Shown piece after piece: positions 1 through 64,000 of a stretch of 64,000 nucleotides of DNA. The DNA is from Oscillospiraceae bacterium (lineage in GTDB: Bacteria; Bacillota; Clostridia; Oscillospirales; Ruminococcaceae). The position numbers and the translations under genes are program-made. The DNA lies in the NCBI GenBank assembly GCA_017472735.1, contig JAFUOD010000007.1, positions 62,001 to 126,000 on the forward strand, written 5' to 3'. The notes under the pieces were generated by a model, which saw only the letters and a list, made by a program, of their open reading frames with translations, did not search any database and was not told where the DNA came from. Numbering within the stretch: the first letter of the stretch is position 1; the number at the start of each line of letters is the position of its first letter.

Positions 1-2
1 GA

Positions 3-1223
3 GATAACCTTATGTGGGAGCTAAACGAAGACGGAGTTTTAACAATCAGCGGAACCGGCGAGATGACCTCCTGCCCGTGGATAGAAGAATACTCCGCTAC
101 TATTAATAGTGTTGTTATCTGTGAGGGTGTAACAACAATCTGCGACAGAGCATTTGAACACTGTACTCAGTTGTCGAGTGTTACTTTTCCGTCAACATTA
201 ACCGAAATCGGCGAAAGAGCGTTTTTCTATTGCAATAGATTGGCAAGTCCCGAATTTCCAACAGGCTTAACAAAAATTAATGATATGGCATTTTATGCTT
301 GCTATGCATTTTCCGAGGTTATTTTGCCTGACAGTGTTACATATATTGGAAATTCAGCATTTTCTTCTTGCAAAGCGTTGGTTAGCGTTAAATTACCTGC
401 TAATTTAACAACAATATCCGAAAGAATGTTTGACAACTGCACTAAACTTGTAAATATTAATATTCCCGACTCAGTAACCACTATAGAACAATATGCATTT
501 TCGACTTGCAGTAGTTTAAAACAAATAACCATCCCCGAAAGCGTTACTAATATAGGAGTAAGCATATTTAGATATTGCAGCTGTCTGTCAAGTGTAGATC
601 TGCCTAATAACTTAACCTCGATTCCCGGTAGAATGTTCGAATATTGCACCAGCCTTACACATATTGATATTCCCGAAAGCGTGACATCTATTGGTTATTC
701 TGCTTTTTATGAATGCAGTAAGTTAAGCGAAATATCACTTCCCGAGAATTTGAATGAAATTCAAAGCTCTGCATTTGCTTATTGTTCTGCTCTGACAAGT
801 GTAAATATTCCCGCAAGCGTTGAAATGATTGGCTATGGCGCATTTAGTGATTGCGAAAATTTGCAAAGCATATATTTATACAATCAGAATGTAGCAATTG
901 ATGATAAATACCACTATGATTTTGTTCCGCAAACTACCGTCGTTTATGGATATAAAGATTCAACTGCACAAGCATATGCCTTAGAAAACGGCAGAGCTTT
1001 TTATATACTTCTGGAGGACGGAACCATATGCGGCGACCTGGATTCTAACCTTATTGTAGACAATATTGATGCTATTTATCTTCTTTATTCCACTATTTTC
1101 GGTGAACAAGATTACGCCCTTAACCAAGATTGTGACTTTGACAATAACGGTGTTATTGATAATAACGATGCAATTTATCTTTTGTATCACACAATCTTCG
1201 GCATGGAGTCATATCCCTTGTAA
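3..1223 (+). CDS. BspA-like leucine-rich repeat protein with C-terminal dockerin (5' end outside window)
   Basis: This is the C-terminal part of a secreted or surface leucine-rich repeat protein. The frame is open to the left edge, and the codons before the first ATG (position 12) read like the usual NLxW lead-in of this family, so the true start lies upstream. About ten BspA/LRR_5 repeats of roughly 23 residues are visible, each with an IPxSVTxIGxxAF-type core. The last 60 residues (about 1027-1211) hold two F-hand calcium loops (DLDSNLIVDNIDA and DFDNNGVIDNNDA), each followed by a IYLLY-TIFG helix, which is the dockerin type I layout. Dockerins bind cohesin modules, so the protein may sit on a scaffoldin or on the cell surface; no cohesin gene is visible here. 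A strong terminator follows directly. The LRR and dockerin calls are firm; the ligand is unknown. Confidence 0.88.
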   Translation, partial: DNLMWELNEDGVLTISGTGEMTSCPWIEEYSATINSVVICEGVTTICDRAFEHCTQLSSVTFPSTLTEIGERAFFYCNRLASPEFPTGLTKINDMAFYACYAFSEVILPDSVTYIGNSAFSSCKALVSVKLPANLTTISERMFDNCTKLVNINIPDSVTTIEQYAFSTCSSLKQITIPESVTNIGVSIFRYCSCLSSVDLPNNLTSIPGRMFEYCTSLTHIDIPESVTSIGYSAFYECSKLSEISLPENLNEIQSSAFAYCSALTSVNIPASVEMIGYGAFSDCENLQSIYLYNQNVAIDDKYHYDFVPQTTVVYGYKDSTAQAYALENGRAFYILLEDGTICGDLDSNLIVDNIDAIYLLYSTIFGEQDYALNQDCDFDNNGVIDNNDAIYLLYHTIFGMESYPL

Positions 1224-1230
1224 TACAAAA

Positions 1231-1264
1231 AATGTCCCCTCTGTCTTAAGGCAGAGGGGACATT
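1231..1264. terminator. Bidirectional intrinsic terminator
   Basis: A perfect 13-bp stem (AATGTCCCCTCTG with its complement) closes an 8-nt loop. It lies between the LRR/dockerin gene (+) and the converging glycerophosphodiesterase gene (-). A-rich and T-rich flanks suit termination from both sides. Confidence 0.85.
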
Positions 1265-1274
1265 TGGTATATAG

Positions 1275-2309
1275 TCACTTATTAGTTTTATATTCATCAT
1301 AAACCTCTTTAAGTCTATGAGGATAGTCGGTCATAATTCCGTCGGCTCCTATTTCAATAAGGTGCTTCATATCATCAATATCGTTTATTGTCCAATAATG
1401 TACTGCCAAGTTATGACGGTTTGCTGTTTTGACAAAATGCTTTGTAGCAAGGTCGAAGCCGTGCTTTTCCATCGGAATTTGAAATACGCACATTCCGTCA
1501 TCAAAGAAAACATCTAATCCCAAAAGCTGTAATACATAAAACTCTGTTGCCGCATCGTAAGAAGGGGAGTACATGAAGTCTTCAGGCACTTCGCCCGATT
1601 TCTGCAAGCGTGTAAACTCGTCATAAATCTCCTCGTGAAAGCTTGCAAGCACCACTCTGTCAAATGCGTCATGTTCATCTAAAAGCTTGATGACCTCGTT
1701 TAATGCTTTAATTCCCAAATCGCCCGATTGCTTAATTTCAACATTTACTCGGTTATCGGGAAAAGCGATAAGCAATTCTTCAAGCGTCGTTGCCAAGAAT
1801 ACAGTCTCGTCGCGCGGCGCAACACCCTCGGGATATGTAACATCTGTCGGGTATTTCTCGACACCGTTGTCGTCCTTAAAATGTACACGCTCGCCGTTAA
1901 GCTTGTCGTCATCATCTGTTGGGTTATTGTAGCCAAAGTCAACCTTTTGTTCAATCAGGTCAGAGTAATTCCAGTCGGCAATGTTGCCTGTCACATTTGT
2001 CTTTCGGTCGAGGGTCGTGTCGTGCGAGAGAATTATAACTCCGTCCTTTGTTATGCTCACATCAGTCTCCATCATAACTCGTTCATCAACGCTGTAAGCG
2101 TTGTAAAAAGCTTCAAGAGTGTTATCCGGAAATTCCTTATTACCTCCGCCGTGAGCAATAAGAATCGGGAACTCGCTTTCCTTAAGCATGGGGTTAGCTA
2201 ACTTATAGTTATCAAATCTCGGGAAAAATGCAATAACGGCATAAAGCAAAACAATGCTCGCCAAAACTAAAGCAGTAATTCTAAGCCCCTTCTTTGTCTT
2301 AACTTTCAT
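1275..2309 (-). CDS. Membrane-anchored glycerophosphodiester phosphodiesterase
   Basis: This 344-residue protein hydrolyses glycerophosphodiesters to glycerol 3-phosphate and an alcohol. Residues about 10-30 form one hydrophobic segment after a basic N-terminus, an uncleaved anchor or signal, so the catalytic domain is probably outside the membrane. The GDPD TIM barrel shows IAHGGG (H53), METD (E81, D83) and LSHD (H96), which match the metal- and substrate-binding positions of the family. The C-terminal region keeps the usual VHYWTIND and GADGIMTDYP strands. The 70-residue stretch with a DDDDK acidic run between the first motifs and the ETTLEELL-like region is an insertion typical of the family. 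It has its own promoter and shares a terminator with the convergent LRR gene. The substrate is not predictable. Confidence 0.88.
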   Translation of the reverse strand: MKVKTKKGLRITALVLASIVLLYAVIAFFPRFDNYKLANPMLKESEFPILIAHGGGNKEFPDNTLEAFYNAYSVDERVMMETDVSITKDGVIILSHDTTLDRKTNVTGNIADWNYSDLIEQKVDFGYNNPTDDDDKLNGERVHFKDDNGVEKYPTDVTYPEGVAPRDETVFLATTLEELLIAFPDNRVNVEIKQSGDLGIKALNEVIKLLDEHDAFDRVVLASFHEEIYDEFTRLQKSGEVPEDFMYSPSYDAATEFYVLQLLGLDVFFDDGMCVFQIPMEKHGFDLATKHFVKTANRHNLAVHYWTINDIDDMKHLIEIGADGIMTDYPHRLKEVYDEYKTNK

Positions 2310-2351
2310 ATCAAAATATCCTTTCTGTAACTTAAAAGCTTATCACAAAAC

Positions 2352-2380
2352 AGTATAACTCATTCACTTAACTTATGCAA
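2352..2380 (-). promoter_or_regulatory. Sigma-A type promoter for the glycerophosphodiesterase gene
   Basis: On the minus strand TTGCAT (2375-2380), a 17-bp spacer and TATACT (2352-2357) lie about 45 bp upstream of the ATG at 2309. An AGAAAGGA ribosome-binding site lies between. Confidence 0.65.
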
Positions 2381-2538
2381 GTCTAAGCATTAGCTTATCA
2401 TAATTTGCTTTTAAACAAAACGTTTAAGCTATATTGAATTAAAACTCATTTAAAAACTTGCACAATATCGCTTACTTGTTTTTATTTCTTGCGTTAAACC
2501 GCAAATTTTTGGTTTTGGTAGCAAACTTATTTTTAATG

Positions 2539-2547
2539 TGATATAAT
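2539..2547 (+). promoter_or_regulatory. Extended -10 promoter for the GH115 gene
   Basis: TGaTATAAT lies about 50 bp upstream of the GH115 start. No good -35 box is found at 16-18 bp; TTGGTA sits 21 bp upstream. The extended -10 is the main support. The rest of the 2310-2599 intergenic region is AT-rich and shows nothing else I can name. Confidence 0.4.
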
Positions 2548-2599
2548 TATCTTGTCTTGTTGTGACAGATTTTAATTAACAAAAGGTGAGGACTACTAC

Positions 2600-5509
2600 A
2601 TGAGAAAGTTTTGCATAGCATCCAAAAACAGTGTTTGTTCAATTTTGGCAGAAAGTGAAGCTTTTGAAGGCGTTAAGCGCATTTCAAAAGTTGTAAGCGA
2701 GGATATTTGTCTGGCAACCGCAAAAACTCCTGCGATAGTTTCAGCGCTTGACGATGTTGATACCGACAGCGTAATTTTAGCTGCTACCGTTGGAAAAAGC
2801 CCGCTATTAGATAAGCTTGCGGCTTCGGGCTTGGTTGATATTTCAGCCATTTTAAATAAGCGTGAGGTTTACCTCATTCAGCACCTCGAAGCTCCTTTTG
2901 CTGAACATCCCGAAATTAAAGACGTTTTGGTTGTTGCAGGTATAGATAAACGTGCCACAATTTATGGCTTGTTCGATATTTCTGCGGCTTGCGGCATTTC
3001 CCCCTTGGTTTACTGGGGCGATATTGCTCCCAAGCAAAAGGATGAAGTATGCGTCGATTACTCTGTGCCTTACATCTCAAAGCAGCCCTCAGTTAAATAC
3101 AGAGGATTCTTCATTAACGATGAATGGCCTGCATTCGGCGGTTGGTGCCGTGATCGTTTCGGCGGTTTCAACGTTAATGCCTATGAACATGTATTCCAGC
3201 TTCTTTTGCGCTTAAAAGGAAATTACTTCTGGCCTGCAATGTGGTCAAGCACCTTCTCCGAGGATGGCCCCGGAATAGCAAATGCCGAACTTGCAAATAT
3301 TTACGGTGTTGTAATGGGTGCTTCTCATCACGAGCCCATGTGCCGTGCAGGAGCTGAATGGCAGCATATTTATAAAAACTACGGCGATGACAACACTTGG
3401 AGCTTTATCTCCAATAGTGAAGCTATTACTGAATTCTGGCGTGACGGCTTAAAGAGAAACAAGGACTTTGAAAACGTTATAACTGTTGGTATGCGTGGCG
3501 AAAACGACTCTCTTCTTTTAGGCGCTAACGCTACTTTAGAAGATAACATCAATGTTTTGAAGGGCGTTATTAACAAGCAGAACGAGCTTATGACCGAAAT
3601 CGTCAACCCAAAGCTTGAAGAGATCCCCAGAATGCTTGCTCTTTATAACGAGGTGGAAGACTTCTACTACGCTCCCGAAAAGGGCTTAAAGGGTTGGGAG
3701 GCTTTGGATGGAGTTATCTTAATGCTCTGCGACGATAACTTTGCAAACCTTCGCTATCTGCCTACTGATGACGACCGTGACCACAACGGCGGCTTCGGTA
3801 TGTACTATCACTACGACTACCACGGAGCTTCCATTTCTTATGAATGGATCAACTCTAACCGCTTGACCAAGACCTGGGAACAGATGTCAATGGCTTATGA
3901 TTACGGTATCCGAGATATGTGGATAGTTAACCTTGGCGACATTAAGGGCCTTGAATATCCTCTATGCTACTTCCTTACTTTAGCATACGACTTTGAAAAA
4001 TACGGCTCCGACAACCCCAATAAGGTCGAAGAATATGTTTATGATTGGATAAAAACTCAGTACGGCGAATGGCTTACCGATAATCAGCAGAGAGATGTTT
4101 TCACTGTTCTTAACGGATACACCAAGTACAATAATGCCCGTACACCGGAGTCGATGAACAGTACCATTTATTCACCTGTTAATTTCAGAGAAGGCGAGAG
4201 AGTATGGACCGAGTGTCAGGATCTGATCGACCTTGCCACCAAGCTTTATAACGAGGCTCCTGACGGATGTAAGGATTCAATCTTTACAATGGTATATTAT
4301 CCTTGTGTTGCGTCTTTAAACCTTGTTCAGATGAGTATTGAAGCAGGCTGGAACAACTTCTATGCCGCAAAAGGCAGTCTTGCCGCTAACAAATACTTAG
4401 ATTGTGTTAAAAAGCGCGTTGCGCGCGATTATGAGCTTAAAAATCAGTTCGATTCCATACTTGACGGCAAGTGGATTCATATGATGGATTCAGCTCATCA
4501 TGGCTTCAGAACATGGAATGATGACGACTGGCGCTATCCTACTGTTTCTGAGGTAACACCTGTATTTGGCGGCAAGTCAATGGTTTCGTTTGCCGGTAAC
4601 GAAAGATATTCTTTGGGCAAATTCTGGTCAATGTCCGGTCCTTTGTTCAACCGTGAATTTATGCGTCCCGATACAGATTACATAACCATTAACATCGAAA
4701 CCGGCTCGGCTGCCGACCTTGAATATAAGATTGATTGCAATAAACCGTGGCTGATTTTTGAAAAGACCGAGGGCGTTGTTACCCCTGCCGACGGCATGGC
4801 ATCAATTAACGTTAAGTGCGACAGAACCGCTTTGACGGGCGAGGAAACCGCTGAGATTTCTGTTATCTGCCGCTTCGGTTCAGAGGGCAGAACGAGAGCA
4901 CGCTTGTTTGTTGCAGCGTGCCCCGGCAATTATAATGCCGAGCCCATGACCTTCATTGATACCGAGGGTTATGTTTCGATGGATGCTCACCACTTCAGCG
5001 CAAACAAGTCGGCTTCTGACTCTGAATGGGTAGCTATTGACCATCTTTCCCGCATTGATACACCGGCACTTAAGGTACTACCCTCAACAAGTGCTTTCCT
5101 TAATAAAGAGGACGACAGCTACAACACCACAGATGTTCCTTATCTTGAATATAGCTTTGTTACAAACAACGCAGGTGATTGGGAAGCGGCTATTTATCTT
5201 TCTGCCCGTAACCCCGTCGCAATAGACGCTAAGCTTCGTTTGGGAATAAGTACTAACGACGGCGAGGTTAACGTTGTTTCAACAATACCCGCGCATTACA
5301 AGGCTCGCAACTGCCGTGAGTGGAACGATGATGTTTTGGCTTGTGTTCGCACCTGCAAGACCTCGATTACAACCGTAAACGGTATTAACAAGCTTAAAAT
5401 CTTCGGCGGTGACCCCAACATCATAATTGAAAAAATCGTTGTTTATCCCAAGGGCAAGGCGCCTGCAAAAACCTATCTCGGCACACCTGAAAGCTACTTT
5501 GTAAAGTAA
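2600..5509 (+). CDS. Glycoside hydrolase family 115 (xylan alpha-1,2-glucuronidase type)
   Basis: GH115 enzymes remove (4-O-methyl)glucuronic acid side chains from xylan or xylo-oligosaccharides. The protein has 969 residues, within the usual size for the family. The conserved block YRGFFINDEWPAFGGW (about residue 165), the RFGGFNVNAYEHVFQLLLRL segment and NYFWPAMW are hallmarks, and the C-terminal third carries the family's beta-sandwich domain. There is no signal peptide or membrane segment, so it is probably cytosolic and acts on imported oligosaccharides. The start at 2600 follows AAAGGTGAGG at good distance. The gene is monocistronic, with its own promoter and terminator; no other xylan-use genes are adjacent, so the regulation is not obvious. 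Family assignment is firm; the exact substrate is inferred. Confidence 0.9.
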   Translation: MRKFCIASKNSVCSILAESEAFEGVKRISKVVSEDICLATAKTPAIVSALDDVDTDSVILAATVGKSPLLDKLAASGLVDISAILNKREVYLIQHLEAPFAEHPEIKDVLVVAGIDKRATIYGLFDISAACGISPLVYWGDIAPKQKDEVCVDYSVPYISKQPSVKYRGFFINDEWPAFGGWCRDRFGGFNVNAYEHVFQLLLRLKGNYFWPAMWSSTFSEDGPGIANAELANIYGVVMGASHHEPMCRAGAEWQHIYKNYGDDNTWSFISNSEAITEFWRDGLKRNKDFENVITVGMRGENDSLLLGANATLEDNINVLKGVINKQNELMTEIVNPKLEEIPRMLALYNEVEDFYYAPEKGLKGWEALDGVILMLCDDNFANLRYLPTDDDRDHNGGFGMYYHYDYHGASISYEWINSNRLTKTWEQMSMAYDYGIRDMWIVNLGDIKGLEYPLCYFLTLAYDFEKYGSDNPNKVEEYVYDWIKTQYGEWLTDNQQRDVFTVLNGYTKYNNARTPESMNSTIYSPVNFREGERVWTECQDLIDLATKLYNEAPDGCKDSIFTMVYYPCVASLNLVQMSIEAGWNNFYAAKGSLAANKYLDCVKKRVARDYELKNQFDSILDGKWIHMMDSAHHGFRTWNDDDWRYPTVSEVTPVFGGKSMVSFAGNERYSLGKFWSMSGPLFNREFMRPDTDYITINIETGSAADLEYKIDCNKPWLIFEKTEGVVTPADGMASINVKCDRTALTGEETAEISVICRFGSEGRTRARLFVAACPGNYNAEPMTFIDTEGYVSMDAHHFSANKSASDSEWVAIDHLSRIDTPALKVLPSTSAFLNKEDDSYNTTDVPYLEYSFVTNNAGDWEAAIYLSARNPVAIDAKLRLGISTNDGEVNVVSTIPAHYKARNCREWNDDVLACVRTCKTSITTVNGINKLKIFGGDPNIIIEKIVVYPKGKAPAKTYLGTPESYFVK

Positions 5510-5520
5510 CTTTACTTTTC

Positions 5521-5552
5521 AGCCTCTCACCGATAAAGTGAGGGGCTTTTTT
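5521..5552 (+). terminator. Intrinsic terminator after GH115
   Basis: AGCCTCTCAC pairs with GTGAGGGGCT around a 7-nt loop and is followed by a run of T. Confidence 0.85.
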
Positions 5553-5633
5553 CTTTAATTTTGAGCAAATAGGTTGATTTTTTCGTCGCTAACCTCTATT
5601 ATAATTATAAAGAATTTTGTTTGGAGGATTAAT

Positions 5634-6083
5634 ATGGACCATTCGCAAAAGGCTTATGAACTTTTTATGCAGGGATATAACTGCTCGCAGGCTGTATTTG
5701 CGGCATTTTGCGATATAACAGGAATAGATTTTGAATTGGCAATAAAGCTTTCTTCGTCGTTCGGCGGAGGAATGGGCAGACTTCGTGAGGTCTGCGGTGC
5801 GGTCAGCGGAATGATGCTTGTTGCAGGCGCTCTTTACGGTTACAATGATCCAAAGGATTCAGTAACCAAAAGCGAGCATTATAAGCGTGTTCAAACGCTC
5901 GCCTATAAGTTTCAAGAGGAAAACGGCTCTTACATCTGCAAAACTCTTTTAGGGCTTGATAGCGCTTCCGATCCCAATTCGCCTCAAAGAACCAATGAAT
6001 ATTATAAAAAACGCCCGTGTGCCGAGCTTGTAAGGCAAGCCGCCGCAATCTTGGATGACTATATTAAAAACCATGATGTTTGA
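5634..6083 (+). CDS. C_GCAxxG_C_C family redox-type protein
   Basis: This small cytosolic protein of 149 residues belongs to the C_GCAxxG_C_C family (putative redox or metal-binding; function not established). Visible features are the family cysteines in GYNCSQAV near residue 18, then FGGGMGRLREVCGAVSGM, and late cysteines in SYICKTLLG and RPCAELVRQA. I chose the ATG at 5634, preceded by TTGGAGGATT, over an upstream ATG that would add an unlikely hydrophobic 20-residue leader. The next gene overlaps its 3' end, so the two are probably cotranscribed. The family call is good, but no substrate can be named. Confidence 0.82.
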   Translation: MDHSQKAYELFMQGYNCSQAVFAAFCDITGIDFELAIKLSSSFGGGMGRLREVCGAVSGMMLVAGALYGYNDPKDSVTKSEHYKRVQTLAYKFQEENGSYICKTLLGLDSASDPNSPQRTNEYYKKRPCAELVRQAAAILDDYIKNHDV

Positions 6084-6837
6084 TTTTGAACGCCTTAACA
6101 AGCTTTTGGAACTTCCTGTTGATGAGATTCACACCGATAACGGTGTCGGTACTCTTTCCGAAAAATACCTTCATGCGCTTTTAAAGTGTTATTATGAGCC
6201 TGAGCGTGCTTTTCATGAGGTAAAGGTAGACCGCTTTACAGCTGATATCTGCCGGGGCAACGAGATCATCGAGATCCAGACTCGCCAGCTAAACCGTCTG
6301 CGTGAAAAACTCGAAGCATATATGCTTTTGGGGTATAACGTAAAGGTTGTCTATCCGATTCCTCGTATTCGCTGGCTTTTGTGGGTGAATAACGAGACTG
6401 GCGAAACAACAAAGAGGCGCAAGTCACCGGCTGTGGGCAGATTCTTTTCTTCGTTCTTCGAGCTTTATAAAATCAAATATTTCCTTGATTGGGACAAGCT
6501 TACGATTGAACTTTTGCTTTTTGATGCCGAGGAATATCGCAATTTAGACGGTTACGGTAAATCTAAAAAATATCGCTCAACCCGCCTTGAAATGATGCCG
6601 CTTGAATTTGTCGATCGCTTAACTCTTTCAAAACCAAGTGATTACTTAGCCTTTGTGCCCGAAAGCCTGCCGCCGATATTCAAATCTCGTGATTACGCAA
6701 AAGCCATGAAAGCAGACATCAGCCATTCTAACACGGCACTTAATATTTTGTCTTACTTAGGCGTTGTTGAAAAATGCGGCAAAGACGGCAATGCTCACTT
6801 ATATAAAGTGAATTCAAGATTAAAAAATCAAGAATAG
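6055..6837 (+). CDS. Uncharacterised protein with a PD-(D/E)XK-like core and a C-terminal winged-helix-like region
   Basis: I do not recognise a named family. The protein has 260 residues if it starts at ATG 6055; ATG 6073 or 6076 are also possible, and none has a clear ribosome-binding site. Residues about 48-85 read E..FHEVKVDRFTADI...EIIEIQT...LREKLEAYMLLG, a strand-turn-strand-helix pattern like restriction-fold nucleases. The acidic residues are ADI and EIQT, with Q where the family usually has K. The C-terminal 60 residues (RDYAKAM...NTALNILSYLGVV...HLYKV) look like a winged helix. It overlaps the preceding gene by 29 bp and lies 11 bp before the acyltransferase, so it is in the same operon. 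A nuclease activity is inference only. Confidence 0.6.
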   Translation: MTILKTMMFDFERLNKLLELPVDEIHTDNGVGTLSEKYLHALLKCYYEPERAFHEVKVDRFTADICRGNEIIEIQTRQLNRLREKLEAYMLLGYNVKVVYPIPRIRWLLWVNNETGETTKRRKSPAVGRFFSSFFELYKIKYFLDWDKLTIELLLFDAEEYRNLDGYGKSKKYRSTRLEMMPLEFVDRLTLSKPSDYLAFVPESLPPIFKSRDYAKAMKADISHSNTALNILSYLGVVEKCGKDGNAHLYKVNSRLKNQE

Positions 6838-6848
6838 GGGAGATACTC

Positions 6849-8117
6849 TTGAAAATCAAAACCAAAGTCATGGATTACGAAAAGGTTATATCGCTTCCTA
6901 AAGAGAAAAAACATAGACCTCTTAAAACCATGATGTTCTTCAGAATCCTTTTAGTAATTCTGTGTTTCTTCGATTTAGTTATAACTAAATTCAAGATTAG
7001 AAAAGTTAACATGGAAAAGCTTGGGAAAAAAGAGCCTTGTCTTTATCTTATGAATCACTCTGCCTTTATGGATATGAAAATAGCATATTGTGTTCTTTTC
7101 CCAAAAGCATTTAACATTATTGCTTCTGTAGATGCTTTTGTCGGCAAATCCCTTTTAATGAGGTTAATAGGCTGTGTCCCTGCACGAAAATTCATAGCAG
7201 ACACTCAGCTTGTTAGGGATATGGTATATTGCCTTAAAAATCTAAAAACCTCAGTGTTAATGTTCCCCGAGGCCGGCTACAGCTTCGACGGCACTTCAAC
7301 CACTCTGCCTGATAGCTTGGGAAAATGCCTAAAGCTTTTAAAAGTACCTGTTGTAATGATAAAAACACAGGGAGTATTTCTTCGCGACCCTTTATATAAC
7401 CGCTTGCAGATAAGAAGGGTAAAAACAAGCGCCACCATGGAATATATCCTCTCACCCGAGGATATTGATAGGTATTCGGTAGACGAACTCAACGATATTA
7501 TTTCTAAACACTTTCATTTCGATAACTTCCGCTACCAGCAAAAAAATAATGTGGTCATTAACGAGCCTTTCCGTGCCGATGGCTTGAACCGTGTTCTTTA
7601 CAAGTGTCCTCATTGTTTAAGCGAGGGTGAAATGACAGGCGAAGGTACTACCCTTAAATGTCAGGCCTGCGGCAAAGAATATGAACTTACCGAGCTTGGC
7701 TTTATAAAAGCCATAAGCGGCGAAACAGAGTTTTCACACATACCCGACTGGTACCGTTGGGAACGTGAATGCGTTAAGAAAGAGGTTTTAGACGGCACAT
7801 ATAATCTTGATATTGATGTAAACATAGGCGTTATTGTTAATGCTAAGTGCTTTTATATGGTTGGCGAGGGCAGGCTTACACACTCTATTGACGGCTTCCG
7901 ACTTACCGGTTGCAACGGCAAGCTTGATTATTTTCAAAAGCCTCTCGCGGCATATAGTATTAATTCAGACTTCTTCTGGTATGAAATTAACGACGTTATA
8001 ACTGTGGGTAATTCGAAAATTTTCTATTTCTGCTTCCCGAAAAATTGCGGCGATGTCGTTACCAAAGCACGCCTTGCGCAAGAGGAGATTTACAAGCTTT
8101 TAAAATCAGACAGATAA
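6849..8117 (+). CDS. PlsC-type acyltransferase with a C-terminal zinc ribbon
   Basis: This is a 422-residue 1-acyl-glycerol-3-phosphate acyltransferase homologue. The acyltransferase box NHSAFMD (NHx4D) is at about residue 73, and FPEAG, the usual glycerol-phosphate binding block, is at about residue 139. A hydrophobic segment near residues 28-45 should tether it to the membrane. After the acyltransferase domain comes a zinc ribbon (CPHC near 253 and CQAC near 273), then about 140 residues of unknown fold. This tail is not part of standard PlsC enzymes. The TTG start follows AGGGGAG at a suitable distance. The gene ends in a strong terminator and is probably cotranscribed with the two genes before it. 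Acyl acceptor unknown. Confidence 0.78.
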   Translation: MKIKTKVMDYEKVISLPKEKKHRPLKTMMFFRILLVILCFFDLVITKFKIRKVNMEKLGKKEPCLYLMNHSAFMDMKIAYCVLFPKAFNIIASVDAFVGKSLLMRLIGCVPARKFIADTQLVRDMVYCLKNLKTSVLMFPEAGYSFDGTSTTLPDSLGKCLKLLKVPVVMIKTQGVFLRDPLYNRLQIRRVKTSATMEYILSPEDIDRYSVDELNDIISKHFHFDNFRYQQKNNVVINEPFRADGLNRVLYKCPHCLSEGEMTGEGTTLKCQACGKEYELTELGFIKAISGETEFSHIPDWYRWERECVKKEVLDGTYNLDIDVNIGVIVNAKCFYMVGEGRLTHSIDGFRLTGCNGKLDYFQKPLAAYSINSDFFWYEINDVITVGNSKIFYFCFPKNCGDVVTKARLAQEEIYKLLKSDR

Positions 8118-8129
8118 ATATCTAAAAAT

Positions 8130-8157
8130 ATCCGCTCAAAAATGGGCGGATTTTTTT
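8130..8157 (+). terminator. Intrinsic terminator
   Basis: ATCCGCTC pairs with GGGCGGAT around a 6-nt A-rich loop, followed by seven T. Confidence 0.85.
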
Positions 8158-8166
8158 AGTTTCATA

Positions 8167-8195
8167 TTGTCTTTTTCTGTCGGTTGTGATACTAT
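8167..8195 (+). promoter_or_regulatory. Possible promoter for the histidine phosphatase-yitT pair
   Basis: TTGTCT, a 17-bp spacer and TACTAT lie about 45 bp before the TTG start of the next gene. The position right after a terminator supports it; the -10 box is weak. Confidence 0.35.
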
Positions 8196-8239
8196 ATCCT
8201 TTAGCGTATTCTACTTTAATTTTAGGGAGGGTTTGCTGC

Positions 8240-8929
8240 TTGAGAATCGTTTTTGTCCGTCACGGACACCCCGATTATGCAAATGACTGTTTGACAGAGC
8301 TTGGTAAACATCAGGCGCTTGCCTGTGCCGAGAAAATGGCAGGGGAGAACATTAAAGCAATATATTCTTCTACCTGCGGCAGAGCTTATGAAACTGCCGA
8401 AGCTACCGCAAAGCGTATTGGCTTAAGCATTATACCTCTTGATTTTATGCGAGAAATACGTTGGGGTGAAATTGATAAAACCTCTGAGCTTATTGACGAC
8501 GGGCACCCTTGGAATACTGCTGAACAGCTTAGTCAGAATGAAGATTTTAACCTTTTGCACGATGACTGGAAGTCTCACAAGTATTTCTCGGGAAATATTG
8601 TTCTAAAGTCGGTTGAAACGGTTTGCGATGGTTTTGCCGAGTGGATGACACAGTTCGGTTATAAATTCTTAGAAAACGGCAAATTATATTGTGAAAAAGA
8701 ATGTAACGATATTGTTGCAATTTTCTCTCACGGAGGGTCGGGCGCCGCAGCTCTTGCAAAGCTGTTTAATCTTCCTTTCCCTTATGTTTGTTTAACCTAT
8801 GCCATGAATTTCACATCCATCACCGTTGTAAATATCCCCTCAAAAGCAGGGTCAATTGTTATGCCGAGACTTTTAAGGTTAAACGACGACCGCCATGTAA
8901 CCACTGAAAAAATCACATTTCAAATGTAA
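8240..8929 (+). CDS. Histidine phosphatase superfamily (phosphoglycerate mutase-like) protein
   Basis: A 229-residue cytosolic phosphatase of the branch 1 histidine phosphatase fold. The catalytic RHG motif (VRHGHPDY) starts at residue 6, the second arginine region is SSTCGRAYETAEATA, and the second catalytic histidine lies in FSHGGSGAA near residue 173. I chose TTG 8240 because AGGGAGG sits 9 bp upstream and the RHG motif then falls at its usual N-terminal place; an upstream ATG at 8186 would overlap the probable promoter. It is followed 20 bp later by the YitT gene. The substrate is unknown, since the family includes mutases, cobalamin phosphatases and others. Confidence 0.8.
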   Translation: MRIVFVRHGHPDYANDCLTELGKHQALACAEKMAGENIKAIYSSTCGRAYETAEATAKRIGLSIIPLDFMREIRWGEIDKTSELIDDGHPWNTAEQLSQNEDFNLLHDDWKSHKYFSGNIVLKSVETVCDGFAEWMTQFGYKFLENGKLYCEKECNDIVAIFSHGGSGAAALAKLFNLPFPYVCLTYAMNFTSITVVNIPSKAGSIVMPRLLRLNDDRHVTTEKITFQM

Positions 8930-8949
8930 TTAAAAAGGATAAATAAGAT

Positions 8950-9840
8950 ATGAAAACCGTTTTTAAAAAAATCTTAGAATATATTTCAATCATCGGTCTT
9001 GCGCTAATCAGTGCACTTTCTTATGTTATGTTTGTTTTTCCTAACGACTTCGCACCCGCAGGTTTTAACGGCATTGCCACCATAATTCAATATGTTTTTG
9101 ATATTAACGCAGGTTATCTGGTGTTCTTAATCAATATCCCCATTATAATTTTAGTGTTCATTTTTGTTGATAAAGAGTTCGCCGTTAAAACCCTTGTGTT
9201 TATTATCTGCTTTTCCGGAGGTCTTGCGATTCTCGACCAATTTGACCTTTCAGCGTTCATATATCAGACCGACAATGGAACAAGTACAATCTTAGGTCCT
9301 GTCGTTGCAGGATTCATAAGCGGCGCAACTGTCGGTGCGGCATTTCTATTAAACAGCTGTTCCGGCGGCACCGAGCTTGTATCGGCGCTTATCCACAAAT
9401 ACCGTCCCGGATACAACTTCGTTTGGATTGCTTTTATTCTTAATGTGATCGTTGCAATAATCTCTTACTTCGTTTATGGTTACAAGATCGAGCCTGTTAT
9501 CCTTTGCATTTTGTTCTCTTACTTCTCAAGTGCCGTAAGCGATAAAATCCTTAGGGGCAACCGTGAAGCTGTTAAGTTCGAGGTTATTACCGACCACCCC
9601 GAAGAGGTAGGCAAAGCGATTATCGAGCGCTTGGGCCACTCTGCCACAATCATTCGCGGTGAGGGTGCATACACCAAATCTCAGAAGAATATGCTTTTCT
9701 GCATTATAAATAAATATGAGATCGTTCAGTTTAAAGAGATCTTAGATGAATACCCTGATACCTTTGCAGTCGTTTCGAACGTGAACGACACTATCGGTAA
9801 GTTTGTCAACCATCGTCAGAAAAAATCTGCAGTATCATAA
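8950..9840 (+). CDS. YitT family membrane protein
   Basis: A 296-residue integral membrane protein with about five to six hydrophobic segments in the first 200 residues (the YitT/DUF161 region), then a soluble C-terminal DUF2179 domain (about 205-290, starting near REAVKFEVITDHPEEV). Members are annotated as uncharacterised membrane or transport proteins; no substrate is established. The NSCSGGTELVSALIH stretch between membrane segments is typical of the family. It lies 20 bp behind the histidine phosphatase and ends at a bidirectional terminator facing rex. The ribosome-binding site (AAAAGGAT) is weak. Family assignment is firm. Confidence 0.85.
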   Translation: MKTVFKKILEYISIIGLALISALSYVMFVFPNDFAPAGFNGIATIIQYVFDINAGYLVFLINIPIIILVFIFVDKEFAVKTLVFIICFSGGLAILDQFDLSAFIYQTDNGTSTILGPVVAGFISGATVGAAFLLNSCSGGTELVSALIHKYRPGYNFVWIAFILNVIVAIISYFVYGYKIEPVILCILFSYFSSAVSDKILRGNREAVKFEVITDHPEEVGKAIIERLGHSATIIRGEGAYTKSQKNMLFCIINKYEIVQFKEILDEYPDTFAVVSNVNDTIGKFVNHRQKKSAVS

Positions 9841-9855
9841 TAACTGAAATATGAC

Positions 9856-9887
9856 AAAAAATCCCTTGGTTCGCCCAAGGGATTTTT
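9856..9887. terminator. Bidirectional intrinsic terminator
   Basis: AAAAATCCCTTGG pairs with its perfect complement around a 5-nt TTCGC loop. It separates yitT (+) from rex (-), with T-runs on both strands. Confidence 0.88.
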
Positions 9888-9903
9888 GCAGTTATATGTA
9901 GTT

Positions 9904-10539
9904 TTAGTTATCTTGCGCCTTATTCATAGCATAACCAAGTCGCAAAAGAGAGTCACCGATATGTACATTTTCAACTGAGACACCGTCATACATATATGTC
10001 AAATCAAAATGGCTGAAGTTCCAAAAGCCTTTAATGCCAAGGCTAACAAGCTTATCGGCAATTTCTTTTGCGTTATCCTTTGGCACGCAAAGCACAGCAA
10101 CCTTAGGCTCGCGCTCTGAGCAGAATTTTTCGATCTCCGCATAGTTTCTTATAGCTATGTCTCCAACCATAATCCCGGTCAGTGCCTCACTTGAATCAAA
10201 CAAGCCAATCAGTTCGCAGCCGCGCTCACTAAAGTCAATATGCAAAGCCAAAGCTCTGCCCAAATTGCCCATACCGATAATTATTGCAGGCTGTTTTTTA
10301 TTAACGCCCAAAATCTCGCCGATCTCATGCCTTAACGATTCAACATTATATCCGTATCCCTGCTGACCGAACCCGCCGAAGCAGTTAAGGTCCTGTCTTA
10401 TCTGAGAAGCTGTCGAGCGAAGAAAGCTTGCAAGCTCTTTCGAGGATATTTTTACAACACCCTTTTTTGAAAGCTCGCCAAGCAAGCGATAATATCTAGG
10501 TAAACGCTTAATTACAGAAGCAGATATTTCGTTACGCAA
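9904..10539 (-). CDS. rex: Redox-sensing transcriptional repressor Rex
   Basis: Rex binds DNA when NADH/NAD+ is low and releases it when NADH rises. This 211-residue copy has the N-terminal winged helix (ISASVIKRLPRYYRLL, then SKELASFLRSTASQIRQDL) and a Rossmann domain with GMGNLGRAL at about residue 88. The C-terminal swapped helix is present, so the length is normal. It is the last gene of a three-gene minus-strand operon behind isocitrate dehydrogenase (18 bp) and aconitase. The operon promoter carries a near-consensus Rex operator, so autoregulation is likely. Identification is very secure; its role in this operon is inferred from the operator and gene order. Confidence 0.95.
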   Translation of the reverse strand: MRNEISASVIKRLPRYYRLLGELSKKGVVKISSKELASFLRSTASQIRQDLNCFGGFGQQGYGYNVESLRHEIGEILGVNKKQPAIIIGMGNLGRALALHIDFSERGCELIGLFDSSEALTGIMVGDIAIRNYAEIEKFCSEREPKVAVLCVPKDNAKEIADKLVSLGIKGFWNFSHFDLTYMYDGVSVENVHIGDSLLRLGYAMNKAQDN

Positions 10540-10557
10540 AACGATTACTTCCTTTCG

Positions 10558-11772
10558 TTAATTATAGCTTTTAGCTAAGTTGTCGGCAATTGCCTTAAGG
10601 AATGTCTCGCTGTCTACGGTCTGTTTGCCCTCAATAGAGGAGAGTGAATAAAGGTCGCCGGTCATGATTCCCGATTCAATGGTTGCAATTGTTGCAGCCT
10701 CAAGCTTATCAGCATAATCGCAAAGCTCAGGAATATTATCAAGCTCGCCTCTCTTTCTAAAAGCTCCAGACCATGCAAAAATTGTAGCAACAGGGTTTGT
10801 CGAGGTCTTTTCGCCCTTAAGCCACTTGTAATAATGGCGCTGAACCGTGCCGTGAGCAGCTTCATATTCGTAAACACCGTCAGGCGATACCAAAACCGAG
10901 GTCATAAGGCCCAAACTTCCGTAAGCAGTTGCCACCATGTCCGACATTACGTCACCGTCATAGTTCTTGCAAGCCCAAATAACACCGCCGTTAGATCTGA
11001 CGATTCTTGCCACCACGTCGTCAATCAAGGTGTAGAAGTATTCAATTCCTGCTTCTTCAAACTTAGTCTTGTATTCAGCGTCATAAATCTCTGCAAATAT
11101 GTCCTTAAATCTGTGGTCATATGTCTTAGAGATCGTATCCTTAGAAGCAAACCAAATGTCCATCTTGGTATCTAAAGCATAGTTAAAGCACGAACGTGCA
11201 AAGCTTGCAATCGACTTATCAATATTATGTACACCCTGAATGATTCCGTCAGAATCGGTAAACTGATGGATAAGTGTTTTTGTTTCGTTACCGTTTTCAT
11301 CAGTGACAAGCAGTTCTGCTTTACAGCTGGCAGGCACCTTCATTTCGGCGTTCTTATAAATATCGCCATAAGCATGACGTGCAATGGTTATCGGCTTTGT
11401 CCACGTGGGAATAAAGGGGTTAATGCCCTTGATTACGATGGGAGCACGGAAAACAGTACCGTCTAAAATAGCTCTGATAGTGCCGTTAGGTGACTTCCAC
11501 ATTTCCTTAAGGTTATATTCAGTCATTCTTGCAGCATTAGGCGTAATGGTTGCACACTTTACAGCAACACCATACTTTTTTGTGGCCTCGGCAGAATCAA
11601 TCGTTACCTGGTCGTTGGTTTCGTTTCTATATTCAAGGCCCAAATCATAATATTCAGTCTTAAGGTCAACATAAGGCAAAATAAGCTCATCCTTAATCAT
11701 CTGCCAAATGACTCTCGTCATCTCGTCGCCGTCCATTTCAACAAGCGGTGTGGTCATTCTAATCTTTTCCAT
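10558..11772 (-). CDS. icd: Isocitrate dehydrogenase (NADP-dependent, eukaryote-like type)
   Basis: Oxidises isocitrate to 2-oxoglutarate and CO2 with NADP+. The 404-residue sequence is of the homodimeric, mitochondrial/cytosolic-like type: it begins [17 protein letters not shown], continues with [17 protein letters not shown] (the substrate-binding serine region) and has [27 protein letters not shown] (metal-binding aspartates). [13 protein letters not shown] is the cofactor-binding region. It lies 14 bp after aconitase and before rex. No citrate synthase or 2-oxoglutarate dehydrogenase is in view, so the operon probably feeds glutamate synthesis through the oxidative branch. Identity firm; cofactor choice follows the subfamily. 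Confidence 0.95.
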
Positions 11773-11786
11773 GTCGCATATCCTCC

Positions 11787-13718
11787 TTAAATGCTGTTTT
11801 TTGTATAGTTAAGCAAACCGCCCGAAAGAATTATTTCCTTATTTCTTTCTGTAAGCTCGCATCTGCAAACAACTTCTTTGCCGTTTGTCTTGTTTAGGAT
11901 CTTAACCTCGCCGCCGTTTGCAACGGTAGCTCTCAAACCATCAATTACAAGCTCGTCGTTTAATGATATCAAGTCATAATCTGCAGGGTTAACAAATTCC
12001 AAGGGGAGGATACCTGCGTTAACGAGATTTGCTCTGTGAATTCTTGCAAAGCTCTTAACCAAAACTGCCTTAACGCCTAAATAAAGAGGTGCTAAAGCCG
12101 CATGCTCTCTCGAGGAGCCTTGACCGTAGTTCTCGCCGCCGACGATAATGCTTGCACCCATCGACTTTGCTCTTTCAGGGAATTTATCATCGCAAACAGT
12201 AAAGCAATATTTAGAGATTTCGGGAATGTTTGAACGAAGAGGCAATATCTTCGAGCCGGCAGGCATAATATGGTCTGTTGTGATATTATCGCCAACCTTC
12301 AACGAGCAGGGAACGCAAAGCTTGTCATCAAGCTCGCTTGTTTCGGGGAAGGGCTTGATGTTAGGCCCTCTTAAAACTTCAACTTCGTTCATTTTTTCAG
12401 CTTCAATGGGTGCAGCAACCATATTATCGTTAATGGTGAATACCTCGGGCAAAACAAAGTCGGGCATATCGCCAAGACTTCTCGGGTCGGTCAAAACACC
12501 TGTAATTGCCGAAGCAGCAGCGGTTTCGGGTGAAAGAAGATAGATCTTACCGTCCTTTGTGCCCGAACGTCCCTCAAAGTTTCGGTTAAATGTTCTTAAA
12601 GAAACGCCTGCTGAATTGGGCGCCTGACCCATGCCGATGCAAGGTCCGCATGCTGATTCCAGAATTCTTGCGCCCGCGTCGATCATATCAGACAAAGCAC
12701 CGCAGTCTGCAATCATGTTAAGTACCTGCTTCGAGCCGGGAGCGATAGAAAGAGAAACATCAGGATGAACAGTCTTGCCCTTTAAGATATGAGCAACCTT
12801 AAGCATATCCAAAAGTGAGGAGTTAGTGCATGAGCCGATACAAACCTGATCGATCTTCATGCCTTCAAGCTCCTTGACAGTCTTAACATTGTCTGGCGAA
12901 TGAGGGCAAGCAACCAAAGGCTCAAGCTCGCTTAAGTTAATAACAAGCTCTTCATCATAAACAGCGTCTTTGTCAGCTGCAAGAGGTACCCAAACATCTT
13001 CTCTGCATTGTGCCTTCAAGAATGCAAGAGTGTTTTCATCAGAAGGGAATATACTTGTTGTAGCGCCAAGCTCAGCGCCCATGTTTGTTATGGTAGCTCT
13101 TTCAGGCACAGACAAGGTCTTAACGCCTTCGCCTGTATATTCAATAATTTTGCCAACGCCGCCCTTAACGCTCATACGGCGTAAAACTTCCAAAATAACA
13201 TCCTTAGCGGCAACCCATGGTGAAAGCTTTCCCGTCAATTCAACCTTAACAATCTTGGGGTATGTAATATAATAAGTTCCGCCGCCCATTGCAACTGCAA
13301 CGTCAAGTCCGCCTGCGCCAATTGCAATCATGCCCAAGCCGCCGCCTGTGGGTGTGTGCGAGTCGGAACCGATAAGTGTCTTTCCGGGAATACCGAAACG
13401 CTCTAAGTGTACCTGGTGGCAAATGCCGTTGCCGGGGCGAGAGAAGTAAATTCCGTGCTTTTTTGTAACTGAGCCGATAAAACGGTGGTCATCGGCGTTT
13501 TCAAAGCCTGACTGAAGTGTGTTGTGGTCAATATATGCCACGCTTTTTTCAGTCCTTACTCTCGGTACACCCATGGCTTCATATTCCAAATAAGCCATAG
13601 TGCCTGTGGCGTCCTGCGTCAAGGTTTGATCTATCCTTATCCCTATCTCCTTGCCCTTGACGAACTCGCCGTCAACGCAATGGTTTTTAAGGATCTTTTC
13701 TGCAAGTGTTAATCCCAT
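11787..13718 (-). CDS. Aconitate hydratase
   Basis: Isomerises citrate to isocitrate with a [4Fe-4S] cluster. The 643-residue protein has the aconitase large domain ([26 protein letters not shown]), the cluster cysteines in CIGSCTNSS and [10 protein letters not shown], and a C-terminal swivel domain ([28 protein letters not shown]). The length and motif order fit the compact aconitase found in Clostridia rather than the ~900-residue AcnA or the AcnB type. An AGGAGG site precedes the ATG. It is the first gene of the aconitase-icd-rex operon, under a strong promoter overlapped by a Rex operator. Identity firm; which of acnA/acn to use as symbol is uncertain. Confidence 0.93.
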
Positions 13719-13752
13719 ATTTTATTATCCTCCTAAAAAAGAAATCATATTA

Positions 13753-13781
13753 ATCATATTATATTAGCCTTAAGTTGTCAA
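13753..13781 (-). promoter_or_regulatory. Sigma-A promoter of the aconitase-icd-rex operon
   Basis: On the minus strand TTGACA (13776-13781), a 17-bp spacer and TATGAT (13753-13758) lie about 35 bp upstream of the aconitase ATG. The -35 box is inside the Rex operator. Confidence 0.8.
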
Positions 13782-13792
13782 GGCATTAACAA
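13775..13792. promoter_or_regulatory. Rex operator (ROP)
   Basis: TTGTCAA-GGCA-TTAACAA is an 18-bp inverted repeat, one mismatch from the clostridial Rex consensus TTGTTAANNNNTTAACAA. It covers the -35 box of the promoter for the operon that itself encodes Rex, so binding should block RNA polymerase. Direct binding is inferred. Confidence 0.75.
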
Positions 13793-13868
13793 TCACTTTT
13801 ACAGTATAATGCGTTAAAATATTTTTAAAAGACAATGAAAGATTTCTTGCAATTTGCTACATGCTTCC

Positions 13869-13897
13869 TTGACTTTAACAATATATTAAGATATAAT
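13869..13897 (+). promoter_or_regulatory. Sigma-A promoter for the tepA-ylzJ-uppP-ftsK cluster
   Basis: TTGACT, a 17-bp spacer and TATAAT, giving a 5' leader of about 125 nt before tepA. The rest of the leader (13904-14015) is AT-rich with no clear structure. It is divergent from the aconitase promoter. Confidence 0.75.
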
Positions 13898-14028
13898 CAA
13901 TATGTATTTTTATGTTTACAAGTTATTTTTGAAGTTTACTCTGCCTTTTCCTTCATTTTTCGATTTTTCAGTATATACGTCTTTTTGCGGTGAATACTAA
14001 CCTAAAATATCACTTTACGGAGGAATAT

Positions 14029-14703
14029 ATGGCTGAAGAAAACACACCTGTTACCGATGAGCAGGTTGCCTCGTCGGACAAATTCAGGGATATAGAGATA
14101 AAGGGCGCAAAGCACGTGATCCATTGTCTAAGCATAATCGGACAGATCGAAGGTCATTACATTCTGCCGCCTCAAAACAAAACAACCAAATACGAGCATA
14201 TCATGCCTGCGCTTGTCGCTATTGAACAGGATGAGAGCATTGAAGGGCTTATCATAATAATAAACACAGTCGGGGGCGATGTTGAAGCAGGCCTTGCCAT
14301 TGCCGAGCTTATTTCATCAATGAAAACACCCACCGTTTCCGTCGTTGTTGGGGGAGGGCACTCGATAGGTGTGCCGCTTGCAGTCAGCGCAAAACGCTCA
14401 TTTATTGTGCGAAGCGCTACCATGACGATCCACCCCGTAAGAATGACCGGACTTGTTTTGGGTGTGCCTCAGACTTTGTCATACTTTGAAAAGATGCAGG
14501 AGCGCATCGTGCGTTTCGTCTGCGAAAATTCAAACGTCACGCCTGACCGTTTTACCGAGCTTATGATGAAAACGGGCGAGCTTGTTATGGATGTAGGCAC
14601 TGTTTTAACGGGCGAGGAAGCCGTTGCAGAGGGCTTGATTGACCAGGAGGGCGGTTTAAGCGAAGCCATAGAATATCTCTACAAAATGATAGAGGAGGGC
14701 TGA
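14029..14703 (+). CDS. tepA: ClpP-class serine protease, TepA family
   Basis: A 224-residue ClpP-like protein of the TepA/YmfB type, linked in Bacillus to protein translocation and sporulation. The central region [18 protein letters not shown] and [16 protein letters not shown] carries the nucleophile serine in [16 protein letters not shown] carries the catalytic histidine, and the acidic partner should be in the [22 protein letters not shown] tail. The ATG at 14029 follows CGGAGG; an upstream GTG at 13990 lacks a site and adds unlike sequence. The order tepA-ylzJ-(ftsK/spoIIIE) is conserved in Firmicutes, which supports the call. It starts the operon driven by the promoter at 13869. Confidence 0.87.
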
Positions 14704-14705
14704 GC

Positions 14706-14900
14706 TTGCTTTACACCGTTATAAGCCCTCACGATATTTTTGCAAAAGAATTTGTGCCGACGCAGCATTTAAATATTAACGGCGGCAGGGTAGAATATAC
14801 TTTGCAGGGAAACAATAAAATCATAACATCACTTTTTTCAACCGACCCGAAGTTATATCTCGATAAAAGATACACACCCGGGCGGATACTTGACAAATAA
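14706..14900 (+). CDS. YlzJ-like family protein
   Basis: A 64-residue protein of unknown function that matches the YlzJ-like family in length, in the opening LYTVISPHDIF and in the closing YTPGRIL. It starts with TTG two bases after the tepA stop; the ribosome-binding site GAGGAGGGCTGAG overlaps the end of tepA, so it is translationally coupled. In Bacillus, ylzJ sits between tepA and spoIIIE, and the same placement here (with uppP inserted) supports the assignment. No membrane segment or catalytic motif is visible. Its biochemical role is unknown. Confidence 0.8.
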   Translation: MLYTVISPHDIFAKEFVPTQHLNINGGRVEYTLQGNNKIITSLFSTDPKLYLDKRYTPGRILDK

Positions 14901-14917
14901 CATTTAAGGAGATTGAC

Positions 14918-15778
14918 ATGTCGATTCTTTCAGCTATTCTGCAAGCAATAATTCAAGGCTTAACCGAATTTTTACCCGTTTCTTCATCGGGTCACTTAAG
15001 CATATATCAGCATTTCACGGGCAACAGCGGCGAAGGTGCGCTTATGTTTTCCGCAATTTTGCATTTAGGCACGCTTGTTGCCGTGTTTGTCTGCTTCTGG
15101 AATCAGATTTTTGCTTTAATTGTTGAATTTTTTGCAATGATTAAAGATATTTTCACGGGCAAGTTTTCGTTTAAAAACATGGAACCTGCCAGACGTGTCA
15201 TTTTTATGTTTATTATTTCAACGGCTGTGCTCATTCCGTTTTATATCTTCAAAGATTTCTTTGAAAGCTTTTCCGAAGATGCCTCCATTCTTGCCGAGGG
15301 TCTGTGCTTCCTTTACACAGCCGCAATTCTGTTTTTGGCTGACCGTTCTGCTAAGGGCACAAAAGAGATCACCGATGTTAACGCACGTGATGCCGTAACG
15401 ATCGGCTTCTTCCAGGCAGTTGCGCTTCTTCCCGGTGTTTCACGTTCGGGCTCAACCATTTCGGGCGGCATTTTCTCCGGCTTAAAAAGGCAGGAGGCTG
15501 TAAGCTATTCATTTATTTTAGGCATTCCCGCGATCCTCGGCGGCTGCATTGTCGAGGTTAAAGACGGTCTCGCCTCTGACACAAATGTTAGCTTTATAAA
15601 CTGTCTTATCGGTTTTGTTGTAGCTGCTGTTGTCGGTCTTTTGGCAATAAAGCTCGTTCAGTGGCTGATGAGATCGGATAAGTTCAAAATATTCTACATA
15701 TATACAGCAATTTTGGGCGTTGTTGTTATAGGCTTCGCTGTTGCCGAAATGATTATCGGTCATCCGATCACATTCTGA
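14918..15778 (+). CDS. uppP: Undecaprenyl-diphosphatase UppP (BacA)
   Basis: Dephosphorylates undecaprenyl diphosphate on the outer face of the membrane so the lipid carrier of cell-wall synthesis can be reused; extra copies confer bacitracin resistance. The 286-residue protein has about eight membrane segments and the two family motifs: QGLTEFLPVSSSGHL at residues 14-28 and a second PGVSRSGSTISGG loop near residue 170. The length is normal. RBS AAGGAG precedes the ATG. Lying between ylzJ and ftsK/spoIIIE, it joins a cluster for envelope growth and chromosome handling. Identity firm. Confidence 0.95.
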   Translation: MSILSAILQAIIQGLTEFLPVSSSGHLSIYQHFTGNSGEGALMFSAILHLGTLVAVFVCFWNQIFALIVEFFAMIKDIFTGKFSFKNMEPARRVIFMFIISTAVLIPFYIFKDFFESFSEDASILAEGLCFLYTAAILFLADRSAKGTKEITDVNARDAVTIGFFQAVALLPGVSRSGSTISGGIFSGLKRQEAVSYSFILGIPAILGGCIVEVKDGLASDTNVSFINCLIGFVVAAVVGLLAIKLVQWLMRSDKFKIFYIYTAILGVVVIGFAVAEMIIGHPITF

Positions 15779-15816
15779 TATTCTCAGGTTATATACTTTG
15801 AAAGGACGTTTACATA

Positions 15817-18348
15817 ATGGCTGCAAAAACTAAAAACACTTCCTCAAAAAAGGCAGGCACCAAAGCTCAGAGCAAACCAACAAAAGAACAGACCGAAGCT
15901 CAGAGAATAGCAAAAACCAGAATGTGGTCAACCATAATCTTCATTCTTGGTGTATTTGTTGTTTTTCTTACATACATTCAAGGTCAGGCTGCTTGGAGCG
16001 GTATGCATAACATTCTGTGGGGACTTTTTGGTATCTCAACAGTTTTGGTTGCACCTATATTCATTTATGTCGCAATAATGATGGCTCTCGACAAGTCGAA
16101 AAGCGCTGTAACAGTTAAAATCGTTCAGGGCATTATTTTAATGCTTTTAATCAGCCCCGCGTTCGAGATCATATATTCGTTTATAAATTCCGTAACTCCT
16201 TACAGCGGCGAGGATTTCAATGCTGTCATCACAGCTCTTTACAACAACGGTGTAAACATGAAGGGCGGCGGTGCGTTAAGCATTATCGTAGGCGGTACAT
16301 TAAGCGCGCTTTGCGGTGCTGTTTGCGCTTTAATTATCATTATTTTGCTTGTAATTTTGTTTGTAATGCTTTTAACGAACATTACATTCTTAGACGTATG
16401 GCACTTTATTGTAAGTATGTTTAAAAAGCTTAAAACCGCTGTCGATGAAGATCAGGCAGAGCACGCAAAGGAAATAGCTTCAAAGCCTGCTAAGGTTATT
16501 GAAGAAAAACCTGTTAACGAAAAGCGTATTGACATTGCTAAGTTCATTCCCGCTAATGACACTCCCGAAGAACCCGAAATGCCTGCTCATCCTGTTGTTT
16601 CGGGCGTTGAGTATAAACCCGTTATTAATGAAGAACCGGCAGAAAAACCTAAAAAGGTAAAGGTTAAAAAAGAAAAACGCCCCACTATGCCCGGCGACTT
16701 TATCCCTGCTGACGAGCAGAAAGAAACCGAGACGGTTATTGAATCCGAAAGCGATATTGTCAACCCGATTTATGTTGATGAGGACGGTCAGACCACTTTG
16801 ATCGAGAACGAAACCGTAACTCAGTCAGCTTATAGTATTCCTCCCACCGATTTACTTAATTTGCCCCGTCACACAGCATCTGTCGAGGAAACACGTGCCG
16901 AGATAGCTCAGAACTCAGAAACATTGGTTGATACTCTTAAAAGCTTCGGCGTTTCTACCCGCATTGTTGAAATTCACAGAGGTCCCTCTGTTACGCGTTA
17001 CGAGCTTCAGCCTGCAGCAGGCGTTAAGGTAAGCAAGATTACCGGTCTTGTTGATGACATTGCGCTTAACCTTGCGGCAAGCGGTGTTCGAATCGAAGCT
17101 CCTATTCCCGGTAAGGCTGCTGTCGGTATCGAGCTTGCAAACAAGATAAGAGATACCGTATATATCCGTGAGCTTATTGACAGCGAAGAATTCCGTTCCA
17201 TGAAGAGTAAGATTTCGTTCCCTGTCGGAAAAAGTATCGAAGGTAAGATCATAACCGTTGACATTGCAAAAATGCCTCACTTGCTTATTGCAGGTACAAC
17301 AGGTTCGGGTAAATCCGTGCTTACCAACTCGATCATCATGAGCATTCTCTTTAACGCAACACCCGATGAAGTTAAGCTCATTTTGATCGACCCCAAGCAG
17401 GTTGAATTCCCTGTATATAACGGCATTCCTCATCTTCTTATTCCCGTTGTTACCGAGGCTAAAAAGGCGGCAGGCGCTTTGGGTTGGGCAGTTACCGAAA
17501 TGATGAAGCGATATAACATGTTCGCAAACAGCGGTGTCCGCGATCTGAAGGAATATAACGAATTTGTAAAAACAAAAGAAAACCTCAGTCCGCTTCCTCA
17601 GATCGTTATTGTTGTAGACGAGCTTGCCGACCTTATGATGGCAGCTCCTAAAGAGGTTGAAGACTCTATCTGCCGTATCGCACAGCTTGCACGTGCTGCA
17701 GGCATGCACATAATCATCGCAACACAAAGCCCCCGAGTTGATATCGTAACAGGTCTTATCAAAGCAAATATCGACTCCCGCGTTGCACTTCGTGTTTCTA
17801 ACCAGATCGACTCAAGAGTTATTTTGGACGAAATCGGTGCAGAAAAGCTTTTGGGCCATGGTGACCTTTTGATCAGATGCGCAGGATTCGATAAGCCTGT
17901 ACGTATTCAGGGAGGATTTGTTGCTACCGATGAAATCAGACGAGTTGTCGATTACCTTAAGGCTCAGCAGTCCTCTCAGTATGACGAAGAAGTTGCTTCA
18001 GAAATCGAAAAGCATATACCTGTTGCAAAGGGCGAAAAACCATCTGCCTCAAGTGATGATACTGCCTCTGACCCAAATTCCGAGGAATCAATGATTGACA
18101 GAGCGATTGAGGTTATTGTTGAAAATCAGACAGCCTCAACTTCTTTCCTTCAGCGCAAATTAAAGCTTGGCTATGCCCGTGCCGCAAGAATTATGGACGA
18201 GCTTGAAGAAATGGGCATCATCAGCGCAGGTGACGGCGCTAAGCCCAGACAGATACTCATGTCTCATACCCAGTGGCTCGAACGCAAGGCTTCTTTGGGC
18301 GGTGCTTCCATGCCTGTACTCGACAAACCCGACGAGGAGGATATATGA
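15817..18348 (+). CDS. DNA translocase FtsK/SpoIIIE
   Basis: Pumps chromosomal DNA through the closing septum at division or sporulation. The 843-residue protein has a basic N-terminus, four membrane segments (about residues 30-205), a charged linker (about 210-360), the RecA-like motor with Walker A TTGSGKS near residue 492 and Walker B VIVVDELADLMM near 600, and a C-terminal gamma winged helix (from SMIDRAIEVIVENQ) that reads DNA orientation. The motor and gamma domains are complete. GAAAGGACG precedes the ATG. The stop overlaps the ygiQ start (ATGA), so the two are translationally coupled. Whether it acts as FtsK or SpoIIIE cannot be told from sequence alone. Confidence 0.94.
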   Translation: MAAKTKNTSSKKAGTKAQSKPTKEQTEAQRIAKTRMWSTIIFILGVFVVFLTYIQGQAAWSGMHNILWGLFGISTVLVAPIFIYVAIMMALDKSKSAVTVKIVQGIILMLLISPAFEIIYSFINSVTPYSGEDFNAVITALYNNGVNMKGGGALSIIVGGTLSALCGAVCALIIIILLVILFVMLLTNITFLDVWHFIVSMFKKLKTAVDEDQAEHAKEIASKPAKVIEEKPVNEKRIDIAKFIPANDTPEEPEMPAHPVVSGVEYKPVINEEPAEKPKKVKVKKEKRPTMPGDFIPADEQKETETVIESESDIVNPIYVDEDGQTTLIENETVTQSAYSIPPTDLLNLPRHTASVEETRAEIAQNSETLVDTLKSFGVSTRIVEIHRGPSVTRYELQPAAGVKVSKITGLVDDIALNLAASGVRIEAPIPGKAAVGIELANKIRDTVYIRELIDSEEFRSMKSKISFPVGKSIEGKIITVDIAKMPHLLIAGTTGSGKSVLTNSIIMSILFNATPDEVKLILIDPKQVEFPVYNGIPHLLIPVVTEAKKAAGALGWAVTEMMKRYNMFANSGVRDLKEYNEFVKTKENLSPLPQIVIVVDELADLMMAAPKEVEDSICRIAQLARAAGMHIIIATQSPRVDIVTGLIKANIDSRVALRVSNQIDSRVILDEIGAEKLLGHGDLLIRCAGFDKPVRIQGGFVATDEIRRVVDYLKAQQSSQYDEEVASEIEKHIPVAKGEKPSASSDDTASDPNSEESMIDRAIEVIVENQTASTSFLQRKLKLGYARAARIMDELEEMGIISAGDGAKPRQILMSHTQWLERKASLGGASMPVLDKPDEEDI

Positions 18349-20276
18349 ACGGATTCATTCCCGTTTCCCGTGCAGATATGATCGAGCGCGGAATTGAGCA
18401 ATTAGACTTTGTTTATATTTTGGGTGACGCTTATGTTGATCACCCCAGCTTTGGCGCGGCTATAATTACCCGTGTGCTCGAGCACAACGGTTTTACTGTC
18501 GGCATTATCGCACAGCCCGATTGGCATAAGGATTCTGACTTTTTGCGGCTTGGCGTGCCTAAGCTTGGCTTTTTGGTTTCAGCAGGCAACATCGACTCGA
18601 TGGTCGCGCATTACAGCGTCGCTAAAAGACGCCGTGACTTCGATGCATACTCTGCCGGCAACAAAGCAGGCAAGCGCCCCGACAGAGCCGTGATCGTATA
18701 TTCAAATATCCTGCGAAGACTTTGCCCCGATACTCCCATTTTGATCGGAGGGTTAGAGGCTTCACTCCGCCGTTTCGCCCATTACGACTATTGGGATGAT
18801 ACCGTTCGTCCCTCTGTTCTTCTAGATTCAAAGGCTGATATCTTAATGTTCGGCATGAGCGAAAACTGTATTGTCGAGCTTGCAAACCGCCTTAGAGCAG
18901 GTGAGAGTATTAAAGATATAAGAGATGTAAGAGGTACATGCTATCTATGTCCTACTGTTGAAACACCGTTTGGTGCTGTTGAGTGCCCCTCTTACGAAAT
19001 GGTCTCAACAAATAAAGAAATGTATGCCAAGGCCTGCCGCATTCAATATGACCAGCAAGACGAGGTTTACGGCAAAACTGTTATTCAGCGCCATGGCAGC
19101 ATGATGCTTGTTCAGAACCCTGTGCCCTACGCTTTAACGACCGAGGAGCTGGACGAAGTATTCTCGCTTCCATATATGCGCGCATATCACCCCATGTATG
19201 AAAAAGAGGGCGGCGTACCTTCGATCGAAGAGGTTCAGTTCTCGATCACTCATAATCGTGGCTGCTTCGGCTTTTGCAATTTCTGTTCAATTGCCTTGCA
19301 CCAGGGCAGAAAGATTTCTGTAAGAAGCGAAGAATCCATTTTAAAAGAGGCTGAGCTTTTAACAAAAATGCCTAACTTCAAAGGTTACATTCACGATGTC
19401 GGCGGCCCTACCGCAAACTTTAGGCATGTTTCCTGCCAAAAACAGCTTAAGCTCGGTCTGTGTAAGGGCAAAAAGTGCTTAGCACCTGCTCCTTGCCCTA
19501 ATTTAGAGGTTGACCACACCGAGTATATAGATATCCTTCGCAAGCTCAGGGCGGTTAAAGGCGTTAAAAAGGTCTTTATCCGTTCGGGCATTCGTTACGA
19601 CTATCTTATCGAGGATAAGGATGACGAGTTTATTAACGAGCTTATTAAGCACCACGTAAGCGGTCAGCTTAAGGTTGCGCCCGAGCATTGCTCGGCACAG
19701 GTTTTAGATAAAATGGGCAAGCCCCACATCGAGGCTTATAAGCGCTTTCAGAAGAAGTTTTACGAAATTACAGGTAAAATAGGAAAAGAGCAGTATCTTG
19801 TGCCTTACCTTATGTCTTCACATCCGGGTAGCACAATTAAAGACGCTATCGACCTCGCCTGCTTCTTGAAAGAAAACAACATCCGTCCCGAACAGGTGCA
19901 GGATTTCTATCCTACGCCTGGAACGATTTCAACTTGTATGTTCTATACAGGTCTCGACCCTTACACTATGCAGCCGGTTTATGTTGCCAAAACCTCGGAG
20001 GAAAAATCGGCTCAGCGTGCTCTGCTTCAATATTTCATGCCCAAAAACCAACGCAGAATTATTGAGATTTTAGAAAAAGCAGGCAGACGCGACCTTATCG
20101 GTAACACAAAAGAGTGTTTGGTCAAGCCTGATAATGAATATCTTTTAAAACAGCAGAAGTCAAAACAGTCTAACTCCAAAGGTAACAGCAAAAACACAAC
20201 CTCAAACCGCAAAGGCGGCACAAGCAACCGCTTAGGAGGAAACAATGGCAAAAAGGCGAAAAAAACAAAGCGATAG
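18345..20276 (+). CDS. YgiQ family radical SAM protein
   Basis: A 643-residue radical SAM enzyme of the YgiQ family, whose substrate is not established. The N-terminal domain resembles a B12-binding-like fold (DFVYILGDAYVDHPSFG). The radical SAM CxxxCxxC is GCFGFCNFC (C307, C311, C314). A C-terminal lysine/serine/asparagine-rich tail of about 45 residues is low-complexity and probably disordered. The start at 18345 overlaps the ftsK stop (ATGA) and follows GAGGAGGATAT; a longer frame upstream from 18273 lies inside ftsK and is not needed. The 3' end overlaps the next gene by 32 bp. Family assignment is firm. Confidence 0.9.
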   Translation: MNGFIPVSRADMIERGIEQLDFVYILGDAYVDHPSFGAAIITRVLEHNGFTVGIIAQPDWHKDSDFLRLGVPKLGFLVSAGNIDSMVAHYSVAKRRRDFDAYSAGNKAGKRPDRAVIVYSNILRRLCPDTPILIGGLEASLRRFAHYDYWDDTVRPSVLLDSKADILMFGMSENCIVELANRLRAGESIKDIRDVRGTCYLCPTVETPFGAVECPSYEMVSTNKEMYAKACRIQYDQQDEVYGKTVIQRHGSMMLVQNPVPYALTTEELDEVFSLPYMRAYHPMYEKEGGVPSIEEVQFSITHNRGCFGFCNFCSIALHQGRKISVRSEESILKEAELLTKMPNFKGYIHDVGGPTANFRHVSCQKQLKLGLCKGKKCLAPAPCPNLEVDHTEYIDILRKLRAVKGVKKVFIRSGIRYDYLIEDKDDEFINELIKHHVSGQLKVAPEHCSAQVLDKMGKPHIEAYKRFQKKFYEITGKIGKEQYLVPYLMSSHPGSTIKDAIDLACFLKENNIRPEQVQDFYPTPGTISTCMFYTGLDPYTMQPVYVAKTSEEKSAQRALLQYFMPKNQRRIIEILEKAGRRDLIGNTKECLVKPDNEYLLKQQKSKQSNSKGNSKNTTSNRKGGTSNRLGGNNGKKAKKTKR

Positions 20277-21165
20277 TTTCACCAAGGTTTTAACGGTCAT
20301 AACATTAATAATCGCAGTAATTCTTGTACTTCATGATAAAGGCGTAATCACTATCCCATTTCTTAACCAAGATGAGCAAGAGATCGAGTTTGTTGCCGAC
20401 GGTAATGCAAAAGTCCATTTTATTAACGTAGGGCAGGGTGACTGTGAACTGATAATTTCGGATGACGGCAAAACCATGCTTATCGACTCGGGCGAGGCTG
20501 AATACGGCGCAACTGTAGTTAATTACCTTAAAAATCTTGGCATAAATCACCTCGATTATGTAATTGCAACCCACCCTCATTCCGACCATATTGGCGGGCT
20601 TTCAACAGTTATTCTTTCCGATATCACCGTCGGCAGAATAATTGTTCCCCGAATAAACGATGAATTTGTGCCCACGACCCGAACCTATGAAGGCTTTTTA
20701 GATTCGGTTGCCGATAAAGGTTACAAACTTTCAGCTGCTAAAACCGAAACCTTTGAATTCGGCAAGGGCACGATCTCAATCTATATGACCGATTATGACG
20801 GCGATAATTTGAACAATTATTCAGTTGTTACAAGGTTCGATTTTGGCAACTCCTCATTCCTTTTCACGGGTGATATGGAGGCTCAGACAGAAAAAACGCT
20901 GATCATGGTCGGCCATGATGTAAATGTCGATGTATTAAAGGTCGGTCATCACGGCTCGAATACATCATCGTGCGAGGAGTTTTTAAATGTTGTAACCCCC
21001 GATTACTGTGTTATCGAATGCGGGGATAACAGTTATAATCACCCTCATTCAGATACAGTAAAGCGACTGAAAGGCTATACAGACATTATTCTAAGAACAG
21101 ACATCAACGGTGATGTTGTTTTCACGACAGACGGCAACGTCATTGAATACATAACGGAGAAATAA
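20245..21165 (+). CDS. ComEC/Rec2-like metallo-beta-lactamase-fold hydrolase
   Basis: A 306-residue protein with an N-terminal membrane segment (about residues 13-28) and one metallo-beta-lactamase domain of the type found at the C-terminus of ComEC. The metal motif THPHSDHIGG starts near residue 108, with more ligands at FTGDME and KVGHHGS, then NHPH. The opening FINVGQGDCELII is characteristic. It lacks the transmembrane competence domain, so it is a stand-alone extracytoplasmic hydrolase (nuclease-like or of unknown substrate) and not the uptake channel. It starts inside the ygiQ end with RBS TAGGAGG and is followed 1 bp later by a DUF3006 gene, its usual companion. Confidence 0.87.
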   Translation: MAKRRKKQSDSFTKVLTVITLIIAVILVLHDKGVITIPFLNQDEQEIEFVADGNAKVHFINVGQGDCELIISDDGKTMLIDSGEAEYGATVVNYLKNLGINHLDYVIATHPHSDHIGGLSTVILSDITVGRIIVPRINDEFVPTTRTYEGFLDSVADKGYKLSAAKTETFEFGKGTISIYMTDYDGDNLNNYSVVTRFDFGNSSFLFTGDMEAQTEKTLIMVGHDVNVDVLKVGHHGSNTSSCEEFLNVVTPDYCVIECGDNSYNHPHSDTVKRLKGYTDIILRTDINGDVVFTTDGNVIEYITEK

Positions 21166-21166
21166 A

Positions 21167-21382
21167 ATGGAACTTATAATTGACAGAATCGAATCTGATA
21201 TCGCAGTTTGCGAGAATATAGACAGAACTATGGTAGATATTCCGCTTTTCTTACTGCCCGAGGGAGTAAAAGCAGGCGACGTGATCTCTAAAAACGAGCT
21301 TGGCGAATATGTAATCGACAGTGACAAAACTCTTGAAAGAAAGCAAAGAATCAAGAGACTTCTTAACAACTTGTGGGAGTAA
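21167..21382 (+). CDS. DUF3006 family protein
   Basis: A 71-residue soluble protein of unknown function. MELIIDRIESDIAVCE, then VDIPLFLLPEGVKAGDV and a basic C-terminal helix, match the DUF3006 pattern of a small beta-barrel-like domain. It begins one base after the stop of the ComEC-like hydrolase, with its ribosome-binding site (CGGAG) inside the end of that gene. This pairing recurs in Firmicutes and suggests a shared job, but none has been shown. A 28-bp gap separates it from the RpiR regulator. Confidence 0.82.
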   Translation: MELIIDRIESDIAVCENIDRTMVDIPLFLLPEGVKAGDVISKNELGEYVIDSDKTLERKQRIKRLLNNLWE

Positions 21383-21410
21383 GCGACTGCTGAGAGAGGA
21401 CGTAAAAACT

Positions 21411-22283
21411 ATGAATAACGACTTGTTTTCGCTTATAAACGAATGGATGCCTAAAGTATCAAAGGGCCACAAAAAAATAGCGCAGTATATTCTTGTGCAT
21501 TACGATAAAGCGGCGTTTATGACCGCTGCAAAGCTTGGCGAAACTGTGGGCGTCAGCGAATCTACGGTTGTAAGATTCGCTTCAGAGCTTGGCTTTGACG
21601 GTTACCCCGGATTACAAAAAGCGCTTCAGGACGCAATGCGCAACAAGCTTACTGCTGTTCAACGAATCGAAGTATCACTTGACCAGATTAAAGACGGCGA
21701 GGTTTTTAGAAATGTTTTAATGCACGATATCGAGCACATTCGCCACACTTTAGAAGAAACTGCAATGGCTGATTTTGACAATGCAGTTGATTGTATTGTC
21801 AATGCCGAGCATGTTTATGTTATGGGCATCCGAAGCTCGGCAGCGCTTGCATCGTTTATGAGCTATTATTTTAAGCTTATGCTTCCGAATGTTACCTTGG
21901 TTCAGACAGGCAGCCGAAGCGAGCTTTATGAACAGCTTATGCGTTTAAACAGTAAAGATGTTTTAATCGGTATTTCTTTCCCTAGATATTCGAAACAAAC
22001 TGTTCACGCAATATCTTACGCTAACAAAAAAGGCGCAAAGTCTATTGCAATTACCGATAGTATAGAATCTCCCATTGCAAACGGCGCCGACAGCGTTCTT
22101 ATCGCCAGAAGTGATATGGTCTCATTTGTAGATTCTTTAGTAGCACCGTTAAGCTTGATAAACGCGCTTATTGTTGCGGTTTCCATCAAGAATAAAGAGG
22201 TTGTAGCCAACAACTTTGCCATGCTCGAGGAAATTTGGGATGAGTATGACGTATATCAGAAAAACGGAGACAAAAACCGATGA
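21411..22283 (+). CDS. MurR/RpiR family transcriptional regulator
   Basis: A 290-residue one-component regulator. The N-terminal HTH_6 domain (residues about 1-75) includes VSKGHKKIAQYILVHYDKAAFMTAAKLGE and VSESTVVRFASELGF. The C-terminal SIS domain (about 120-260, with VYVMGIRSSAALASFM and LIGISFPRYSKQTVHAI) senses a sugar phosphate. I start it at ATG 21411 after AGAGAGGAC; the longer frame from 21321 overlaps DUF3006 and adds unrelated sequence. The stop overlaps the next gene (ATGA). No sugar catabolic genes are adjacent, so its regulon is not evident. Confidence 0.88.
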   Translation: MNNDLFSLINEWMPKVSKGHKKIAQYILVHYDKAAFMTAAKLGETVGVSESTVVRFASELGFDGYPGLQKALQDAMRNKLTAVQRIEVSLDQIKDGEVFRNVLMHDIEHIRHTLEETAMADFDNAVDCIVNAEHVYVMGIRSSAALASFMSYYFKLMLPNVTLVQTGSRSELYEQLMRLNSKDVLIGISFPRYSKQTVHAISYANKKGAKSIAITDSIESPIANGADSVLIARSDMVSFVDSLVAPLSLINALIVAVSIKNKEVVANNFAMLEEIWDEYDVYQKNGDKNR

Positions 22284-23524
22284 GAGCTGATACTGTTATC
22301 ATCGGCGGCGGGGCAGCCGGATTATTCGCCGCTTGCGAGCTTTCGCGTTGCCGCAAGAATGTTATTGTGCTTGAACCTAATGCCAAGCTTGGCAGAAAGC
22401 TTCGCATAACAGGCAAGGGCAGGTGCAATGTTACCAACAACTGCGACATCGAAACCGTCTTAAAGAACATCCCCAAGAATCCGAGATTTTTATACAGTGC
22501 TCTTAACTTGCTTTCTCCTACCGATGTCATATACTGGTTCGAGGAGCATGGCGTGCCTCTTAAGACCGAGCGCGGCAACCGCGTTTTTCCCGTAAGCGAT
22601 AAAGCCGACGACATTGCAGACGCAATGGTTTTACAGTGCAAAAAGTTTCACGTGAAGTTCATTAAAGATAAAGCTTGCGAGCTTATTTTAGACGATGGTG
22701 TTTTAATAGGCGTTAAAGGTGAGAGCGATGAATATTTCGCTCAAAACGTTATAATTGCAACAGGAGGGAAGTCCTACCCAAAAACCGGCTCGACCGGTGA
22801 CGGATACCGCCTTGCCGAAAGTGTCGGACACTCTGTAACTCAAATCAAGCCCTCACTTGTTCCTATTGTCACGCACGAGCGCTTTGTTTGCGAGCTTACC
22901 GACCTCACACTTAAAAACGTAACGCTTTCTCTTTATGACAGCAAAAAGAAATCGCCCCTGTTTTCAGAAATCGGCGAGCTTAGCTTTATGCCTTATGGAG
23001 TTGCGGGTCCGCTTAGCTTGTCGGCTTCGTGCTTAATTAAAACCGATGCTTTGTCTGACCGCAGATACACTCTTGTTATCGATTTAAAGCCGGGTTTAAC
23101 TTTAGAACAGCTTGATGCCCGCATTTTGCGCGACTTCGGTGAAGCACCTACTTTGGCTTTTATGGATTCGTTGGGTAAGCTTTTGCCAAGATCATTGATT
23201 CCCGTAATTGTAGATTTATCGAAAATTCCGCCGCTAAAGCCTGTTAATCAGGTCACGCGTGAGGAAAGGTCGGCACTTGTTAATCTTCTAAAAAATCTTA
23301 AGCTTACCCCAACCGACTTAAGACCTATAGATGAAGCAATTATAACAAGCGGCGGCATTAATGTTAAAGAAATCAATCCTGCAACAATGGAATCGAAAAT
23401 TATTGACGGTTTATATTTTGCAGGCGAAATTATAGATTGCGACGGCTATACGGGCGGGTTTAATCTGCAAATAGCCTTTTCAACAGCATACTGCGCCGCT
23501 AAAGCAATTTGCGGCGAATGGTAA
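22280..23524 (+). CDS. HI0933/YhiN (BaiN-like) FAD-dependent oxidoreductase
   Basis: A 414-residue flavoprotein of the HI0933-like family. The N-terminal dinucleotide fold reads VIIGGGAAGLFAACEL, followed by GRKLRITGKGRCNVTN, a family hallmark. The C-terminal FAD contact is GLYFAGEIIDCDGYTGGFNLQ. Some relatives (BaiN) reduce bile-acid intermediates, but most have no known substrate; I do not assign one. It starts within the stop of the RpiR gene (ATGA), so the two are coupled, and is followed 13 bp later by the cmk-plsC fusion. Length normal. Confidence 0.87.
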   Translation: MRADTVIIGGGAAGLFAACELSRCRKNVIVLEPNAKLGRKLRITGKGRCNVTNNCDIETVLKNIPKNPRFLYSALNLLSPTDVIYWFEEHGVPLKTERGNRVFPVSDKADDIADAMVLQCKKFHVKFIKDKACELILDDGVLIGVKGESDEYFAQNVIIATGGKSYPKTGSTGDGYRLAESVGHSVTQIKPSLVPIVTHERFVCELTDLTLKNVTLSLYDSKKKSPLFSEIGELSFMPYGVAGPLSLSASCLIKTDALSDRRYTLVIDLKPGLTLEQLDARILRDFGEAPTLAFMDSLGKLLPRSLIPVIVDLSKIPPLKPVNQVTREERSALVNLLKNLKLTPTDLRPIDEAIITSGGINVKEINPATMESKIIDGLYFAGEIIDCDGYTGGFNLQIAFSTAYCAAKAICGEW

Positions 23525-23537
23525 AGGAGAGATTAAA

Positions 23538-24839
23538 ATGGGAATAAACTGTGCGCTTGACGGACCAAGCGGTGCCGGAAAATCGACTGTTGCAAAGGCG
23601 GTTGCCAAAGAGCTTGGCTTCGTTTATGTCGATACAGGTGCTTTATACAGAGCAATCGGGCTTTATGCCGCAAGACAGGGCGCCTGCACCACATCTGCCC
23701 AAGAGGTTGTGCCGCTTTTAAGCGATATTAACGTTGAGCTAAAATATAACGAGGGCACTCAAATCGTTTTACTTAATGGTGAGGACGTATCTAAAGCTAT
23801 TCGCGTTAACGAGATTTCAATGGCGGCTTCGAATGTATCCGCCATTCCCGAGGTCAGGTCGTTTTTACTTGATTTGCAGCGTGATATTGCCGCAAAGAAC
23901 GACATTATCATGGACGGCAGAGATATTGGCACCGTTATTTTACCGAATGCCGATGTTAAGGTGTTTATGACTGCCTCTGCCGAGGAACGCGCAGACCGCA
24001 GATATAAAGAGCTTATTGAAAAAGGTCAGGACGTTACATATGATGAGATATTAAATGATATCAATCAGCGTGACTATAACGATTCTCACCGTGCAACAGC
24101 TCCTCTTAAAAAAGCTGATGACGCAATTGAGCTTGACACATCTAACATGAGTATCGACGAGGTTGTTGAGGCTATTTCAAATATTATCAAAGAGAAAACC
24201 GTAAAGCCCGTTGCCCCTGTTGAAATGAAAAAGGTTAAATGGACATTAGGGCTTGTTTTATATGCTATTGTTAGATTTATTGTAGCTATTCCTGTTTACA
24301 TCTGCTTTAATATTAAAATCGAGGGTAAAGAAAACATTCCTCATGCAGGAGGCATGGTCGTTGCCTCTAACCACCGCACATGGTTCGATCCGATAATGAT
24401 CGGTATGTGCATCATTAAGCCCGGAGCTTACATGGCAAAAGAGGAATTGTTCAAGAACAAGCTTTTGGGTGTGCTTTTAAAAATCCTTCAAGCTTTCCCT
24501 GTTTCAAGAGGAAGTGCCGACCGTGCGCCCTTAGATAAAGCTGTTGACTATGTTGACCGTGGCTTCAATCTCGTTCTTTTCCCCGAGGGTACACGCTCTA
24601 AAGACGGCAGTCTCGGCAAACCTAAAAGCGGTGTTGCATATGTTGCATCAATTTCGGGTGCTCCTGTTTGCCCGGTAGGTATCTTGTTTGAGGGTAAGCT
24701 TCGCTTCCGTTCAAAAATCACCATTCGCTTTGGTGCACCCATTTCGCCCGATGAAATTAAGATCGAAAAAATGTCTGCCCGTGAAATGCACAAGGTTCGT
24801 GACAGAATTTACGGTGCAATAGGGGACTTGCTTAAATGA
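23538..24839 (+). CDS. cmk-plsC: Fused cytidylate kinase and 1-acylglycerol-3-phosphate acyltransferase
   Basis: A 433-residue fusion. Residues 1-220 are cytidylate kinase (CMP/dCMP to CDP/dCDP): Walker A GPSGAGKST at 9-17, then VDTGALYRA and DGRDIGTVI. Residues about 235-433 are a PlsC acyltransferase that makes phosphatidic acid, with NHRTWFD (NHx4D) near residue 278 and FPEGTRSKDG near 349; a hydrophobic segment (about 240-262) links the halves and should bring the protein to the membrane. In many Clostridia cmk and plsC are neighbours before ispH; here they share one frame with no stop between. The stop overlaps the ispH start (ATGA). Both domain calls are firm. Confidence 0.92.
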   Translation: MGINCALDGPSGAGKSTVAKAVAKELGFVYVDTGALYRAIGLYAARQGACTTSAQEVVPLLSDINVELKYNEGTQIVLLNGEDVSKAIRVNEISMAASNVSAIPEVRSFLLDLQRDIAAKNDIIMDGRDIGTVILPNADVKVFMTASAEERADRRYKELIEKGQDVTYDEILNDINQRDYNDSHRATAPLKKADDAIELDTSNMSIDEVVEAISNIIKEKTVKPVAPVEMKKVKWTLGLVLYAIVRFIVAIPVYICFNIKIEGKENIPHAGGMVVASNHRTWFDPIMIGMCIIKPGAYMAKEELFKNKLLGVLLKILQAFPVSRGSADRAPLDKAVDYVDRGFNLVLFPEGTRSKDGSLGKPKSGVAYVASISGAPVCPVGILFEGKLRFRSKITIRFGAPISPDEIKIEKMSAREMHKVRDRIYGAIGDLLK

Positions 24840-26809
24840 ATGAATTTGTAAAAGTTGCGCAGTCCGCAGGCTTCTGTTTTGGCGTCGATAGAGCTGTAAA
24901 GCTTGCTTATGAAGCTGTGGAGAAATACAGCAGTGTTTATACTCTCGGTCCGATAATCCACAACCCAAACGTTGTTGCAGACCTTGAAAAAAACGGTGTC
25001 AAAGCAATCAACGACCTTTCGGGTGTTACAAGCGACGATACCGTCATCATTCGTTCCCACGGTGTTGGCAGAGATGTTTATGACGAGCTTAAAAGCATTG
25101 GCGCAGGTGTAATAGATGCTACATGTCCCTTTGTTTCAAAAATTCATCAAATTGTTAAACAACGTTCAGAAGCAGGGGATATTGTTGTTATAGCGGGTGA
25201 TAAGTCTCACCCCGAGGTGAAAGGAATATGCGGTCATTGCACGGGAGAGTACCATGTAATAGCAAATTCGGAAGAGTTTGTGGAACTTATGAGAAAAAAT
25301 TATGAAAATTGCAAAAAAGGTGTTGCAATTCTTTCACAAACCACTTATAATATAAAAATGTGGGAAAAGTGCATTTTAGCGGCTGAAATGTTTCCTAACG
25401 CAAAAGTATATAATACTGTTTGCTATGCGACATCTAAGCGACAGACAGAGGCGCAATCACTTTCAAGCGAATGTGATGTCATGATAATTGTTGGCGGGCG
25501 TTCAAGCTCGAATACAAAAAAGCTTTATGATATTTGTTCTTCACAAGGTAATTGCATCCTTGTTGAAAATGCCGCCGAACTTTCTGATTATGACTTTTCT
25601 CATTACAGATCCGCAGGGATCTCTGCCGGCGCATCAACTCCGGCGTATATCATTAAGGAGGTACAGAAAACCATGACTGAAATTCTGACAAATGAAGAGG
25701 AGTTCAATTTTGAAGAAGCGATTGAACAGACCTTCAAGAAAATATATACCGGAAAGAGAGTAAGCGGCATAGTAACTGCTGTTAACAGCACAGAAGTTAT
25801 CGTTGATATCGGCACTAAGCACACCGGATATATTCCTTCATCCGAGCTTTCGAGCGACCCCACAGCCAAGGCTAACGAGGTTGTAAGCGTAGGCGATGAG
25901 ATCGACGTAATCGTAACCAAGATCAACGACGTAGAGGGTATTGTTACCCTTTCCAAGAAGCAGGTTGACGCTCAGAAGGGCTACGACGATGTTAAGAAGG
26001 CTGCTGAAGACGGCACCGTTCTTACAGGTGTTGTTACCAATGTAATCAAGGGCGGTGTTATCGTTGTTTGCAACGGTATGCGTGTATTCGTTCCCGCTTC
26101 TCAGACAGGCGTTAAGGCTGACGGCGACCTTAACTCCTTGCTTAAAACAACCGTAAGCTTCAAGGTAATCGAGCTTAACGAGCAGAGAAAGAGAGCTGTC
26201 GGTTCCATAAGAAAGGTAGCTCAGGAAGAAAGAGCAGCAAAGAGAGCTAAGTTCTTTGAATCTTGCGAAGTTGGACAGACTGTTACTGGCGAAGTTAAGT
26301 CTATCACCGATTACGGCGTATTCGTTGACATCGGCGGCGTTGACGGTCTTGTAAGAAAGCTTGACCTTACATGGGCAAGAATCAAGCACCCCAGCGAAGT
26401 TGTTTCTGTTGGTGACAAGATCGAAGTTACCATTAAGGATATCGATAAGGAAACCGGCAAGGTTAGCCTTACTTACAAGAATCAGGCTGAAAATCCTTGG
26501 GAGATCTTCAAGAACAACTATGAACTCGGCCAGGTTGTTGAAGCTAAGATCGTTTCCATCACCAGCTTTGGTGCTTTCGCTCAGATCATTCCCGGTATCG
26601 ACGGTCTTATCCACATTTCTCAGATCGCTGACCAGAGAGTTAACAATGTTGCTGACTTCTTGACTGTTGGTCAGGTCGTTGAAGCTAAGATTACTGAATG
26701 TGACCTCGATAAGAAGCGCGTAAGTCTTTCTATGAGAGCTTTGCTTGCTCCTAGTGAAGAAGCAGCTGAAGAAGCTGTTGAAGAAACCGCTGAAGAAGCA
26801 GCTGAATAA
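24836..26809 (+). CDS. ispH-rpsA: Bifunctional IspH (HMBPP reductase) and ribosomal protein S1
   Basis: A 657-residue fusion known from Clostridia. Residues 1-285 are IspH, the last MEP-pathway enzyme, which reduces HMBPP to IPP and DMAPP; the [4Fe-4S] cysteines are C14 (AGFCFG), C97 (DATCPF) and C196 (VCYATS). Residues about 300-640 hold four S1 RNA-binding domains, for example GEVKSITDYGVFVDIGGVDG and EAKIVSITSFGAFAQI. The tail is an acidic EEAAEEA repeat. The S1 part may act as ribosomal protein S1 or as a general RNA binder. It is coupled to cmk-plsC and ends at a terminator. Base composition shows more C-ending, highly expressed codons in the S1 half. Confidence 0.95.
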   Translation: MNEFVKVAQSAGFCFGVDRAVKLAYEAVEKYSSVYTLGPIIHNPNVVADLEKNGVKAINDLSGVTSDDTVIIRSHGVGRDVYDELKSIGAGVIDATCPFVSKIHQIVKQRSEAGDIVVIAGDKSHPEVKGICGHCTGEYHVIANSEEFVELMRKNYENCKKGVAILSQTTYNIKMWEKCILAAEMFPNAKVYNTVCYATSKRQTEAQSLSSECDVMIIVGGRSSSNTKKLYDICSSQGNCILVENAAELSDYDFSHYRSAGISAGASTPAYIIKEVQKTMTEILTNEEEFNFEEAIEQTFKKIYTGKRVSGIVTAVNSTEVIVDIGTKHTGYIPSSELSSDPTAKANEVVSVGDEIDVIVTKINDVEGIVTLSKKQVDAQKGYDDVKKAAEDGTVLTGVVTNVIKGGVIVVCNGMRVFVPASQTGVKADGDLNSLLKTTVSFKVIELNEQRKRAVGSIRKVAQEERAAKRAKFFESCEVGQTVTGEVKSITDYGVFVDIGGVDGLVRKLDLTWARIKHPSEVVSVGDKIEVTIKDIDKETGKVSLTYKNQAENPWEIFKNNYELGQVVEAKIVSITSFGAFAQIIPGIDGLIHISQIADQRVNNVADFLTVGQVVEAKITECDLDKKRVSLSMRALLAPSEEAAEEAVEETAEEAAE

Positions 26810-26828
26810 TTCCTGTTCATAAATAAAT

Positions 26829-26857
26829 CGGCATGGAGAAAACCTCCGTGCCGCTTT
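26829..26857 (+). terminator. Intrinsic terminator after ispH-rpsA
   Basis: CGGCATGGAG pairs with CTCCGTGCCG (one G-T pair) around AAAAC, followed by CTTTTATTT. Confidence 0.8.
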
Positions 26858-26894
26858 TATTTGTTAAAGTTTGATTACAGATTTAAGTTTTCTC

Positions 26895-26923
26895 TTAACA
26901 AATCAAAAATTATGTGTTATAAT
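26895..26923 (+). promoter_or_regulatory. Sigma-A promoter for the class A PBP gene
   Basis: TTAACA, a 17-bp spacer and TATAAT, with an extended TGn just before the -10. The predicted transcription start near 26930 rules out the ATG at 26929 as the start codon of the PBP. Confidence 0.8.
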
Positions 26924-26982
26924 ATCAGTTGATATCAGCAAAAAACAGCTTATTTATCAATTGCACGAAAGGAGTGAAACGC

Positions 26983-29310
26983 TTGAATTCCAAGTTTAAA
27001 AAGTTTAAGCGAACTGCCGTAAAGGTTATAAGACCATTTAAGAAGTTGTTTGGCACCATTGCAATTACTGTTTTGTGCGTTTTAATGGTAGCTGTTATAT
27101 CCGTAACCATAGTCGGCTCGGCACTTACTGTTTACATTGTAAATTTAATGAGTGAAACCTCTGAAATCAAGCTTGACGATGTTTCTTCAAGCTATACCAC
27201 ATACATCTACGCAAAAGAGGGCGACAACTGGATAACCTATGACCTCATTTCGAGTGAGGGTGAAAAGCGTATCTGGGCAAATCTCGAACAGATCCCTCAG
27301 CACGTGCGTGATGCCTTTATATATTCGGAAGACCCGCGTTTTAACAGTCACGACGGTGTTGACTTTTATGGCATGGTCGTTGCACTTAGGGATACATTGC
27401 TTGGACGCAAACGAGGCGGCTCAACAATTACTCAGCAGACCGTAAAGAACCTAACAGGAGACAAGGAAGTTGACGGCATGGAAGGTATTGCACGTAAAAT
27501 ACGTGAAATATACCGTGCGGTTCAGCTTGAAAAAGACTATTCTAAAGACGACGTATTAGAAGCATACCTTAATCTCGTTCCGCTTAATAATAATATCTAC
27601 GGTGTTCAGGCGGCGGCTAATTATTACTTTAATAAAGATGTCAGCCAGCTGTCTATTGCTGAAGCTGTTTGTATTGCCGCAATCACAAAAAGCCCTGTTG
27701 CCAACGACCCTATTGATTATCCCGAAAAGAATTTGGAACGTCGCAAATACATTCTTAATGAAATGCTTACCTACGGTGCTATCTCGACTGAAGAGCACGA
27801 TGCCGCATTAGCTGAAGAATTAAAGCTCATCGGCAGCATGGTCTATACTCAGCTCGATGATGATACGAAAATCGACGTTTCGGCTGTTTCTGCTTACGAT
27901 AACTTCAATTCTGTTTCATCTTATTATGTCGATGCTGCTATCTATCAGGCGGTAGAGATATTTATGGAACACTTCGGTCTTGACTGGGATGCTGCTTATG
28001 AAAAGCTCCGAAGCGGCGGTTACGAGATTTATACCTGTGTAGACCTTGACATTCAAAAAGAACTCGAGGAAAAATATCTCGATTTATACACCTTCTCCGA
28101 ATCGGGAAGCGAGGAGATCCCTCAAAGTGCGTTTATATGCATGGACTACAACGGCAGAGTTTTAGGTGTTATCGGCGGTATTGGCGATAAAGAAAGTCCT
28201 CTTGGCTTAAACCGTGCAACAATGTCAACCCGTCAGCCGGGTTCAAGCATTAAGCCCTTGGCGTCTTATTCCTTGGCAGTTGACAGAGACTTGATCACTT
28301 GGTCGACCCAGTTCTTCGATGTACCCCTTTTGTTTGAAGAATCAGCGGCAGAAAACGGTTATCTTGTCTGGCCCCGTAACTACTCAACAACGGGTGCCTA
28401 CACTTCATCGTGGTCAAAGGAATACAACTTCTCATTCCAGTGCTTACAGCGCTCGCTTAACACAACATCAGCTCAGCTTGTCGAGCTTTTGACTCCCAGT
28501 GAATGCTTCGAGTTCCTTTATTACAGACTCCATCTCAATACACTTACGCTTTATCAAAACGGTTTGACCGATATTGCCCGTTCTCCCATGTCGGTAGGTG
28601 CGTTAACCAATGGCGTAACCTTGCAGGATATTACTGCCGCTTATCAGATATTTGGCAACGGCGGTAAGTATTACGGTTCAACCTTTATTTCAAGAATTCT
28701 TGATAACTCGGGTAATGTTGTTTATCAGCATAATTATCTTGGCGACCAGGTTATTGATGAAAGCTCGGCCTATGTTATGAACAGAATGCTCGAAACCGTT
28801 GTATCTTCTTCAAGAGGTACAGGTAGAAACGCACGTTTAGAGAATGTCGAGCTTATTGCAAAAACAGGTACTACTCAGGACTGGTGTGACCTTTGGTTTA
28901 TAGGATGTACTCCCGAATATGTAACAGGTCTTTGGATCGGTCACGACATTCCTACCGAAATTGATACTAAATCGTGCTATGGCTCATCCGATATGTGGAA
29001 GAATATTTTTGGCGATATTGCCGATGCCTCTGAGATTAAAACATTCTCATCAACATCGTCTGTTGTCAAGCGTGACTACTGCACTGTTACAGGTCTTATT
29101 GCAGGAAGCAACTGCACAAGCACTTCTGTCGGATATTATAAACGCACAAACATTCCCGCAACCTGTTCGGGCGAGCACCTTGACGAATTTGTTATTGATG
29201 ATAAACAGACCTATGTTATCGTCACCGAAGGTGTTGATACCTTGCATTACGAGGAGCTTACAGGTAACCATTATCAATACGTTTACGACCTTGTAAGAAC
29301 ATTCAGATAA
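26983..29310 (+). CDS. Class A penicillin-binding protein (PBP1A family)
   Basis: A 775-residue bifunctional peptidoglycan synthase. A basic cytoplasmic tail and one membrane segment (about 25-50) precede the GT51 glycosyltransferase domain (EDPRFNSHDGVDFYG, RGGSTITQQTVKNL). The transpeptidase domain has the three penicillin-binding motifs: SSIK (S421-K424), SLNTTS (SxN) and KTG (627-629). The last 90 residues form a small extracellular tail with two cysteines. I start it at TTG 26983, with AAAGGAG 8 bp upstream; the ATG at 26929 coincides with the promoter's start site. All catalytic motifs are intact. A methyltransferase gene follows 26 bp later. Confidence 0.94.
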   Translation: MNSKFKKFKRTAVKVIRPFKKLFGTIAITVLCVLMVAVISVTIVGSALTVYIVNLMSETSEIKLDDVSSSYTTYIYAKEGDNWITYDLISSEGEKRIWANLEQIPQHVRDAFIYSEDPRFNSHDGVDFYGMVVALRDTLLGRKRGGSTITQQTVKNLTGDKEVDGMEGIARKIREIYRAVQLEKDYSKDDVLEAYLNLVPLNNNIYGVQAAANYYFNKDVSQLSIAEAVCIAAITKSPVANDPIDYPEKNLERRKYILNEMLTYGAISTEEHDAALAEELKLIGSMVYTQLDDDTKIDVSAVSAYDNFNSVSSYYVDAAIYQAVEIFMEHFGLDWDAAYEKLRSGGYEIYTCVDLDIQKELEEKYLDLYTFSESGSEEIPQSAFICMDYNGRVLGVIGGIGDKESPLGLNRATMSTRQPGSSIKPLASYSLAVDRDLITWSTQFFDVPLLFEESAAENGYLVWPRNYSTTGAYTSSWSKEYNFSFQCLQRSLNTTSAQLVELLTPSECFEFLYYRLHLNTLTLYQNGLTDIARSPMSVGALTNGVTLQDITAAYQIFGNGGKYYGSTFISRILDNSGNVVYQHNYLGDQVIDESSAYVMNRMLETVVSSSRGTGRNARLENVELIAKTGTTQDWCDLWFIGCTPEYVTGLWIGHDIPTEIDTKSCYGSSDMWKNIFGDIADASEIKTFSSTSSVVKRDYCTVTGLIAGSNCTSTSVGYYKRTNIPATCSGEHLDEFVIDDKQTYVIVTEGVDTLHYEELTGNHYQYVYDLVRTFR

Positions 29311-29336
29311 TTTAACAAAAGGAATTGATAAATATA

Positions 29337-30455
29337 ATGAACGATATAATTCGTTTGTGCTGCCCGTGCCACTTTGGCCTTGAAAGTGTTTTAACATTCG
29401 AGGTCAAAAAAATCGGCGGTGAGAACCTTACCGTTTCCGACGGCAGAGTGAGTTTCGACGGCAATCTTTCCATGATCGCTAAGGCAAACATCTGCTTAGC
29501 AACTGCCGAACGTGTTTTAATCGAGCTTGGAACATTTACAGCCAAAACTTTCGAGGATCTGTTCCAAGGTGTCAAAGCTTTAGAGCTTGAGCGCTATATC
29601 GGCAAATACGATGCTTTTCCTGTTAAGGGTCATTCGTTAAAGTCGGCACTTCACAGCATTCCCGATTGCCAGTCAATAATTAAAAAAGCTGCAGTTGAAC
29701 GTTTGAGAGCTGTTTACAGCATCAATTATTTCGAGGAGACAGGTGCGCTTTATCAGATTCAGTTTAACATTTTAAAAGATGTCTGCACTATCTACCTCGA
29801 CACCACAGGTGCAGGCCTGCACAAAAGGGGATACCGCAAAAACTCAAACGAAGCCCCGATTAAAGAAACCCTCGCCGCCGGCATTATTGACCTTGCCCGT
29901 GTACGAAGTGATTCCGTGGTGGTTGACCCCATGTGCGGCAGCGGCACATTTGTAATCGAATCGGCATATAAAGCCATGCGTGTTGCCCCCGGCTTGAGAC
30001 GCCGCTTTTCGGCTCAGTCATGGGCTTGCATCCCCGATAGTGTGTGGAATGACGAACGCTCCGCCGCATTAGAAGCAATTAACAAGCAAGCTTTGTTTAA
30101 AGCTTATGGCAGCGATATAGACCTTAATGCCGTAAACCTCACAAAGGCAAACGCAAAGACCGCAGGTGTTGCATCAAGAATATCGGTTTCTCATGCTGAT
30201 ATTTCAGACTATAAACCAATCGAGGGTGCGATTACTGTCTGCAACCCGCCTTACGGCGAGCGAATGCTCGAGCTTAAGGAGGCTGAAGAGCTTTATAAAA
30301 AGATGGGGCAGGTGCTTTGCCCGTCGAGGTCAAATCCATGCTATATTATTTCACCTCACGAGAATTTTGAAACTCTCTTTGGCAAAAAGGCTGATAAAAA
30401 GCGCAAGCTTTATAATGGCATGCTTAAGTGCCAGCTTTATATGTATTTCAACTAA
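29337..30455 (+). CDS. THUMP-domain RNA methyltransferase (RlmL/YpsC type)
   Basis: A 372-residue class I SAM-dependent methyltransferase that modifies guanines of 23S rRNA in the RlmL/YpsC group. An N-terminal ferredoxin-like and THUMP part (1-165) recognises RNA; the catalytic part has DPMCGSGTFVIESA (SAM binding) and CNPPYGERM (the NPPY motif of N-methyltransferases) near residue 300. ATG 29337 is favoured because AAAAGGA lies 13 bp upstream; TTG 29325 would sit next to that site. It is likely cotranscribed with the PBP gene, and it ends at a terminator shared with mtaB. The exact target base is inferred from the family. Confidence 0.87.
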   Translation: MNDIIRLCCPCHFGLESVLTFEVKKIGGENLTVSDGRVSFDGNLSMIAKANICLATAERVLIELGTFTAKTFEDLFQGVKALELERYIGKYDAFPVKGHSLKSALHSIPDCQSIIKKAAVERLRAVYSINYFEETGALYQIQFNILKDVCTIYLDTTGAGLHKRGYRKNSNEAPIKETLAAGIIDLARVRSDSVVVDPMCGSGTFVIESAYKAMRVAPGLRRRFSAQSWACIPDSVWNDERSAALEAINKQALFKAYGSDIDLNAVNLTKANAKTAGVASRISVSHADISDYKPIEGAITVCNPPYGERMLELKEAEELYKKMGQVLCPSRSNPCYIISPHENFETLFGKKADKKRKLYNGMLKCQLYMYFN

Positions 30456-30461
30456 TAAAAT

Positions 30462-30492
30462 AACCGAGAAGCTCTGTGCAAGCCTCTCGGTT
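30462..30492. terminator. Bidirectional terminator between rRNA methyltransferase and mtaB
   Basis: AACCGAGA pairs with TCTCGGTT; a second GC pair tops the stem. T-rich tracts occur on both sides. Confidence 0.75.
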
Positions 30493-30500
30493 TTATCTTT

Positions 30501-31793
30501 TTAAACTATTTCGCCTAAAACATAGCCATCCCCACAAGAGGTTATTCTCACTTGTGCTGTCTTTCGCCACATGGAATCTGTAAAGAGCTTAACCTTAACA
30601 AGCACATAATTGCGTGTGTGCCCCTGGTGATAGTCTTTGCTTCGTTCTCGCTCAAACAAAACCTCTTGAACTGTGCCAACCATAGCTTCTAAAAATGCTT
30701 TTTCACTCGCTTTGGTGGCTTCAGCCATTTCTTTCGAACGCACATCTTTTATCCTCGAGGGTATTTGGTCGGTGCGCTTAGCCGCAACAGTGCCATTACG
30801 TTTTGAATATGGGAAGATGTGCGCCTGTGCAAAACCAATACTTTTAACAAATTCAAGCGACTGGGCAAAATTCTCATCACTCTCACCGGGGAAGCCGACC
30901 ATTATATCCGTTGTTATCGCACAGTCAGAAAAGTTCTCGCGCAAGCTTGATACAAGCGTAAAGTATTCTGCCTTGCCATACTTTCTTCTCATCTCTTTTA
31001 AGGTCTTGTCGCACCCACTTTGCAATGATAAATGAAAATGTGGACAAAGCTCTTTGCATTTTGACAGCCTTTTAATAATATCCTCCGTCAAAAGCTCGGG
31101 CTCAAGAGACCCTAAGCGCACTCTTTTAGCGCCGCTTGTTCTGCACACAACTTCAACGGCATCCGCAAGGTCAATACCGCCGACATCCTGACCGTAACAA
31201 CTAAGGTTAATTCCTACCAGCACAAGCTCGTCGTGCGTTTTTGCAAGCTCTTTTGCTTCAGCTTCAATGTCTTTAAGCGGCTTCGAACGTATCCGTCCTC
31301 TGGCATAGGGGATAATGCAGTACGAGCAAAATCTGTCACATCCGTCTTGAATCTTAATTATAGCTCTTGTCTTGTTCTTGCTTCCCAAGTTTTTCATCAG
31401 TTCAATTTTTTCGCCTTTAAAATGCTCATTAACCGATACTATAGCTTGTCTGCTTAAAACAAATTCTTCAACAAGTTTTGGTATCTCCGTCTTGTTAGAC
31501 GTTCCTGCAAATATATCTGCTTCGGGTAAAGCTGCTTTATGGCTCTTAAGCACCTGTGAATAACAGCCGCACACAACAATAACGCCGTTTTCGTTCACAC
31601 GCCTAAGCTTGTGAACCATCTGTCTCAGCTTTAGGTCTGCCTGCGCCGTTACCGTGCAAGAATTTATTATGTAAATATCAGCTGCATATACATCCTTAAC
31701 CGTTTCAAATCCTCTTGCTTCCATAGCTTGACGTATATTTTCGGTTTCATACTGATTAACCTTACAGCCAAAAGTGTAATAGTAAACAAACAT
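30501..31793 (-). CDS. mtaB: tRNA methylthiotransferase MtaB
   Basis: Adds a methylthio group to t6A37 of tRNA, giving ms2t6A. The 430-residue protein has the N-terminal MTTase domain with FGCKVNQYETE (first auxiliary-cluster cysteine) and CTVTAQADLKLRQ, the radical SAM motif CDRFCSYC near residue 150, and a C-terminal TRAM-like RNA-binding region. The KVNQ rather than other residues after the first cysteine points to MtaB rather than MiaB or RimO. I choose the ATG at 31793 (FGC at residue 8 and AAAGGGTG upstream); a longer frame upstream would pass through the promoter. Monocistronic, convergent with the methyltransferase gene. Confidence 0.92.
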   Translation of the reverse strand: MFVYYYTFGCKVNQYETENIRQAMEARGFETVKDVYAADIYIINSCTVTAQADLKLRQMVHKLRRVNENGVIVVCGCYSQVLKSHKAALPEADIFAGTSNKTEIPKLVEEFVLSRQAIVSVNEHFKGEKIELMKNLGSKNKTRAIIKIQDGCDRFCSYCIIPYARGRIRSKPLKDIEAEAKELAKTHDELVLVGINLSCYGQDVGGIDLADAVEVVCRTSGAKRVRLGSLEPELLTEDIIKRLSKCKELCPHFHLSLQSGCDKTLKEMRRKYGKAEYFTLVSSLRENFSDCAITTDIMVGFPGESDENFAQSLEFVKSIGFAQAHIFPYSKRNGTVAAKRTDQIPSRIKDVRSKEMAEATKASEKAFLEAMVGTVQEVLFERERSKDYHQGHTRNYVLVKVKLFTDSMWRKTAQVRITSCGDGYVLGEIV

Positions 31794-31816
31794 TTTCAAA
31801 CACCCTTTCATATGTA

Positions 31817-31845
31817 ATTTTAGCACATCTTTATTTTCTTGTAAA
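31817..31845 (-). promoter_or_regulatory. Promoter for mtaB
   Basis: On the minus strand TTTACA (31840-31845), a 17-bp spacer and TAAAAT (31817-31822) with TGn just before it. It lies back to back with the HPr-like gene promoter. Confidence 0.65.
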
Positions 31846-31851
31846 TTGTTC

Positions 31852-31880
31852 TTGACATCAAATTTCAAAACTGCTATATT
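31852..31880 (+). promoter_or_regulatory. Sigma-A promoter for the HPr-like gene
   Basis: TTGACA, a 17-bp spacer and TATATT; predicted start near 31887. Confidence 0.8.
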
Positions 31881-31890
31881 TAAACTTGAA

Positions 31891-31915
31891 TTGAGACAAA
31901 AATATTCTGTCTCAA
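31891..31915. repeat. Inverted repeat in the HPr-like 5' leader
   Basis: TTGAGACA, a 9-nt AT-rich spacer and TGTCTCAA form a perfect 8-bp dyad just after the predicted transcription start. It could be a repressor operator or an mRNA hairpin at the 5' end. Confidence 0.6.
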
Positions 31916-31943
31916 ATTACATACTCGATTGGAGGAATTTATT

Positions 31944-32174
31944 ATGAAAAAGGTAAATATCAAACTCGGTACGATTAACGATGTTAAGGAATTTGTAAAC
32001 TTGGTTGCTTTGTGCGATTACGACGTAGACCTCGTTTCAGGCAGATACGCAATCGACGCTAAGTCCATCATGGGCATCTTCAGCTTAGACCTTTCCAAGC
32101 CTGTTGAACTCTGTGCTCATGTTGACGACTGCGATACTTTCTTAGAAAAGATCGCAAAATTCATTGTTGACTGA
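31944..32174 (+). CDS. HPr-like protein lacking the phosphorylatable histidine
   Basis: A 76-residue protein with the HPr fold pattern: beta strand VNIKL, helix, then DAKSIMGIFSLDLSKPVEL (the Ser46 helix region, here S41) and a closing helix. In true HPr the active histidine follows the first strand (GLHARPA); here that stretch reads GTINDVKEF, with no histidine. It therefore cannot carry phosphate from enzyme I to PTS permeases; the serine site is kept, as in Crh of Bacillus. GGAGGAATT precedes ATG 31944; a TTG at 31929 is in the ribosome-binding site. It has its own promoter and terminator. A regulatory role through serine phosphorylation is inference. Confidence 0.75.
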   Translation: MKKVNIKLGTINDVKEFVNLVALCDYDVDLVSGRYAIDAKSIMGIFSLDLSKPVELCAHVDDCDTFLEKIAKFIVD

Positions 32175-32188
32175 TTGTCAAGCTAAAG

Positions 32189-32219
32189 GACCGACTTGTT
32201 AGCATTGTCGGTCTTTTTT
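32189..32219 (+). terminator. Intrinsic terminator after the HPr-like gene
   Basis: GACCGAC pairs with GTCGGTC around an 11-nt loop, followed by six T. Confidence 0.85.
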
Positions 32220-32264
32220 ATTTTTATGTGCATAAACTCCAATAAAAACTGTTGGAGGCAAGCC

Positions 32265-33383
32265 ATGAAAAAACTTTTGTGCATAACTTTGTCATTGATT
32301 CTTTTTATCACACCGTTGACCGTTAGTGCCGATACAGCCGTTCCTTATTCTTATGTTTTAATGGAGGGCACTACCGCCACGCTTCTTTATTCAGATAACG
32401 GAAATGCTGTATTCCGCCCATTTCACTCGGCAAAGCTAATGACTCTTTTGCTTGTTGTCGAGGCAATTGAAAGAGGCGACCTTTCGTTTGATACGCTCAT
32501 AAAAACATCTGCTCATGCCAATTCAATGCAGGGCGCGCAAATCTGGCTCTCGGTCGGTGAAGAAATATCCGTTCACGAGCTTGTTTTGGCAATAACTGTC
32601 GGCAATGCAAACGATGCCTGTGTTGCTCTTGCCGAGGCCGTTGCAAGGTCGGAAGACGATTTTGTTCGTTTAATGAACCAAAAGGCGGATGAACTTGGAA
32701 TGGCAGAAACAAAATATGTTGACTCAACAGGGTTATCTTATAACGGAAAAACCACAGCCTGTGATATTGCAATTTTAGCAAGCGAACTGACAAAGTATCC
32801 GTACCTTACCGAATATTTCAACACATGGATGATAAATGTGAGGGAAAACACTCAGCTTGTAAACACTAACCGTCTTATTCTTTCTTACGACCTGTTAACG
32901 GGAATGAAAGCCTATTACAGCGAAGACTGCAAGAACTGCTTAATTGCAACTGCCGATAAAAACGGCATGACTATGGTATGTGTCATCATGGGTGAGCCCG
33001 ATGAATTTGAACGTTTTTCAGCCGCTAAAGAAAAGCTTAATACAGGTTTTGCGGCTTACACAATGTATAAACCCAGACCGGAAAAATTTATATGTGAAAA
33101 TGTTAAGGTCTCGAAAGGTGTTGCAACCGAGATAGAAACCGAAATAGGCGAGCTTTCATCTTTTGTTATAAGAAAGAGCAGGGAAGACGATATAGAATTT
33201 CATGCCGAGTATTATAAAAATCTTCAAGCGCCGATAAAAAAAGGAGATACTGTTGGCAGATTTATATTTACAATTGATGATGAAGAGGTGTTTTCGCTTC
33301 CTATTGTTTCCTCATCCGAGGTTAAAAAGCTTAATTTCTTCACTGCATTTTTAAAACTTTTAGGTAATCTTGTAGCAATGTAA
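32265..33383 (+). CDS. D-alanyl-D-alanine carboxypeptidase family protein with altered catalytic motifs
   Basis: A 372-residue secreted homologue of DacF-type low-molecular-weight penicillin-binding proteins. A signal peptide (residues 1-21, ending VSA-DTA) is clear. The three active-site motifs of the family are all changed: the SxxK box aligns as HSAK (H54, K57), SxN is NAN (114-116), and KTG is KAY (215-217). The surrounding framework (KLMTLLLVVEAI, NDACVALAEAVA, ADELGMAETKYVDSTGL) is well kept, as is a C-terminal beta-rich domain and a terminal hydrophobic helix of the type that anchors these proteins. It probably lacks carboxypeptidase activity and may be a binding or regulatory protein. 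ATG 32265 follows TTGGAGGC. Confidence 0.8.
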   Translation: MKKLLCITLSLILFITPLTVSADTAVPYSYVLMEGTTATLLYSDNGNAVFRPFHSAKLMTLLLVVEAIERGDLSFDTLIKTSAHANSMQGAQIWLSVGEEISVHELVLAITVGNANDACVALAEAVARSEDDFVRLMNQKADELGMAETKYVDSTGLSYNGKTTACDIAILASELTKYPYLTEYFNTWMINVRENTQLVNTNRLILSYDLLTGMKAYYSEDCKNCLIATADKNGMTMVCVIMGEPDEFERFSAAKEKLNTGFAAYTMYKPRPEKFICENVKVSKGVATEIETEIGELSSFVIRKSREDDIEFHAEYYKNLQAPIKKGDTVGRFIFTIDDEEVFSLPIVSSSEVKKLNFFTAFLKLLGNLVAM

Positions 33384-33417
33384 ATAAAAAATCAAAATTT
33401 GTCAACGATTTTTTATT
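33383..33417 (+). terminator. AT-rich hairpin, probable terminator
   Basis: AATAAAAAATC pairs perfectly with GATTTTTTATT around a 13-nt loop, directly after the carboxypeptidase-like gene's stop. The stem is AT-only at its base, so its strength is doubtful. Confidence 0.5.
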
Positions 33418-33425
33418 AAAATTCC

Positions 33426-33454
33426 TTGCAATATTAACACATTCATGTTAAAAT
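33426..33454 (+). promoter_or_regulatory. Promoter for pgi
   Basis: TTGCAA, a 17-bp spacer and TAAAAT, about 33 bp before the pgi start. Confidence 0.7.
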
Positions 33455-33486
33455 GTTATTACAAATTAAAGAGAGGACCTGTATCT

Positions 33487-34821
33487 ATGTCTTTAAAACT
33501 TGTTACTAAGTATACCGATAAGTTCGTCAACTCTCACGAGTATGACGCTTGTCGTGAACAGATAACCGCTGCTCATAACGTGCTTATGAATCGCACAGGT
33601 CTGGGCAACGACTTTTTGGGCTGGCTTGATCTTCCCGTTGATTACGATAAGGAAGAATTCGCAAGAATTAAAGCTGCTGCAAAGAAAATCAAAGAAAAGG
33701 CTGACATCTTGATCGTTATAGGCATCGGCGGTTCTTACCTCGGCGCACGTGCTGCTATCGAGCTGTTAAGAAGCCCCTTCTACAACAATCTTAAAAAAGA
33801 TACTCCAGACATCTACTTCGTAGGTAACAACATCAGCCCTACATATTTTAACGAAATTCTCTCGATTTGCGAGGGTAAGGATCTCTGCGTTAACGTGATC
33901 TCCAAATCGGGCACCACGACCGAGCCTGCACTTGCTTTCAGAATCTTTAAAAAGCTGCTCGAAGACAAGTACGGCAAGGAAGAAGCAAAGGAAAGAATCT
34001 TTGCTACTACCGACAAGGCAAGAGGAACCCTTAAAGAACTTTCTGATACCGAAGGTTACGAGACCTTTGTTATTGCCGATGATGTCGGCGGCAGATTCTC
34101 TGTTTTAACAGCAGTTGGTCTTTTACCTATTGCCGTTGCAGGCTGTGATATCGACGCTATTATGGCAGGTGCTCAGTCGGCGCGTTTAGCTTACATGAAT
34201 GATGACATGAACGACTGCTACAAATATGCTGCTCTTCGCAACATTCTTTACCGCAAGGGAAAAAGCGTTGAAATGCTCGTATCTTATGATCCTGCTTTTG
34301 CAATGATGGCAGAATGGTTCAAACAGCTCTTCGGCGAAAGCGAAGGCAAGGACCAAAAGGGTATTTTCCCTGCAAGCGCTACCTTCTCGACCGACCTTCA
34401 TTCGTTAGGTCAGTTTGTACAGGACGGTTCAAGAATTATGTTTGAAACCGTTGTTGATGTTAAGAACACAAAGCTCGACTTGTTCTTAGAAGATGATGCC
34501 GAAAACTTAGACGGACTTAACTTCTTAACAAACCAGAATATGTCGGTTGTAAACCGCAAGGCTATGGAGGGTACCATCCTCGCTCATACCGAGGGCGGAG
34601 TTCCCAACATCGTAATCGAAGTTGACAAGCTTGACGAGTTCAACTTTGGTGAAATGGTATACTTCTTTGAAAAAGCTTGTGCAATTTCGGGTTATATGCT
34701 GGGTGTGAATCCTTTCAATCAGCCCGGCGTTGAAAGCTATAAAAAGAACATGTTTGCTCTTTTGGGCAAACCCGGTTACGAATCTCAAAAAGCAGAGCTT
34801 GAAGAAAAGCTCGGATATTAA
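33487..34821 (+). CDS. pgi: Glucose-6-phosphate isomerase
   Basis: Interconverts glucose 6-phosphate and fructose 6-phosphate. The 444-residue length is that of the short bacterial form. Two SIS-type subdomains are visible: [16 protein letters not shown] near residue 80 and [15 protein letters not shown] near 140, then [17 protein letters not shown] and a C-terminal [14 protein letters not shown] carrying the conserved lysine. RBS AGAGAGGAC precedes ATG 33487; a longer frame from 33445 overlaps the promoter. Codon use is C-rich, as in highly expressed genes. Identity firm. Confidence 0.96.
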
Positions 34822-34833
34822 TCATTTGGCTTA

Positions 34834-34867
34834 AAGATTGCTGTTTGATCAAACTGATTGCAATCTT
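34834..34867 (+). terminator. Hairpin with internal palindrome after pgi
   Basis: AAGATTGC pairs with GCAATCTT; between them lies the 12-bp palindrome GTTTGATCAAAC. No T-run follows on the plus strand, so this may be an RNA-processing or operator element rather than a terminator. A second small hairpin (GCCC-GCA-GGGC) sits at 34882-34892. Confidence 0.4.
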
Positions 34868-34909
34868 AAAATAAACAATTAGCCCGCAGGGCGGAAACGG
34901 AGTGTTATT

Positions 34910-35314
34910 ATGATAAAGTTAATAACAGGTAAAAGAGGATCAGGCAAAACCAAGGTTCTTGTTGACAACATTAAGGAAGCTTTGGCTAACACTAAGGGCA
35001 ACGTAGTTTGCATTGAAAAGTCAATGCAGCTTACTTACGATATTCCTTCAAGCGTTCGTTTGGTAGATGTTGACGGATATAAGATCGACAGCTATGATAA
35101 GTTCTATGGCTTCATCACCGGTATCATTGCAGGAAACTACGACATTACCGACATTTTCGTAGACGGTATTCTTAAGATCGGCGGCAGAAATTATGACGAG
35201 CTCGGCGCTCTCTTGGCAGCAGTTGATGCTATTGCAAACGATATCAATGTCGAATTCACAGTTTCCGAGGACAAGGATGCTCTTCCCGAATCTGTTACCA
35301 AATATCTTAAATAA
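34910..35314 (+). CDS. Small P-loop protein of unknown function
   Basis: I do not recognise a named family. The 134-residue protein starts with MIKLITGKRGSGKTKVLV, a Walker A/P-loop (GKRGSGKT at residues 7-14). Later DITDIFVDGIL could be a Walker B strand, and a C-terminal helix-strand pair follows. It is too short for a normal motor ATPase and has no other nucleotide-hydrolase motif. It lies between pgi and yceD as a single gene. CGGAGTG precedes the ATG; codon use is like that of highly expressed neighbours (AAG, GGC, ATC), suggesting an abundant protein. A regulatory or nucleotide-sensing role is a guess. Confidence 0.65.
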   Translation: MIKLITGKRGSGKTKVLVDNIKEALANTKGNVVCIEKSMQLTYDIPSSVRLVDVDGYKIDSYDKFYGFITGIIAGNYDITDIFVDGILKIGGRNYDELGALLAAVDAIANDINVEFTVSEDKDALPESVTKYLK

Positions 35315-35339
35315 TAAGATTTAAAGAAAATTAAAGCTG

Positions 35340-35396
35340 AAATGTCAATATATCAAGTTTTGCTTCTCTACAAAATTTGAAAAAGTATTGACATTT
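35340..35396. repeat. Long imperfect inverted repeat overlapping the yceD promoter
   Basis: AAATGTCAATA (35340-35350) pairs with TATTGACATTT (35386-35396). Inside, TCAAGTTTTG pairs with CAAAATTTGA with one wobble. The 3' arm contains the -35 box of the next promoter and ends in TTTT, so the same DNA may terminate the P-loop gene and start the yceD-rpmF transcript. Confidence 0.6.
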
Positions 35397-35416
35397 TAGT
35401 TTGTACCAAGTATAAT
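35388..35416 (+). promoter_or_regulatory. Consensus sigma-A promoter for yceD-rpmF
   Basis: TTGACA, a 17-bp spacer and TATAAT: a perfect match to the consensus. Confidence 0.85.
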
Positions 35417-35441
35417 ACTATGTGATATTCTGAGGTGTAAT

Positions 35442-35891
35442 GTGTTACTTCAATTAAGACAGCTCTTTAACAGAGTCGGAGATAAAAAAGAATTAAGTCT
35501 TGAAATCCCCTTAGAGGAATTAGGGGACTACAGCATTATAGGAACATTTATTACGCCGATTTCGCTGAACGGTCAGGTAATGAATCGTGCTGGCGTGGTT
35601 ACACTCGACTACACAATGCGTTTCACCATCCGGCATCTTTGCGACAGATGTCTTAACGAGTTTGATCGTGAATATGTTTTCGATCTGTCACACATATTAG
35701 TCAAAAGCGTCAGTTCAGACAATGACGAATATATCGTGTGCCCCGACAGCACTCTCGATCTTAATGAGTTGGCAATTTCCGATTTACTGTTGCAGCTACC
35801 CACCAAGGTATTGTGCAAGGAGGACTGCAAGGGTCTTTGCCTTAATTGCGGCAAGGATTTAAATGACGGCGATTGCGGATGCTGCGGATAA
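35442..35891 (+). CDS. YceD family (DUF177) protein
   Basis: A 149-residue protein of the YceD family, usually encoded directly before rpmF and linked to 23S rRNA accumulation in other organisms. Two cysteine pairs are visible: RHLCDRCLNEF near residue 66 and a C-terminal CKEDCKGLCLNCGKDL...CGCCG cluster, which may bind zinc. The GTG start at 35442 follows TGAGGTG; an out-of-frame ATG overlaps it. It is cotranscribed with rpmF 49 bp downstream. Family assignment good; the molecular role is not established. Confidence 0.87.
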   Translation: MLLQLRQLFNRVGDKKELSLEIPLEELGDYSIIGTFITPISLNGQVMNRAGVVTLDYTMRFTIRHLCDRCLNEFDREYVFDLSHILVKSVSSDNDEYIVCPDSTLDLNELAISDLLLQLPTKVLCKEDCKGLCLNCGKDLNDGDCGCCG

Positions 35892-35940
35892 GCGGCAGCA
35901 GTAAATTAAAGAATAAAATCTCAAAGAGGAGGTGCCGAAA

Positions 35941-36123
35941 ATGGCAGTACCGAAGAGAAAAGTCTCCAAGGCAAGACGCGACAAGAGACGCTCAAGCGTA
36001 TGGAAGCTTGATGCACCCGCACTTAGCAGATGCTCTAACTGTGGTTCACTTACATCCCCCCACAAGGTATGCAGCAACTGCGGTTTCTACAAGGGCGTTG
36101 AGGTAATCAAGAAGGAAGCTTAA
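35941..36123 (+). CDS. rpmF: 50S ribosomal protein L32
   Basis: A 60-residue ribosomal protein. The opening MAVPKRKVSKARRDKRRSS is typical of L32, and the zinc-binding form is present (CSNCGS and CSNCGF). ATG 35941 follows a strong AGGAGGTG site; an upstream ATG three codons earlier lies inside that site. It follows yceD, as in most bacteria. Unusually for Firmicutes, no plsX follows; a terminator and der come next. Identity firm. Confidence 0.95.
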   Translation: MAVPKRKVSKARRDKRRSSVWKLDAPALSRCSNCGSLTSPHKVCSNCGFYKGVEVIKKEA

Positions 36124-36138
36124 GCTTCTTCAAAATTT

Positions 36139-36168
36139 AGAGGAGGAGTGATCCTTCTCTATTTTTTT
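36139..36168 (+). terminator. Intrinsic terminator after rpmF
   Basis: AGAGGAGGA pairs with TCCTTCTCT (one G-T pair) around GTGA, then A and seven T. Confidence 0.8.
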
Positions 36169-36194
36169 ACAATAATAATGATTTAATATATAGT
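36166..36194 (+). promoter_or_regulatory. Probable promoter for der-plsY-gpsA
   Basis: TTTACA, a 17-bp spacer and TATAGT, just after the rpmF terminator and 17 bp before the der start. The short leader is tight but workable with AAGGGGGA as ribosome-binding site. Confidence 0.45.
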
Positions 36195-36210
36195 AAAGGG
36201 GGACTGCAGT

Positions 36211-37545
36211 ATGGCATTACCCGTTGTTGCAGTTGTAGGACGACCCAATGTAGGCAAGTCTACTCTTTTTAACAAGTTAATAGGTCAGCGCCTCTCTATT
36301 GTTGAGGATACACCGGGTGTTACGCGTGACAGGATCTATGCAAAATGCGAATGGACAGGCCATGAATTCATGCTTGTTGATACCGGAGGTATTGAACCGG
36401 CCAGCGACGACAAGATTTTGGTTCAAATGCGCCGCCAGGCAGAGGTTGCAATCGCCAAAGCCGATGTAATTATTCTTGTAACCGATATAAGAAGCGGTGT
36501 TACCGCCAACGACTATGAAGTAGCTTCAATGTTAATGAAGTCGGGAAAACCGATCGTTTTGTGCGTTAACAAGTGCGATAAGCTAGGCGAACCCGAGCCT
36601 GAGTTCTATGAATTTTATAACTTAGGACTTGGGGACCCTATTGAAGTTTCATCTGTTCACGGATTTGGTACGGGCGACCTTTTGGATGAAGTTATCAAAA
36701 ACTTCCCCGAAGAAGCTGAAACCGAGGAAGAGGATGACCACATTAAGGTTGCTGTTATCGGTAAGCCTAATGTAGGCAAGTCCTCGCTTATAAACTGCAT
36801 TGCAGGTGAAGAACGCGTTATTGTTTCGGATATTGCAGGAACTACCCGTGACGCTACTGACACCGTTATCGAAAATGAAAACGGCAAGTATGTATTTATT
36901 GACACGGCAGGTATCCGTAAAAAGTCAAAGGTGCTCGAAAGCATCGAGCATTACAGCGTCTTGCGTTCTTACATGGCTGTTGACAGAGCTGATGTTGCGG
37001 TTATAGTAATTGATGCTGCCGTCGGCTTTACCGAGCAGGACTCTAAGGTGGCAGGTTATGCACACGAACAAGGAAAAGCATGTATTGTTGCTGTTAACAA
37101 GTGGGACGCTATTGAAAAAGAAACGAATACCATGAAAGAGTTTTCCGAAGACTTAAAAACAAATCTTGGATTTATGGATTACGTTCCTTTTATCTTTGTT
37201 TCTGCAAAAACAGGTCAAAGAGTAAATAAGCTTTTCGAGTTAATTAATTTTGTTTATGCTAATAATTCCATGCGTATCTCTACAGGCAAGCTGAATGATA
37301 TTTTGGCATATGCTACAAGCCGTGTTCAGCCTCCCTCAGATAAAGGCAAGCGCTTAAAGATCTATTACATGACTCAACCCACAACCAATCCGCCTACTTT
37401 TGTAACATTTGTAAATTCGATGGATCTGTTCCACTTCTCATACAGAAGATATTTAGAAAATCAGATTCGTGAAGTTTTCGGCGGACTTGAAGGCACCCCT
37501 ATACGCTTCATTGTTCGTGAACGCGACAATACCGACACAAAGTAG
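36211..37545 (+). CDS. der: Ribosome biogenesis GTPase Der (EngA)
   Basis: An essential double GTPase needed for 50S subunit assembly. The 444-residue protein has two G domains: GRPNVGKST (residues 10-18), DTPGVTRDR, NKCD in the first; GKPNVGKSS near 186, DIAGTTRDATDT, NKWD in the second; then a C-terminal KH-like domain. Length and domain order are normal. RBS AAGGGGGA. It stands before plsY and gpsA, an arrangement seen in several Firmicutes. Identity firm. Confidence 0.97.
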   Translation: MALPVVAVVGRPNVGKSTLFNKLIGQRLSIVEDTPGVTRDRIYAKCEWTGHEFMLVDTGGIEPASDDKILVQMRRQAEVAIAKADVIILVTDIRSGVTANDYEVASMLMKSGKPIVLCVNKCDKLGEPEPEFYEFYNLGLGDPIEVSSVHGFGTGDLLDEVIKNFPEEAETEEEDDHIKVAVIGKPNVGKSSLINCIAGEERVIVSDIAGTTRDATDTVIENENGKYVFIDTAGIRKKSKVLESIEHYSVLRSYMAVDRADVAVIVIDAAVGFTEQDSKVAGYAHEQGKACIVAVNKWDAIEKETNTMKEFSEDLKTNLGFMDYVPFIFVSAKTGQRVNKLFELINFVYANNSMRISTGKLNDILAYATSRVQPPSDKGKRLKIYYMTQPTTNPPTFVTFVNSMDLFHFSYRRYLENQIREVFGGLEGTPIRFIVRERDNTDTK

Positions 37546-37562
37546 CGAAAGGAAGTATCTTT

Positions 37563-38231
37563 ACGTTTTATATCGCTCTTATCATCATTATAATCTTTTC
37601 TTATATTATAGGAAGTCTAAACTCAGCAATTATTGCGACCTTCTTTGTCTCGGGCAAGGATATAAGAGACTATGGCAGCAAAAACGCAGGCCTTACTAAT
37701 GTTTACCGTTGCTTTGGCAAAACAGCCGCTGCTTTAACGCTTGCGTTCGACCTGCTTAAGGGCTTTTTGGTTATACTTGCAGCGCGTCTGCCTTTTGTTT
37801 TCGGCTTGCTTTCAGGCGAGGAGTACGATGTCTTAACTGTTTGCGGCATTGCAACACTGTGTGCGATCATCGGTCATTCTTATCCTGTTTTTTATGGATT
37901 CAAGGGTGGAAAGGGGATTCTTATTGCCGCAGTATGTATGCTTGCAACCGACCCTGCTGTGTTTTTATGCGAATTTTTGATCTTTGTTATAGTAGTTGCA
38001 TTAAGCAGATATATTTCGCTTGGCTCAATTGCTTGCTGTATAGGTTACCCGCTGTTTACATTTTTGTGGCAAGCATTCTTGGCGCCAATGTTTGGCTTGC
38101 AATATAACAGCATTATTTTGCACGTTGTTTTAGCGGCGCTTGCAGGTCTTTTCTGCTTCTTGCGTCATTTGCCAAATGTAAAAAGGCTTATAAATCACGA
38201 AGAAAACAAGTTCGCTATAAGAAAAGATTAA
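37563..38231 (+). CDS. plsY: Acyl-phosphate:glycerol-3-phosphate acyltransferase PlsY, with an apparent ACG start
   Basis: First acylation of glycerol 3-phosphate in the PlsX-PlsY route. The conserved PlsY motifs are all present: GSLNSAIIA near residue 17, GSKNAGLTNVYR near 40 and HSYPVFYGFKGGKG near 105, with about five membrane segments and a normal total of about 222 residues. The conserved N-terminus has no ATG, GTG or TTG in frame: the frame opens at 37521 and the first such codon is TTG 37767, deep inside the domain. ACG 37563 lies 9 bp after GAAAGGA and gives a typical N-terminus, so I take it as the start. ATC 37557 is the alternative. A sequence error cannot be excluded. Identity firm; start uncertain. 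Confidence 0.85.
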   Translation, partial: TFYIALIIIIIFSYIIGSLNSAIIATFFVSGKDIRDYGSKNAGLTNVYRCFGKTAAALTLAFDLLKGFLVILAARLPFVFGLLSGEEYDVLTVCGIATLCAIIGHSYPVFYGFKGGKGILIAAVCMLATDPAVFLCEFLIFVIVVALSRYISLGSIACCIGYPLFTFLWQAFLAPMFGLQYNSIILHVVLAALAGLFCFLRHLPNVKRLINHEENKFAIRKD

Positions 38232-38262
38232 CACTGTTTATCCTTTAGAAAGGATGTTGACT

Positions 38263-39246
38263 ATGCTCAAAATTGCAATACTCGGCTCTGGCGGCTTTGG
38301 TCTGGCTCTTGCTGCATCATGCGATAGATTAGGACACGAAGTAACCGTATGGAGTGCTTTTAAAGATGAAATCGACACTCTTGAACGAACCCGTGAATTG
38401 CGTGCAAAGCTCCCCGGAATCACTATTCCAAAGACTATTGCCCTAACAACTGACATCTCATGCATTTCCGGCAAGGATATTGTTTTGGTCGGAATACCCT
38501 CAAAATTTGTTCGCGAGGTCTGCAACAGCGCAAAGCCTTATCTTAACAAAGAAACAATAATTGTCAGCACAGCCAAGGGGTTAGAGGATGATTCACTTAA
38601 AAGAATGTCCGAAGTCATTTCCGAGGTTATGCCCGAAAATAAAATCGTTGCGCTCACAGGTCCCTCACATGCCGAAGAACTTGGAAAGGGAATACCGACA
38701 GCCGTGGTTGTTGCATGCGATGATACCGAGGTTGCTAAGCTCATTCAAAAAGCCTTCTCCGATAAGGCTTTGCGTCTTTATGTAAATAACGACGTGATTG
38801 GAAGCGAGGTTGGCGGTGCGGTTAAAAATGTTATTGCTCTTTGCTGCGGTGTTGCCGAAGGCTTGGGTCTTGGAGATAACACCAAAGCGGCAATCATGAC
38901 CCGTGGCTTGAATGAGATTACTCGCCTTGGCGTTGCAATGGGCGGCAAACCCGATACATTTTACGGCCTTGCCGGCATGGGCGATTTGGTTGTGACCTGT
39001 ACAAGTATGCATTCAAGAAATATGAGAGCGGGTATTTTGATCGGGCAGGGAATCCCTCCGCAAGAGGCTGTTCAGCAAATCGGCACAGTCGAGGGTTATG
39101 CCTGTGCAAATGCAACCTTAGCGCTCGCAGATAAATATAAAATTGATATGCCTATTACGAGAGAGATTAACAAAATCCTTTTTGAAGGCAAAAACCCTAA
39201 AGAAGCCTTGAATGAACTTATGCTTCGACCTTATGTAGCAGAATGA
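38263..39246 (+). CDS. gpsA: Glycerol-3-phosphate dehydrogenase (NAD(P)+)
   Basis: Reduces dihydroxyacetone phosphate to sn-glycerol 3-phosphate, the substrate of PlsY just upstream. The 327-residue protein has the N-terminal dinucleotide fold (ILGSGGFGLALAA), LTGPSHAEEL, the catalytic lysine in GGAVKNVIALCCGVAEGLGLGDN, and a C-terminal helical domain ending with KNPKEALNELMLR. ATG 38263 is favoured, with AAAGGA 9 bp upstream; ATG 38254 lies inside that site. It closes the der-plsY-gpsA operon and ends at a terminator. Identity firm. Confidence 0.96.
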   Translation: MLKIAILGSGGFGLALAASCDRLGHEVTVWSAFKDEIDTLERTRELRAKLPGITIPKTIALTTDISCISGKDIVLVGIPSKFVREVCNSAKPYLNKETIIVSTAKGLEDDSLKRMSEVISEVMPENKIVALTGPSHAEELGKGIPTAVVVACDDTEVAKLIQKAFSDKALRLYVNNDVIGSEVGGAVKNVIALCCGVAEGLGLGDNTKAAIMTRGLNEITRLGVAMGGKPDTFYGLAGMGDLVVTCTSMHSRNMRAGILIGQGIPPQEAVQQIGTVEGYACANATLALADKYKIDMPITREINKILFEGKNPKEALNELMLRPYVAE

Positions 39247-39252
39247 CCTTTG

Positions 39253-39283
39253 ACCCCGACTTAAAAATCGGGGTTTATTTTTT
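39253..39283 (+). terminator. Intrinsic terminator after gpsA
   Basis: ACCCCGA pairs with TCGGGGT around an A-rich 8-nt loop, followed by TTATTTTTT. Confidence 0.85.
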
Positions 39284-39337
39284 GCAAAAATCTTTGTTTT
39301 GTATTTACTTTTTCTGCGATTTATTGTATTATATTAT

Positions 39338-39346
39338 TGGTATAAT
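39338..39346 (+). promoter_or_regulatory. Extended -10 promoter for the pyrH operon
   Basis: TGgTATAAT lies 29 bp before the pyrH start; no clear -35 box at 17 bp. The extended -10 and the place after a terminator support it. Confidence 0.5.
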
Positions 39347-39374
39347 ATGAAATGATAAATTTCGGAGGATGTTT

Positions 39375-40079
39375 ATGAAACCTGTTTATAAAAGAGTGCT
39401 TTTAAAACTCAGTGGAGAAGCACTTGCCGGTGATAAAAAGACCGGACTTAATTATGACGAGATAACAAAGATCTGCCAAAGCATTAAAAAATGTTACGAT
39501 GCAGGTGTAGAGCTTGCAATTGTTGTTGGCGGCGGCAACTTTTGGAGAGGACGTTCGAGCGGCGCTATGGACAGAACCAGAGCCGACCACATTGGTATGC
39601 TTGCAACTGCAATGAACGCCTTAGCTGTTGCAGATGTTTTAGAATCATTAGGTGTAGAAGTGAGAGTTCAGACCGCTATTTCCATGCAGCAAATAGCTGA
39701 GCCTTACATCAGAAACCGAGCTGTAAGACATCTCGAAAAAGGCAGAGTAGTCATTTTTGGATGCGGCACTGGAAATCCTTTCTTCTCGACAGACACGGCT
39801 TCTTCGTTAAGAGCAGCCGAAATTGAAGCAGACGTTATGCTTAAAGCGACAATGGTTGACGGTGTTTACGATAAGGATCCTCATAAGTATCCAGATGCTG
39901 TTAAATACGAAACCTTGGACCTTGATGAAGTTTTAGTTAAGCATTTAGCTGTTATGGACAGCACATCTGCCGCAATGTGCAAGGACAACAATATCCCGAT
40001 AATTGTGTTTAACCTCTCCCGTCCCGACAATATCTATGATGCTGTAATGGGCAAAAACATAGGAACCTTAGTTAAGTAA
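39375..40079 (+). CDS. pyrH: UMP kinase
   Basis: Phosphorylates UMP to UDP. The 234-residue amino-acid-kinase-fold protein starts [14 protein letters not shown], then [27 protein letters not shown] and a [19 protein letters not shown] block that are diagnostic. ATG 39375 sits 6 bp after CGGAGG; the ATG at 39369 overlaps that site. It leads the pyrH-frr-uppS-cdsA-dxr-rseP-ispG-polC run. In most Firmicutes rpsB-tsf precede pyrH; here they lie downstream of polC. Identity firm. Confidence 0.96.
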
Positions 40080-40107
40080 TTTATATATTGAAAGGAAGAA
40101 TTGTGTT

Positions 40108-40662
40108 ATGAAAGAAGTATTGAACGTTGCAAAGGAAAAAATGGAAAAGACTTTAAAGGTCTTGGGCAGTGACTTTGCTGCTATCAGAGCCGGTAGAGCT
40201 AACCCCGCAGTTTTGGACAGAATCACCGTTGACTATTACGGAACTCCTACACCCATTCAGCAGATGGCTGCAATCTCAGTATCCGATGCAAGAATTTTGG
40301 TTATTCAGCCTTGGGATAAATCTACACTTAAGTCTATTGAAAAAGCTATTCAGGCAAGTGATCTGGGAATCAATCCCGCTAACGACGGCACAGTTATTCG
40401 CTTGACTTTCCCTCAGCTTACCGAGGAAAGACGTAAAGAGCTTTCTAAGGATATTAAAAAGCTTGGTGAAGAAGCTAAGGTTGCTATCCGTTCAATCAGA
40501 CGTGATGCTAACGACAAAATTAAAACAATGAAGAAGAATTCCGAAATTACCGAAGATGATGTTAAGAACTTCGACAAGGACATTCAGAAGCTTACCGACA
40601 AGTATGTTGGTTTCATTGATGATGCTGTTTCCGCTAAGGAAAAAGAGATCATGTCTATCTAA
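40108..40662 (+). CDS. frr: Ribosome recycling factor
   Basis: Releases the ribosome from mRNA after termination, with EF-G. The 184-residue protein has the three-helix bundle with [19 protein letters not shown] and the C-terminal [10 protein letters not shown]-type region (here [12 protein letters not shown]), which are standard. AAAGGAAG precedes the ATG. It follows pyrH by 28 bp. Length normal; identity firm. Confidence 0.96.
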
Positions 40663-40686
40663 GACATATAGGTAACAAAAAATACT

Positions 40687-40717
40687 TGAGCTCTTAGGTA
40701 ACAAACCATAGAGCTCA
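40687..40717 (+). terminator. Possible attenuator hairpin between frr and uppS
   Basis: TGAGCTCTTAGG pairs with CCATAGAGCTCA around a 7-nt loop with two central mismatches. Only a weak T-rich tract (TTATTTG) follows, so read-through to uppS is expected. Confidence 0.4.
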
Positions 40718-40744
40718 TTATTTGTAATTGCTGAGGTAAATGGC

Positions 40745-41473
40745 TTGATTAACAACACTCCACACGACAATATGATAATTCCCACTCACGTTGCTTTTAT
40801 AATGGACGGAAACGGCAGATGGGCGCAAAAGCGTGGCTTAAAGCGTACAGAGGGGCACAAAAAAGGCTCTGAATCTTTAAAACAGCTTATAAAAGATATT
40901 AACAGGCTTGGAATTAAGTATGCAACTTTTTACGCCTTTTCAACCGAAAACTGGAAGCGTCCGGATGACGAGGTCTCAACGCTAATGCGCTTGTTCGAGG
41001 ATTATATCGATGAGCTTATGGCAAGTGCCGATAAGGCAGGGAACTCGCGTATACGCTTTGCAGGAGACCGCGGGCGGCTTTCTGAAAGCCTTAAAAGCAA
41101 AATGGCGGAATGTGAAGAAGCAAGCAAGGATAACACAGGTCTTTGTGTAACGATCGCCGTAAATTACGGCGGAAAAGATGAGCTGGCACATGCGGCTCGT
41201 GAAATTGCACGCTTAACAAATGAAGGTTATTTGACCTTGGAAAAAATTACTCCCGAGCTAATAGACTCGCTTTTATATACCTCAGGTATCCCCGAGGTTG
41301 ACCTTTTGATAAGAACGGGCGGAGAGCAGCGTCTTAGCAACTTTTTAATTTGGCAGTCGGCATATGCCGAGCTTTATTTTACCGATACTCTTTGGCCCGA
41401 TTTCAAAAATAAGCATTTAATTCTGGCAATTGAAGAATTCTCACGAAGAAACAGAAGATTTGGTGGTCTGTAA
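40745..41473 (+). CDS. uppS: Isoprenyl transferase (undecaprenyl diphosphate synthase)
   Basis: Makes the C55 carrier lipid for cell-wall synthesis from IPP and a farnesyl starter. The 242-residue cis-prenyltransferase has HVAFIMDGNGRWA (catalytic aspartate) near residue 15, then GHKKGSESL, the FSTENWKRP block and LLIRTGGEQRLSNFLIWQSAYAEL. The TTG start follows TGAGGT at a suitable distance; ATG 40772 nine codons later is possible. cdsA begins right after its stop. Its substrates come from the MEP enzymes encoded nearby. Identity firm. Confidence 0.94.
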   Translation: MINNTPHDNMIIPTHVAFIMDGNGRWAQKRGLKRTEGHKKGSESLKQLIKDINRLGIKYATFYAFSTENWKRPDDEVSTLMRLFEDYIDELMASADKAGNSRIRFAGDRGRLSESLKSKMAECEEASKDNTGLCVTIAVNYGGKDELAHAAREIARLTNEGYLTLEKITPELIDSLLYTSGIPEVDLLIRTGGEQRLSNFLIWQSAYAELYFTDTLWPDFKNKHLILAIEEFSRRNRRFGGL

Positions 41474-42289
41474 ATGAAAACTCGAATAATTTCGGCTGCA
41501 GTTGCAATTGTTTTACTTGCAGCAGTGCTATTTCTACACACAACAATTATTTTGAATATTGCCTTGGCTGTTATCGGTGCATTAATGGTCTACGAGGTTA
41601 TTAACGCAGCAGGCTGTAAAAAGCAATTGTTGGTTATGTTACCGTCAATAGCTTTGGTGGTGTTTGTTCCTATTGCCGCTAGATTTTACAACGGTTACAT
41701 ACTTTATTTATCTGCCGCATTTTTATATATCGTAATCTGTATGGCAGCATCATTTAAGTATCATTCTCTTGTAAATATCGAAACGGTTTACCTTATCATC
41801 ACCGAAACCTTATTGACAGGAACATCCATGCTTTCTCTTGCGCTGATTGAAAAGTATTGCGGAACCATTGCTATCCATTATCTCATCCTTACGTTATGCG
41901 GCGCATGGTTTGCTGATACCGGCGCTTATTTTGTCGGTACGCTTTTCGGCAAGCACAAGCTTTGCCCCGAGATTTCACCTAAAAAGACTGTTGAAGGTCT
42001 TATGGGCGGATTTATTGCAAATGCAGTTTTGTTTATTGTTTACGGTATGATCTTCTTAAAACCTCACGGCGCACCAAATTATTTGCTTTTGGCTTTAATG
42101 GGTGTTATGTGTGCGGTTTTGGGCGTTATCGGCGACTTAAGTGCCTCGCTTATTAAGCGCAAGTATGGCATTAAAGACTTTGGCAACTTAATGCCCGGTC
42201 ATGGCGGAGCGATGGACAGATTTGACAGCGTGGTTTATGTTGCACCTTTCATGGCAATTTGTCTTACTCAGCTCACAGTTGTCGTATAA
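41474..42289 (+). CDS. cdsA: Phosphatidate cytidylyltransferase
   Basis: Converts phosphatidic acid and CTP into CDP-diacylglycerol for phospholipid synthesis. The 271-residue membrane protein has about seven to eight hydrophobic segments and the C-terminal family signature (LGVIGDLSASLIKRKYGIKDFGNLMPGHGG), with its conserved aspartates. Earlier, SPKKTVEGLMGG matches the family. It starts directly after the uppS stop, coupled, with its ribosome-binding site inside uppS. Identity firm. Confidence 0.95.
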   Translation: MKTRIISAAVAIVLLAAVLFLHTTIILNIALAVIGALMVYEVINAAGCKKQLLVMLPSIALVVFVPIAARFYNGYILYLSAAFLYIVICMAASFKYHSLVNIETVYLIITETLLTGTSMLSLALIEKYCGTIAIHYLILTLCGAWFADTGAYFVGTLFGKHKLCPEISPKKTVEGLMGGFIANAVLFIVYGMIFLKPHGAPNYLLLALMGVMCAVLGVIGDLSASLIKRKYGIKDFGNLMPGHGGAMDRFDSVVYVAPFMAICLTQLTVVV

Positions 42290-42316
42290 TTATATTTTTA
42301 ATATTTCAGCCTATTC

Positions 42317-42340
42317 GGGGTAACTTTTGTTATCCCTTTT
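42317..42340 (+). terminator. Possible weak terminator between cdsA and dxr
   Basis: GGGGTAAC pairs with GTTATCCC (one G-T) around TTTT, then TTTTATG. The 86-bp gap is the longest in this operon, so partial termination is plausible. Confidence 0.5.
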
Positions 42341-42375
42341 ATGCTTTATAAAATCCATATTCAGGAGGGGACAAA

Positions 42376-43527
42376 GTGAAAAGCATTTCAATTCTCGGTT
42401 CAACCGGCTCAATCGGCACCCAAGCGTTAGAGGTTGCACGTATGCATAATCTTAAAGTTGTCGGTCTCGCCGCACGTTCAAACGCCGAAAAGCTGCTTGA
42501 ACAAATCAACGAGTTTTCTCCTAAATATGTTTGCATATTTGATACCGATAGTGCGGTATACTTAAAAGAGCAGCTTGCAGGAAAAAATGTTGAGGTCTGT
42601 TCGGGGATGGACGGACTTTGCAAAATCGCCTCGCTAAAAGAGGCCGACATTGTTTTAAACAGCGTTGTAGGCATGGTTGGTCTTCGTCCCACACTAGCGG
42701 CAATTGAAGCGGGCAAGGATATTGCGCTCGCAAATAAAGAAACCTTGGTTTCAGGCGGCAAGCTTGTAATGAATTCAGCCAAAGAAAAAGGCGTTAAGAT
42801 ATACCCTGTTGACAGTGAACATTCTGCAATCTTTCAATCTCTTCAGGGAAGCAAGCGCTCTCAGCTTCAAAAGATAATTCTAACGGCATCGGGCGGGCCT
42901 TTCTTTGGCAAAACAAAAGAGGAACTTTGCGATGTTACGCTTAAAGACGCTCTTAATCACCCGAATTGGTCGATGGGTAATAAAATAACTATTGACTCTG
43001 CTACACTTATGAACAAGGGCTTAGAGTTTATTGAGGCTATGTGGCTTTTCGATGTTTCACCTGAAATGATTGAGATTGTCGTCCACCGCGAGAGCGTTAT
43101 TCACTCGGCTGTTGAATTTGATGACGGCGCAGTTATCGCTGAGCTCGGTGTACCCGATATGAAAATACCTATTCAGTATGCAATCTTATATCCCGAGCGT
43201 TTAAAATGCCCCACAAAGCATCTCTCTTTAACAGATTACGGCACACTGACTTTCTATAAACCCGATTTTGACACTTTCGACTGCCTAAGCGCATGTGTTC
43301 GTGCGGCATCAATCGGCGGTACGGCTCCTGCCATTGTAAACGGAGCTAACGAAGAAGCTGTTTCAGCGTTCATTAATGGCAAAATTAAGTTCTTAGAGAT
43401 CGGCAGACTTGTAAAAGGCGCACTTGATTCGCTGGAAGCATCTGAGATCAACACGCTCGATGACGTTCTTTCAGCCGATTCGAAGGCAAGAGAATACGTT
43501 ATAAATCGAATTAATTCACTTAATTAG
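42376..43527 (+). CDS. dxr: 1-deoxy-D-xylulose-5-phosphate reductoisomerase
   Basis: Second MEP-pathway step: DXP to MEP with NADPH. The 383-residue protein has the cofactor motif ILGSTGSIGTQALEV at residues 5-19, DSEHSAIFQSLQG and TASGGPF near 150-180, MGNKITIDSATLMNKGLE and ESVIHSAVEF in the catalytic domain. GTG start with AGGAGGGG upstream. The rseP gene follows 13 bp later and ispG after it. Length normal; identity firm. Confidence 0.96.
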   Translation: MKSISILGSTGSIGTQALEVARMHNLKVVGLAARSNAEKLLEQINEFSPKYVCIFDTDSAVYLKEQLAGKNVEVCSGMDGLCKIASLKEADIVLNSVVGMVGLRPTLAAIEAGKDIALANKETLVSGGKLVMNSAKEKGVKIYPVDSEHSAIFQSLQGSKRSQLQKIILTASGGPFFGKTKEELCDVTLKDALNHPNWSMGNKITIDSATLMNKGLEFIEAMWLFDVSPEMIEIVVHRESVIHSAVEFDDGAVIAELGVPDMKIPIQYAILYPERLKCPTKHLSLTDYGTLTFYKPDFDTFDCLSACVRAASIGGTAPAIVNGANEEAVSAFINGKIKFLEIGRLVKGALDSLEASEINTLDDVLSADSKAREYVINRINSLN

Positions 43528-43540
43528 CGGAGGTTTAGTC

Positions 43541-44596
43541 TTGGTTATTGTTTATATTCTTGTTGCAGTTTTAATTTTCGGACTGATAATTTTAATTCAC
43601 GAATTTGGCCACTTTACCGTTGCTAAAGCTTGCGGCATTAAAGTTAACGAATTTGCTATCGGCATGGGCCCCAAGCTTTTAAGCTTCGGCAAAGGCGAGA
43701 CAAAGTTTTCACTCAGGGCAATACCCATGGGCGGATATGTCTCGATGGAGGGCGAGGATGAGGAAAGCCCCGACCCTCGTGCTTTTAACAGAAAAAAAGT
43801 GTGGCAAAGGCTTTTGGTTGTGCTTGCAGGCGCCGCAATGAACCTTATTTTAGGGTTTGTAATTTTGATTATTGTAACCTCGTTTAGCGATGCAATTATT
43901 ACAACACAAATTGCAAAGTTTGAATCTGATGATGCCGTTTCTCACCAAACAGGTCTTGAACCGGGGGATGAGATAATCAAGGTAAACGGCATGAACGTTT
44001 ATTGCGATACTGATATTTCTTACCAGTTCCAGACTGATGAGGACTTGACCTTTGAAATGACGGTTATAAGAAACGGTGAAAAGGTGATTTTGCCTGCCGT
44101 TCAGTTTTCTTCTACTCAGCTTGAGGACGGTACCAACGCCCTGCACATTGACTTCTTTGTAGTGGGTGAAAAGGTAAATCCCTTGTCAGTTATCGAGTAT
44201 TCTTCAAAGAAGTTCGTTTCGGTCGCCAGAATGATCTGGCTATCATTAAGAGACTTGATCACCGGAAAATACGGTCTTAACGATCTATCGGGCCCTGTAG
44301 GTATTGTAGGCGCAATCGGAGACGTAGTGGGCTCAACCCAGCAGGGCGTTCCCTTTGCGGATATGATTGCAAATCTTGCTTCTTTTGTTGTTTTTATAAC
44401 CATAAACGTTGGTATATTCAATCTTTTACCTATCCCTGCTCTTGATGGCTCTCGTGCAATATTCCTCATTATCGAGGGTATAAGACGCAAGCCCCTAAAG
44501 CCTCAGGTCGAGGGTATGATTCACATGATCGGCATGATTCTTTTACTTGGCTTGATGATTGTTGTGACGATCTCAGACATTTTTAAACTGTTTTAA
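43541..44596 (+). CDS. rseP: Site-2 metalloprotease RseP
   Basis: Intramembrane zinc protease that cuts membrane-bound regulators. The 351-residue protein has HEFGHF (HExxH) at about residue 21, an FAIGMGPKLLSF segment, one PDZ domain (about 125-200, GLEPGDEIIKVNG) and a second zinc region NLLPIPALDGSR (LDG) near 295, with four membrane segments. TTG start after GCGGAGG. Cotranscribed with dxr and ispG. The substrate (often an anti-sigma factor) is not seen in the window. Identity firm. Confidence 0.94.
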   Translation: MVIVYILVAVLIFGLIILIHEFGHFTVAKACGIKVNEFAIGMGPKLLSFGKGETKFSLRAIPMGGYVSMEGEDEESPDPRAFNRKKVWQRLLVVLAGAAMNLILGFVILIIVTSFSDAIITTQIAKFESDDAVSHQTGLEPGDEIIKVNGMNVYCDTDISYQFQTDEDLTFEMTVIRNGEKVILPAVQFSSTQLEDGTNALHIDFFVVGEKVNPLSVIEYSSKKFVSVARMIWLSLRDLITGKYGLNDLSGPVGIVGAIGDVVGSTQQGVPFADMIANLASFVVFITINVGIFNLLPIPALDGSRAIFLIIEGIRRKPLKPQVEGMIHMIGMILLLGLMIVVTISDIFKLF

Positions 44597-44614
44597 TTTT
44601 AGAAAGAGTTTTAT

Positions 44615-45652
44615 ATGAGAAAGATTAAACCTGTAAAGGTATCAAACATTACACTTGATGGAAAACATATTTATGTTCAGTCAATGCTTAATGTACCATC
44701 TAATGATATTGAGGGCAATGTCCGCCAGGCAATTCTGCTTGAAAACGCAGGCTGCGAGATTATTCGTGTGTCTGTTCCCGATGCTGCCTCGCTTGATTTG
44801 ATACCTGCAATTAAGTCGAATGTCAACATTCCTCTTGTCGCCGATATTCATTTCGATTATCGGCTTGCTTTGGGAGCTGCAGAAAGGGGAGTTGACAAAA
44901 TCAGAATCAACCCCGGCAATATAGGGGCAATTGATAAGGTAAAAGCTGTTGCCGATATATGCCGTCAAAAGTCTATTCCCATTCGTATCGGCGTTAATTC
45001 GGGCTCGCTCGAAAAAGAGGTTTTAGCTAAATACGGATCACCTACGCCCGAAGCGCTGTGCGAAAGCGCAATGGGTCATGTTAAGCTGTTAGAGAAGTTT
45101 GACTTTAACGACATTGTAATTTCGCTTAAATCTTCAAATGTTCAAAAAATGATTTCGGCGTACCGCCTTATCTCTCAGATGACCGACTATCCCTTGCACC
45201 TCGGCGTTACCGAAGCCGGCACTTACAACATGGGACTTATTAAATCGTCTATCGGCATTGGCTCACTGCTGTGCGACGGAATAGGTGAAACTATCCGTGT
45301 TTCTTTGACCGATGACCCTGTTAAAGAGGTTGCTGCGGGTCTTGATATTTTAAAGGCTATCGGCAAACGCGGGGGAGTTAAGATAGTCTCTTGCCCCACC
45401 TGCGGAAGAACAAAGATCGATTTGATCTCTTTGGCAAAAAAGGTCGAAGATGCTACAAAAACAATAAATAAAGATATAACCGTTGCGGTTATGGGCTGTG
45501 TTGTTAACGGCCCCGGCGAGGCAAAGGAAGCCGACATCGGCGTTGCAGGCGGCGACGGCTGTGTTGTTTTATTCAAGAAGAATGAACTTCTTGGCAAGTT
45601 TGCCGAGAGAGAAGCGCTAAGTGTGCTTTTAAACGAGATCAATAAACTATAA
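44615..45652 (+). CDS. ispG: (E)-4-hydroxy-3-methylbut-2-enyl-diphosphate synthase
   Basis: Penultimate MEP-pathway enzyme, a [4Fe-4S] protein that turns MEcPP into HMBPP, the substrate of the IspH fusion encoded elsewhere in this window. The 345-residue protein shows [17 protein letters not shown] near the N-terminus, [14 protein letters not shown] and the cluster cysteines in [13 protein letters not shown] and [29 protein letters not shown] precedes the ATG. polC follows 13 bp later. Length normal; identity firm. Confidence 0.96.
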
Positions 45653-45665
45653 GGCAGATGATAAA

Positions 45666-48600
45666 ATGAGCTATAAAACAGTGTCTGAATTCTTCAGCGC
45701 TTATGATAATATAATTCCTTGTGCGGTTGCCGACGGTGTAATTCTGCGTATGGGCTTTTCACAGGACAAAACCTCGATGGCTGTTGAAATAAAGTTTCCT
45801 AAAGTAGTTTCGTCCGAGGATTTAAAAGAGTTCGCATCCAATCTAAAGCCTGTTTTAGGCCTTAAGGATATTTACATAAAACCAAAATATTCACCCGACC
45901 TATTCTGCGAGGATGTAATGCCAAGTATTATCGGCGAGCTTAAGCGCAGGATCCCGGTTAACGGATTTTTGGATAATGCTGATTTTAAAATTTACGAAAA
46001 CGAGCTTATAATTACTCTTAAAAACGGCGGTGAGTCGCTTTTAAAGCGTGCGGGAATTGAAGATGCCTTACCCAAAATCATCAATTCTCAGTTTGGAAGA
46101 CAAGTATATATAAGGCTCGAAGGTACTCTGACAGTTAACCGTGAAGCTCATGACAAAGAGCAGCAGGAGATATTAAAATCTATCACACCCAAATCAGTGC
46201 CTGTTCAGCCTCAGCAGGCTGTTCCGGATCCCGAGGGTTATATTGTTGATTTCCCCGACCTTCCCATTCTTCCCGAAGCAACCGTTATAATGGGTAAAGT
46301 GATAAAAGGTGCTATAGAGTTTGCAAAGCTTGCCGATTTAAACGAAACCAGCGGTAAAGTAACTGTTTTCGGCGATATTTTCGATGTTACCTCTAAGCTT
46401 ACAAAAGATGAAAAGCGAATGATAATGACGGTATCCATTACCGATTATGCAGGTTCTATTACAATTAAAATAATCGAGCTTGCTAAAAAGGGCGAGGCTT
46501 TGTTAGAGGCCCTTAAGGTTGGCAAAAGTGTTATCGTTAGCGGAGATGTTGTATATGATACCTTTGATAACGAAATCAACATTAAACCTCGAGATATAAG
46601 CCTTGTAAAGAAGATTAAAAAGGTTGATGATGCTCCTGTTAAGCGTGTCGAGCTTCATTGTCACACTAACATGTCTGTTATGGATGGCATTACTCCCTCG
46701 AAAGACATTGTAAAATGCGCTTATAACTGGGGCATGAACGCTATTGCCATTACCGACCATGGTGTTTGCCAGGGCTTCCCCGATGCAATGTATGAGGTCG
46801 ATGATATCCGCAAATCGGGCGGCGACTTCAAGCTTATCTACGGTATCGAGGCTTATCAGGTCAACGATGAAACAAATATCGTTGTAGGAACAGACAACCG
46901 TTCGTTGCGTGATGAATTCATTGTTTTCGATATTGAAACGACAGGACTTAGTGCTGCTACCGAGCGTATTATTGAAATCGGTGCCGTTAAAGTCAGAAAT
47001 TTAGATGTTGTTGAAACCTTCAACATCTTTGTTGACCCGGAAAGACCTATACCTGCAAGAATTATTGAGCTTACGGGTATTACCGACAGTATGGTTTCGG
47101 GTGCCCCCAAAGAGCTTGAAGCTTTGGAAAAGTTCATGGCATTTTGCGGTGATAATCCTGTTCTGGTTGCACATAACGCTTCATTCGATACTTCGTTTAT
47201 CCACGCCGCCGTTAAAAGGCATTGCAAGCATTTTAACTTTACATATATCGACACAGTTCCTTATTCCCGAAATATGCTGCCCTCACTTGCAAAGCACACA
47301 CTTGATAACGTTGCCAAGGCGCTTAATTTAGGCAACTTTAACCACCACCGTGCAAGCGATGACGCGACCGTTAACGCAAACATCTTTATTGTTCTTTCGC
47401 GCCGCCTTTTAGACGAGCAGGAAAGCATTACAATAGGTCAGCTTAACACAATTTTGAACAATACCGACATTAACAAGCTCCCAAGCTTCCACCAAATCAT
47501 TCTTGCAAAAAACCTTGTGGGACTTAAAAATCTTTACAAGCTTGTTTCGTACTCGAACTTAAAATACTATCACCGCCACCCAAGAATCCCCAAATCCGAG
47601 CTTATTAAGCACCGTGAGGGATTGATTATCGGCAGCGCTTGCGAGGCAGGCGAGCTTTTCAGAGCTATTTTTCAGGGCAAGCCGTGGGAGGAGCTTTTGG
47701 AAATTGCTAAGTTCTATGACTATCTTGAAATTCAGCCGATTGAAAACAACGCTTTTATGCTTCGCGATGGCAGTGTTTCAAGTGAGGAAGAGCTTCGAAA
47801 TCTAAACCGTACCGTTGTCAAACTCGGCGAAGAGCTTGGCAAGCCTGTTGTCGCAACGGGTGACGTTCACTTCTTAAATAAAGAAGATTCCATTTTCAGA
47901 AGCGTCTTAACTTCTGTTGCTTATGACGATGCCGATTTGCAGGCACCTTTATACTTAAAAACAACCAACGAAATGCTTGAAGATTTTGCTTATTTAGGCG
48001 AAGAAAAGGCTTACGAGGTTGTTGTTACAAATTCAAATCTTATTGCCGACATGATAGACCCGGAGGTTCGTGCTTTTCCTAAAGGCACATTTACTCCTCA
48101 TATTGAAGGGGCAGATGAAGAACTGACCGAAATTTGCTGGCGCCGAGCTAAAGAGATCTACGGCGACCCGATTCCCGAAATCGTGAGCACACGCCTTGAA
48201 AGAGAGCTTACTTCGATCATCAAGCACGGCTTTGCGGTTTTATATGTTATTGCAAAGCGACTTGTCGCTAACTCAGTCGAGCACGGCTATCAGGTAGGCT
48301 CGCGTGGCTCGGTAGGTTCATCTTTCGTAGCTTCAATGTCCGGCATATCCGAGGTTAATCCGCTTGTGCCTCACTATGTCTGCCCCAAGTGCAAGCATTC
48401 CGAATTTTTCACCAAGGGCGAATACGGCTCGGGCTTCGACCTTCCGCCAAAGGCATGCCCAAAGTGCGGAACTGATATGAACCGCGACGGTCATGATATT
48501 CCGTTTGAAACCTTCCTTGGCTTTAACGGCGATAAATCTCCCGATATAGACCTTAACTTCTCGGGAGATTACCAGGCAAGCGCACACAAATATACCGAAG

Positions 48601-49970
48601 AACTTTTCGGCGCCGATAACGTGTTTAAGGCAGGCACTATCTCGGGTGTCGCAGATAAGACCGCTTACGGCTATGTTATGAAATATCTTGAAGAGCGTGG
48701 AAAGACCGTTCACCCTGCCGAGGTTTCACGCCTTGCAAAGGGCTGTATAGGTATAAAACGAACAACTGGTCAGCATCCGGGCGGCATGGTTGTTATACCA
48801 AGCGATATGGAAGTATACGACTTCACACCTGTTCAGCACCCTGCCGATAAGGTGGACTCGGATATCGTAACCACTCACTTCGATTTTAACTCGCTTCACG
48901 ATACTATCCTTAAGCTTGACGAACTCGGACACGATGTGCCGACCCTTTATAAATATTTAGAGGATATGACGGGTACAGACATCACAAAAACCCCAATGAG
49001 CGACCCTGCCGTATATTCGTTGTTCACCTCTACCGAAGCTTTAGGTGTCACACCCGAGGATATCGACAGTAAAACAGGTACACTCGGTATACCGGAAATG
49101 GGCACGCCTTTTGTTCGAGGAATGTTAATGGACGCACAGCCCAAAACCTTCTCAGATCTTTTGCAGATTTCCGGTCTTTCTCACGGAACCGACGTTTGGC
49201 TCGGCAATGCACAAGAGCTTATTAAGAACGGCACCTGCACCATCGACCAGGTTATCGGTACTCGTGACAGTATTATGACATATCTTATTTATCATGGTGT
49301 CGACCCCAGCTTATCATTTAAGATCATGGAAATTGTCCGTAAGGGTAAAGCACCAAAACAGCTTACCGATGAAATGAAGCAAACCATGCGTGAGCATGAT
49401 GTTCCCGAATGGTACATTGAAAGCTGTATGAAGATCAAATATATGTTCCCAAAAGCGCACGCGGCGGCTTATGTTACGGCCGCAATCCGCCTCGCGTGGT
49501 ATAAGGTTCACAAGCCGCTTGAGTTTTATGCAGCTCTGTTTACTGTTCGAGGCGACGACTTTGATGCGGAAGCCGCTTCGCGAGGAAAGCTCGCAACAAG
49601 ATATAAGCTTGATGAATATAAGCAAAAGGGTAACGACCGTTCGGACAAGGAAGACGGCGTTTACGAAATGCTTATGATAATTAACGAGATGCTCTCGCGC
49701 GGATATGAGTTTTTACCTATCGACATTCATAAATCGCATGCAACCGTTTATAAGATCGAGGATGGAAAATTGCGCTTGCCCTTTGTTTCAATGAGCGGCG
49801 TAGGAGAAAACGCTGCAAAGGCGCTTTATAAATGCGCTCAAAGCGGTGATTTCATCTCGGTAGAAGAATTTCAGAATTCGGCAGGCGTATCAAAAACTGT
49901 TATTGAACAGCTTCAAAACTTAGGCGCTTTCGGAGACATGCCGCTAACTTCACAAATGACTCTCTTTTAA
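45666..49970 (+). CDS. polC: DNA polymerase III alpha subunit, Gram-positive type (PolC)
   Basis: The main replicase of Firmicutes. The 1434-residue protein has an N-terminal region, an OB domain (about 220-310), a PHP domain split by the proofreading exonuclease ([10 protein letters not shown] near 330, then [13 protein letters not shown] with DEDD residues near 420), and the polymerase with [19 protein letters not shown]...CPKCG (zinc) and [13 protein letters not shown] (catalytic aspartates). The C-terminal end LTSQMTLF carries a beta-clamp-binding motif of the QxxLF type. Last gene of the run from pyrH. Identity firm. Confidence 0.97.
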
Positions 49971-50053
49971 CAAATAAATCAGTCACTAAACCTGTCAATG
50001 CTGAATAATATGTAGAGAAGTTTTAAACTTTAATACTTATTAGGAGGATTTAT

Positions 50054-50830
50054 ATGGCTGAATTCGGTACAAATCCCTATGGCTTTAAAGAAGCAGTCAC
50101 GGTCGAAGCTGAGCGCATTTTCGATAGCTGCTCTGACAGAGATTGTCTTGAGGATCTTGAAGTCGTGTTTGCCGATACTGCTTCTGCAGAACTGGTAAAC
50201 GAAGCAACATATGTAAAAGCAAGATGCGCTGAGATTACAAGCGTGTTCTTCCAGGTAGAGCCCATTCCTTTTAACTGCGGTTTCTTTGCTGTTGATCTTA
50301 CTTACACCTTTAACGTTACGGTCGAGGTAAGTGACGGTGTTACAGGACCTGCACAAGCAGTTACAGGCACCGCAACATTCACCAAAAAGGTTATTCTTTA
50401 CGGCTCTGACGGTGGCACCAAGTATTTCTCGTCCGACGATAACGGTGCTGTAAACGTTACCGGTTGTAACAATGCAAGCCTGCCGAAGGCATCTGTTTCT
50501 GTTGCCGACCCCATTGTTTTAGGCTTGAAGCTTTTAACATTCCCGTCGCACACCTGCTGTGCTGATCCCTCGTGCGAGCAGATGGTAACAGTGCCTCAGT
50601 ATAAGCGTCTTGCTATTACTCTCGGTCTTTTCTCAATCGTTTCACTTTCAAGAAGAGTTCCCGTAATGGTACCTGCTTTCGACTTCATCGTTCCCAAGGA
50701 TTGCTCTTGCTCTCAGTCCTCAACAACTGAAAGCCCCTGCGAACTGTTTGAAAAGATAACCTTCCCCACAAACGAATTCTTCCCCAAAAGCCTTGAGGAC
50801 GCAACAAGCAGCTGCACTTCATGCGGCTAA
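50054..50830 (+). CDS. Conserved clostridial cysteine-rich protein of unknown function
   Basis: I recognise the pattern as one found in many Clostridia but know of no assigned function. The 258-residue soluble protein has no signal peptide. It starts with AEFGTNPYGFKEAVTVEAERIFDSCSDRDCLEDL, then VEPIPFNCGFFAVDLTYTF, a beta-rich middle (FTKKVILYGSDGG) and a cysteine-rich second half (TCCADPSCEQ, CSCSQ, the C-terminal SCTSCG). The many cysteines and the neighbour ylmC suggest a spore-coat or structural role, but that is inference. TAGGAGGA precedes the ATG. Codons are of the highly expressed type. Confidence 0.6.
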   Translation: MAEFGTNPYGFKEAVTVEAERIFDSCSDRDCLEDLEVVFADTASAELVNEATYVKARCAEITSVFFQVEPIPFNCGFFAVDLTYTFNVTVEVSDGVTGPAQAVTGTATFTKKVILYGSDGGTKYFSSDDNGAVNVTGCNNASLPKASVSVADPIVLGLKLLTFPSHTCCADPSCEQMVTVPQYKRLAITLGLFSIVSLSRRVPVMVPAFDFIVPKDCSCSQSSTTESPCELFEKITFPTNEFFPKSLEDATSSCTSCG

Positions 50831-50855
50831 TGCACGATTATTAATAATTAAGCCG

Positions 50856-50879
50856 CCTCGGTCATATTATTGACCGAGG
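50856..50879 (+). promoter_or_regulatory. Hairpin that hides the ylmC ribosome-binding site
   Basis: CCTCGGTCA pairs perfectly with TGACCGAGG around TATTAT. The 3' arm includes most of the GAGGTGAG ribosome-binding site of the next gene (ATG 50887). No T-run follows, so it is not a classical terminator. Confidence 0.65.
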
Positions 50880-50886
50880 TGAGTTT

Positions 50887-51174
50887 ATGAATTACACATT
50901 GTCAGAGCTTAAAAGCAAAGAAGTTATTGACCTTAAATCGGGCGCAATGCTTGGAAGAGTGGACGATGTTGAAATAGGGGAGGATTCAAGCGTTCAGTCG
51001 ATGATAGTTTATGGCAGACCAAAGCTGTTCGGCTTTTTGGGCAGAGACCAGGACCTTGTAATTGATTATAAAGATATAAGCCTTATTGGCAGAGATGCTA
51101 TACTTATATCGAGTGATTTCTTGTATGACCGCACAATTGATACATATAATAAGGGCAAATTTTTGTCAAAATAA
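50887..51174 (+). CDS. YlmC/YmxH family PRC-barrel sporulation protein
   Basis: A 95-residue protein with a single PRC-barrel-like domain: LSELKSKEVIDLKSGAMLGRVDDVEI, then the GRPKLFGFLGRDQDLVI and ISLIGRDAILI strands. It matches the YlmC/YmxH family, which is found in spore-formers and whose molecular role is unclear. The start at 50887 uses a ribosome-binding site sequestered in a hairpin, so translation may be controlled. It is followed by the rpsB promoter region. Family call good. Confidence 0.85.
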   Translation: MNYTLSELKSKEVIDLKSGAMLGRVDDVEIGEDSSVQSMIVYGRPKLFGFLGRDQDLVIDYKDISLIGRDAILISSDFLYDRTIDTYNKGKFLSK

Positions 51175-51188
51175 TCACCCAAAAACAC

Positions 51189-51217
51189 TTGCAATAATTA
51201 TTAAATGGTGATATAAT
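51189..51217 (+). promoter_or_regulatory. Sigma-A promoter for rpsB-tsf
   Basis: TTGCAA, a 17-bp spacer and TATAAT with TGn before it; predicted start near 51224, leaving a leader of about 110 nt. Confidence 0.8.
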
Positions 51218-51234
51218 ATTACCGCAATTCGCAC

Positions 51235-51291
51235 GTTTGGGTTTTACCGTGGTTCCCGGTATACATCGGGTGAAGGTAAGATAACCCGAAC
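51235..51291 (+). ncRNA. Structured 5' leader of rpsB (candidate S2 autoregulatory element)
   Basis: GTTTGGGTT-TTACC (51235-51248) pairs with GGTAA-GAT-AACCCGAAC (51275-51291), a long stem with a 3-nt bulge, and encloses a CCCG...CGGG hairpin. It lies between the promoter and the rpsB start. By analogy with other ribosomal-protein leaders it may bind S2; this is inference. Confidence 0.55.
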
Positions 51292-51335
51292 GGAGGGTTA
51301 GTAAAAAAATAAAAACCAAATAGGAGGTTACTACA

Positions 51336-52067
51336 ATGGCTGTAGTATCAATGAAACAGCTTCTTGAAGCCGGTGTACATTTTGGTCACCAGACAAGAAG
51401 ATGGAACCCGAAGATGGCACCTTACATCTTCACAGAAAGAAACGGAATTTACATCATCGACCTTCAGAAGACCGTTAAGAAGCTTGACGAAGCTTATAAC
51501 TTCGTTAAGGAAGTTTCTGCTAACGGCGGCGAAGTACTTTTTGTAGGTACCAAGAAGCAGGCAGGCGATTCCGTTAAGGAAGAAGCTCTCAGAGCAAACG
51601 CACACTATGTAAACGCAAGATGGCTTGGCGGTATGATGACCAACTACAAGACCATCCAGAAGAGAATTGCTCGTTTAGAGCAGCTCCACAAGATGGCTGA
51701 AGACGGCACATTCGAACTCCTTCCCAAGAAGGAAGTTGCTCAGCTTTCTTTGGAAATTGAAAAGCTTGAAAAGTACCTCGGCGGTATCAAGAACATGACC
51801 AAGCTCCCCGCAGCTTTGTTCATTGTTGACCCCAAGAGAGAAAAGATTGCAGTTGCTGAAGCTAAGAAGCTCGGTATCCCTGTAGTTGCTATCGTTGACA
51901 CTAACTGTGACCCCGACGAAGTTGACTACGTAATCCCCGGTAACGATGACGCTATCAGAGCAGTTAAGCTCATTTCCGGCGCTATTGCTGACGCTATTAT
52001 CGAAGGCAGACAGGGTGAAACTGTTGCCAACGAAGAAACCGTTGAAGAAGCTCCTGCAGAAGAATAA
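51336..52067 (+). CDS. rpsB: 30S ribosomal protein S2
   Basis: Small-subunit ribosomal protein of 243 residues. Diagnostic segments are [30 protein letters not shown] and [20 protein letters not shown]. An acidic C-terminal tail ([11 protein letters not shown]) ends it. TAGGAGG precedes the ATG. It is cotranscribed with tsf 78 bp downstream. The usual Firmicutes order is rpsB-tsf-pyrH; here the pair lies after polC, apart from pyrH. Identity firm. Confidence 0.97.
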
Positions 52068-52079
52068 TTTGAAATTATC

Positions 52080-52103
52080 AGGGCAGGCACAAAAACCTGC
52101 CCT
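52080..52103 (+). other. Hairpin between rpsB and tsf
   Basis: AGGGCAGG pairs with CCTGCCCT around an A-rich 8-nt loop. No T-run follows, so it may be a processing or stability element that sets the ratio of S2 to EF-Ts. Confidence 0.5.
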
Positions 52104-52145
52104 AATCCGAAATAACACTTTAATTTTGAAAGGAATGTTCATATT

Positions 52146-53060
52146 ATGGCTAATATTACAGCTAAGGACGTATCCGCTCTCCGTGAGAGAACCGGCGTAG
52201 GTATGATGGACTGCAAAAAGGCACTCGTAGAAGCTAACGGCGACTTTGAAGCTGCTATCGTTTTGCTTCGTGAAAAGGGACTTGCTACCCAGGCTAAGAA
52301 GGCTGGCCGTGTTGCTGCTGAAGGTTTGGTAGTTGCAATGGTAGAAGGCAATGTAGGTTGTGTTGTTGAAGTTAACTCCGAGACTGACTTCGTTGCTAAC
52401 ACCGATCAGTTCAAGAATTTCGTTGATTTGGTTGCTAAGACCGTTCTTGCTTGCAACCCTGCAGATGTTGATGCACTTAAAGCTTGCAAGGCTGTTGGCT
52501 CTGAAAAGACTGTTGAAGAAGAACTTCAGGAAGTATTCTTGCAGATCAGAGAAAACATTCAGATCCGCAGATTCGTAAGACTCGAAGGAACATTGGTTTC
52601 TTATGTTCACGGTGGCGGCAGAATCGGCGTTTTGGTACAGCTCGATACCGACCTCGGCGAAAAGGCACTTGTTTGCGGTAAGGACGTAGCTCTTCAGATC
52701 GCTGCTATGAACCCTGCTTACCTCGACAGAACCAAGGTTCCTGCTGACGTTCTCGAAGGCGAAAAGAACATCATGATCGCTCAGATGAAGGAAGATCCTA
52801 AGATGGCTAACAAGCCTGAAGCAGTTTTGGCTAAGATCGTTGAAGGTAAGGTAGGCAAGTACTACTCTGAAAACTGCCTTGTTGATATGGAATTCGTTAA
52901 GGATAACCAGTTTACTGTTGGCAAGTATGTTGACCATTGTGCTAAGGAACTCGGCGGCTCTATTAAGGTTGCTGATTACGTTCGTTTCGAAAGAGGCGAA
53001 GGCATTGCTAAGAGAGAAGACAACTTTGCTGATGAAGTTGCTTCCATGATGAATAAGTAA
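52146..53060 (+). CDS. tsf: Elongation factor Ts
   Basis: Nucleotide exchange factor for EF-Tu. The 304-residue protein has the N-terminal UBA-like region with VSALRERTGVGMMDCKKAL, the core TDFVAN, and two EF-Ts domain repeats with HGGGRIGVLVQL and AAMNPAYL. Codon use shows strong high-expression bias. GAAAGGAATG precedes the ATG. A terminator follows. The 420-residue open frame on the opposite strand is an artefact of the codon bias. Identity firm. Confidence 0.97.
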   Translation: MANITAKDVSALRERTGVGMMDCKKALVEANGDFEAAIVLLREKGLATQAKKAGRVAAEGLVVAMVEGNVGCVVEVNSETDFVANTDQFKNFVDLVAKTVLACNPADVDALKACKAVGSEKTVEEELQEVFLQIRENIQIRRFVRLEGTLVSYVHGGGRIGVLVQLDTDLGEKALVCGKDVALQIAAMNPAYLDRTKVPADVLEGEKNIMIAQMKEDPKMANKPEAVLAKIVEGKVGKYYSENCLVDMEFVKDNQFTVGKYVDHCAKELGGSIKVADYVRFERGEGIAKREDNFADEVASMMNK

Positions 53061-53079
53061 TCCAACGCATAATAATTCA

Positions 53080-53115
53080 AGGGCATCTGATAAATTCGGG
53101 TGCCCTATATTTTTT
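53080..53115 (+). terminator. Intrinsic terminator after tsf
   Basis: AGGGCATC pairs with GGTGCCCT (one G-T) around an 11-nt loop, then ATATTTTTT. It is immediately followed by the ribosome-binding site of the NUDIX gene, which therefore depends on read-through or on an unseen promoter. Confidence 0.8.
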
Positions 53116-53128
53116 CGGAGGTGTAAAA

Positions 53129-53629
53129 ATGAACAGTGAGCTTTTTGAAAATGACCTGCGTTATAAGCATGACGGTAAATTCTTTACCTATCGTGTTGGT
53201 GCAATAATCGTCGAGGAGAATCATGTTCTGCTGGCAACCAACAATGTTTCGCCCTATTACTATTCTGTGGGCGGAGCTGTTAAATTCGGTGAAACTGCCG
53301 AGGAAGCCATAAAAAGAGAAGTATTTGAAGAAACTGGCGTTAACTATGAAATCGATAGGCTTGCTGTTATTCATGAGAATTTCTTTTTTGGTGATGGCTC
53401 GGCAGACGGTTACAAATGCCACGAAATCAGTCTTTATTTTCTTATGAAATCCCGCGGCTCAATGGAACTTGATTCACATAGCTTCTGCGCTGAGGGCGAA
53501 GAATTTATGTGCTGGCTGCCAATTGATAAGCTTGAAACCGTTACAGCATACCCAAGCTTTCTTACCGATTACCTTGAATGTATACCAAAAGAGATAATAC
53601 ACATCGTTACCGATGAAACAAATGAATAA
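53129..53629 (+). CDS. NUDIX hydrolase
   Basis: A 166-residue hydrolase of nucleoside diphosphate-linked compounds. The full NUDIX box is present near residue 50: GGAVKFGETAEEAIKREVFE followed by ETGV, with the REXXEE core that binds the metal. The substrate cannot be told. CGGAGGTG precedes the ATG, just behind the tsf terminator. No separate promoter is seen. Length and motif are normal. It stands alone, upstream of a small uncertain minus-strand frame. Confidence 0.88.
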   Translation: MNSELFENDLRYKHDGKFFTYRVGAIIVEENHVLLATNNVSPYYYSVGGAVKFGETAEEAIKREVFEETGVNYEIDRLAVIHENFFFGDGSADGYKCHEISLYFLMKSRGSMELDSHSFCAEGEEFMCWLPIDKLETVTAYPSFLTDYLECIPKEIIHIVTDETNE

Positions 53630-53637
53630 TTTCAGTT

Positions 53638-53811
53638 TTATATATCTTCCTTAATAACTTGCGAACTAAGTTTTTGCGTATAATCACAAGAAGTTTTTCT
53701 TGTCCGGTGCCTCATTTCAATATAACTTTTTATTTCGCTTGGCGATAAAAACGCCGAAATATCGCTGTGAGCCATGCTGTCAAGATAAATTAGCTTTTTA
53801 CTGTTGTTCAT
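53638..53811 (-). CDS. Small uncharacterised open reading frame
   Basis: A 57-residue frame that I do not recognise, ending SSQVIKEDI. The ATG at 53811 has GGAGGG a few bases upstream, and the frame has no long overlap with other genes. A longer frame from 53847 exists but lacks a ribosome-binding site. No domain or signal is visible. It fills the 300-bp gap between the NUDIX gene and rsmA. It could be a small regulator or chance. Confidence 0.3.
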   Translation of the reverse strand: MNNSKKLIYLDSMAHSDISAFLSPSEIKSYIEMRHRTRKTSCDYTQKLSSQVIKEDI

Positions 53812-53868
53812 AAGCCCTCCAAAATGTTTTGTATTTATCTTTGGCAAAACATCAGCATTTATACTTTG

Positions 53869-53897
53869 TTGACTAATGGACTAATGCTTGCTATAAT
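53869..53897 (+). promoter_or_regulatory. Sigma-A promoter for rsmA
   Basis: TTGACT, a 17-bp spacer and TATAAT, 30 bp before the rsmA start. Confidence 0.8.
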
Positions 53898-53927
53898 CTT
53901 GATATAATAATTTTTCTGGAGACGATT

Positions 53928-54794
53928 ATGGACAATCTTTCAAATATAGGTGTAATTAAAGAAATTCTATCAGATCACGGCTTTACTTTTTCAAAAAAGC
54001 TTGGGCAGAACTTTTTAATTAATCCTTCGGTTTGCCCTAAAATAGCCGAAATGGGAAATGCAAAAAAAGGATTCGGCGTGATCGAAATCGGGCCCGGCAT
54101 AGGTGTTTTAACAAACGAGCTTTGCAAGCGAGCCGATAAAGTTGTCGCCATAGAGATCGACGATCGACTTATCCCGATTTTAGAGAAGACGCTTGCCGAG
54201 CATAAAAATGTCAAAGTAATTCATGACGATGTTATGAACGTTAACCTTAAACAGCTTATTGAGGAAGAGTTTGAGGGCTTAGATGTTGCAGTCTGTGCAA
54301 ACTTGCCTTATTACATCACCTCGCCCATTATAATGATGCTTTTGGAATCTCGCTTGCCTATTAAGACTATCACCACAATGGTTCAAAAAGAGGCAGGACA
54401 GCGGCTTTGCGCGCCGGTTGGCACCCGTGATATGGGCGCTGTGACTGTTGCTGTCAATTACTTTTCAAAAGCAAAGATACTTTTTAACGTCTCGCGAGGC
54501 AGCTTTATGCCTGCTCCGAACGTTGATAGCTGTGTAATTCAGTTCGAGGTAAAAGATACGCCGCCCATGGTAAATGACGAGAAGTATTTCTTTAAGGTTG
54601 TAAGAGGTATGTTCTCTCAGCGCCGCAAAACTATTCTAAACTGCGTAAGCGGCTCTTTAGGTATAGCCAAAGATACGGTATTAAAAGCAATAGAGCAAAC
54701 AGGTCTAAAACCCTCGTCTCGTCCCGAAGAGCTTTCTATGGAAGAGCTCATTGCGTTTAGTGAAAATTTAAAAGCTTTTGTGAACTTGGAATAA
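53928..54794 (+). CDS. rsmA: 16S rRNA dimethyladenosine transferase (KsgA)
   Basis: Dimethylates two adjacent adenines in helix 45 of 16S rRNA. The 288-residue protein has KKLGQNFLINP near residue 22, the SAM motif VIEIGPGIGVLTNEL near 52, the NLPYYITSP motif near 125, and the VPRPNVDS-like PAPNVDSCV region. TTCTGGAGA precedes the ATG. Single gene with a strong promoter and terminator. Identity firm. Confidence 0.96.
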   Translation: MDNLSNIGVIKEILSDHGFTFSKKLGQNFLINPSVCPKIAEMGNAKKGFGVIEIGPGIGVLTNELCKRADKVVAIEIDDRLIPILEKTLAEHKNVKVIHDDVMNVNLKQLIEEEFEGLDVAVCANLPYYITSPIIMMLLESRLPIKTITTMVQKEAGQRLCAPVGTRDMGAVTVAVNYFSKAKILFNVSRGSFMPAPNVDSCVIQFEVKDTPPMVNDEKYFFKVVRGMFSQRRKTILNCVSGSLGIAKDTVLKAIEQTGLKPSSRPEELSMEELIAFSENLKAFVNLE

Positions 54795-54858
54795 AGAATC
54801 TATACGGTACAACCAATCTTACAGTTCTTAAAATATAAAGCCGATTTTAGAGCTAAAA

Positions 54859-54901
54859 ATAAATCAATCCCTCGATGTTAGGCATTGAGGGATTGATTTT
54901 C
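54859..54901. terminator. Bidirectional terminator between rsmA and the minus-strand operon
   Basis: A 17-bp stem (54861-54877 with 54883-54899, one G-T pair) encloses TTAGG. It serves rsmA (+) and the last gene of the lrp operon (-), which ends at 54901. Confidence 0.9.
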
Positions 54902-55287
54902 TATACTTTAATTAACACAGATGCCGCAACCTCACAAATAATAAGCAAAGTCACAATAACTGAAACGATATTATAATACTCAGTTCCGAACTGAAGCGGC
55001 ATAACAGAAGTGAGTGCAGCTACAGCCGAAATAATTGTAACGGCATTTATCAATTTTTTCTTAGGCTTCAGTAAGTAAATAACACTAAAAACTAAAATCG
55101 CAATAGTCAAAAGTGCTGTCAGAAACGGACCGAAATTAGCATATCCATAAGGTGTTAAATCAAAATAAGAATATGTTTTTATAACAGTTGCTTCAGGGTC
55201 AGAGAACCTTAAAACAGCGCCGAAGGGGAGCGCTTCAAAAACTATAGCTATAATCGGAAAAAGCAACAATACAGCTCTCTTTTTCAT
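54901..55287 (-). CDS. Small four-helix membrane protein of unknown function
   Basis: A 128-residue protein with four hydrophobic segments (about 6-25, 55-72, 82-98 and 104-124) and a basic loop KPKKK after the second one. The N-terminal part resembles a signal anchor. No family was recognised. It overlaps the upstream radical SAM gene by one base (TAATG), so it is the last gene of the lrp-aminotransferase-ispE-radical SAM operon. Nothing in the sequence shows its function. Confidence 0.65.
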   Translation of the reverse strand: MKKRAVLLLFPIIAIVFEALPFGAVLRFSDPEATVIKTYSYFDLTPYGYANFGPFLTALLTIAILVFSVIYLLKPKKKLINAVTIISAVAALTSVMPLQFGTEYYNIVSVIVTLLIICEVAASVLIKV

Positions 55288-56183
55288 TAACCATATTCCT
55301 TTCTCCCACTAAATTCGGGTATATACGATTTATCTGCCGCCTCACGTTCCTGCGAAAAGCCGTTAAATCCAAACTTGCTTGCCTCATCTAATACGCTATT
55401 GTACTCAAATGTTGAGACACGGCGCGAAAGCTCTTTGAATTCAAAGCTTTTGTGCATTGGCACATATTGGCTCATTATGCTTAAAAGAATTTCATCGCTT
55501 TTAAAACTCTTTGCAAGCTCGTTTATAACAGCTATCGAATCCTTTCTAAGTGTGGGCAAAACCAAATGCCTAACAATAACACCTTTTTTAATTATACCTT
55601 TGTCATCAAATTGCGGCTTGCCAACCTGCCTAACCATCTCTTTTAAAGAGGCAATTGCCTCAGAAAAATAGTTTTTAGTGCCCGAATATTTAAGCGCATA
55701 CTCATCATTAAAGTATTTCATGTCCGGCAGATATACGTTAACATATCCATCTAGCATTTTAATTGTGTCGACGTTTTCATATCCACCACAGTTATAAACA
55801 ACAGGTATAATCAAACGAGGTCTAGCTATGTCAAGCGCTTCAATGATCTTAGGCACATGTGGGGTAGGGCTTACAAGGTTAATGTTATGTGCGCCCTTGT
55901 GCTGCAGCTCTAAAAATATATCGGCAAGCTCAACAGCAGATATATAATATCCTTTGTTTTCTTGAGAAACCTCATAGTTCTGACAAAAACAGCATTTAAG
56001 CGTGCATCCGCTGAAGAAAACAGTTCCCGAACCATTTTTGCCGCTTATGCAAGGCTCCTCCCAAAAGTGCAAATCAGCACGTGCAATTCTTAAATTATCG
56101 CTTTGCCTGCAAAAGCCCATTGACTTGGATCTGTCAACACAGCATTTACGCGGGCAAAGCATACATTCATTATAAATACTCAT
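55287..56183 (-). CDS. Radical SAM protein, pyruvate formate-lyase activating enzyme-like
   Basis: A 298-residue radical SAM enzyme. The N-terminus carries CMLCPRKCCVD, then CTLKCCFC as the CxxxCxxC motif near residue 67. This arrangement, with the extra N-terminal cysteines, is that of the PflA-like group of uncertain substrate (PflA homologue rather than PflA itself, since no pflB is nearby). LVSPTPHVPKIIEALD and YNCGGYENVDTIKMLDGYV are typical of the group. It starts within the ispE stop (ATGA) and overlaps the membrane-protein gene by 1 bp, so it is translationally coupled both ways. Confidence 0.85.
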   Translation of the reverse strand: MSIYNECMLCPRKCCVDRSKSMGFCRQSDNLRIARADLHFWEEPCISGKNGSGTVFFSGCTLKCCFCQNYEVSQENKGYYISAVELADIFLELQHKGAHNINLVSPTPHVPKIIEALDIARPRLIIPVVYNCGGYENVDTIKMLDGYVNVYLPDMKYFNDEYALKYSGTKNYFSEAIASLKEMVRQVGKPQFDDKGIIKKGVIVRHLVLPTLRKDSIAVINELAKSFKSDEILLSIMSQYVPMHKSFEFKELSRRVSTFEYNSVLDEASKFGFNGFSQEREAADKSYIPEFSGRKEYG

Positions 56184-57025
56184 ATCGTTTCGGCTAAATA
56201 AACAAATGGATAGCTGCGATCAAGTGCCTTGAATGCTGTAAAGGCTTTTTCATTGTCAGTAAACAAGCCATAAACACACGAACCGCTTCCGGTCATCAAT
56301 GCACCGTCAGCGCCAAGTTTAATAAGTTTTTGCTTAATATCAGAAATCTCAGCCATTTCAATGGCACGTTCAAGGTCGTTGGCTAAAAGCTTTGTTATGT
56401 CAGTATCTGATTCTAAAGCTTCAACCATCTTGTCAGATGCGTTGGCTGTCACAACTTTCTTTTCATCAAACAACTTATATGCGAGGGGGGTAGATACCCC
56501 GAAATTGGGCTTAACAAGCAAAACATAATGCTTTTTAAGCTTTTTAAGAGGGGTGATAACCTCACCCATGCCCTCGCACAAAGCAGTACCTAACATTACG
56601 CAAAACGGCACATCAGCACCAACCGATGCACCGATTTTGCACATATCGTCATACGAAAGCTTTGTATCAAAGATTTCATCAAGCAGTTTGATTACAGCTG
56701 CCGCATCGCTCGACCCTCCGCCCAATCCGGCTTCAGAGGGTATATGCTTATCAATATAAATTTCAACTCCGCATTTTAAAATCTGTGTAAAGTCAAAAAA
56801 CTTAACACACGCTTTATATACGGTATTTCGTTCATCGCAGGGAACAGACGGGTCTGAGCACTTAATTGTTATTCTGTTGTCATCGGTTGTTCTTATTCTT
56901 ATTTCATCAGCCAGCGAAACAGTCTGCATAACAGATTTGATTAAATGATAACCGTCATCACGAAGGCCTGCAATATCAAGTGTTAGGTTGATTTTTGCAT
57001 AAGCATAAGCGCTTAATTCGTTCAT
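56180..57025 (-). CDS. ispE: 4-diphosphocytidyl-2-C-methyl-D-erythritol kinase
   Basis: MEP-pathway kinase of the GHMP family that phosphorylates CDP-ME. The 281-residue protein has AYAKINLTLDI near the N-terminus, the glycine-rich ATP loop PSEAGLGGGSSDAAA near residue 93 and a C-terminal ALMTGSGSCVYGLF. It is the fourth MEP gene in this window with dxr, ispG and ispH. It overlaps the aminotransferase stop (ATGA) and the radical SAM start. Length normal; identity firm. Confidence 0.95.
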   Translation of the reverse strand: MNELSAYAYAKINLTLDIAGLRDDGYHLIKSVMQTVSLADEIRIRTTDDNRITIKCSDPSVPCDERNTVYKACVKFFDFTQILKCGVEIYIDKHIPSEAGLGGGSSDAAAVIKLLDEIFDTKLSYDDMCKIGASVGADVPFCVMLGTALCEGMGEVITPLKKLKKHYVLLVKPNFGVSTPLAYKLFDEKKVVTANASDKMVEALESDTDITKLLANDLERAIEMAEISDIKQKLIKLGADGALMTGSGSCVYGLFTDNEKAFTAFKALDRSYPFVYLAETI

Positions 57026-58206
57026 TTATTTCTCTCCGCTTTAAGCTCTTCAACAAATTCTTTAATCTTGCCAATAGCCTCTTTTAAATGCTTTTGCGAA
57101 TAAGCATAAGATACTCTTATATACCCCTCGCCGCAGTCACCGAATGCCGTACCGGGTACAACGGCAACACGCTTAGAATACAAAAGTTTTTCACAGAATT
57201 CATCACTCGTCAACCCTGTTGATTTAATGCAAGGGAAGACATAGAATGCACCTTCTGGCATAAAACAGCTAAGACCTATCTTGTTAAATGCATCTACCAA
57301 GAATCTTCGTCTTGTATCATATTCTGCAACCATCATTTTAACGTCGTTGTCGCAGTTGGTCAAGGCCTCAATGGCGGCATATTGGCTTACAGTAGGCGAG
57401 GACATTATGCCAAACTGATGAATCTTGACTGCCTGTTTTATAATAGGTGCGGGCCCGCACATATATCCCAAGCGCCAGCCTGTCATGGCAAATGCTTTAG
57501 AGAAGCCGTTGACGTAGATAGTGCGTTCTTTCATTCCCTCAAGTGAAACGATAGAAAAATGCTCTCTGCCATATGTCAACTCAGAATAGATTTCATCAGT
57601 CAATACAATAATATCAGTATCGCGCAGAATTTCAGCAATAGGTTCTAAATCTTCTTTTGTCATAATTCCGCCTGTTGGATTATTCGGGAAGGGAAGTACC
57701 AAAAGCTTTGTCTTGTCGCTTATTTTATCTTTAAGCTGTTCGGGCTTAAGCTTAAAGTTATCTTCCTCTTTCGTTTCGATTATAACAGGCACACCGCCCG
57801 TTAGCTCTACAATAGGCTTATAGCAAACAAACGAAGGTTCAATTATAATAACCTCGTCGCCGGGTTCAATAATTGTTCTTATGGTTAGGTCGATAGCTTC
57901 GCTTCCGCCGACGGTTACAATTATCTCTTTACCCGGGTCATATTCAACACCTGTGTGCTTTTTTGTATATTCAGAAATAGCAGTTCTAAGCTTAATAAGA
58001 CCCGAATTAGCAGTATAGAATGTCTTACCTCTTTCAAGAGCGACAATTGCTGCACGGCGAATAGGCCACGGTGTGTAAAAATCGGGCTCGCCGACACCCA
58101 AGGATATTACATTGTCAAGCGTTTCAGCAATGTCAAAATATTTTCTAATGCCCGAAGGCTTTATATTACTTACCGTTTTACCGATAATCTTATTATAATC
58201 CATCAT
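57022..58206 (-). CDS. Class I/II pyridoxal-phosphate aminotransferase
   Basis: A 394-residue fold type I aminotransferase of the aspartate/aromatic group. VISLGVGEPDFYTPWPIR near the N-terminus, PFPNNPTGGIM (substrate and PLP contact), and SKAFAMTGWRLGY with the Schiff-base lysine in SKAFA are clear. The start is MM at 58206 or 58203; the ribosome-binding site (GAAAGG) is unusually far, about 14 bp. It lies 32 bp after an Lrp-type regulator, a common pairing, and is coupled to ispE. The amino acid substrate is not predictable. Confidence 0.88.
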   Translation of the reverse strand: MMDYNKIIGKTVSNIKPSGIRKYFDIAETLDNVISLGVGEPDFYTPWPIRRAAIVALERGKTFYTANSGLIKLRTAISEYTKKHTGVEYDPGKEIIVTVGGSEAIDLTIRTIIEPGDEVIIIEPSFVCYKPIVELTGGVPVIIETKEEDNFKLKPEQLKDKISDKTKLLVLPFPNNPTGGIMTKEDLEPIAEILRDTDIIVLTDEIYSELTYGREHFSIVSLEGMKERTIYVNGFSKAFAMTGWRLGYMCGPAPIIKQAVKIHQFGIMSSPTVSQYAAIEALTNCDNDVKMMVAEYDTRRRFLVDAFNKIGLSCFMPEGAFYVFPCIKSTGLTSDEFCEKLLYSKRVAVVPGTAFGDCGEGYIRVSYAYSQKHLKEAIGKIKEFVEELKAERNK

Positions 58207-58238
58207 TATTTCGCGTCAAACCTTTCTCGGTGTGCCAA

Positions 58239-58712
58239 TTAAATATAATTACGCTCGTCCTTAGCTTCATCAACAAGCATAATTCCGTTTTCTTTATACT
58301 TCTGCAAGAAGAAGTGGGTAGATGTGGAAACAACACCGTTAATAGTAGCAAGGCGCTGTGCTACATATGAAGAAACTTCTCTTATATTCTGGCACTTAAT
58401 AGTAACGGCTAAGTCATAACCGCCCGACATTAATGAAACACTCTCAACCTCGGGATACTGTGCGATATGTCTTGCAATGTCATCATAACCAACCTGTGCC
58501 TGAGGAGTAACCTTAAGCTCTATGTATGCAACAACCGCATCCTTAGAAATAATATCTTCATCAAAAATCGTGCTGTATCCTTTAATTGTGCCATTAGCTT
58601 CAAGCGTTGCAATCATATTCGCAACTTCCGCTTCGTTTTTGTCAAGCATAACCGCAAGCTCTGCATTCGAGAGTCTGGCGTTTGTTTTAAGTAAGCTTAT
58701 AAGTCTATCCAT
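58239..58712 (-). CDS. Lrp/AsnC family transcriptional regulator
   Basis: A 157-residue regulator with an N-terminal HTH (ARLSNAELAVMLDKNEAEVANMIATLEANGTIKGYS) and the RAM ligand domain (VVAYIELKVTPQAQ, DIARHIAQYPEVESVSLMSGGYDL). It heads the operon with the PLP aminotransferase, which it may control in response to an amino acid. GAAAGGACC precedes the ATG. Its promoter has a perfect sigma-A architecture with an inverted repeat in the spacer, consistent with autoregulation. Family firm; ligand unknown. Confidence 0.9.
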   Translation of the reverse strand: MDRLISLLKTNARLSNAELAVMLDKNEAEVANMIATLEANGTIKGYSTIFDEDIISKDAVVAYIELKVTPQAQVGYDDIARHIAQYPEVESVSLMSGGYDLAVTIKCQNIREVSSYVAQRLATINGVVSTSTHFFLQKYKENGIMLVDEAKDERNYI

Positions 58713-58765
58713 AATCAGGTCCTTTCCGCGGCATTAGCCGCCTAAAAAGAAAAATATGCGTATAT

Positions 58766-58794
58766 ATTATAACACTTTAGTGTGTTGGAGTCAA
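58766..58794 (-). promoter_or_regulatory. Sigma-A promoter of the lrp-aminotransferase operon with spacer dyad
   Basis: On the minus strand TTGACT (58789-58794), 17-bp spacer, TATAAT (58766-58771). The spacer holds ACACT-TT-AGTGT (58772-58783), an inverted repeat that could be an operator. Confidence 0.8.
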
Positions 58795-58865
58795 TCGTGT
58801 TGTAAATTTGGTTATATTGTGAAAAAATTAAACTAATAATTTAGAAAAAATATTAGTATTTTCTA

Positions 58866-58894
58866 TTGACATATTTTGCTTCGAGGCTTATAAT
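58866..58894 (+). promoter_or_regulatory. Consensus sigma-A promoter for the ABC exporter leader
   Basis: TTGACA, a 17-bp spacer and TATAAT. Predicted start near 58901. A dyad ATGTTC...GAACAT (58899-58919) overlaps the start site and would form a 5' hairpin in the RNA or an operator. It is divergent from the lrp promoter; the 58795-58865 gap is AT-rich with nothing else seen. Confidence 0.85.
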
Positions 58895-58948
58895 ACAAAT
58901 GTTCGTGTAAGCAGAACATGGATAATATATTACAGAAAGGTGAGTACA

Positions 58949-59026
58949 ATGCTTAAGACTGCAGTTTATAAAAACAGTATTGCAATATCTTTAGTCAGCG
59001 GCATTTGTGTGCCACTTCATAACTAA
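58949..59026 (+). CDS. Leader peptide of the ABC exporter attenuator
   Basis: A 25-codon frame beginning MLKTAVYKN and ending CVPLHN, too short for usual gene finders. It has a strong ribosome-binding site (AGAAAGGTGAG) 5-12 bp upstream and lies about 50 nt into the transcript. Codons 15-19 (TTA GTC AGC GGC ATT) contain the 5' arm of the antiterminator. Ribosome position on this frame would decide between antiterminator and terminator, as in BmrB of Bacillus subtilis upstream of bmrCD. No similarity in peptide sequence to BmrB is claimed. Its only product role is probably regulatory. Confidence 0.7.
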   Translation: MLKTAVYKNSIAISLVSGICVPLHN

Positions 59027-59071
59027 AATTGTATGTTATGTGCCTCTGACTATGCTGTCGGGGGCTTTTTT
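58992..59071 (+). promoter_or_regulatory. Transcription attenuator: antiterminator and intrinsic terminator
   Basis: TAGTCAGcGGCA (58992-59003, inside the leader frame) can pair with TGCCtCTGACTA (59041-59052) with one mismatch, enclosing a small CATAAC/GTTATG hairpin (59018-59040). The second segment otherwise forms the terminator: GCCTCTGAC (59042-59050) with GTCGGGGGC (59057-59065), loop TATGCT, then six T. The two structures exclude each other. A translating ribosome over codons 15-19 should free the terminator; stalling earlier should favour the antiterminator and expression of the exporter. Confidence 0.75.
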
Positions 59072-59112
59072 ATTGCAATTGTTTTTGTGTTACCTATGAA
59101 AGGGGGAATTTT

Positions 59113-61503
59113 ATGAAACACTTTGACGTGCTGCCGGAGCTTGTTAAAAACGAGCTTTACAAGCGTGGTGTGCCGACAGATGAGCTTTTATATTGCGTAA
59201 AGGCTGATCTTGACGGTGAAGGCTGTTATATTGACGTTTATGTTACCTTTACACAAAGCACTTTGTTTGTTATTAAAGGCTACGAAGAGTACAGGCAGCT
59301 CGGCTCTAAGGAAAGGTTCAGGGAAAAAGCTCAGAACACACCCGTTTTAAAAAGCTTTGTCCGAGGAAATAACGTTCCTGAAATAATTCAGTATAAAACA
59401 GTAGATTATGACGAATATGACATTTCAAAAATCAAGCGGATTTATGTTGACCGTCATCAGAATTCAGCGCAGCTTGTTGTTACGCTGTTAAACAACGGCG
59501 AAACAGAAGATTTTGATGAAAACTATTCGCGCAGCGATCAATACGACACCGAGCATAAGAACGTTTCCATTGCCCGTTTTTCGTTAGGCTTTGCTGAAAA
59601 ATTTGAGAAATTCTGTGACCGAGTTAACATGACTCACCGTCACGAGGAGATTGATGACACACTTTTAGACAGTGTTAAAACCCACTGCCCAATCTGTCAT
59701 CAGCCTTATCCCGATCCCAATCGTCCCGTTTGTCCTAAGTGTGTAGACTCACGCTCTATCTTCAAGCGACTTGCAGAAATGTTTAAAGATTTCAAGGGTT
59801 CGATACTTTTGATATTCATGACAATTTTGCTCTCTAATTTGTTTGCTGTAATTTCGCCTTGGTTCGGTTCAAAGCTTTTATATGACGACGTTTTGACTGA
59901 AGGCGGAAGATATTACGGTCAGGTGCTGTTTGTTATCATGCTGATGTTTGCTACCGATATTTTAGGCAAACTGACCGGTGTGGTTTCAGGTGTAGTAACA
60001 GCCAAGGTCGTTCCAAAGGTTACTCATCAGTTAAGAACTAAGATTTACTCTTCAATGCAGAATCTTTCTTTGCAGTTCTTTACAAGCAAGCAGACAGGTT
60101 CGCTTATGTCACGAGTTGACCGTGACAGTAACAATGTTTACAACTTCTTTGTTGATATTGTGCCTTACGGCATCGCAAACATAGTTAAGCTTGTCGGCGT
60201 TGTTGCAATTATGTTTACACTAAGCCCTGTTATTTCTCTCTTAATTTTAACCATTATCGTGTTTGTTTTAGCGCTCGATAACTACCTTTATAAATCTCAG
60301 CGTAAACTTTATCGCAAGTTAGATGTTGCAATGCGAAGCTTAAACTCTGTGTTGTCCGATGTCATGAACGGTCAGCGTGTTGTTAAAAGCTTTGCAAAAG
60401 AGGATAAGGAAATAAGACGTTACCGCAAAAAGAATAAAGATGCTTATGAGGTTAACGACAGGATCAACAACCGAATTGCCAACACAATTCCTTTCATGTG
60501 GAGCTTCTACCGTTTAATCAGTACAGGTCTTTTCTGCTTTGGCTGTTACCTTGTAATGAAGGGTCACTTTAAATACGGTACTCTTACCGCATTGCTTTCT
60601 TACACCAACATGGTTTACGAGCCTATAGACTTCTTTATGTGGATAGGTGACCGCTGGGCAAGATGTATGGACGCGGCATCCCGTATGTTTGAAATTTTGG
60701 ATGCTAAGCCTACCGTTGCTGAAGCTGATGAACCGATAAGAATGGATACCTTTAAGGGCGATATCGAATTTAAGAATGTTTCGTTTGAATATGAAGCCGG
60801 CAGACAGATCTTAAAGAATCTTTCCTTTAAGGTTGAGGGCGGACAGATGTTCGGTATTGTTGGTAAGACCGGCGCCGGAAAGTCAACCATAATTAACCTC
60901 ATGGCTCGTATGTATGACGTATCGGGCGGCGAGATTCTGATTGACGGTGTGCCGATAAAAAAGATTGCAACTCAGGATTTGCGCCGAAACATCGGCATCG
61001 TTTCGCAGGAGACGTACTTGTTCATAGGTACTGTTGCCGATAATATTCGTTACGCTAACCCCAATGCCACTATCGAAGAGGTTATCGAGGCTGCAAAATC
61101 AGCAAATGCACACGAGTTTATTACTAAGCTTCCCGATGGTTACAACACAAAAATCGGTTCGGGCGGCGTGTCTCTCTCGGGCGGCGAACGCCAGCGTATT
61201 TCTATTGCGCGTGCAATAATTCAGAATCCCAGTATTCTTATTCTTGACGAAGCAACCGCTTCCATGGATACAAGGACTGAGCGTAAGATTCAGGTTGCTA
61301 TCGACGCTCTTAAAGAGGGCAGAACCATTATTTCCATTGCTCACAGACTTTCAACTCTGCGTGATGCGGATATGCTTTGCGTAATTGAACACGGCGAGCT
61401 TAAGGAACTTGGCACGCACGATACACTCATTCGCCAAAAGGGTAAATATTTCGAGCTTTACAGACTCCAGTCGGATGCTTTGAAGTTCATTGAAATGGGT
61501 TGA
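59113..61503 (+). CDS. ABC exporter half-transporter, subunit 1, with N-terminal extension and zinc ribbon
   Basis: A 796-residue type IV-like (multidrug-type) ABC exporter subunit. Residues 1-190 form a soluble extension of unknown fold; CPICHQPYPDPNRPVCPKC at about 193-211 is a zinc ribbon. Then come six membrane helices (about 230-545) and an ATPase domain with Walker A GKTGAGKS near 588, signature LSGGERQRI near 688 and Walker B ILILDEA with the catalytic glutamate. The transmembrane unit and ATPase are intact. It is followed by a DUF1854 gene and a second half-transporter, so it probably acts as a heterodimer. Expression is controlled by the upstream attenuator. Drug or peptide export is inferred from family and regulation; substrate unknown. 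Confidence 0.88.
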   Translation: MKHFDVLPELVKNELYKRGVPTDELLYCVKADLDGEGCYIDVYVTFTQSTLFVIKGYEEYRQLGSKERFREKAQNTPVLKSFVRGNNVPEIIQYKTVDYDEYDISKIKRIYVDRHQNSAQLVVTLLNNGETEDFDENYSRSDQYDTEHKNVSIARFSLGFAEKFEKFCDRVNMTHRHEEIDDTLLDSVKTHCPICHQPYPDPNRPVCPKCVDSRSIFKRLAEMFKDFKGSILLIFMTILLSNLFAVISPWFGSKLLYDDVLTEGGRYYGQVLFVIMLMFATDILGKLTGVVSGVVTAKVVPKVTHQLRTKIYSSMQNLSLQFFTSKQTGSLMSRVDRDSNNVYNFFVDIVPYGIANIVKLVGVVAIMFTLSPVISLLILTIIVFVLALDNYLYKSQRKLYRKLDVAMRSLNSVLSDVMNGQRVVKSFAKEDKEIRRYRKKNKDAYEVNDRINNRIANTIPFMWSFYRLISTGLFCFGCYLVMKGHFKYGTLTALLSYTNMVYEPIDFFMWIGDRWARCMDAASRMFEILDAKPTVAEADEPIRMDTFKGDIEFKNVSFEYEAGRQILKNLSFKVEGGQMFGIVGKTGAGKSTIINLMARMYDVSGGEILIDGVPIKKIATQDLRRNIGIVSQETYLFIGTVADNIRYANPNATIEEVIEAAKSANAHEFITKLPDGYNTKIGSGGVSLSGGERQRISIARAIIQNPSILILDEATASMDTRTERKIQVAIDALKEGRTIISIAHRLSTLRDADMLCVIEHGELKELGTHDTLIRQKGKYFELYRLQSDALKFIEMG

Positions 61504-61531
61504 TTCTCATTATATAAAGGAGGATTGTCTA

Positions 61532-62080
61532 ATGGATAATTCAGCTAAAAAGGAATTGGAGCTTGAAAAGTTTGAAATAGACAGACTTGTCATTTTAGAC
61601 GCATCAAAGCTTAAGTTCTATAAAGACCAAAGCGGATTTATGTCGCTTGAATTTGAAGGCAAAGATTATTTCAACGTAAGACTCACTCGACTGACACCTT
61701 TCTATTCTAAAACTACATATATAAGTGTAGCTTATGAGAATGATGAAAGAGAGTTTAAAGAGATAGGCGTTATTAAGGATATGAAAGAGCTTTCTGAAGA
61801 ACAGTATAAGCTTGTTGATGATTATTTAGAATATAAATATTACATGCCCGAAATAACTAAAGTCCATTCAATTAAAGATAACTCCCGCGGATTTATTTTT
61901 GTTGACGTTGAAACCACGTCCGGCAGAAAAACTATATGTATACGAGACTGGTATTCAAATTTCAGACTCTTGACAGATAAGTTTTTATATGCTTATGATG
62001 TTGACGGAAATAAATATTTCTGTGATGATATCGGCAAGCTCGACCGTAAGAGTCTTGCAGTTTTAGAAATTTACATTTAA
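61532..62080 (+). CDS. DUF1854 family protein
   Basis: A 182-residue soluble protein of the DUF1854 family; no function is established. Beta-rich segments such as FMSLEFEGKDYFNVRLTRLTPF, then VDVETTSGRKTICIRDWY, alternate with an acidic helical stretch (KELSEEQYKLVDDYLEYKYYMPEI). I start it at ATG 61532, after AAGGAGGA; a longer frame from 61490 overlaps the ABC gene. It lies between two ABC half-transporter genes and recurs in this position in Clostridia, so it probably works with the exporter. Mechanism unknown. Confidence 0.82.
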   Translation: MDNSAKKELELEKFEIDRLVILDASKLKFYKDQSGFMSLEFEGKDYFNVRLTRLTPFYSKTTYISVAYENDEREFKEIGVIKDMKELSEEQYKLVDDYLEYKYYMPEITKVHSIKDNSRGFIFVDVETTSGRKTICIRDWYSNFRLLTDKFLYAYDVDGNKYFCDDIGKLDRKSLAVLEIYI

Positions 62081-62113
62081 TTGTTTCCCTTATGAAAGGG
62101 GTGATTATAACCT

Positions 62114-64000
62114 ATGAATTTAAAACTTTCTGCACCCGAGGGTATAGAGCTTGACAGCCTTGTCTTTTCACTTCCGTTCAATATCAACAGCTCCGATAGG
62201 CGAGTGAACGGTCACTTGTGTGTCTCCCGCGAGGAGATAATGGTATATATCAACGGAGAGCTTAAAGAAGCTTTTGAGTTTAATAAATATGAAGAATACG
62301 CTTGTGAGCAGCTTGTCGGCTGTTCAATGATGGTAGGCAAAATTGATGATAAAGATGTTAAATGCATCTGTGCCTTCACCCAGGATAATTTTGTTGCTTT
62401 TGCCGAGCTTTGCAAGCTTTTAAACCACCATCTTACAACAGGCGAGTTTATTACCGAAAGTGACATTGACGAGCCTAAGTGCCCCAAGTGTCATCTGCCT
62501 CTTGACGGCTATTCGGAATGTCCTTACTGCCAATCGAAGATAAAGGTGTTCTCGAAACTTTTAAAGCGTGTAGCGCCTTATAAAAAGCCATTTGCGGTTG
62601 CAATTCTGTGCACGATCATTGCACAGCTTTTGGGTGTTATTGAGCCATATGTCAACCGTATTTTGGTTGATGATTATGTTATTCCCATGAATACCTCGAA
62701 CTGGACAGGTTTTGGTATTTTATGCGGTGCAATGCTGCTGATCGTCATAATCAACACGATACTTGATTATATCAACATGAAGTGCAGCTTTCGCGTTGCA
62801 CTTAACTTAGGCCAGGACCTTCGTCAGGACGTGTTTAACAAAACGCTTGATCTTTCAATGTCCTCGATCTCTAAGAAAACTGCCGGTGAGCTTATCAACC
62901 GTGTTTCCAACGATGCCAATAAGCTCCAAAGCTTTATCACCGATAACGGTAAAAATGCAATCGTTAGAATAATGTCGCTAATCATCATTGCGATTATTCT
63001 GTTTGTTATGAACTGGAAGCTTGCTTTAATGGCGGTTTTGCCTATTCCTTTGGCTGTATACATTGTTAAGAAGCTTTATAACGTAATCCACATGCATTTC
63101 GGCAGATCGTGGAGATTTAATAACGCACATTCTAAGCTTTTGCACGATACCTTAAACGGCATTCGAGTTGTAAAAACCTGCGGCACTGAAAAGGACGAAA
63201 TTGTTAGATACGAGCAGGCTTCAGGTAAGTGGGCAAGTGCCGCTTCCCGTGCCGAGGTTGTGTGGTCGTTAATTTGGCCGGTAACCAACTTTGTAATGAC
63301 TCTCGGTCATTTCTTTGTACTTTACTTTGGTTCATTAATGATCTTAAACAAGATACCCGGCTTAGGTTCAATGTCTTTAGGTCAGCTCATTCAGTTTACC
63401 TCTTATGTTTCAATGCTTTATAATCCGCTTCGTTGGCTTATGCAGTTGCCGCGAACCTTGGCTGATGTATCTATCAGTGCTTCTAAAGTATTTGAAATTT
63501 TGGAGGAGCAGACCGATGTCAGGGATGACAAGGACTGCGTTGACCTCGACATAAAAGGTGATATTGATTTTAACCACGTTTTCTTTGGCTACAAGGTTTA
63601 TAACCCTGTACTTAAAGATATTACCTGCAAGCTCGAACAAGGCAAAATGTATGGCATTGTCGGTCATTCCGGCGTAGGCAAGTCAACAATGATAAACCTT
63701 ATTTTAAGACTTTACGATGCAACACAGGGCTCGGTTAAAATCGACGGCGTTGATATCAAAAAGATATCTCAACAAAGCTTGCGTTCGCAGGTCGGCGTTG
63801 TTCTGCAGGAGACTTATCTCTTTGAAGGCAGCATATTAGACAATATCTCTTACGCTAAGCCCGATGCTACCTTTGAAGAAATCATTGATGCCGCAAAGGT
63901 TGCTCACGCTCACGAGTTTATTACAAAGTTGCCTGACGGTTACAATACCCGTGTCGGTAACAAGGGTCACACGCTTTCGGGCGGTGAGAGACAGAGAATT
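62114..64000 (+). CDS. ABC exporter half-transporter, subunit 2 (3' end outside window)
   Basis: The frame is open to the right edge (629 codons), so no stop is seen. The first 120 residues are a soluble extension, then a zinc ribbon CPKCHLPLDGYSECPYC at about residues 124-140, six membrane helices (about 150-430), and an ATPase domain with Walker A GHSGVGKST near 518 and the signature LSGGERQRI at the very end. The Walker B glutamate lies outside, so I cannot say whether this site is degenerate, as it often is in heterodimeric exporters. GAAAGGGGTG precedes the ATG at 62114. It shares the extension-plus-ribbon layout with subunit 1, so the two probably arose by duplication. Confidence 0.88.
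   Translation, partial: MNLKLSAPEGIELDSLVFSLPFNINSSDRRVNGHLCVSREEIMVYINGELKEAFEFNKYEEYACEQLVGCSMMVGKIDDKDVKCICAFTQDNFVAFAELCKLLNHHLTTGEFITESDIDEPKCPKCHLPLDGYSECPYCQSKIKVFSKLLKRVAPYKKPFAVAILCTIIAQLLGVIEPYVNRILVDDYVIPMNTSNWTGFGILCGAMLLIVIINTILDYINMKCSFRVALNLGQDLRQDVFNKTLDLSMSSISKKTAGELINRVSNDANKLQSFITDNGKNAIVRIMSLIIIAIILFVMNWKLALMAVLPIPLAVYIVKKLYNVIHMHFGRSWRFNNAHSKLLHDTLNGIRVVKTCGTEKDEIVRYEQASGKWASAASRAEVVWSLIWPVTNFVMTLGHFFVLYFGSLMILNKIPGLGSMSLGQLIQFTSYVSMLYNPLRWLMQLPRTLADVSISASKVFEILEEQTDVRDDKDCVDLDIKGDIDFNHVFFGYKVYNPVLKDITCKLEQGKMYGIVGHSGVGKSTMINLILRLYDATQGSVKIDGVDIKKISQQSLRSQVGVVLQETYLFEGSILDNISYAKPDATFEEIIDAAKVAHAHEFITKLPDGYNTRVGNKGHTLSGGERQRI

Follow-up and report, generated by a model that had tools for sequence, protein, structure and literature searches.

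The exporter locus and its leader region

The window, i.e., the whole stretch of 64,000 nucleotides that was analysed, carries an operon in which a DUF1854 gene lies between the genes of two ABC half transporters. A promoter, a short leader ORF and an intrinsic terminator precede the first ABC gene. The features, in order, are as follows.

58866-58894, plus strand: sigma-A type promoter, TTGACA-17-TATAAT, 12 of 12 consensus matches
58900-58924, plus strand: 5'-terminal hairpin of the predicted transcript, in both the minimum free energy and the centroid structures
58936-58944, plus strand: ribosome-binding site of the leader ORF, AAAGGTGAG, read from the sequence
58949-59026, plus strand: leader ORF of 25 codons and a stop, MLKTAVYKNSIAISLVSGICVPLHN, with counterparts at 50 other loci
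58973-58990, plus strand: leader codons 9-14 (NSIAIS), aligning with the N-x-I-R-M site of genus relatives
58992-59003, plus strand: 5' arm of the predicted antiterminator, within the leader ORF (codons 15-19)
59000-59013, plus strand: small hairpin GGCAU/GUGCC, competing with the 3' end of the antiterminator arm (from the fold of 59000-59073)
59041-59052, plus strand: 3' arm of the predicted antiterminator, overlapping the terminator 5' arm
59042-59071, plus strand: intrinsic terminator, stem 59042-59065 (9 pairs, 6 of them G-C), T-run 59066-59071 (six T)
59113-61503, plus strand: first ABC half transporter (796 aa), extended at its N-terminus and bearing two Cys-x2-Cys pairs
61532-62080, plus strand: DUF1854 protein, probably starting with this ATG (in the ORF list it begins at a TTG, 61490)
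62114-64000, plus strand: second ABC half transporter, 736 aa, continuing to 64324, outside the window

Walker A, LSGGERQ and Walker B were read by eye and are complete in both ABC proteins. As two different half transporters are encoded, a heterodimeric exporter is plausible. The DUF1854 protein passes the gathering cut-off of PF08909 with 108.6 bits against 26.8. The nearest NCBIfam models are NF052233 and NF052234, named for a cyanophycin metabolism-associated ABC transporter and DUF1854 protein; their curated cut-offs were not reached by the first half (533.9 against 880), by the DUF1854 protein (44.9 against 150) or, cut off by the window end, by the second half (362.9 against 880 for the ABC model).

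Both ABC halves carry extensions before the membrane part (window positions 59113-59760 and 62114-62560) that are without a Pfam match and are weakly alike at most. The Cys-x2-Cys pairs read CPIC..CPKC in the first half and CPKC..CPYC in the second. The idea that these extensions are DUF1854-like domains was dropped, as no likeness to DUF1854 was seen. As for the surroundings, a divergent Lrp/AsnC-type gene lies upstream (58239-58712, minus strand), with a promoter-like site of its own at 58766-58794 (minus strand, 11 of 12 matches, TG ahead of the -10). After the operon, beyond the end of the window, a gene that matches the APH phosphotransferase family (PF01636) with 85.9 bits converges on it at 64371-65175 in window coordinates, on the minus strand, and a hairpin with a T-run was read by eye between the two.

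In 58700-59200, no second consensus promoter was found on the plus strand; transcripts of the one promoter must therefore cross the terminator to reach the operon. The same interval holds one intrinsic terminator over both strands, against 0.3 expected, and it begins 15 nt past the leader stop. The promoter, the 25-codon frame and its ribosome-binding site had been reported by an earlier, sequence-only reading of this DNA, and all of them are present where it had placed them.

Two alternative predicted RNA structures

The same reading had described two mutually exclusive RNA structures, with the antiterminator arm in codons 15-19, and these too are found as described. Bases 59042-59050 are common to the antiterminator and the terminator, so the formation of one excludes the other. 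The antiterminator duplex, TAGTCAGCGGCA with TGCCTCTGACTA, has 11 of 12 positions paired at -18.6 kcal/mol. It is equalled by 1 of 400 codon-shuffled leaders (p 0.005) and by 0 of 400 dinucleotide-shuffled ones (p 0.002). Across leaders, the codon-shuffle duplex test is often not significant for a single one, and p<0.05 was reached in 7 of 42.

Folding of the full leader (58900-59080), a check suggested together with that description, indeed gives a minimum-energy structure that includes the terminator. The partial transcript 58991-59055, which ends in the terminator loop, adopts the antiterminator fold (z -2.8; 2 of 200 shuffles as good). Moving the start back to 58975 gives this fold again, though less strikingly (z -1.4; 24 of 200). 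When the first eight bases of the arm are left out (59000-59073), the terminator and the GGCAU/GUGCC hairpin form, with a z of -5.7 and 0 of 200 shuffles as good.

Recurrence among relatives

Of the 31 genus genomes, 29 have DUF1854; so do 53 of 396 genomes sampled across the family and 106 of 295 sampled across the order. Upstream regions of the first ABC gene were taken from 28 genus loci and 40 of 45 other family loci, followed by 8 from two of those family genera and 32 from elsewhere in the order (one of these without an ABC match). One extra leader, L164, came from a pattern search. The curated set, including the window, holds 51 leaders of 19 to 51 residues, of which 25 come from the genus and 26 from six further genera.

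The leader is present in 25 of the 31 genus genomes. Three genus loci (L057, L058 and L059) are leaderless; in these, 78 nt separate the start of the promoter match from the first ABC gene, and no leader ORF or terminator lies between the two. As for the other genus genomes, the contigs of G002 and G020 end too early, and G030 has no DUF1854 match. A promoter match lies at most 130 nt from the leader ORF in 42 of the 51 leaders. The leader ORFs were selected for having a ribosome-binding site, and its presence is, therefore, not independent evidence.

One fixed rule (leader ORF plus terminator), drawn up after the leaders had been seen, is passed by 50 of the 53 loci that share the window's ABC clade and by 3 of the other 47; the clade label stands for leader presence plus the three leaderless genus loci and agrees with the ABC tree. 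Block-shuffled upstream regions pass in 0 of 100 cases, and 9 of 109 loci were too short to judge, including L118, whose leader was curated by hand. The three loci passing outside the clade are L112, L140 and L153, and these may be terminators of upstream genes.

In the ABC tree, built from 97 first-ABC proteins by a quick method with a midpoint root, all 49 leader rows fall within one supported group of 52. The other three rows are two leaderless loci and one contig end; L066 is labelled 'none' on the tree only because its contig stops 83 nt upstream. The simplest reading of this history is a single origin of the leader and one later loss. Leader-like copies elsewhere in the genus genomes were also considered and rejected: the exact pattern gave one match in each of 10 of the 31 genomes, nine at the exporter locus and one antisense in a gene that by eye resembles gatA. 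The same layout is met in related genera with very different leader peptides, and the locus is on this account a believable candidate for a known kind of switch.

Predicted dependence on the position of the ribosome

The folded RNA ran from an assumed ribosome edge, set 12 nt past the A site, as far as the terminator loop; sequestration was taken as the fraction of the terminator 5' arm paired upstream. With the ribosome at codon 5, mean sequestration over the 51 leaders is 0.72 against 0.52 in codon-shuffled leaders (p=1.2e-7). When related leaders are gathered into 20 clusters, the values are 0.75 and 0.51 (p=1.9e-6). Reverse-complementing the terminator arm leaves a small excess without significance (0.55 compared with 0.52), with p=0.09 over the clusters and 0.11 over all leaders. 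Taken singly, 15 of the 51 leaders reach 0.05 in this test, and seven (L049, L050, L069, L075, L082, L107 and L113) score lower than the mean of their own shuffles. The ORF of L050 extends 16 nt into the terminator and that of L056 14 nt, so that a ribosome at the stop codon could disturb the terminator too.

In the window, sequestration is 0.88 through A-site codon 12, falls to 0.04 at codon 13 and stays at or below 0.32 later. The predicted switch thus lies between A-site codons 12 and 13.

Whole leaders were also folded from the predicted start with no ribosome. Among the 42 leaders with a promoter match, sequestration drops by more than 0.2 in 20, with a mean change of -0.22 (p=3.6e-7). 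In the folding model, this drop agrees with a requirement for a stalled ribosome, such as is reported for BmrB (PMC4191407). The window leader still gives 0.84 in the ribosome-free fold, and a plain absence of translation is, therefore, predicted to open its switch too.

Covariation of the two structures

The sequence-only reading had proposed that covarying pairs be sought in other Clostridia. The terminator shows covariation clearly; within the group of the window, the signal of the antiterminator is weak. Across 13 aligned genus leaders, 90.1% of the terminator cells are paired and 14 cells are changed on both sides, and 0 of 500 shuffles are as good on three of five measures (pairing, double changes and score). 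For the antiterminator, whose columns in this alignment were fixed by the window, 59.7% of cells are paired against 56.7% in shuffles, with 9 double-changed cells against 6.8; depending on the measure, 71 to 291 of 500 shuffles are as good. Compared with six slid versions, it has the most paired cells and the best score, though one of the rows was its source.

RNAalifold on ten genus leaders returned no consensus pairs. Five leaders from two other genera have 96.4% of the antiterminator paired, in columns that vary too little for this to count as covariation. A third group of seven leaders (L049, L051, L052, L054, L060, L061 and L075) gave an upstream hairpin, GATAC/GTATC, holding the antiterminator arm, along with a second hairpin near the stop codon and three antiterminator-like pairs; none of the pairs is changed on both sides. 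In its modelled structure, this subgroup resembles a four-segment attenuator. As its covariation is weak, the antiterminator rests on the shuffle test instead.

These results bear on a rival explanation, in which basal expression is kept low by a partial terminator that acts constitutively, the ORF and the antiterminator being incidental. The weak covariation of the antiterminator and the many single leaders that do no better than shuffled ones are in its favour. It sits poorly with the sequestration excess over the 20 clusters, which is not significant with the flipped arm, and with the retention of both leader ORF and terminator at 50 of the 53 clade loci. We hold this explanation to be improbable.

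Drift of the leader peptide and the N-x-I-R-M site

The leader peptides differ greatly, with a pN/pS of 0.72 summed over pairs within nine groups. Constraint on the peptide is thus weak, and a functional peptide encoded by the leader was rejected as an explanation. Among the 12 pairs that share at least 80% of their nucleotides, all gaps have lengths divisible by three; in more distant pairs, this is often not so. The reading frame is, therefore, kept among close pairs while the peptide drifts.

Amid this freely drifting sequence, part of the genus leaders have one near-invariant island, mostly placed just ahead of the antiterminator region. An in-frame Ile(ATA)-Arg(CGA) is found in 13 of the 25 genus leaders and in 0 of the 26 others; these rows are related, and 13 of 25 is not a tally of independent events. 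The peptide reads N-x-I-R-M in 11 of the 13, with Cys next in 8 of these. In the 11 rows aligned on the site, ATACGA is invariant and ATACGAATG is found in ten, while the flanks are much less conserved. The site and the terminator are the conserved islands in the alignment of 13 genus leaders, which covers the sequence from the ORF onward. CGA makes up 31 of the 77 arginine codons of the genus leaders, against 22 of 592 in the first ABC genes of 12 species with the site. L064 belongs to the N-x-I-R-M group without having the site, and L054, of the GATAC/GTATC subgroup, also has the in-frame ATA-CGA.

It is possible, though doubtful, that N-x-I(ATA)-R(CGA)-M, often followed by Cys, acts as a built-in ribosome pause in part of the family, which would make it a new arrest or slow-decoding motif. 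If so, the pause would let the switch respond to certain inhibitors of the ribosome or to rare-codon decoding, and the fast-changing leaders would be a natural library of the ribosome stresses sensed by these Clostridia. A placement of the site exactly at the switch codon was rejected, as the half-plateau positions in the 13 leaders of this group and in the window make it only suggestive. The half-plateau codon lies 1 or 2 codons past the Ile in five (L048, L055, L064, L070 and the window) and 4 past it in two (L067 and L074), and it is not near the Ile in seven (L050, L056, L068, L069, L071, L072 and L164). R-x-R is a macrolide-stalling motif. As a general motif of these leaders it was also rejected, since it fits those with [R/K]-I-R and not those with L-, F- or V-I-R, nor the S-I-A of the window.

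The same arginine codons could point to amino-acid attenuation, where a scarce charged tRNA (e.g., that for arginine) would stall the leader ribosome and open the operon. The Ile-Arg(CGA) of the 13 genus leaders, mostly just before the antiterminator region, and the share of CGA would agree with it. Against it, no residue run recurs among the 51 leaders, runs of at least three being confined to L054 (SSS), L087 (NNN), L116 (AAAAA) and L119 (NNNN), and the leaders of the window, L108, L109, L113 and L118 are without any arginine; the explanation is thus very unlikely. Just as unlikely is a riboswitch-like RNA that operates the terminator by binding a ligand or protein, with the ORF as a by-product: the 5' hairpin ahead of the ORF would suit it, and against it stand the absence of any Rfam family at gathering score in 58700-59400 (best L10_leader, 21.7 bits against 44), the location of the conserved islands at the N-x-I-R-M site and the terminator, and the frame maintained among close pairs.

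A probable translation-coupled attenuator

The leader is most probably a translation-coupled transcription attenuator of the exporter operon. In the window, a short ORF with its ribosome-binding site lies ahead of an intrinsic terminator on one transcript; by computed folding, an antiterminator within the ORF excludes the terminator and depends on the ribosome position. The parts, their recurrence in one clade and the above-chance sequestration dependent on the ribosome position were all computed here. The sequence-only reading had advanced a leader-peptide attenuator, and this is upheld by the seven genera, the frames kept and the ribosome-dependent sequestration above chance; its interpretation overall is partly supported.

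The proposed course of events is as follows. RNA polymerase would start at about 58901 and make the leader ORF, which would be translated at once. A ribosome keeping pace would pass codon 12 and cover or clear the antiterminator arm at 58992-59003. The terminator (59042-59065) would then form, and transcription would end ahead of the exporter genes. If the ribosome lagged or stopped no later than about codon 12, the arm would stay free and capture the terminator 5' arm during synthesis, and the polymerase would continue into the ABC, DUF1854 and ABC genes.

We infer that the leader ORF is translated and that termination occurs in the cell. By analogy with BmrB, the natural signal would be translation inhibition, most likely by ribosome-acting compounds, and the exporter may remove such compounds or otherwise help under that stress.

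Searches of the open PubMed Central literature found no description of such an attenuator for an ABC / DUF1854 / ABC operon; the kind of attenuator and attenuated ABC exporters as such are known. The same searches found no mention of DUF1854, alone or with an ABC transporter, and nothing on a cyanophycin metabolism-associated ABC transporter. The leader predicts the regulation, and hence the inducer class (translation stress), for a DUF1854-linked exporter. DUF1854 is found in 106 of the 295 sampled order genomes and the leader in one clade of seven genera. The approximately 50 natural variants of one switch can also serve to test how leader peptides drift while the RNA logic stays.

Comparison with known systems

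A survey of premature terminators noted that ABC transporter genes are often attenuated, with 205 candidates predicted at the level of the class; among its ABC-leaders, the accessible text names neither a DUF1854 operon nor a leader-ORF model of such an operon (PMC2965389). The PatAB exporter operon of Streptococcus pneumoniae is likewise preceded by a predicted terminator, antiterminator and anti-antiterminator. However, the available portion of that account describes no leader peptide, and the inducers are fluoroquinolones and DNA damage (PMC4319486). In ermC and cat-86, a drug-slowed ribosome on a short ORF alters the expression of a resistance gene; ermC is controlled in translation via the ribosome-binding site (PMC4191407), whereas the window would act through a transcription terminator.

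The closest parallel in mechanism is BmrB-BmrCD of Bacillus subtilis, where a leader ORF, a terminator, an antiterminator and a possible anti-antiterminator are reported, with the position of the ribosome as the sensor (PMC4191407). By prediction, the window shares with it a small leader ORF, an intrinsic terminator, an antiterminator and perhaps an anti-antiterminator before two ABC half-transporter genes. Among solved structures, BmrD is not the best match of the first exporter half: YheH (BmrD) matched it with an E of 1.7e-87 and was outscored by others, including ABCB1 entries and TM288. The BmrB leader is 53 residues long and contains the terminator within its ORF (PMC4191407), whereas the window leader has 25 codons and a terminator 15 nt after the stop. 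When bmrB is not translated, expression falls and induction is lost (PMC4191407); the window leader, unlike BmrB, is predicted to allow read-through with no ribosome. The DUF1854 gene between the exporter halves is a further difference from BmrCD. A rare-codon pause at the N-x-I-R-M site would, in turn, recall BmrB, where rare codons seem to raise read-through (PMC4191407). Thus, the switch of the window would work like that of BmrB-BmrCD, a likeness of mechanism and not a claim of common descent.
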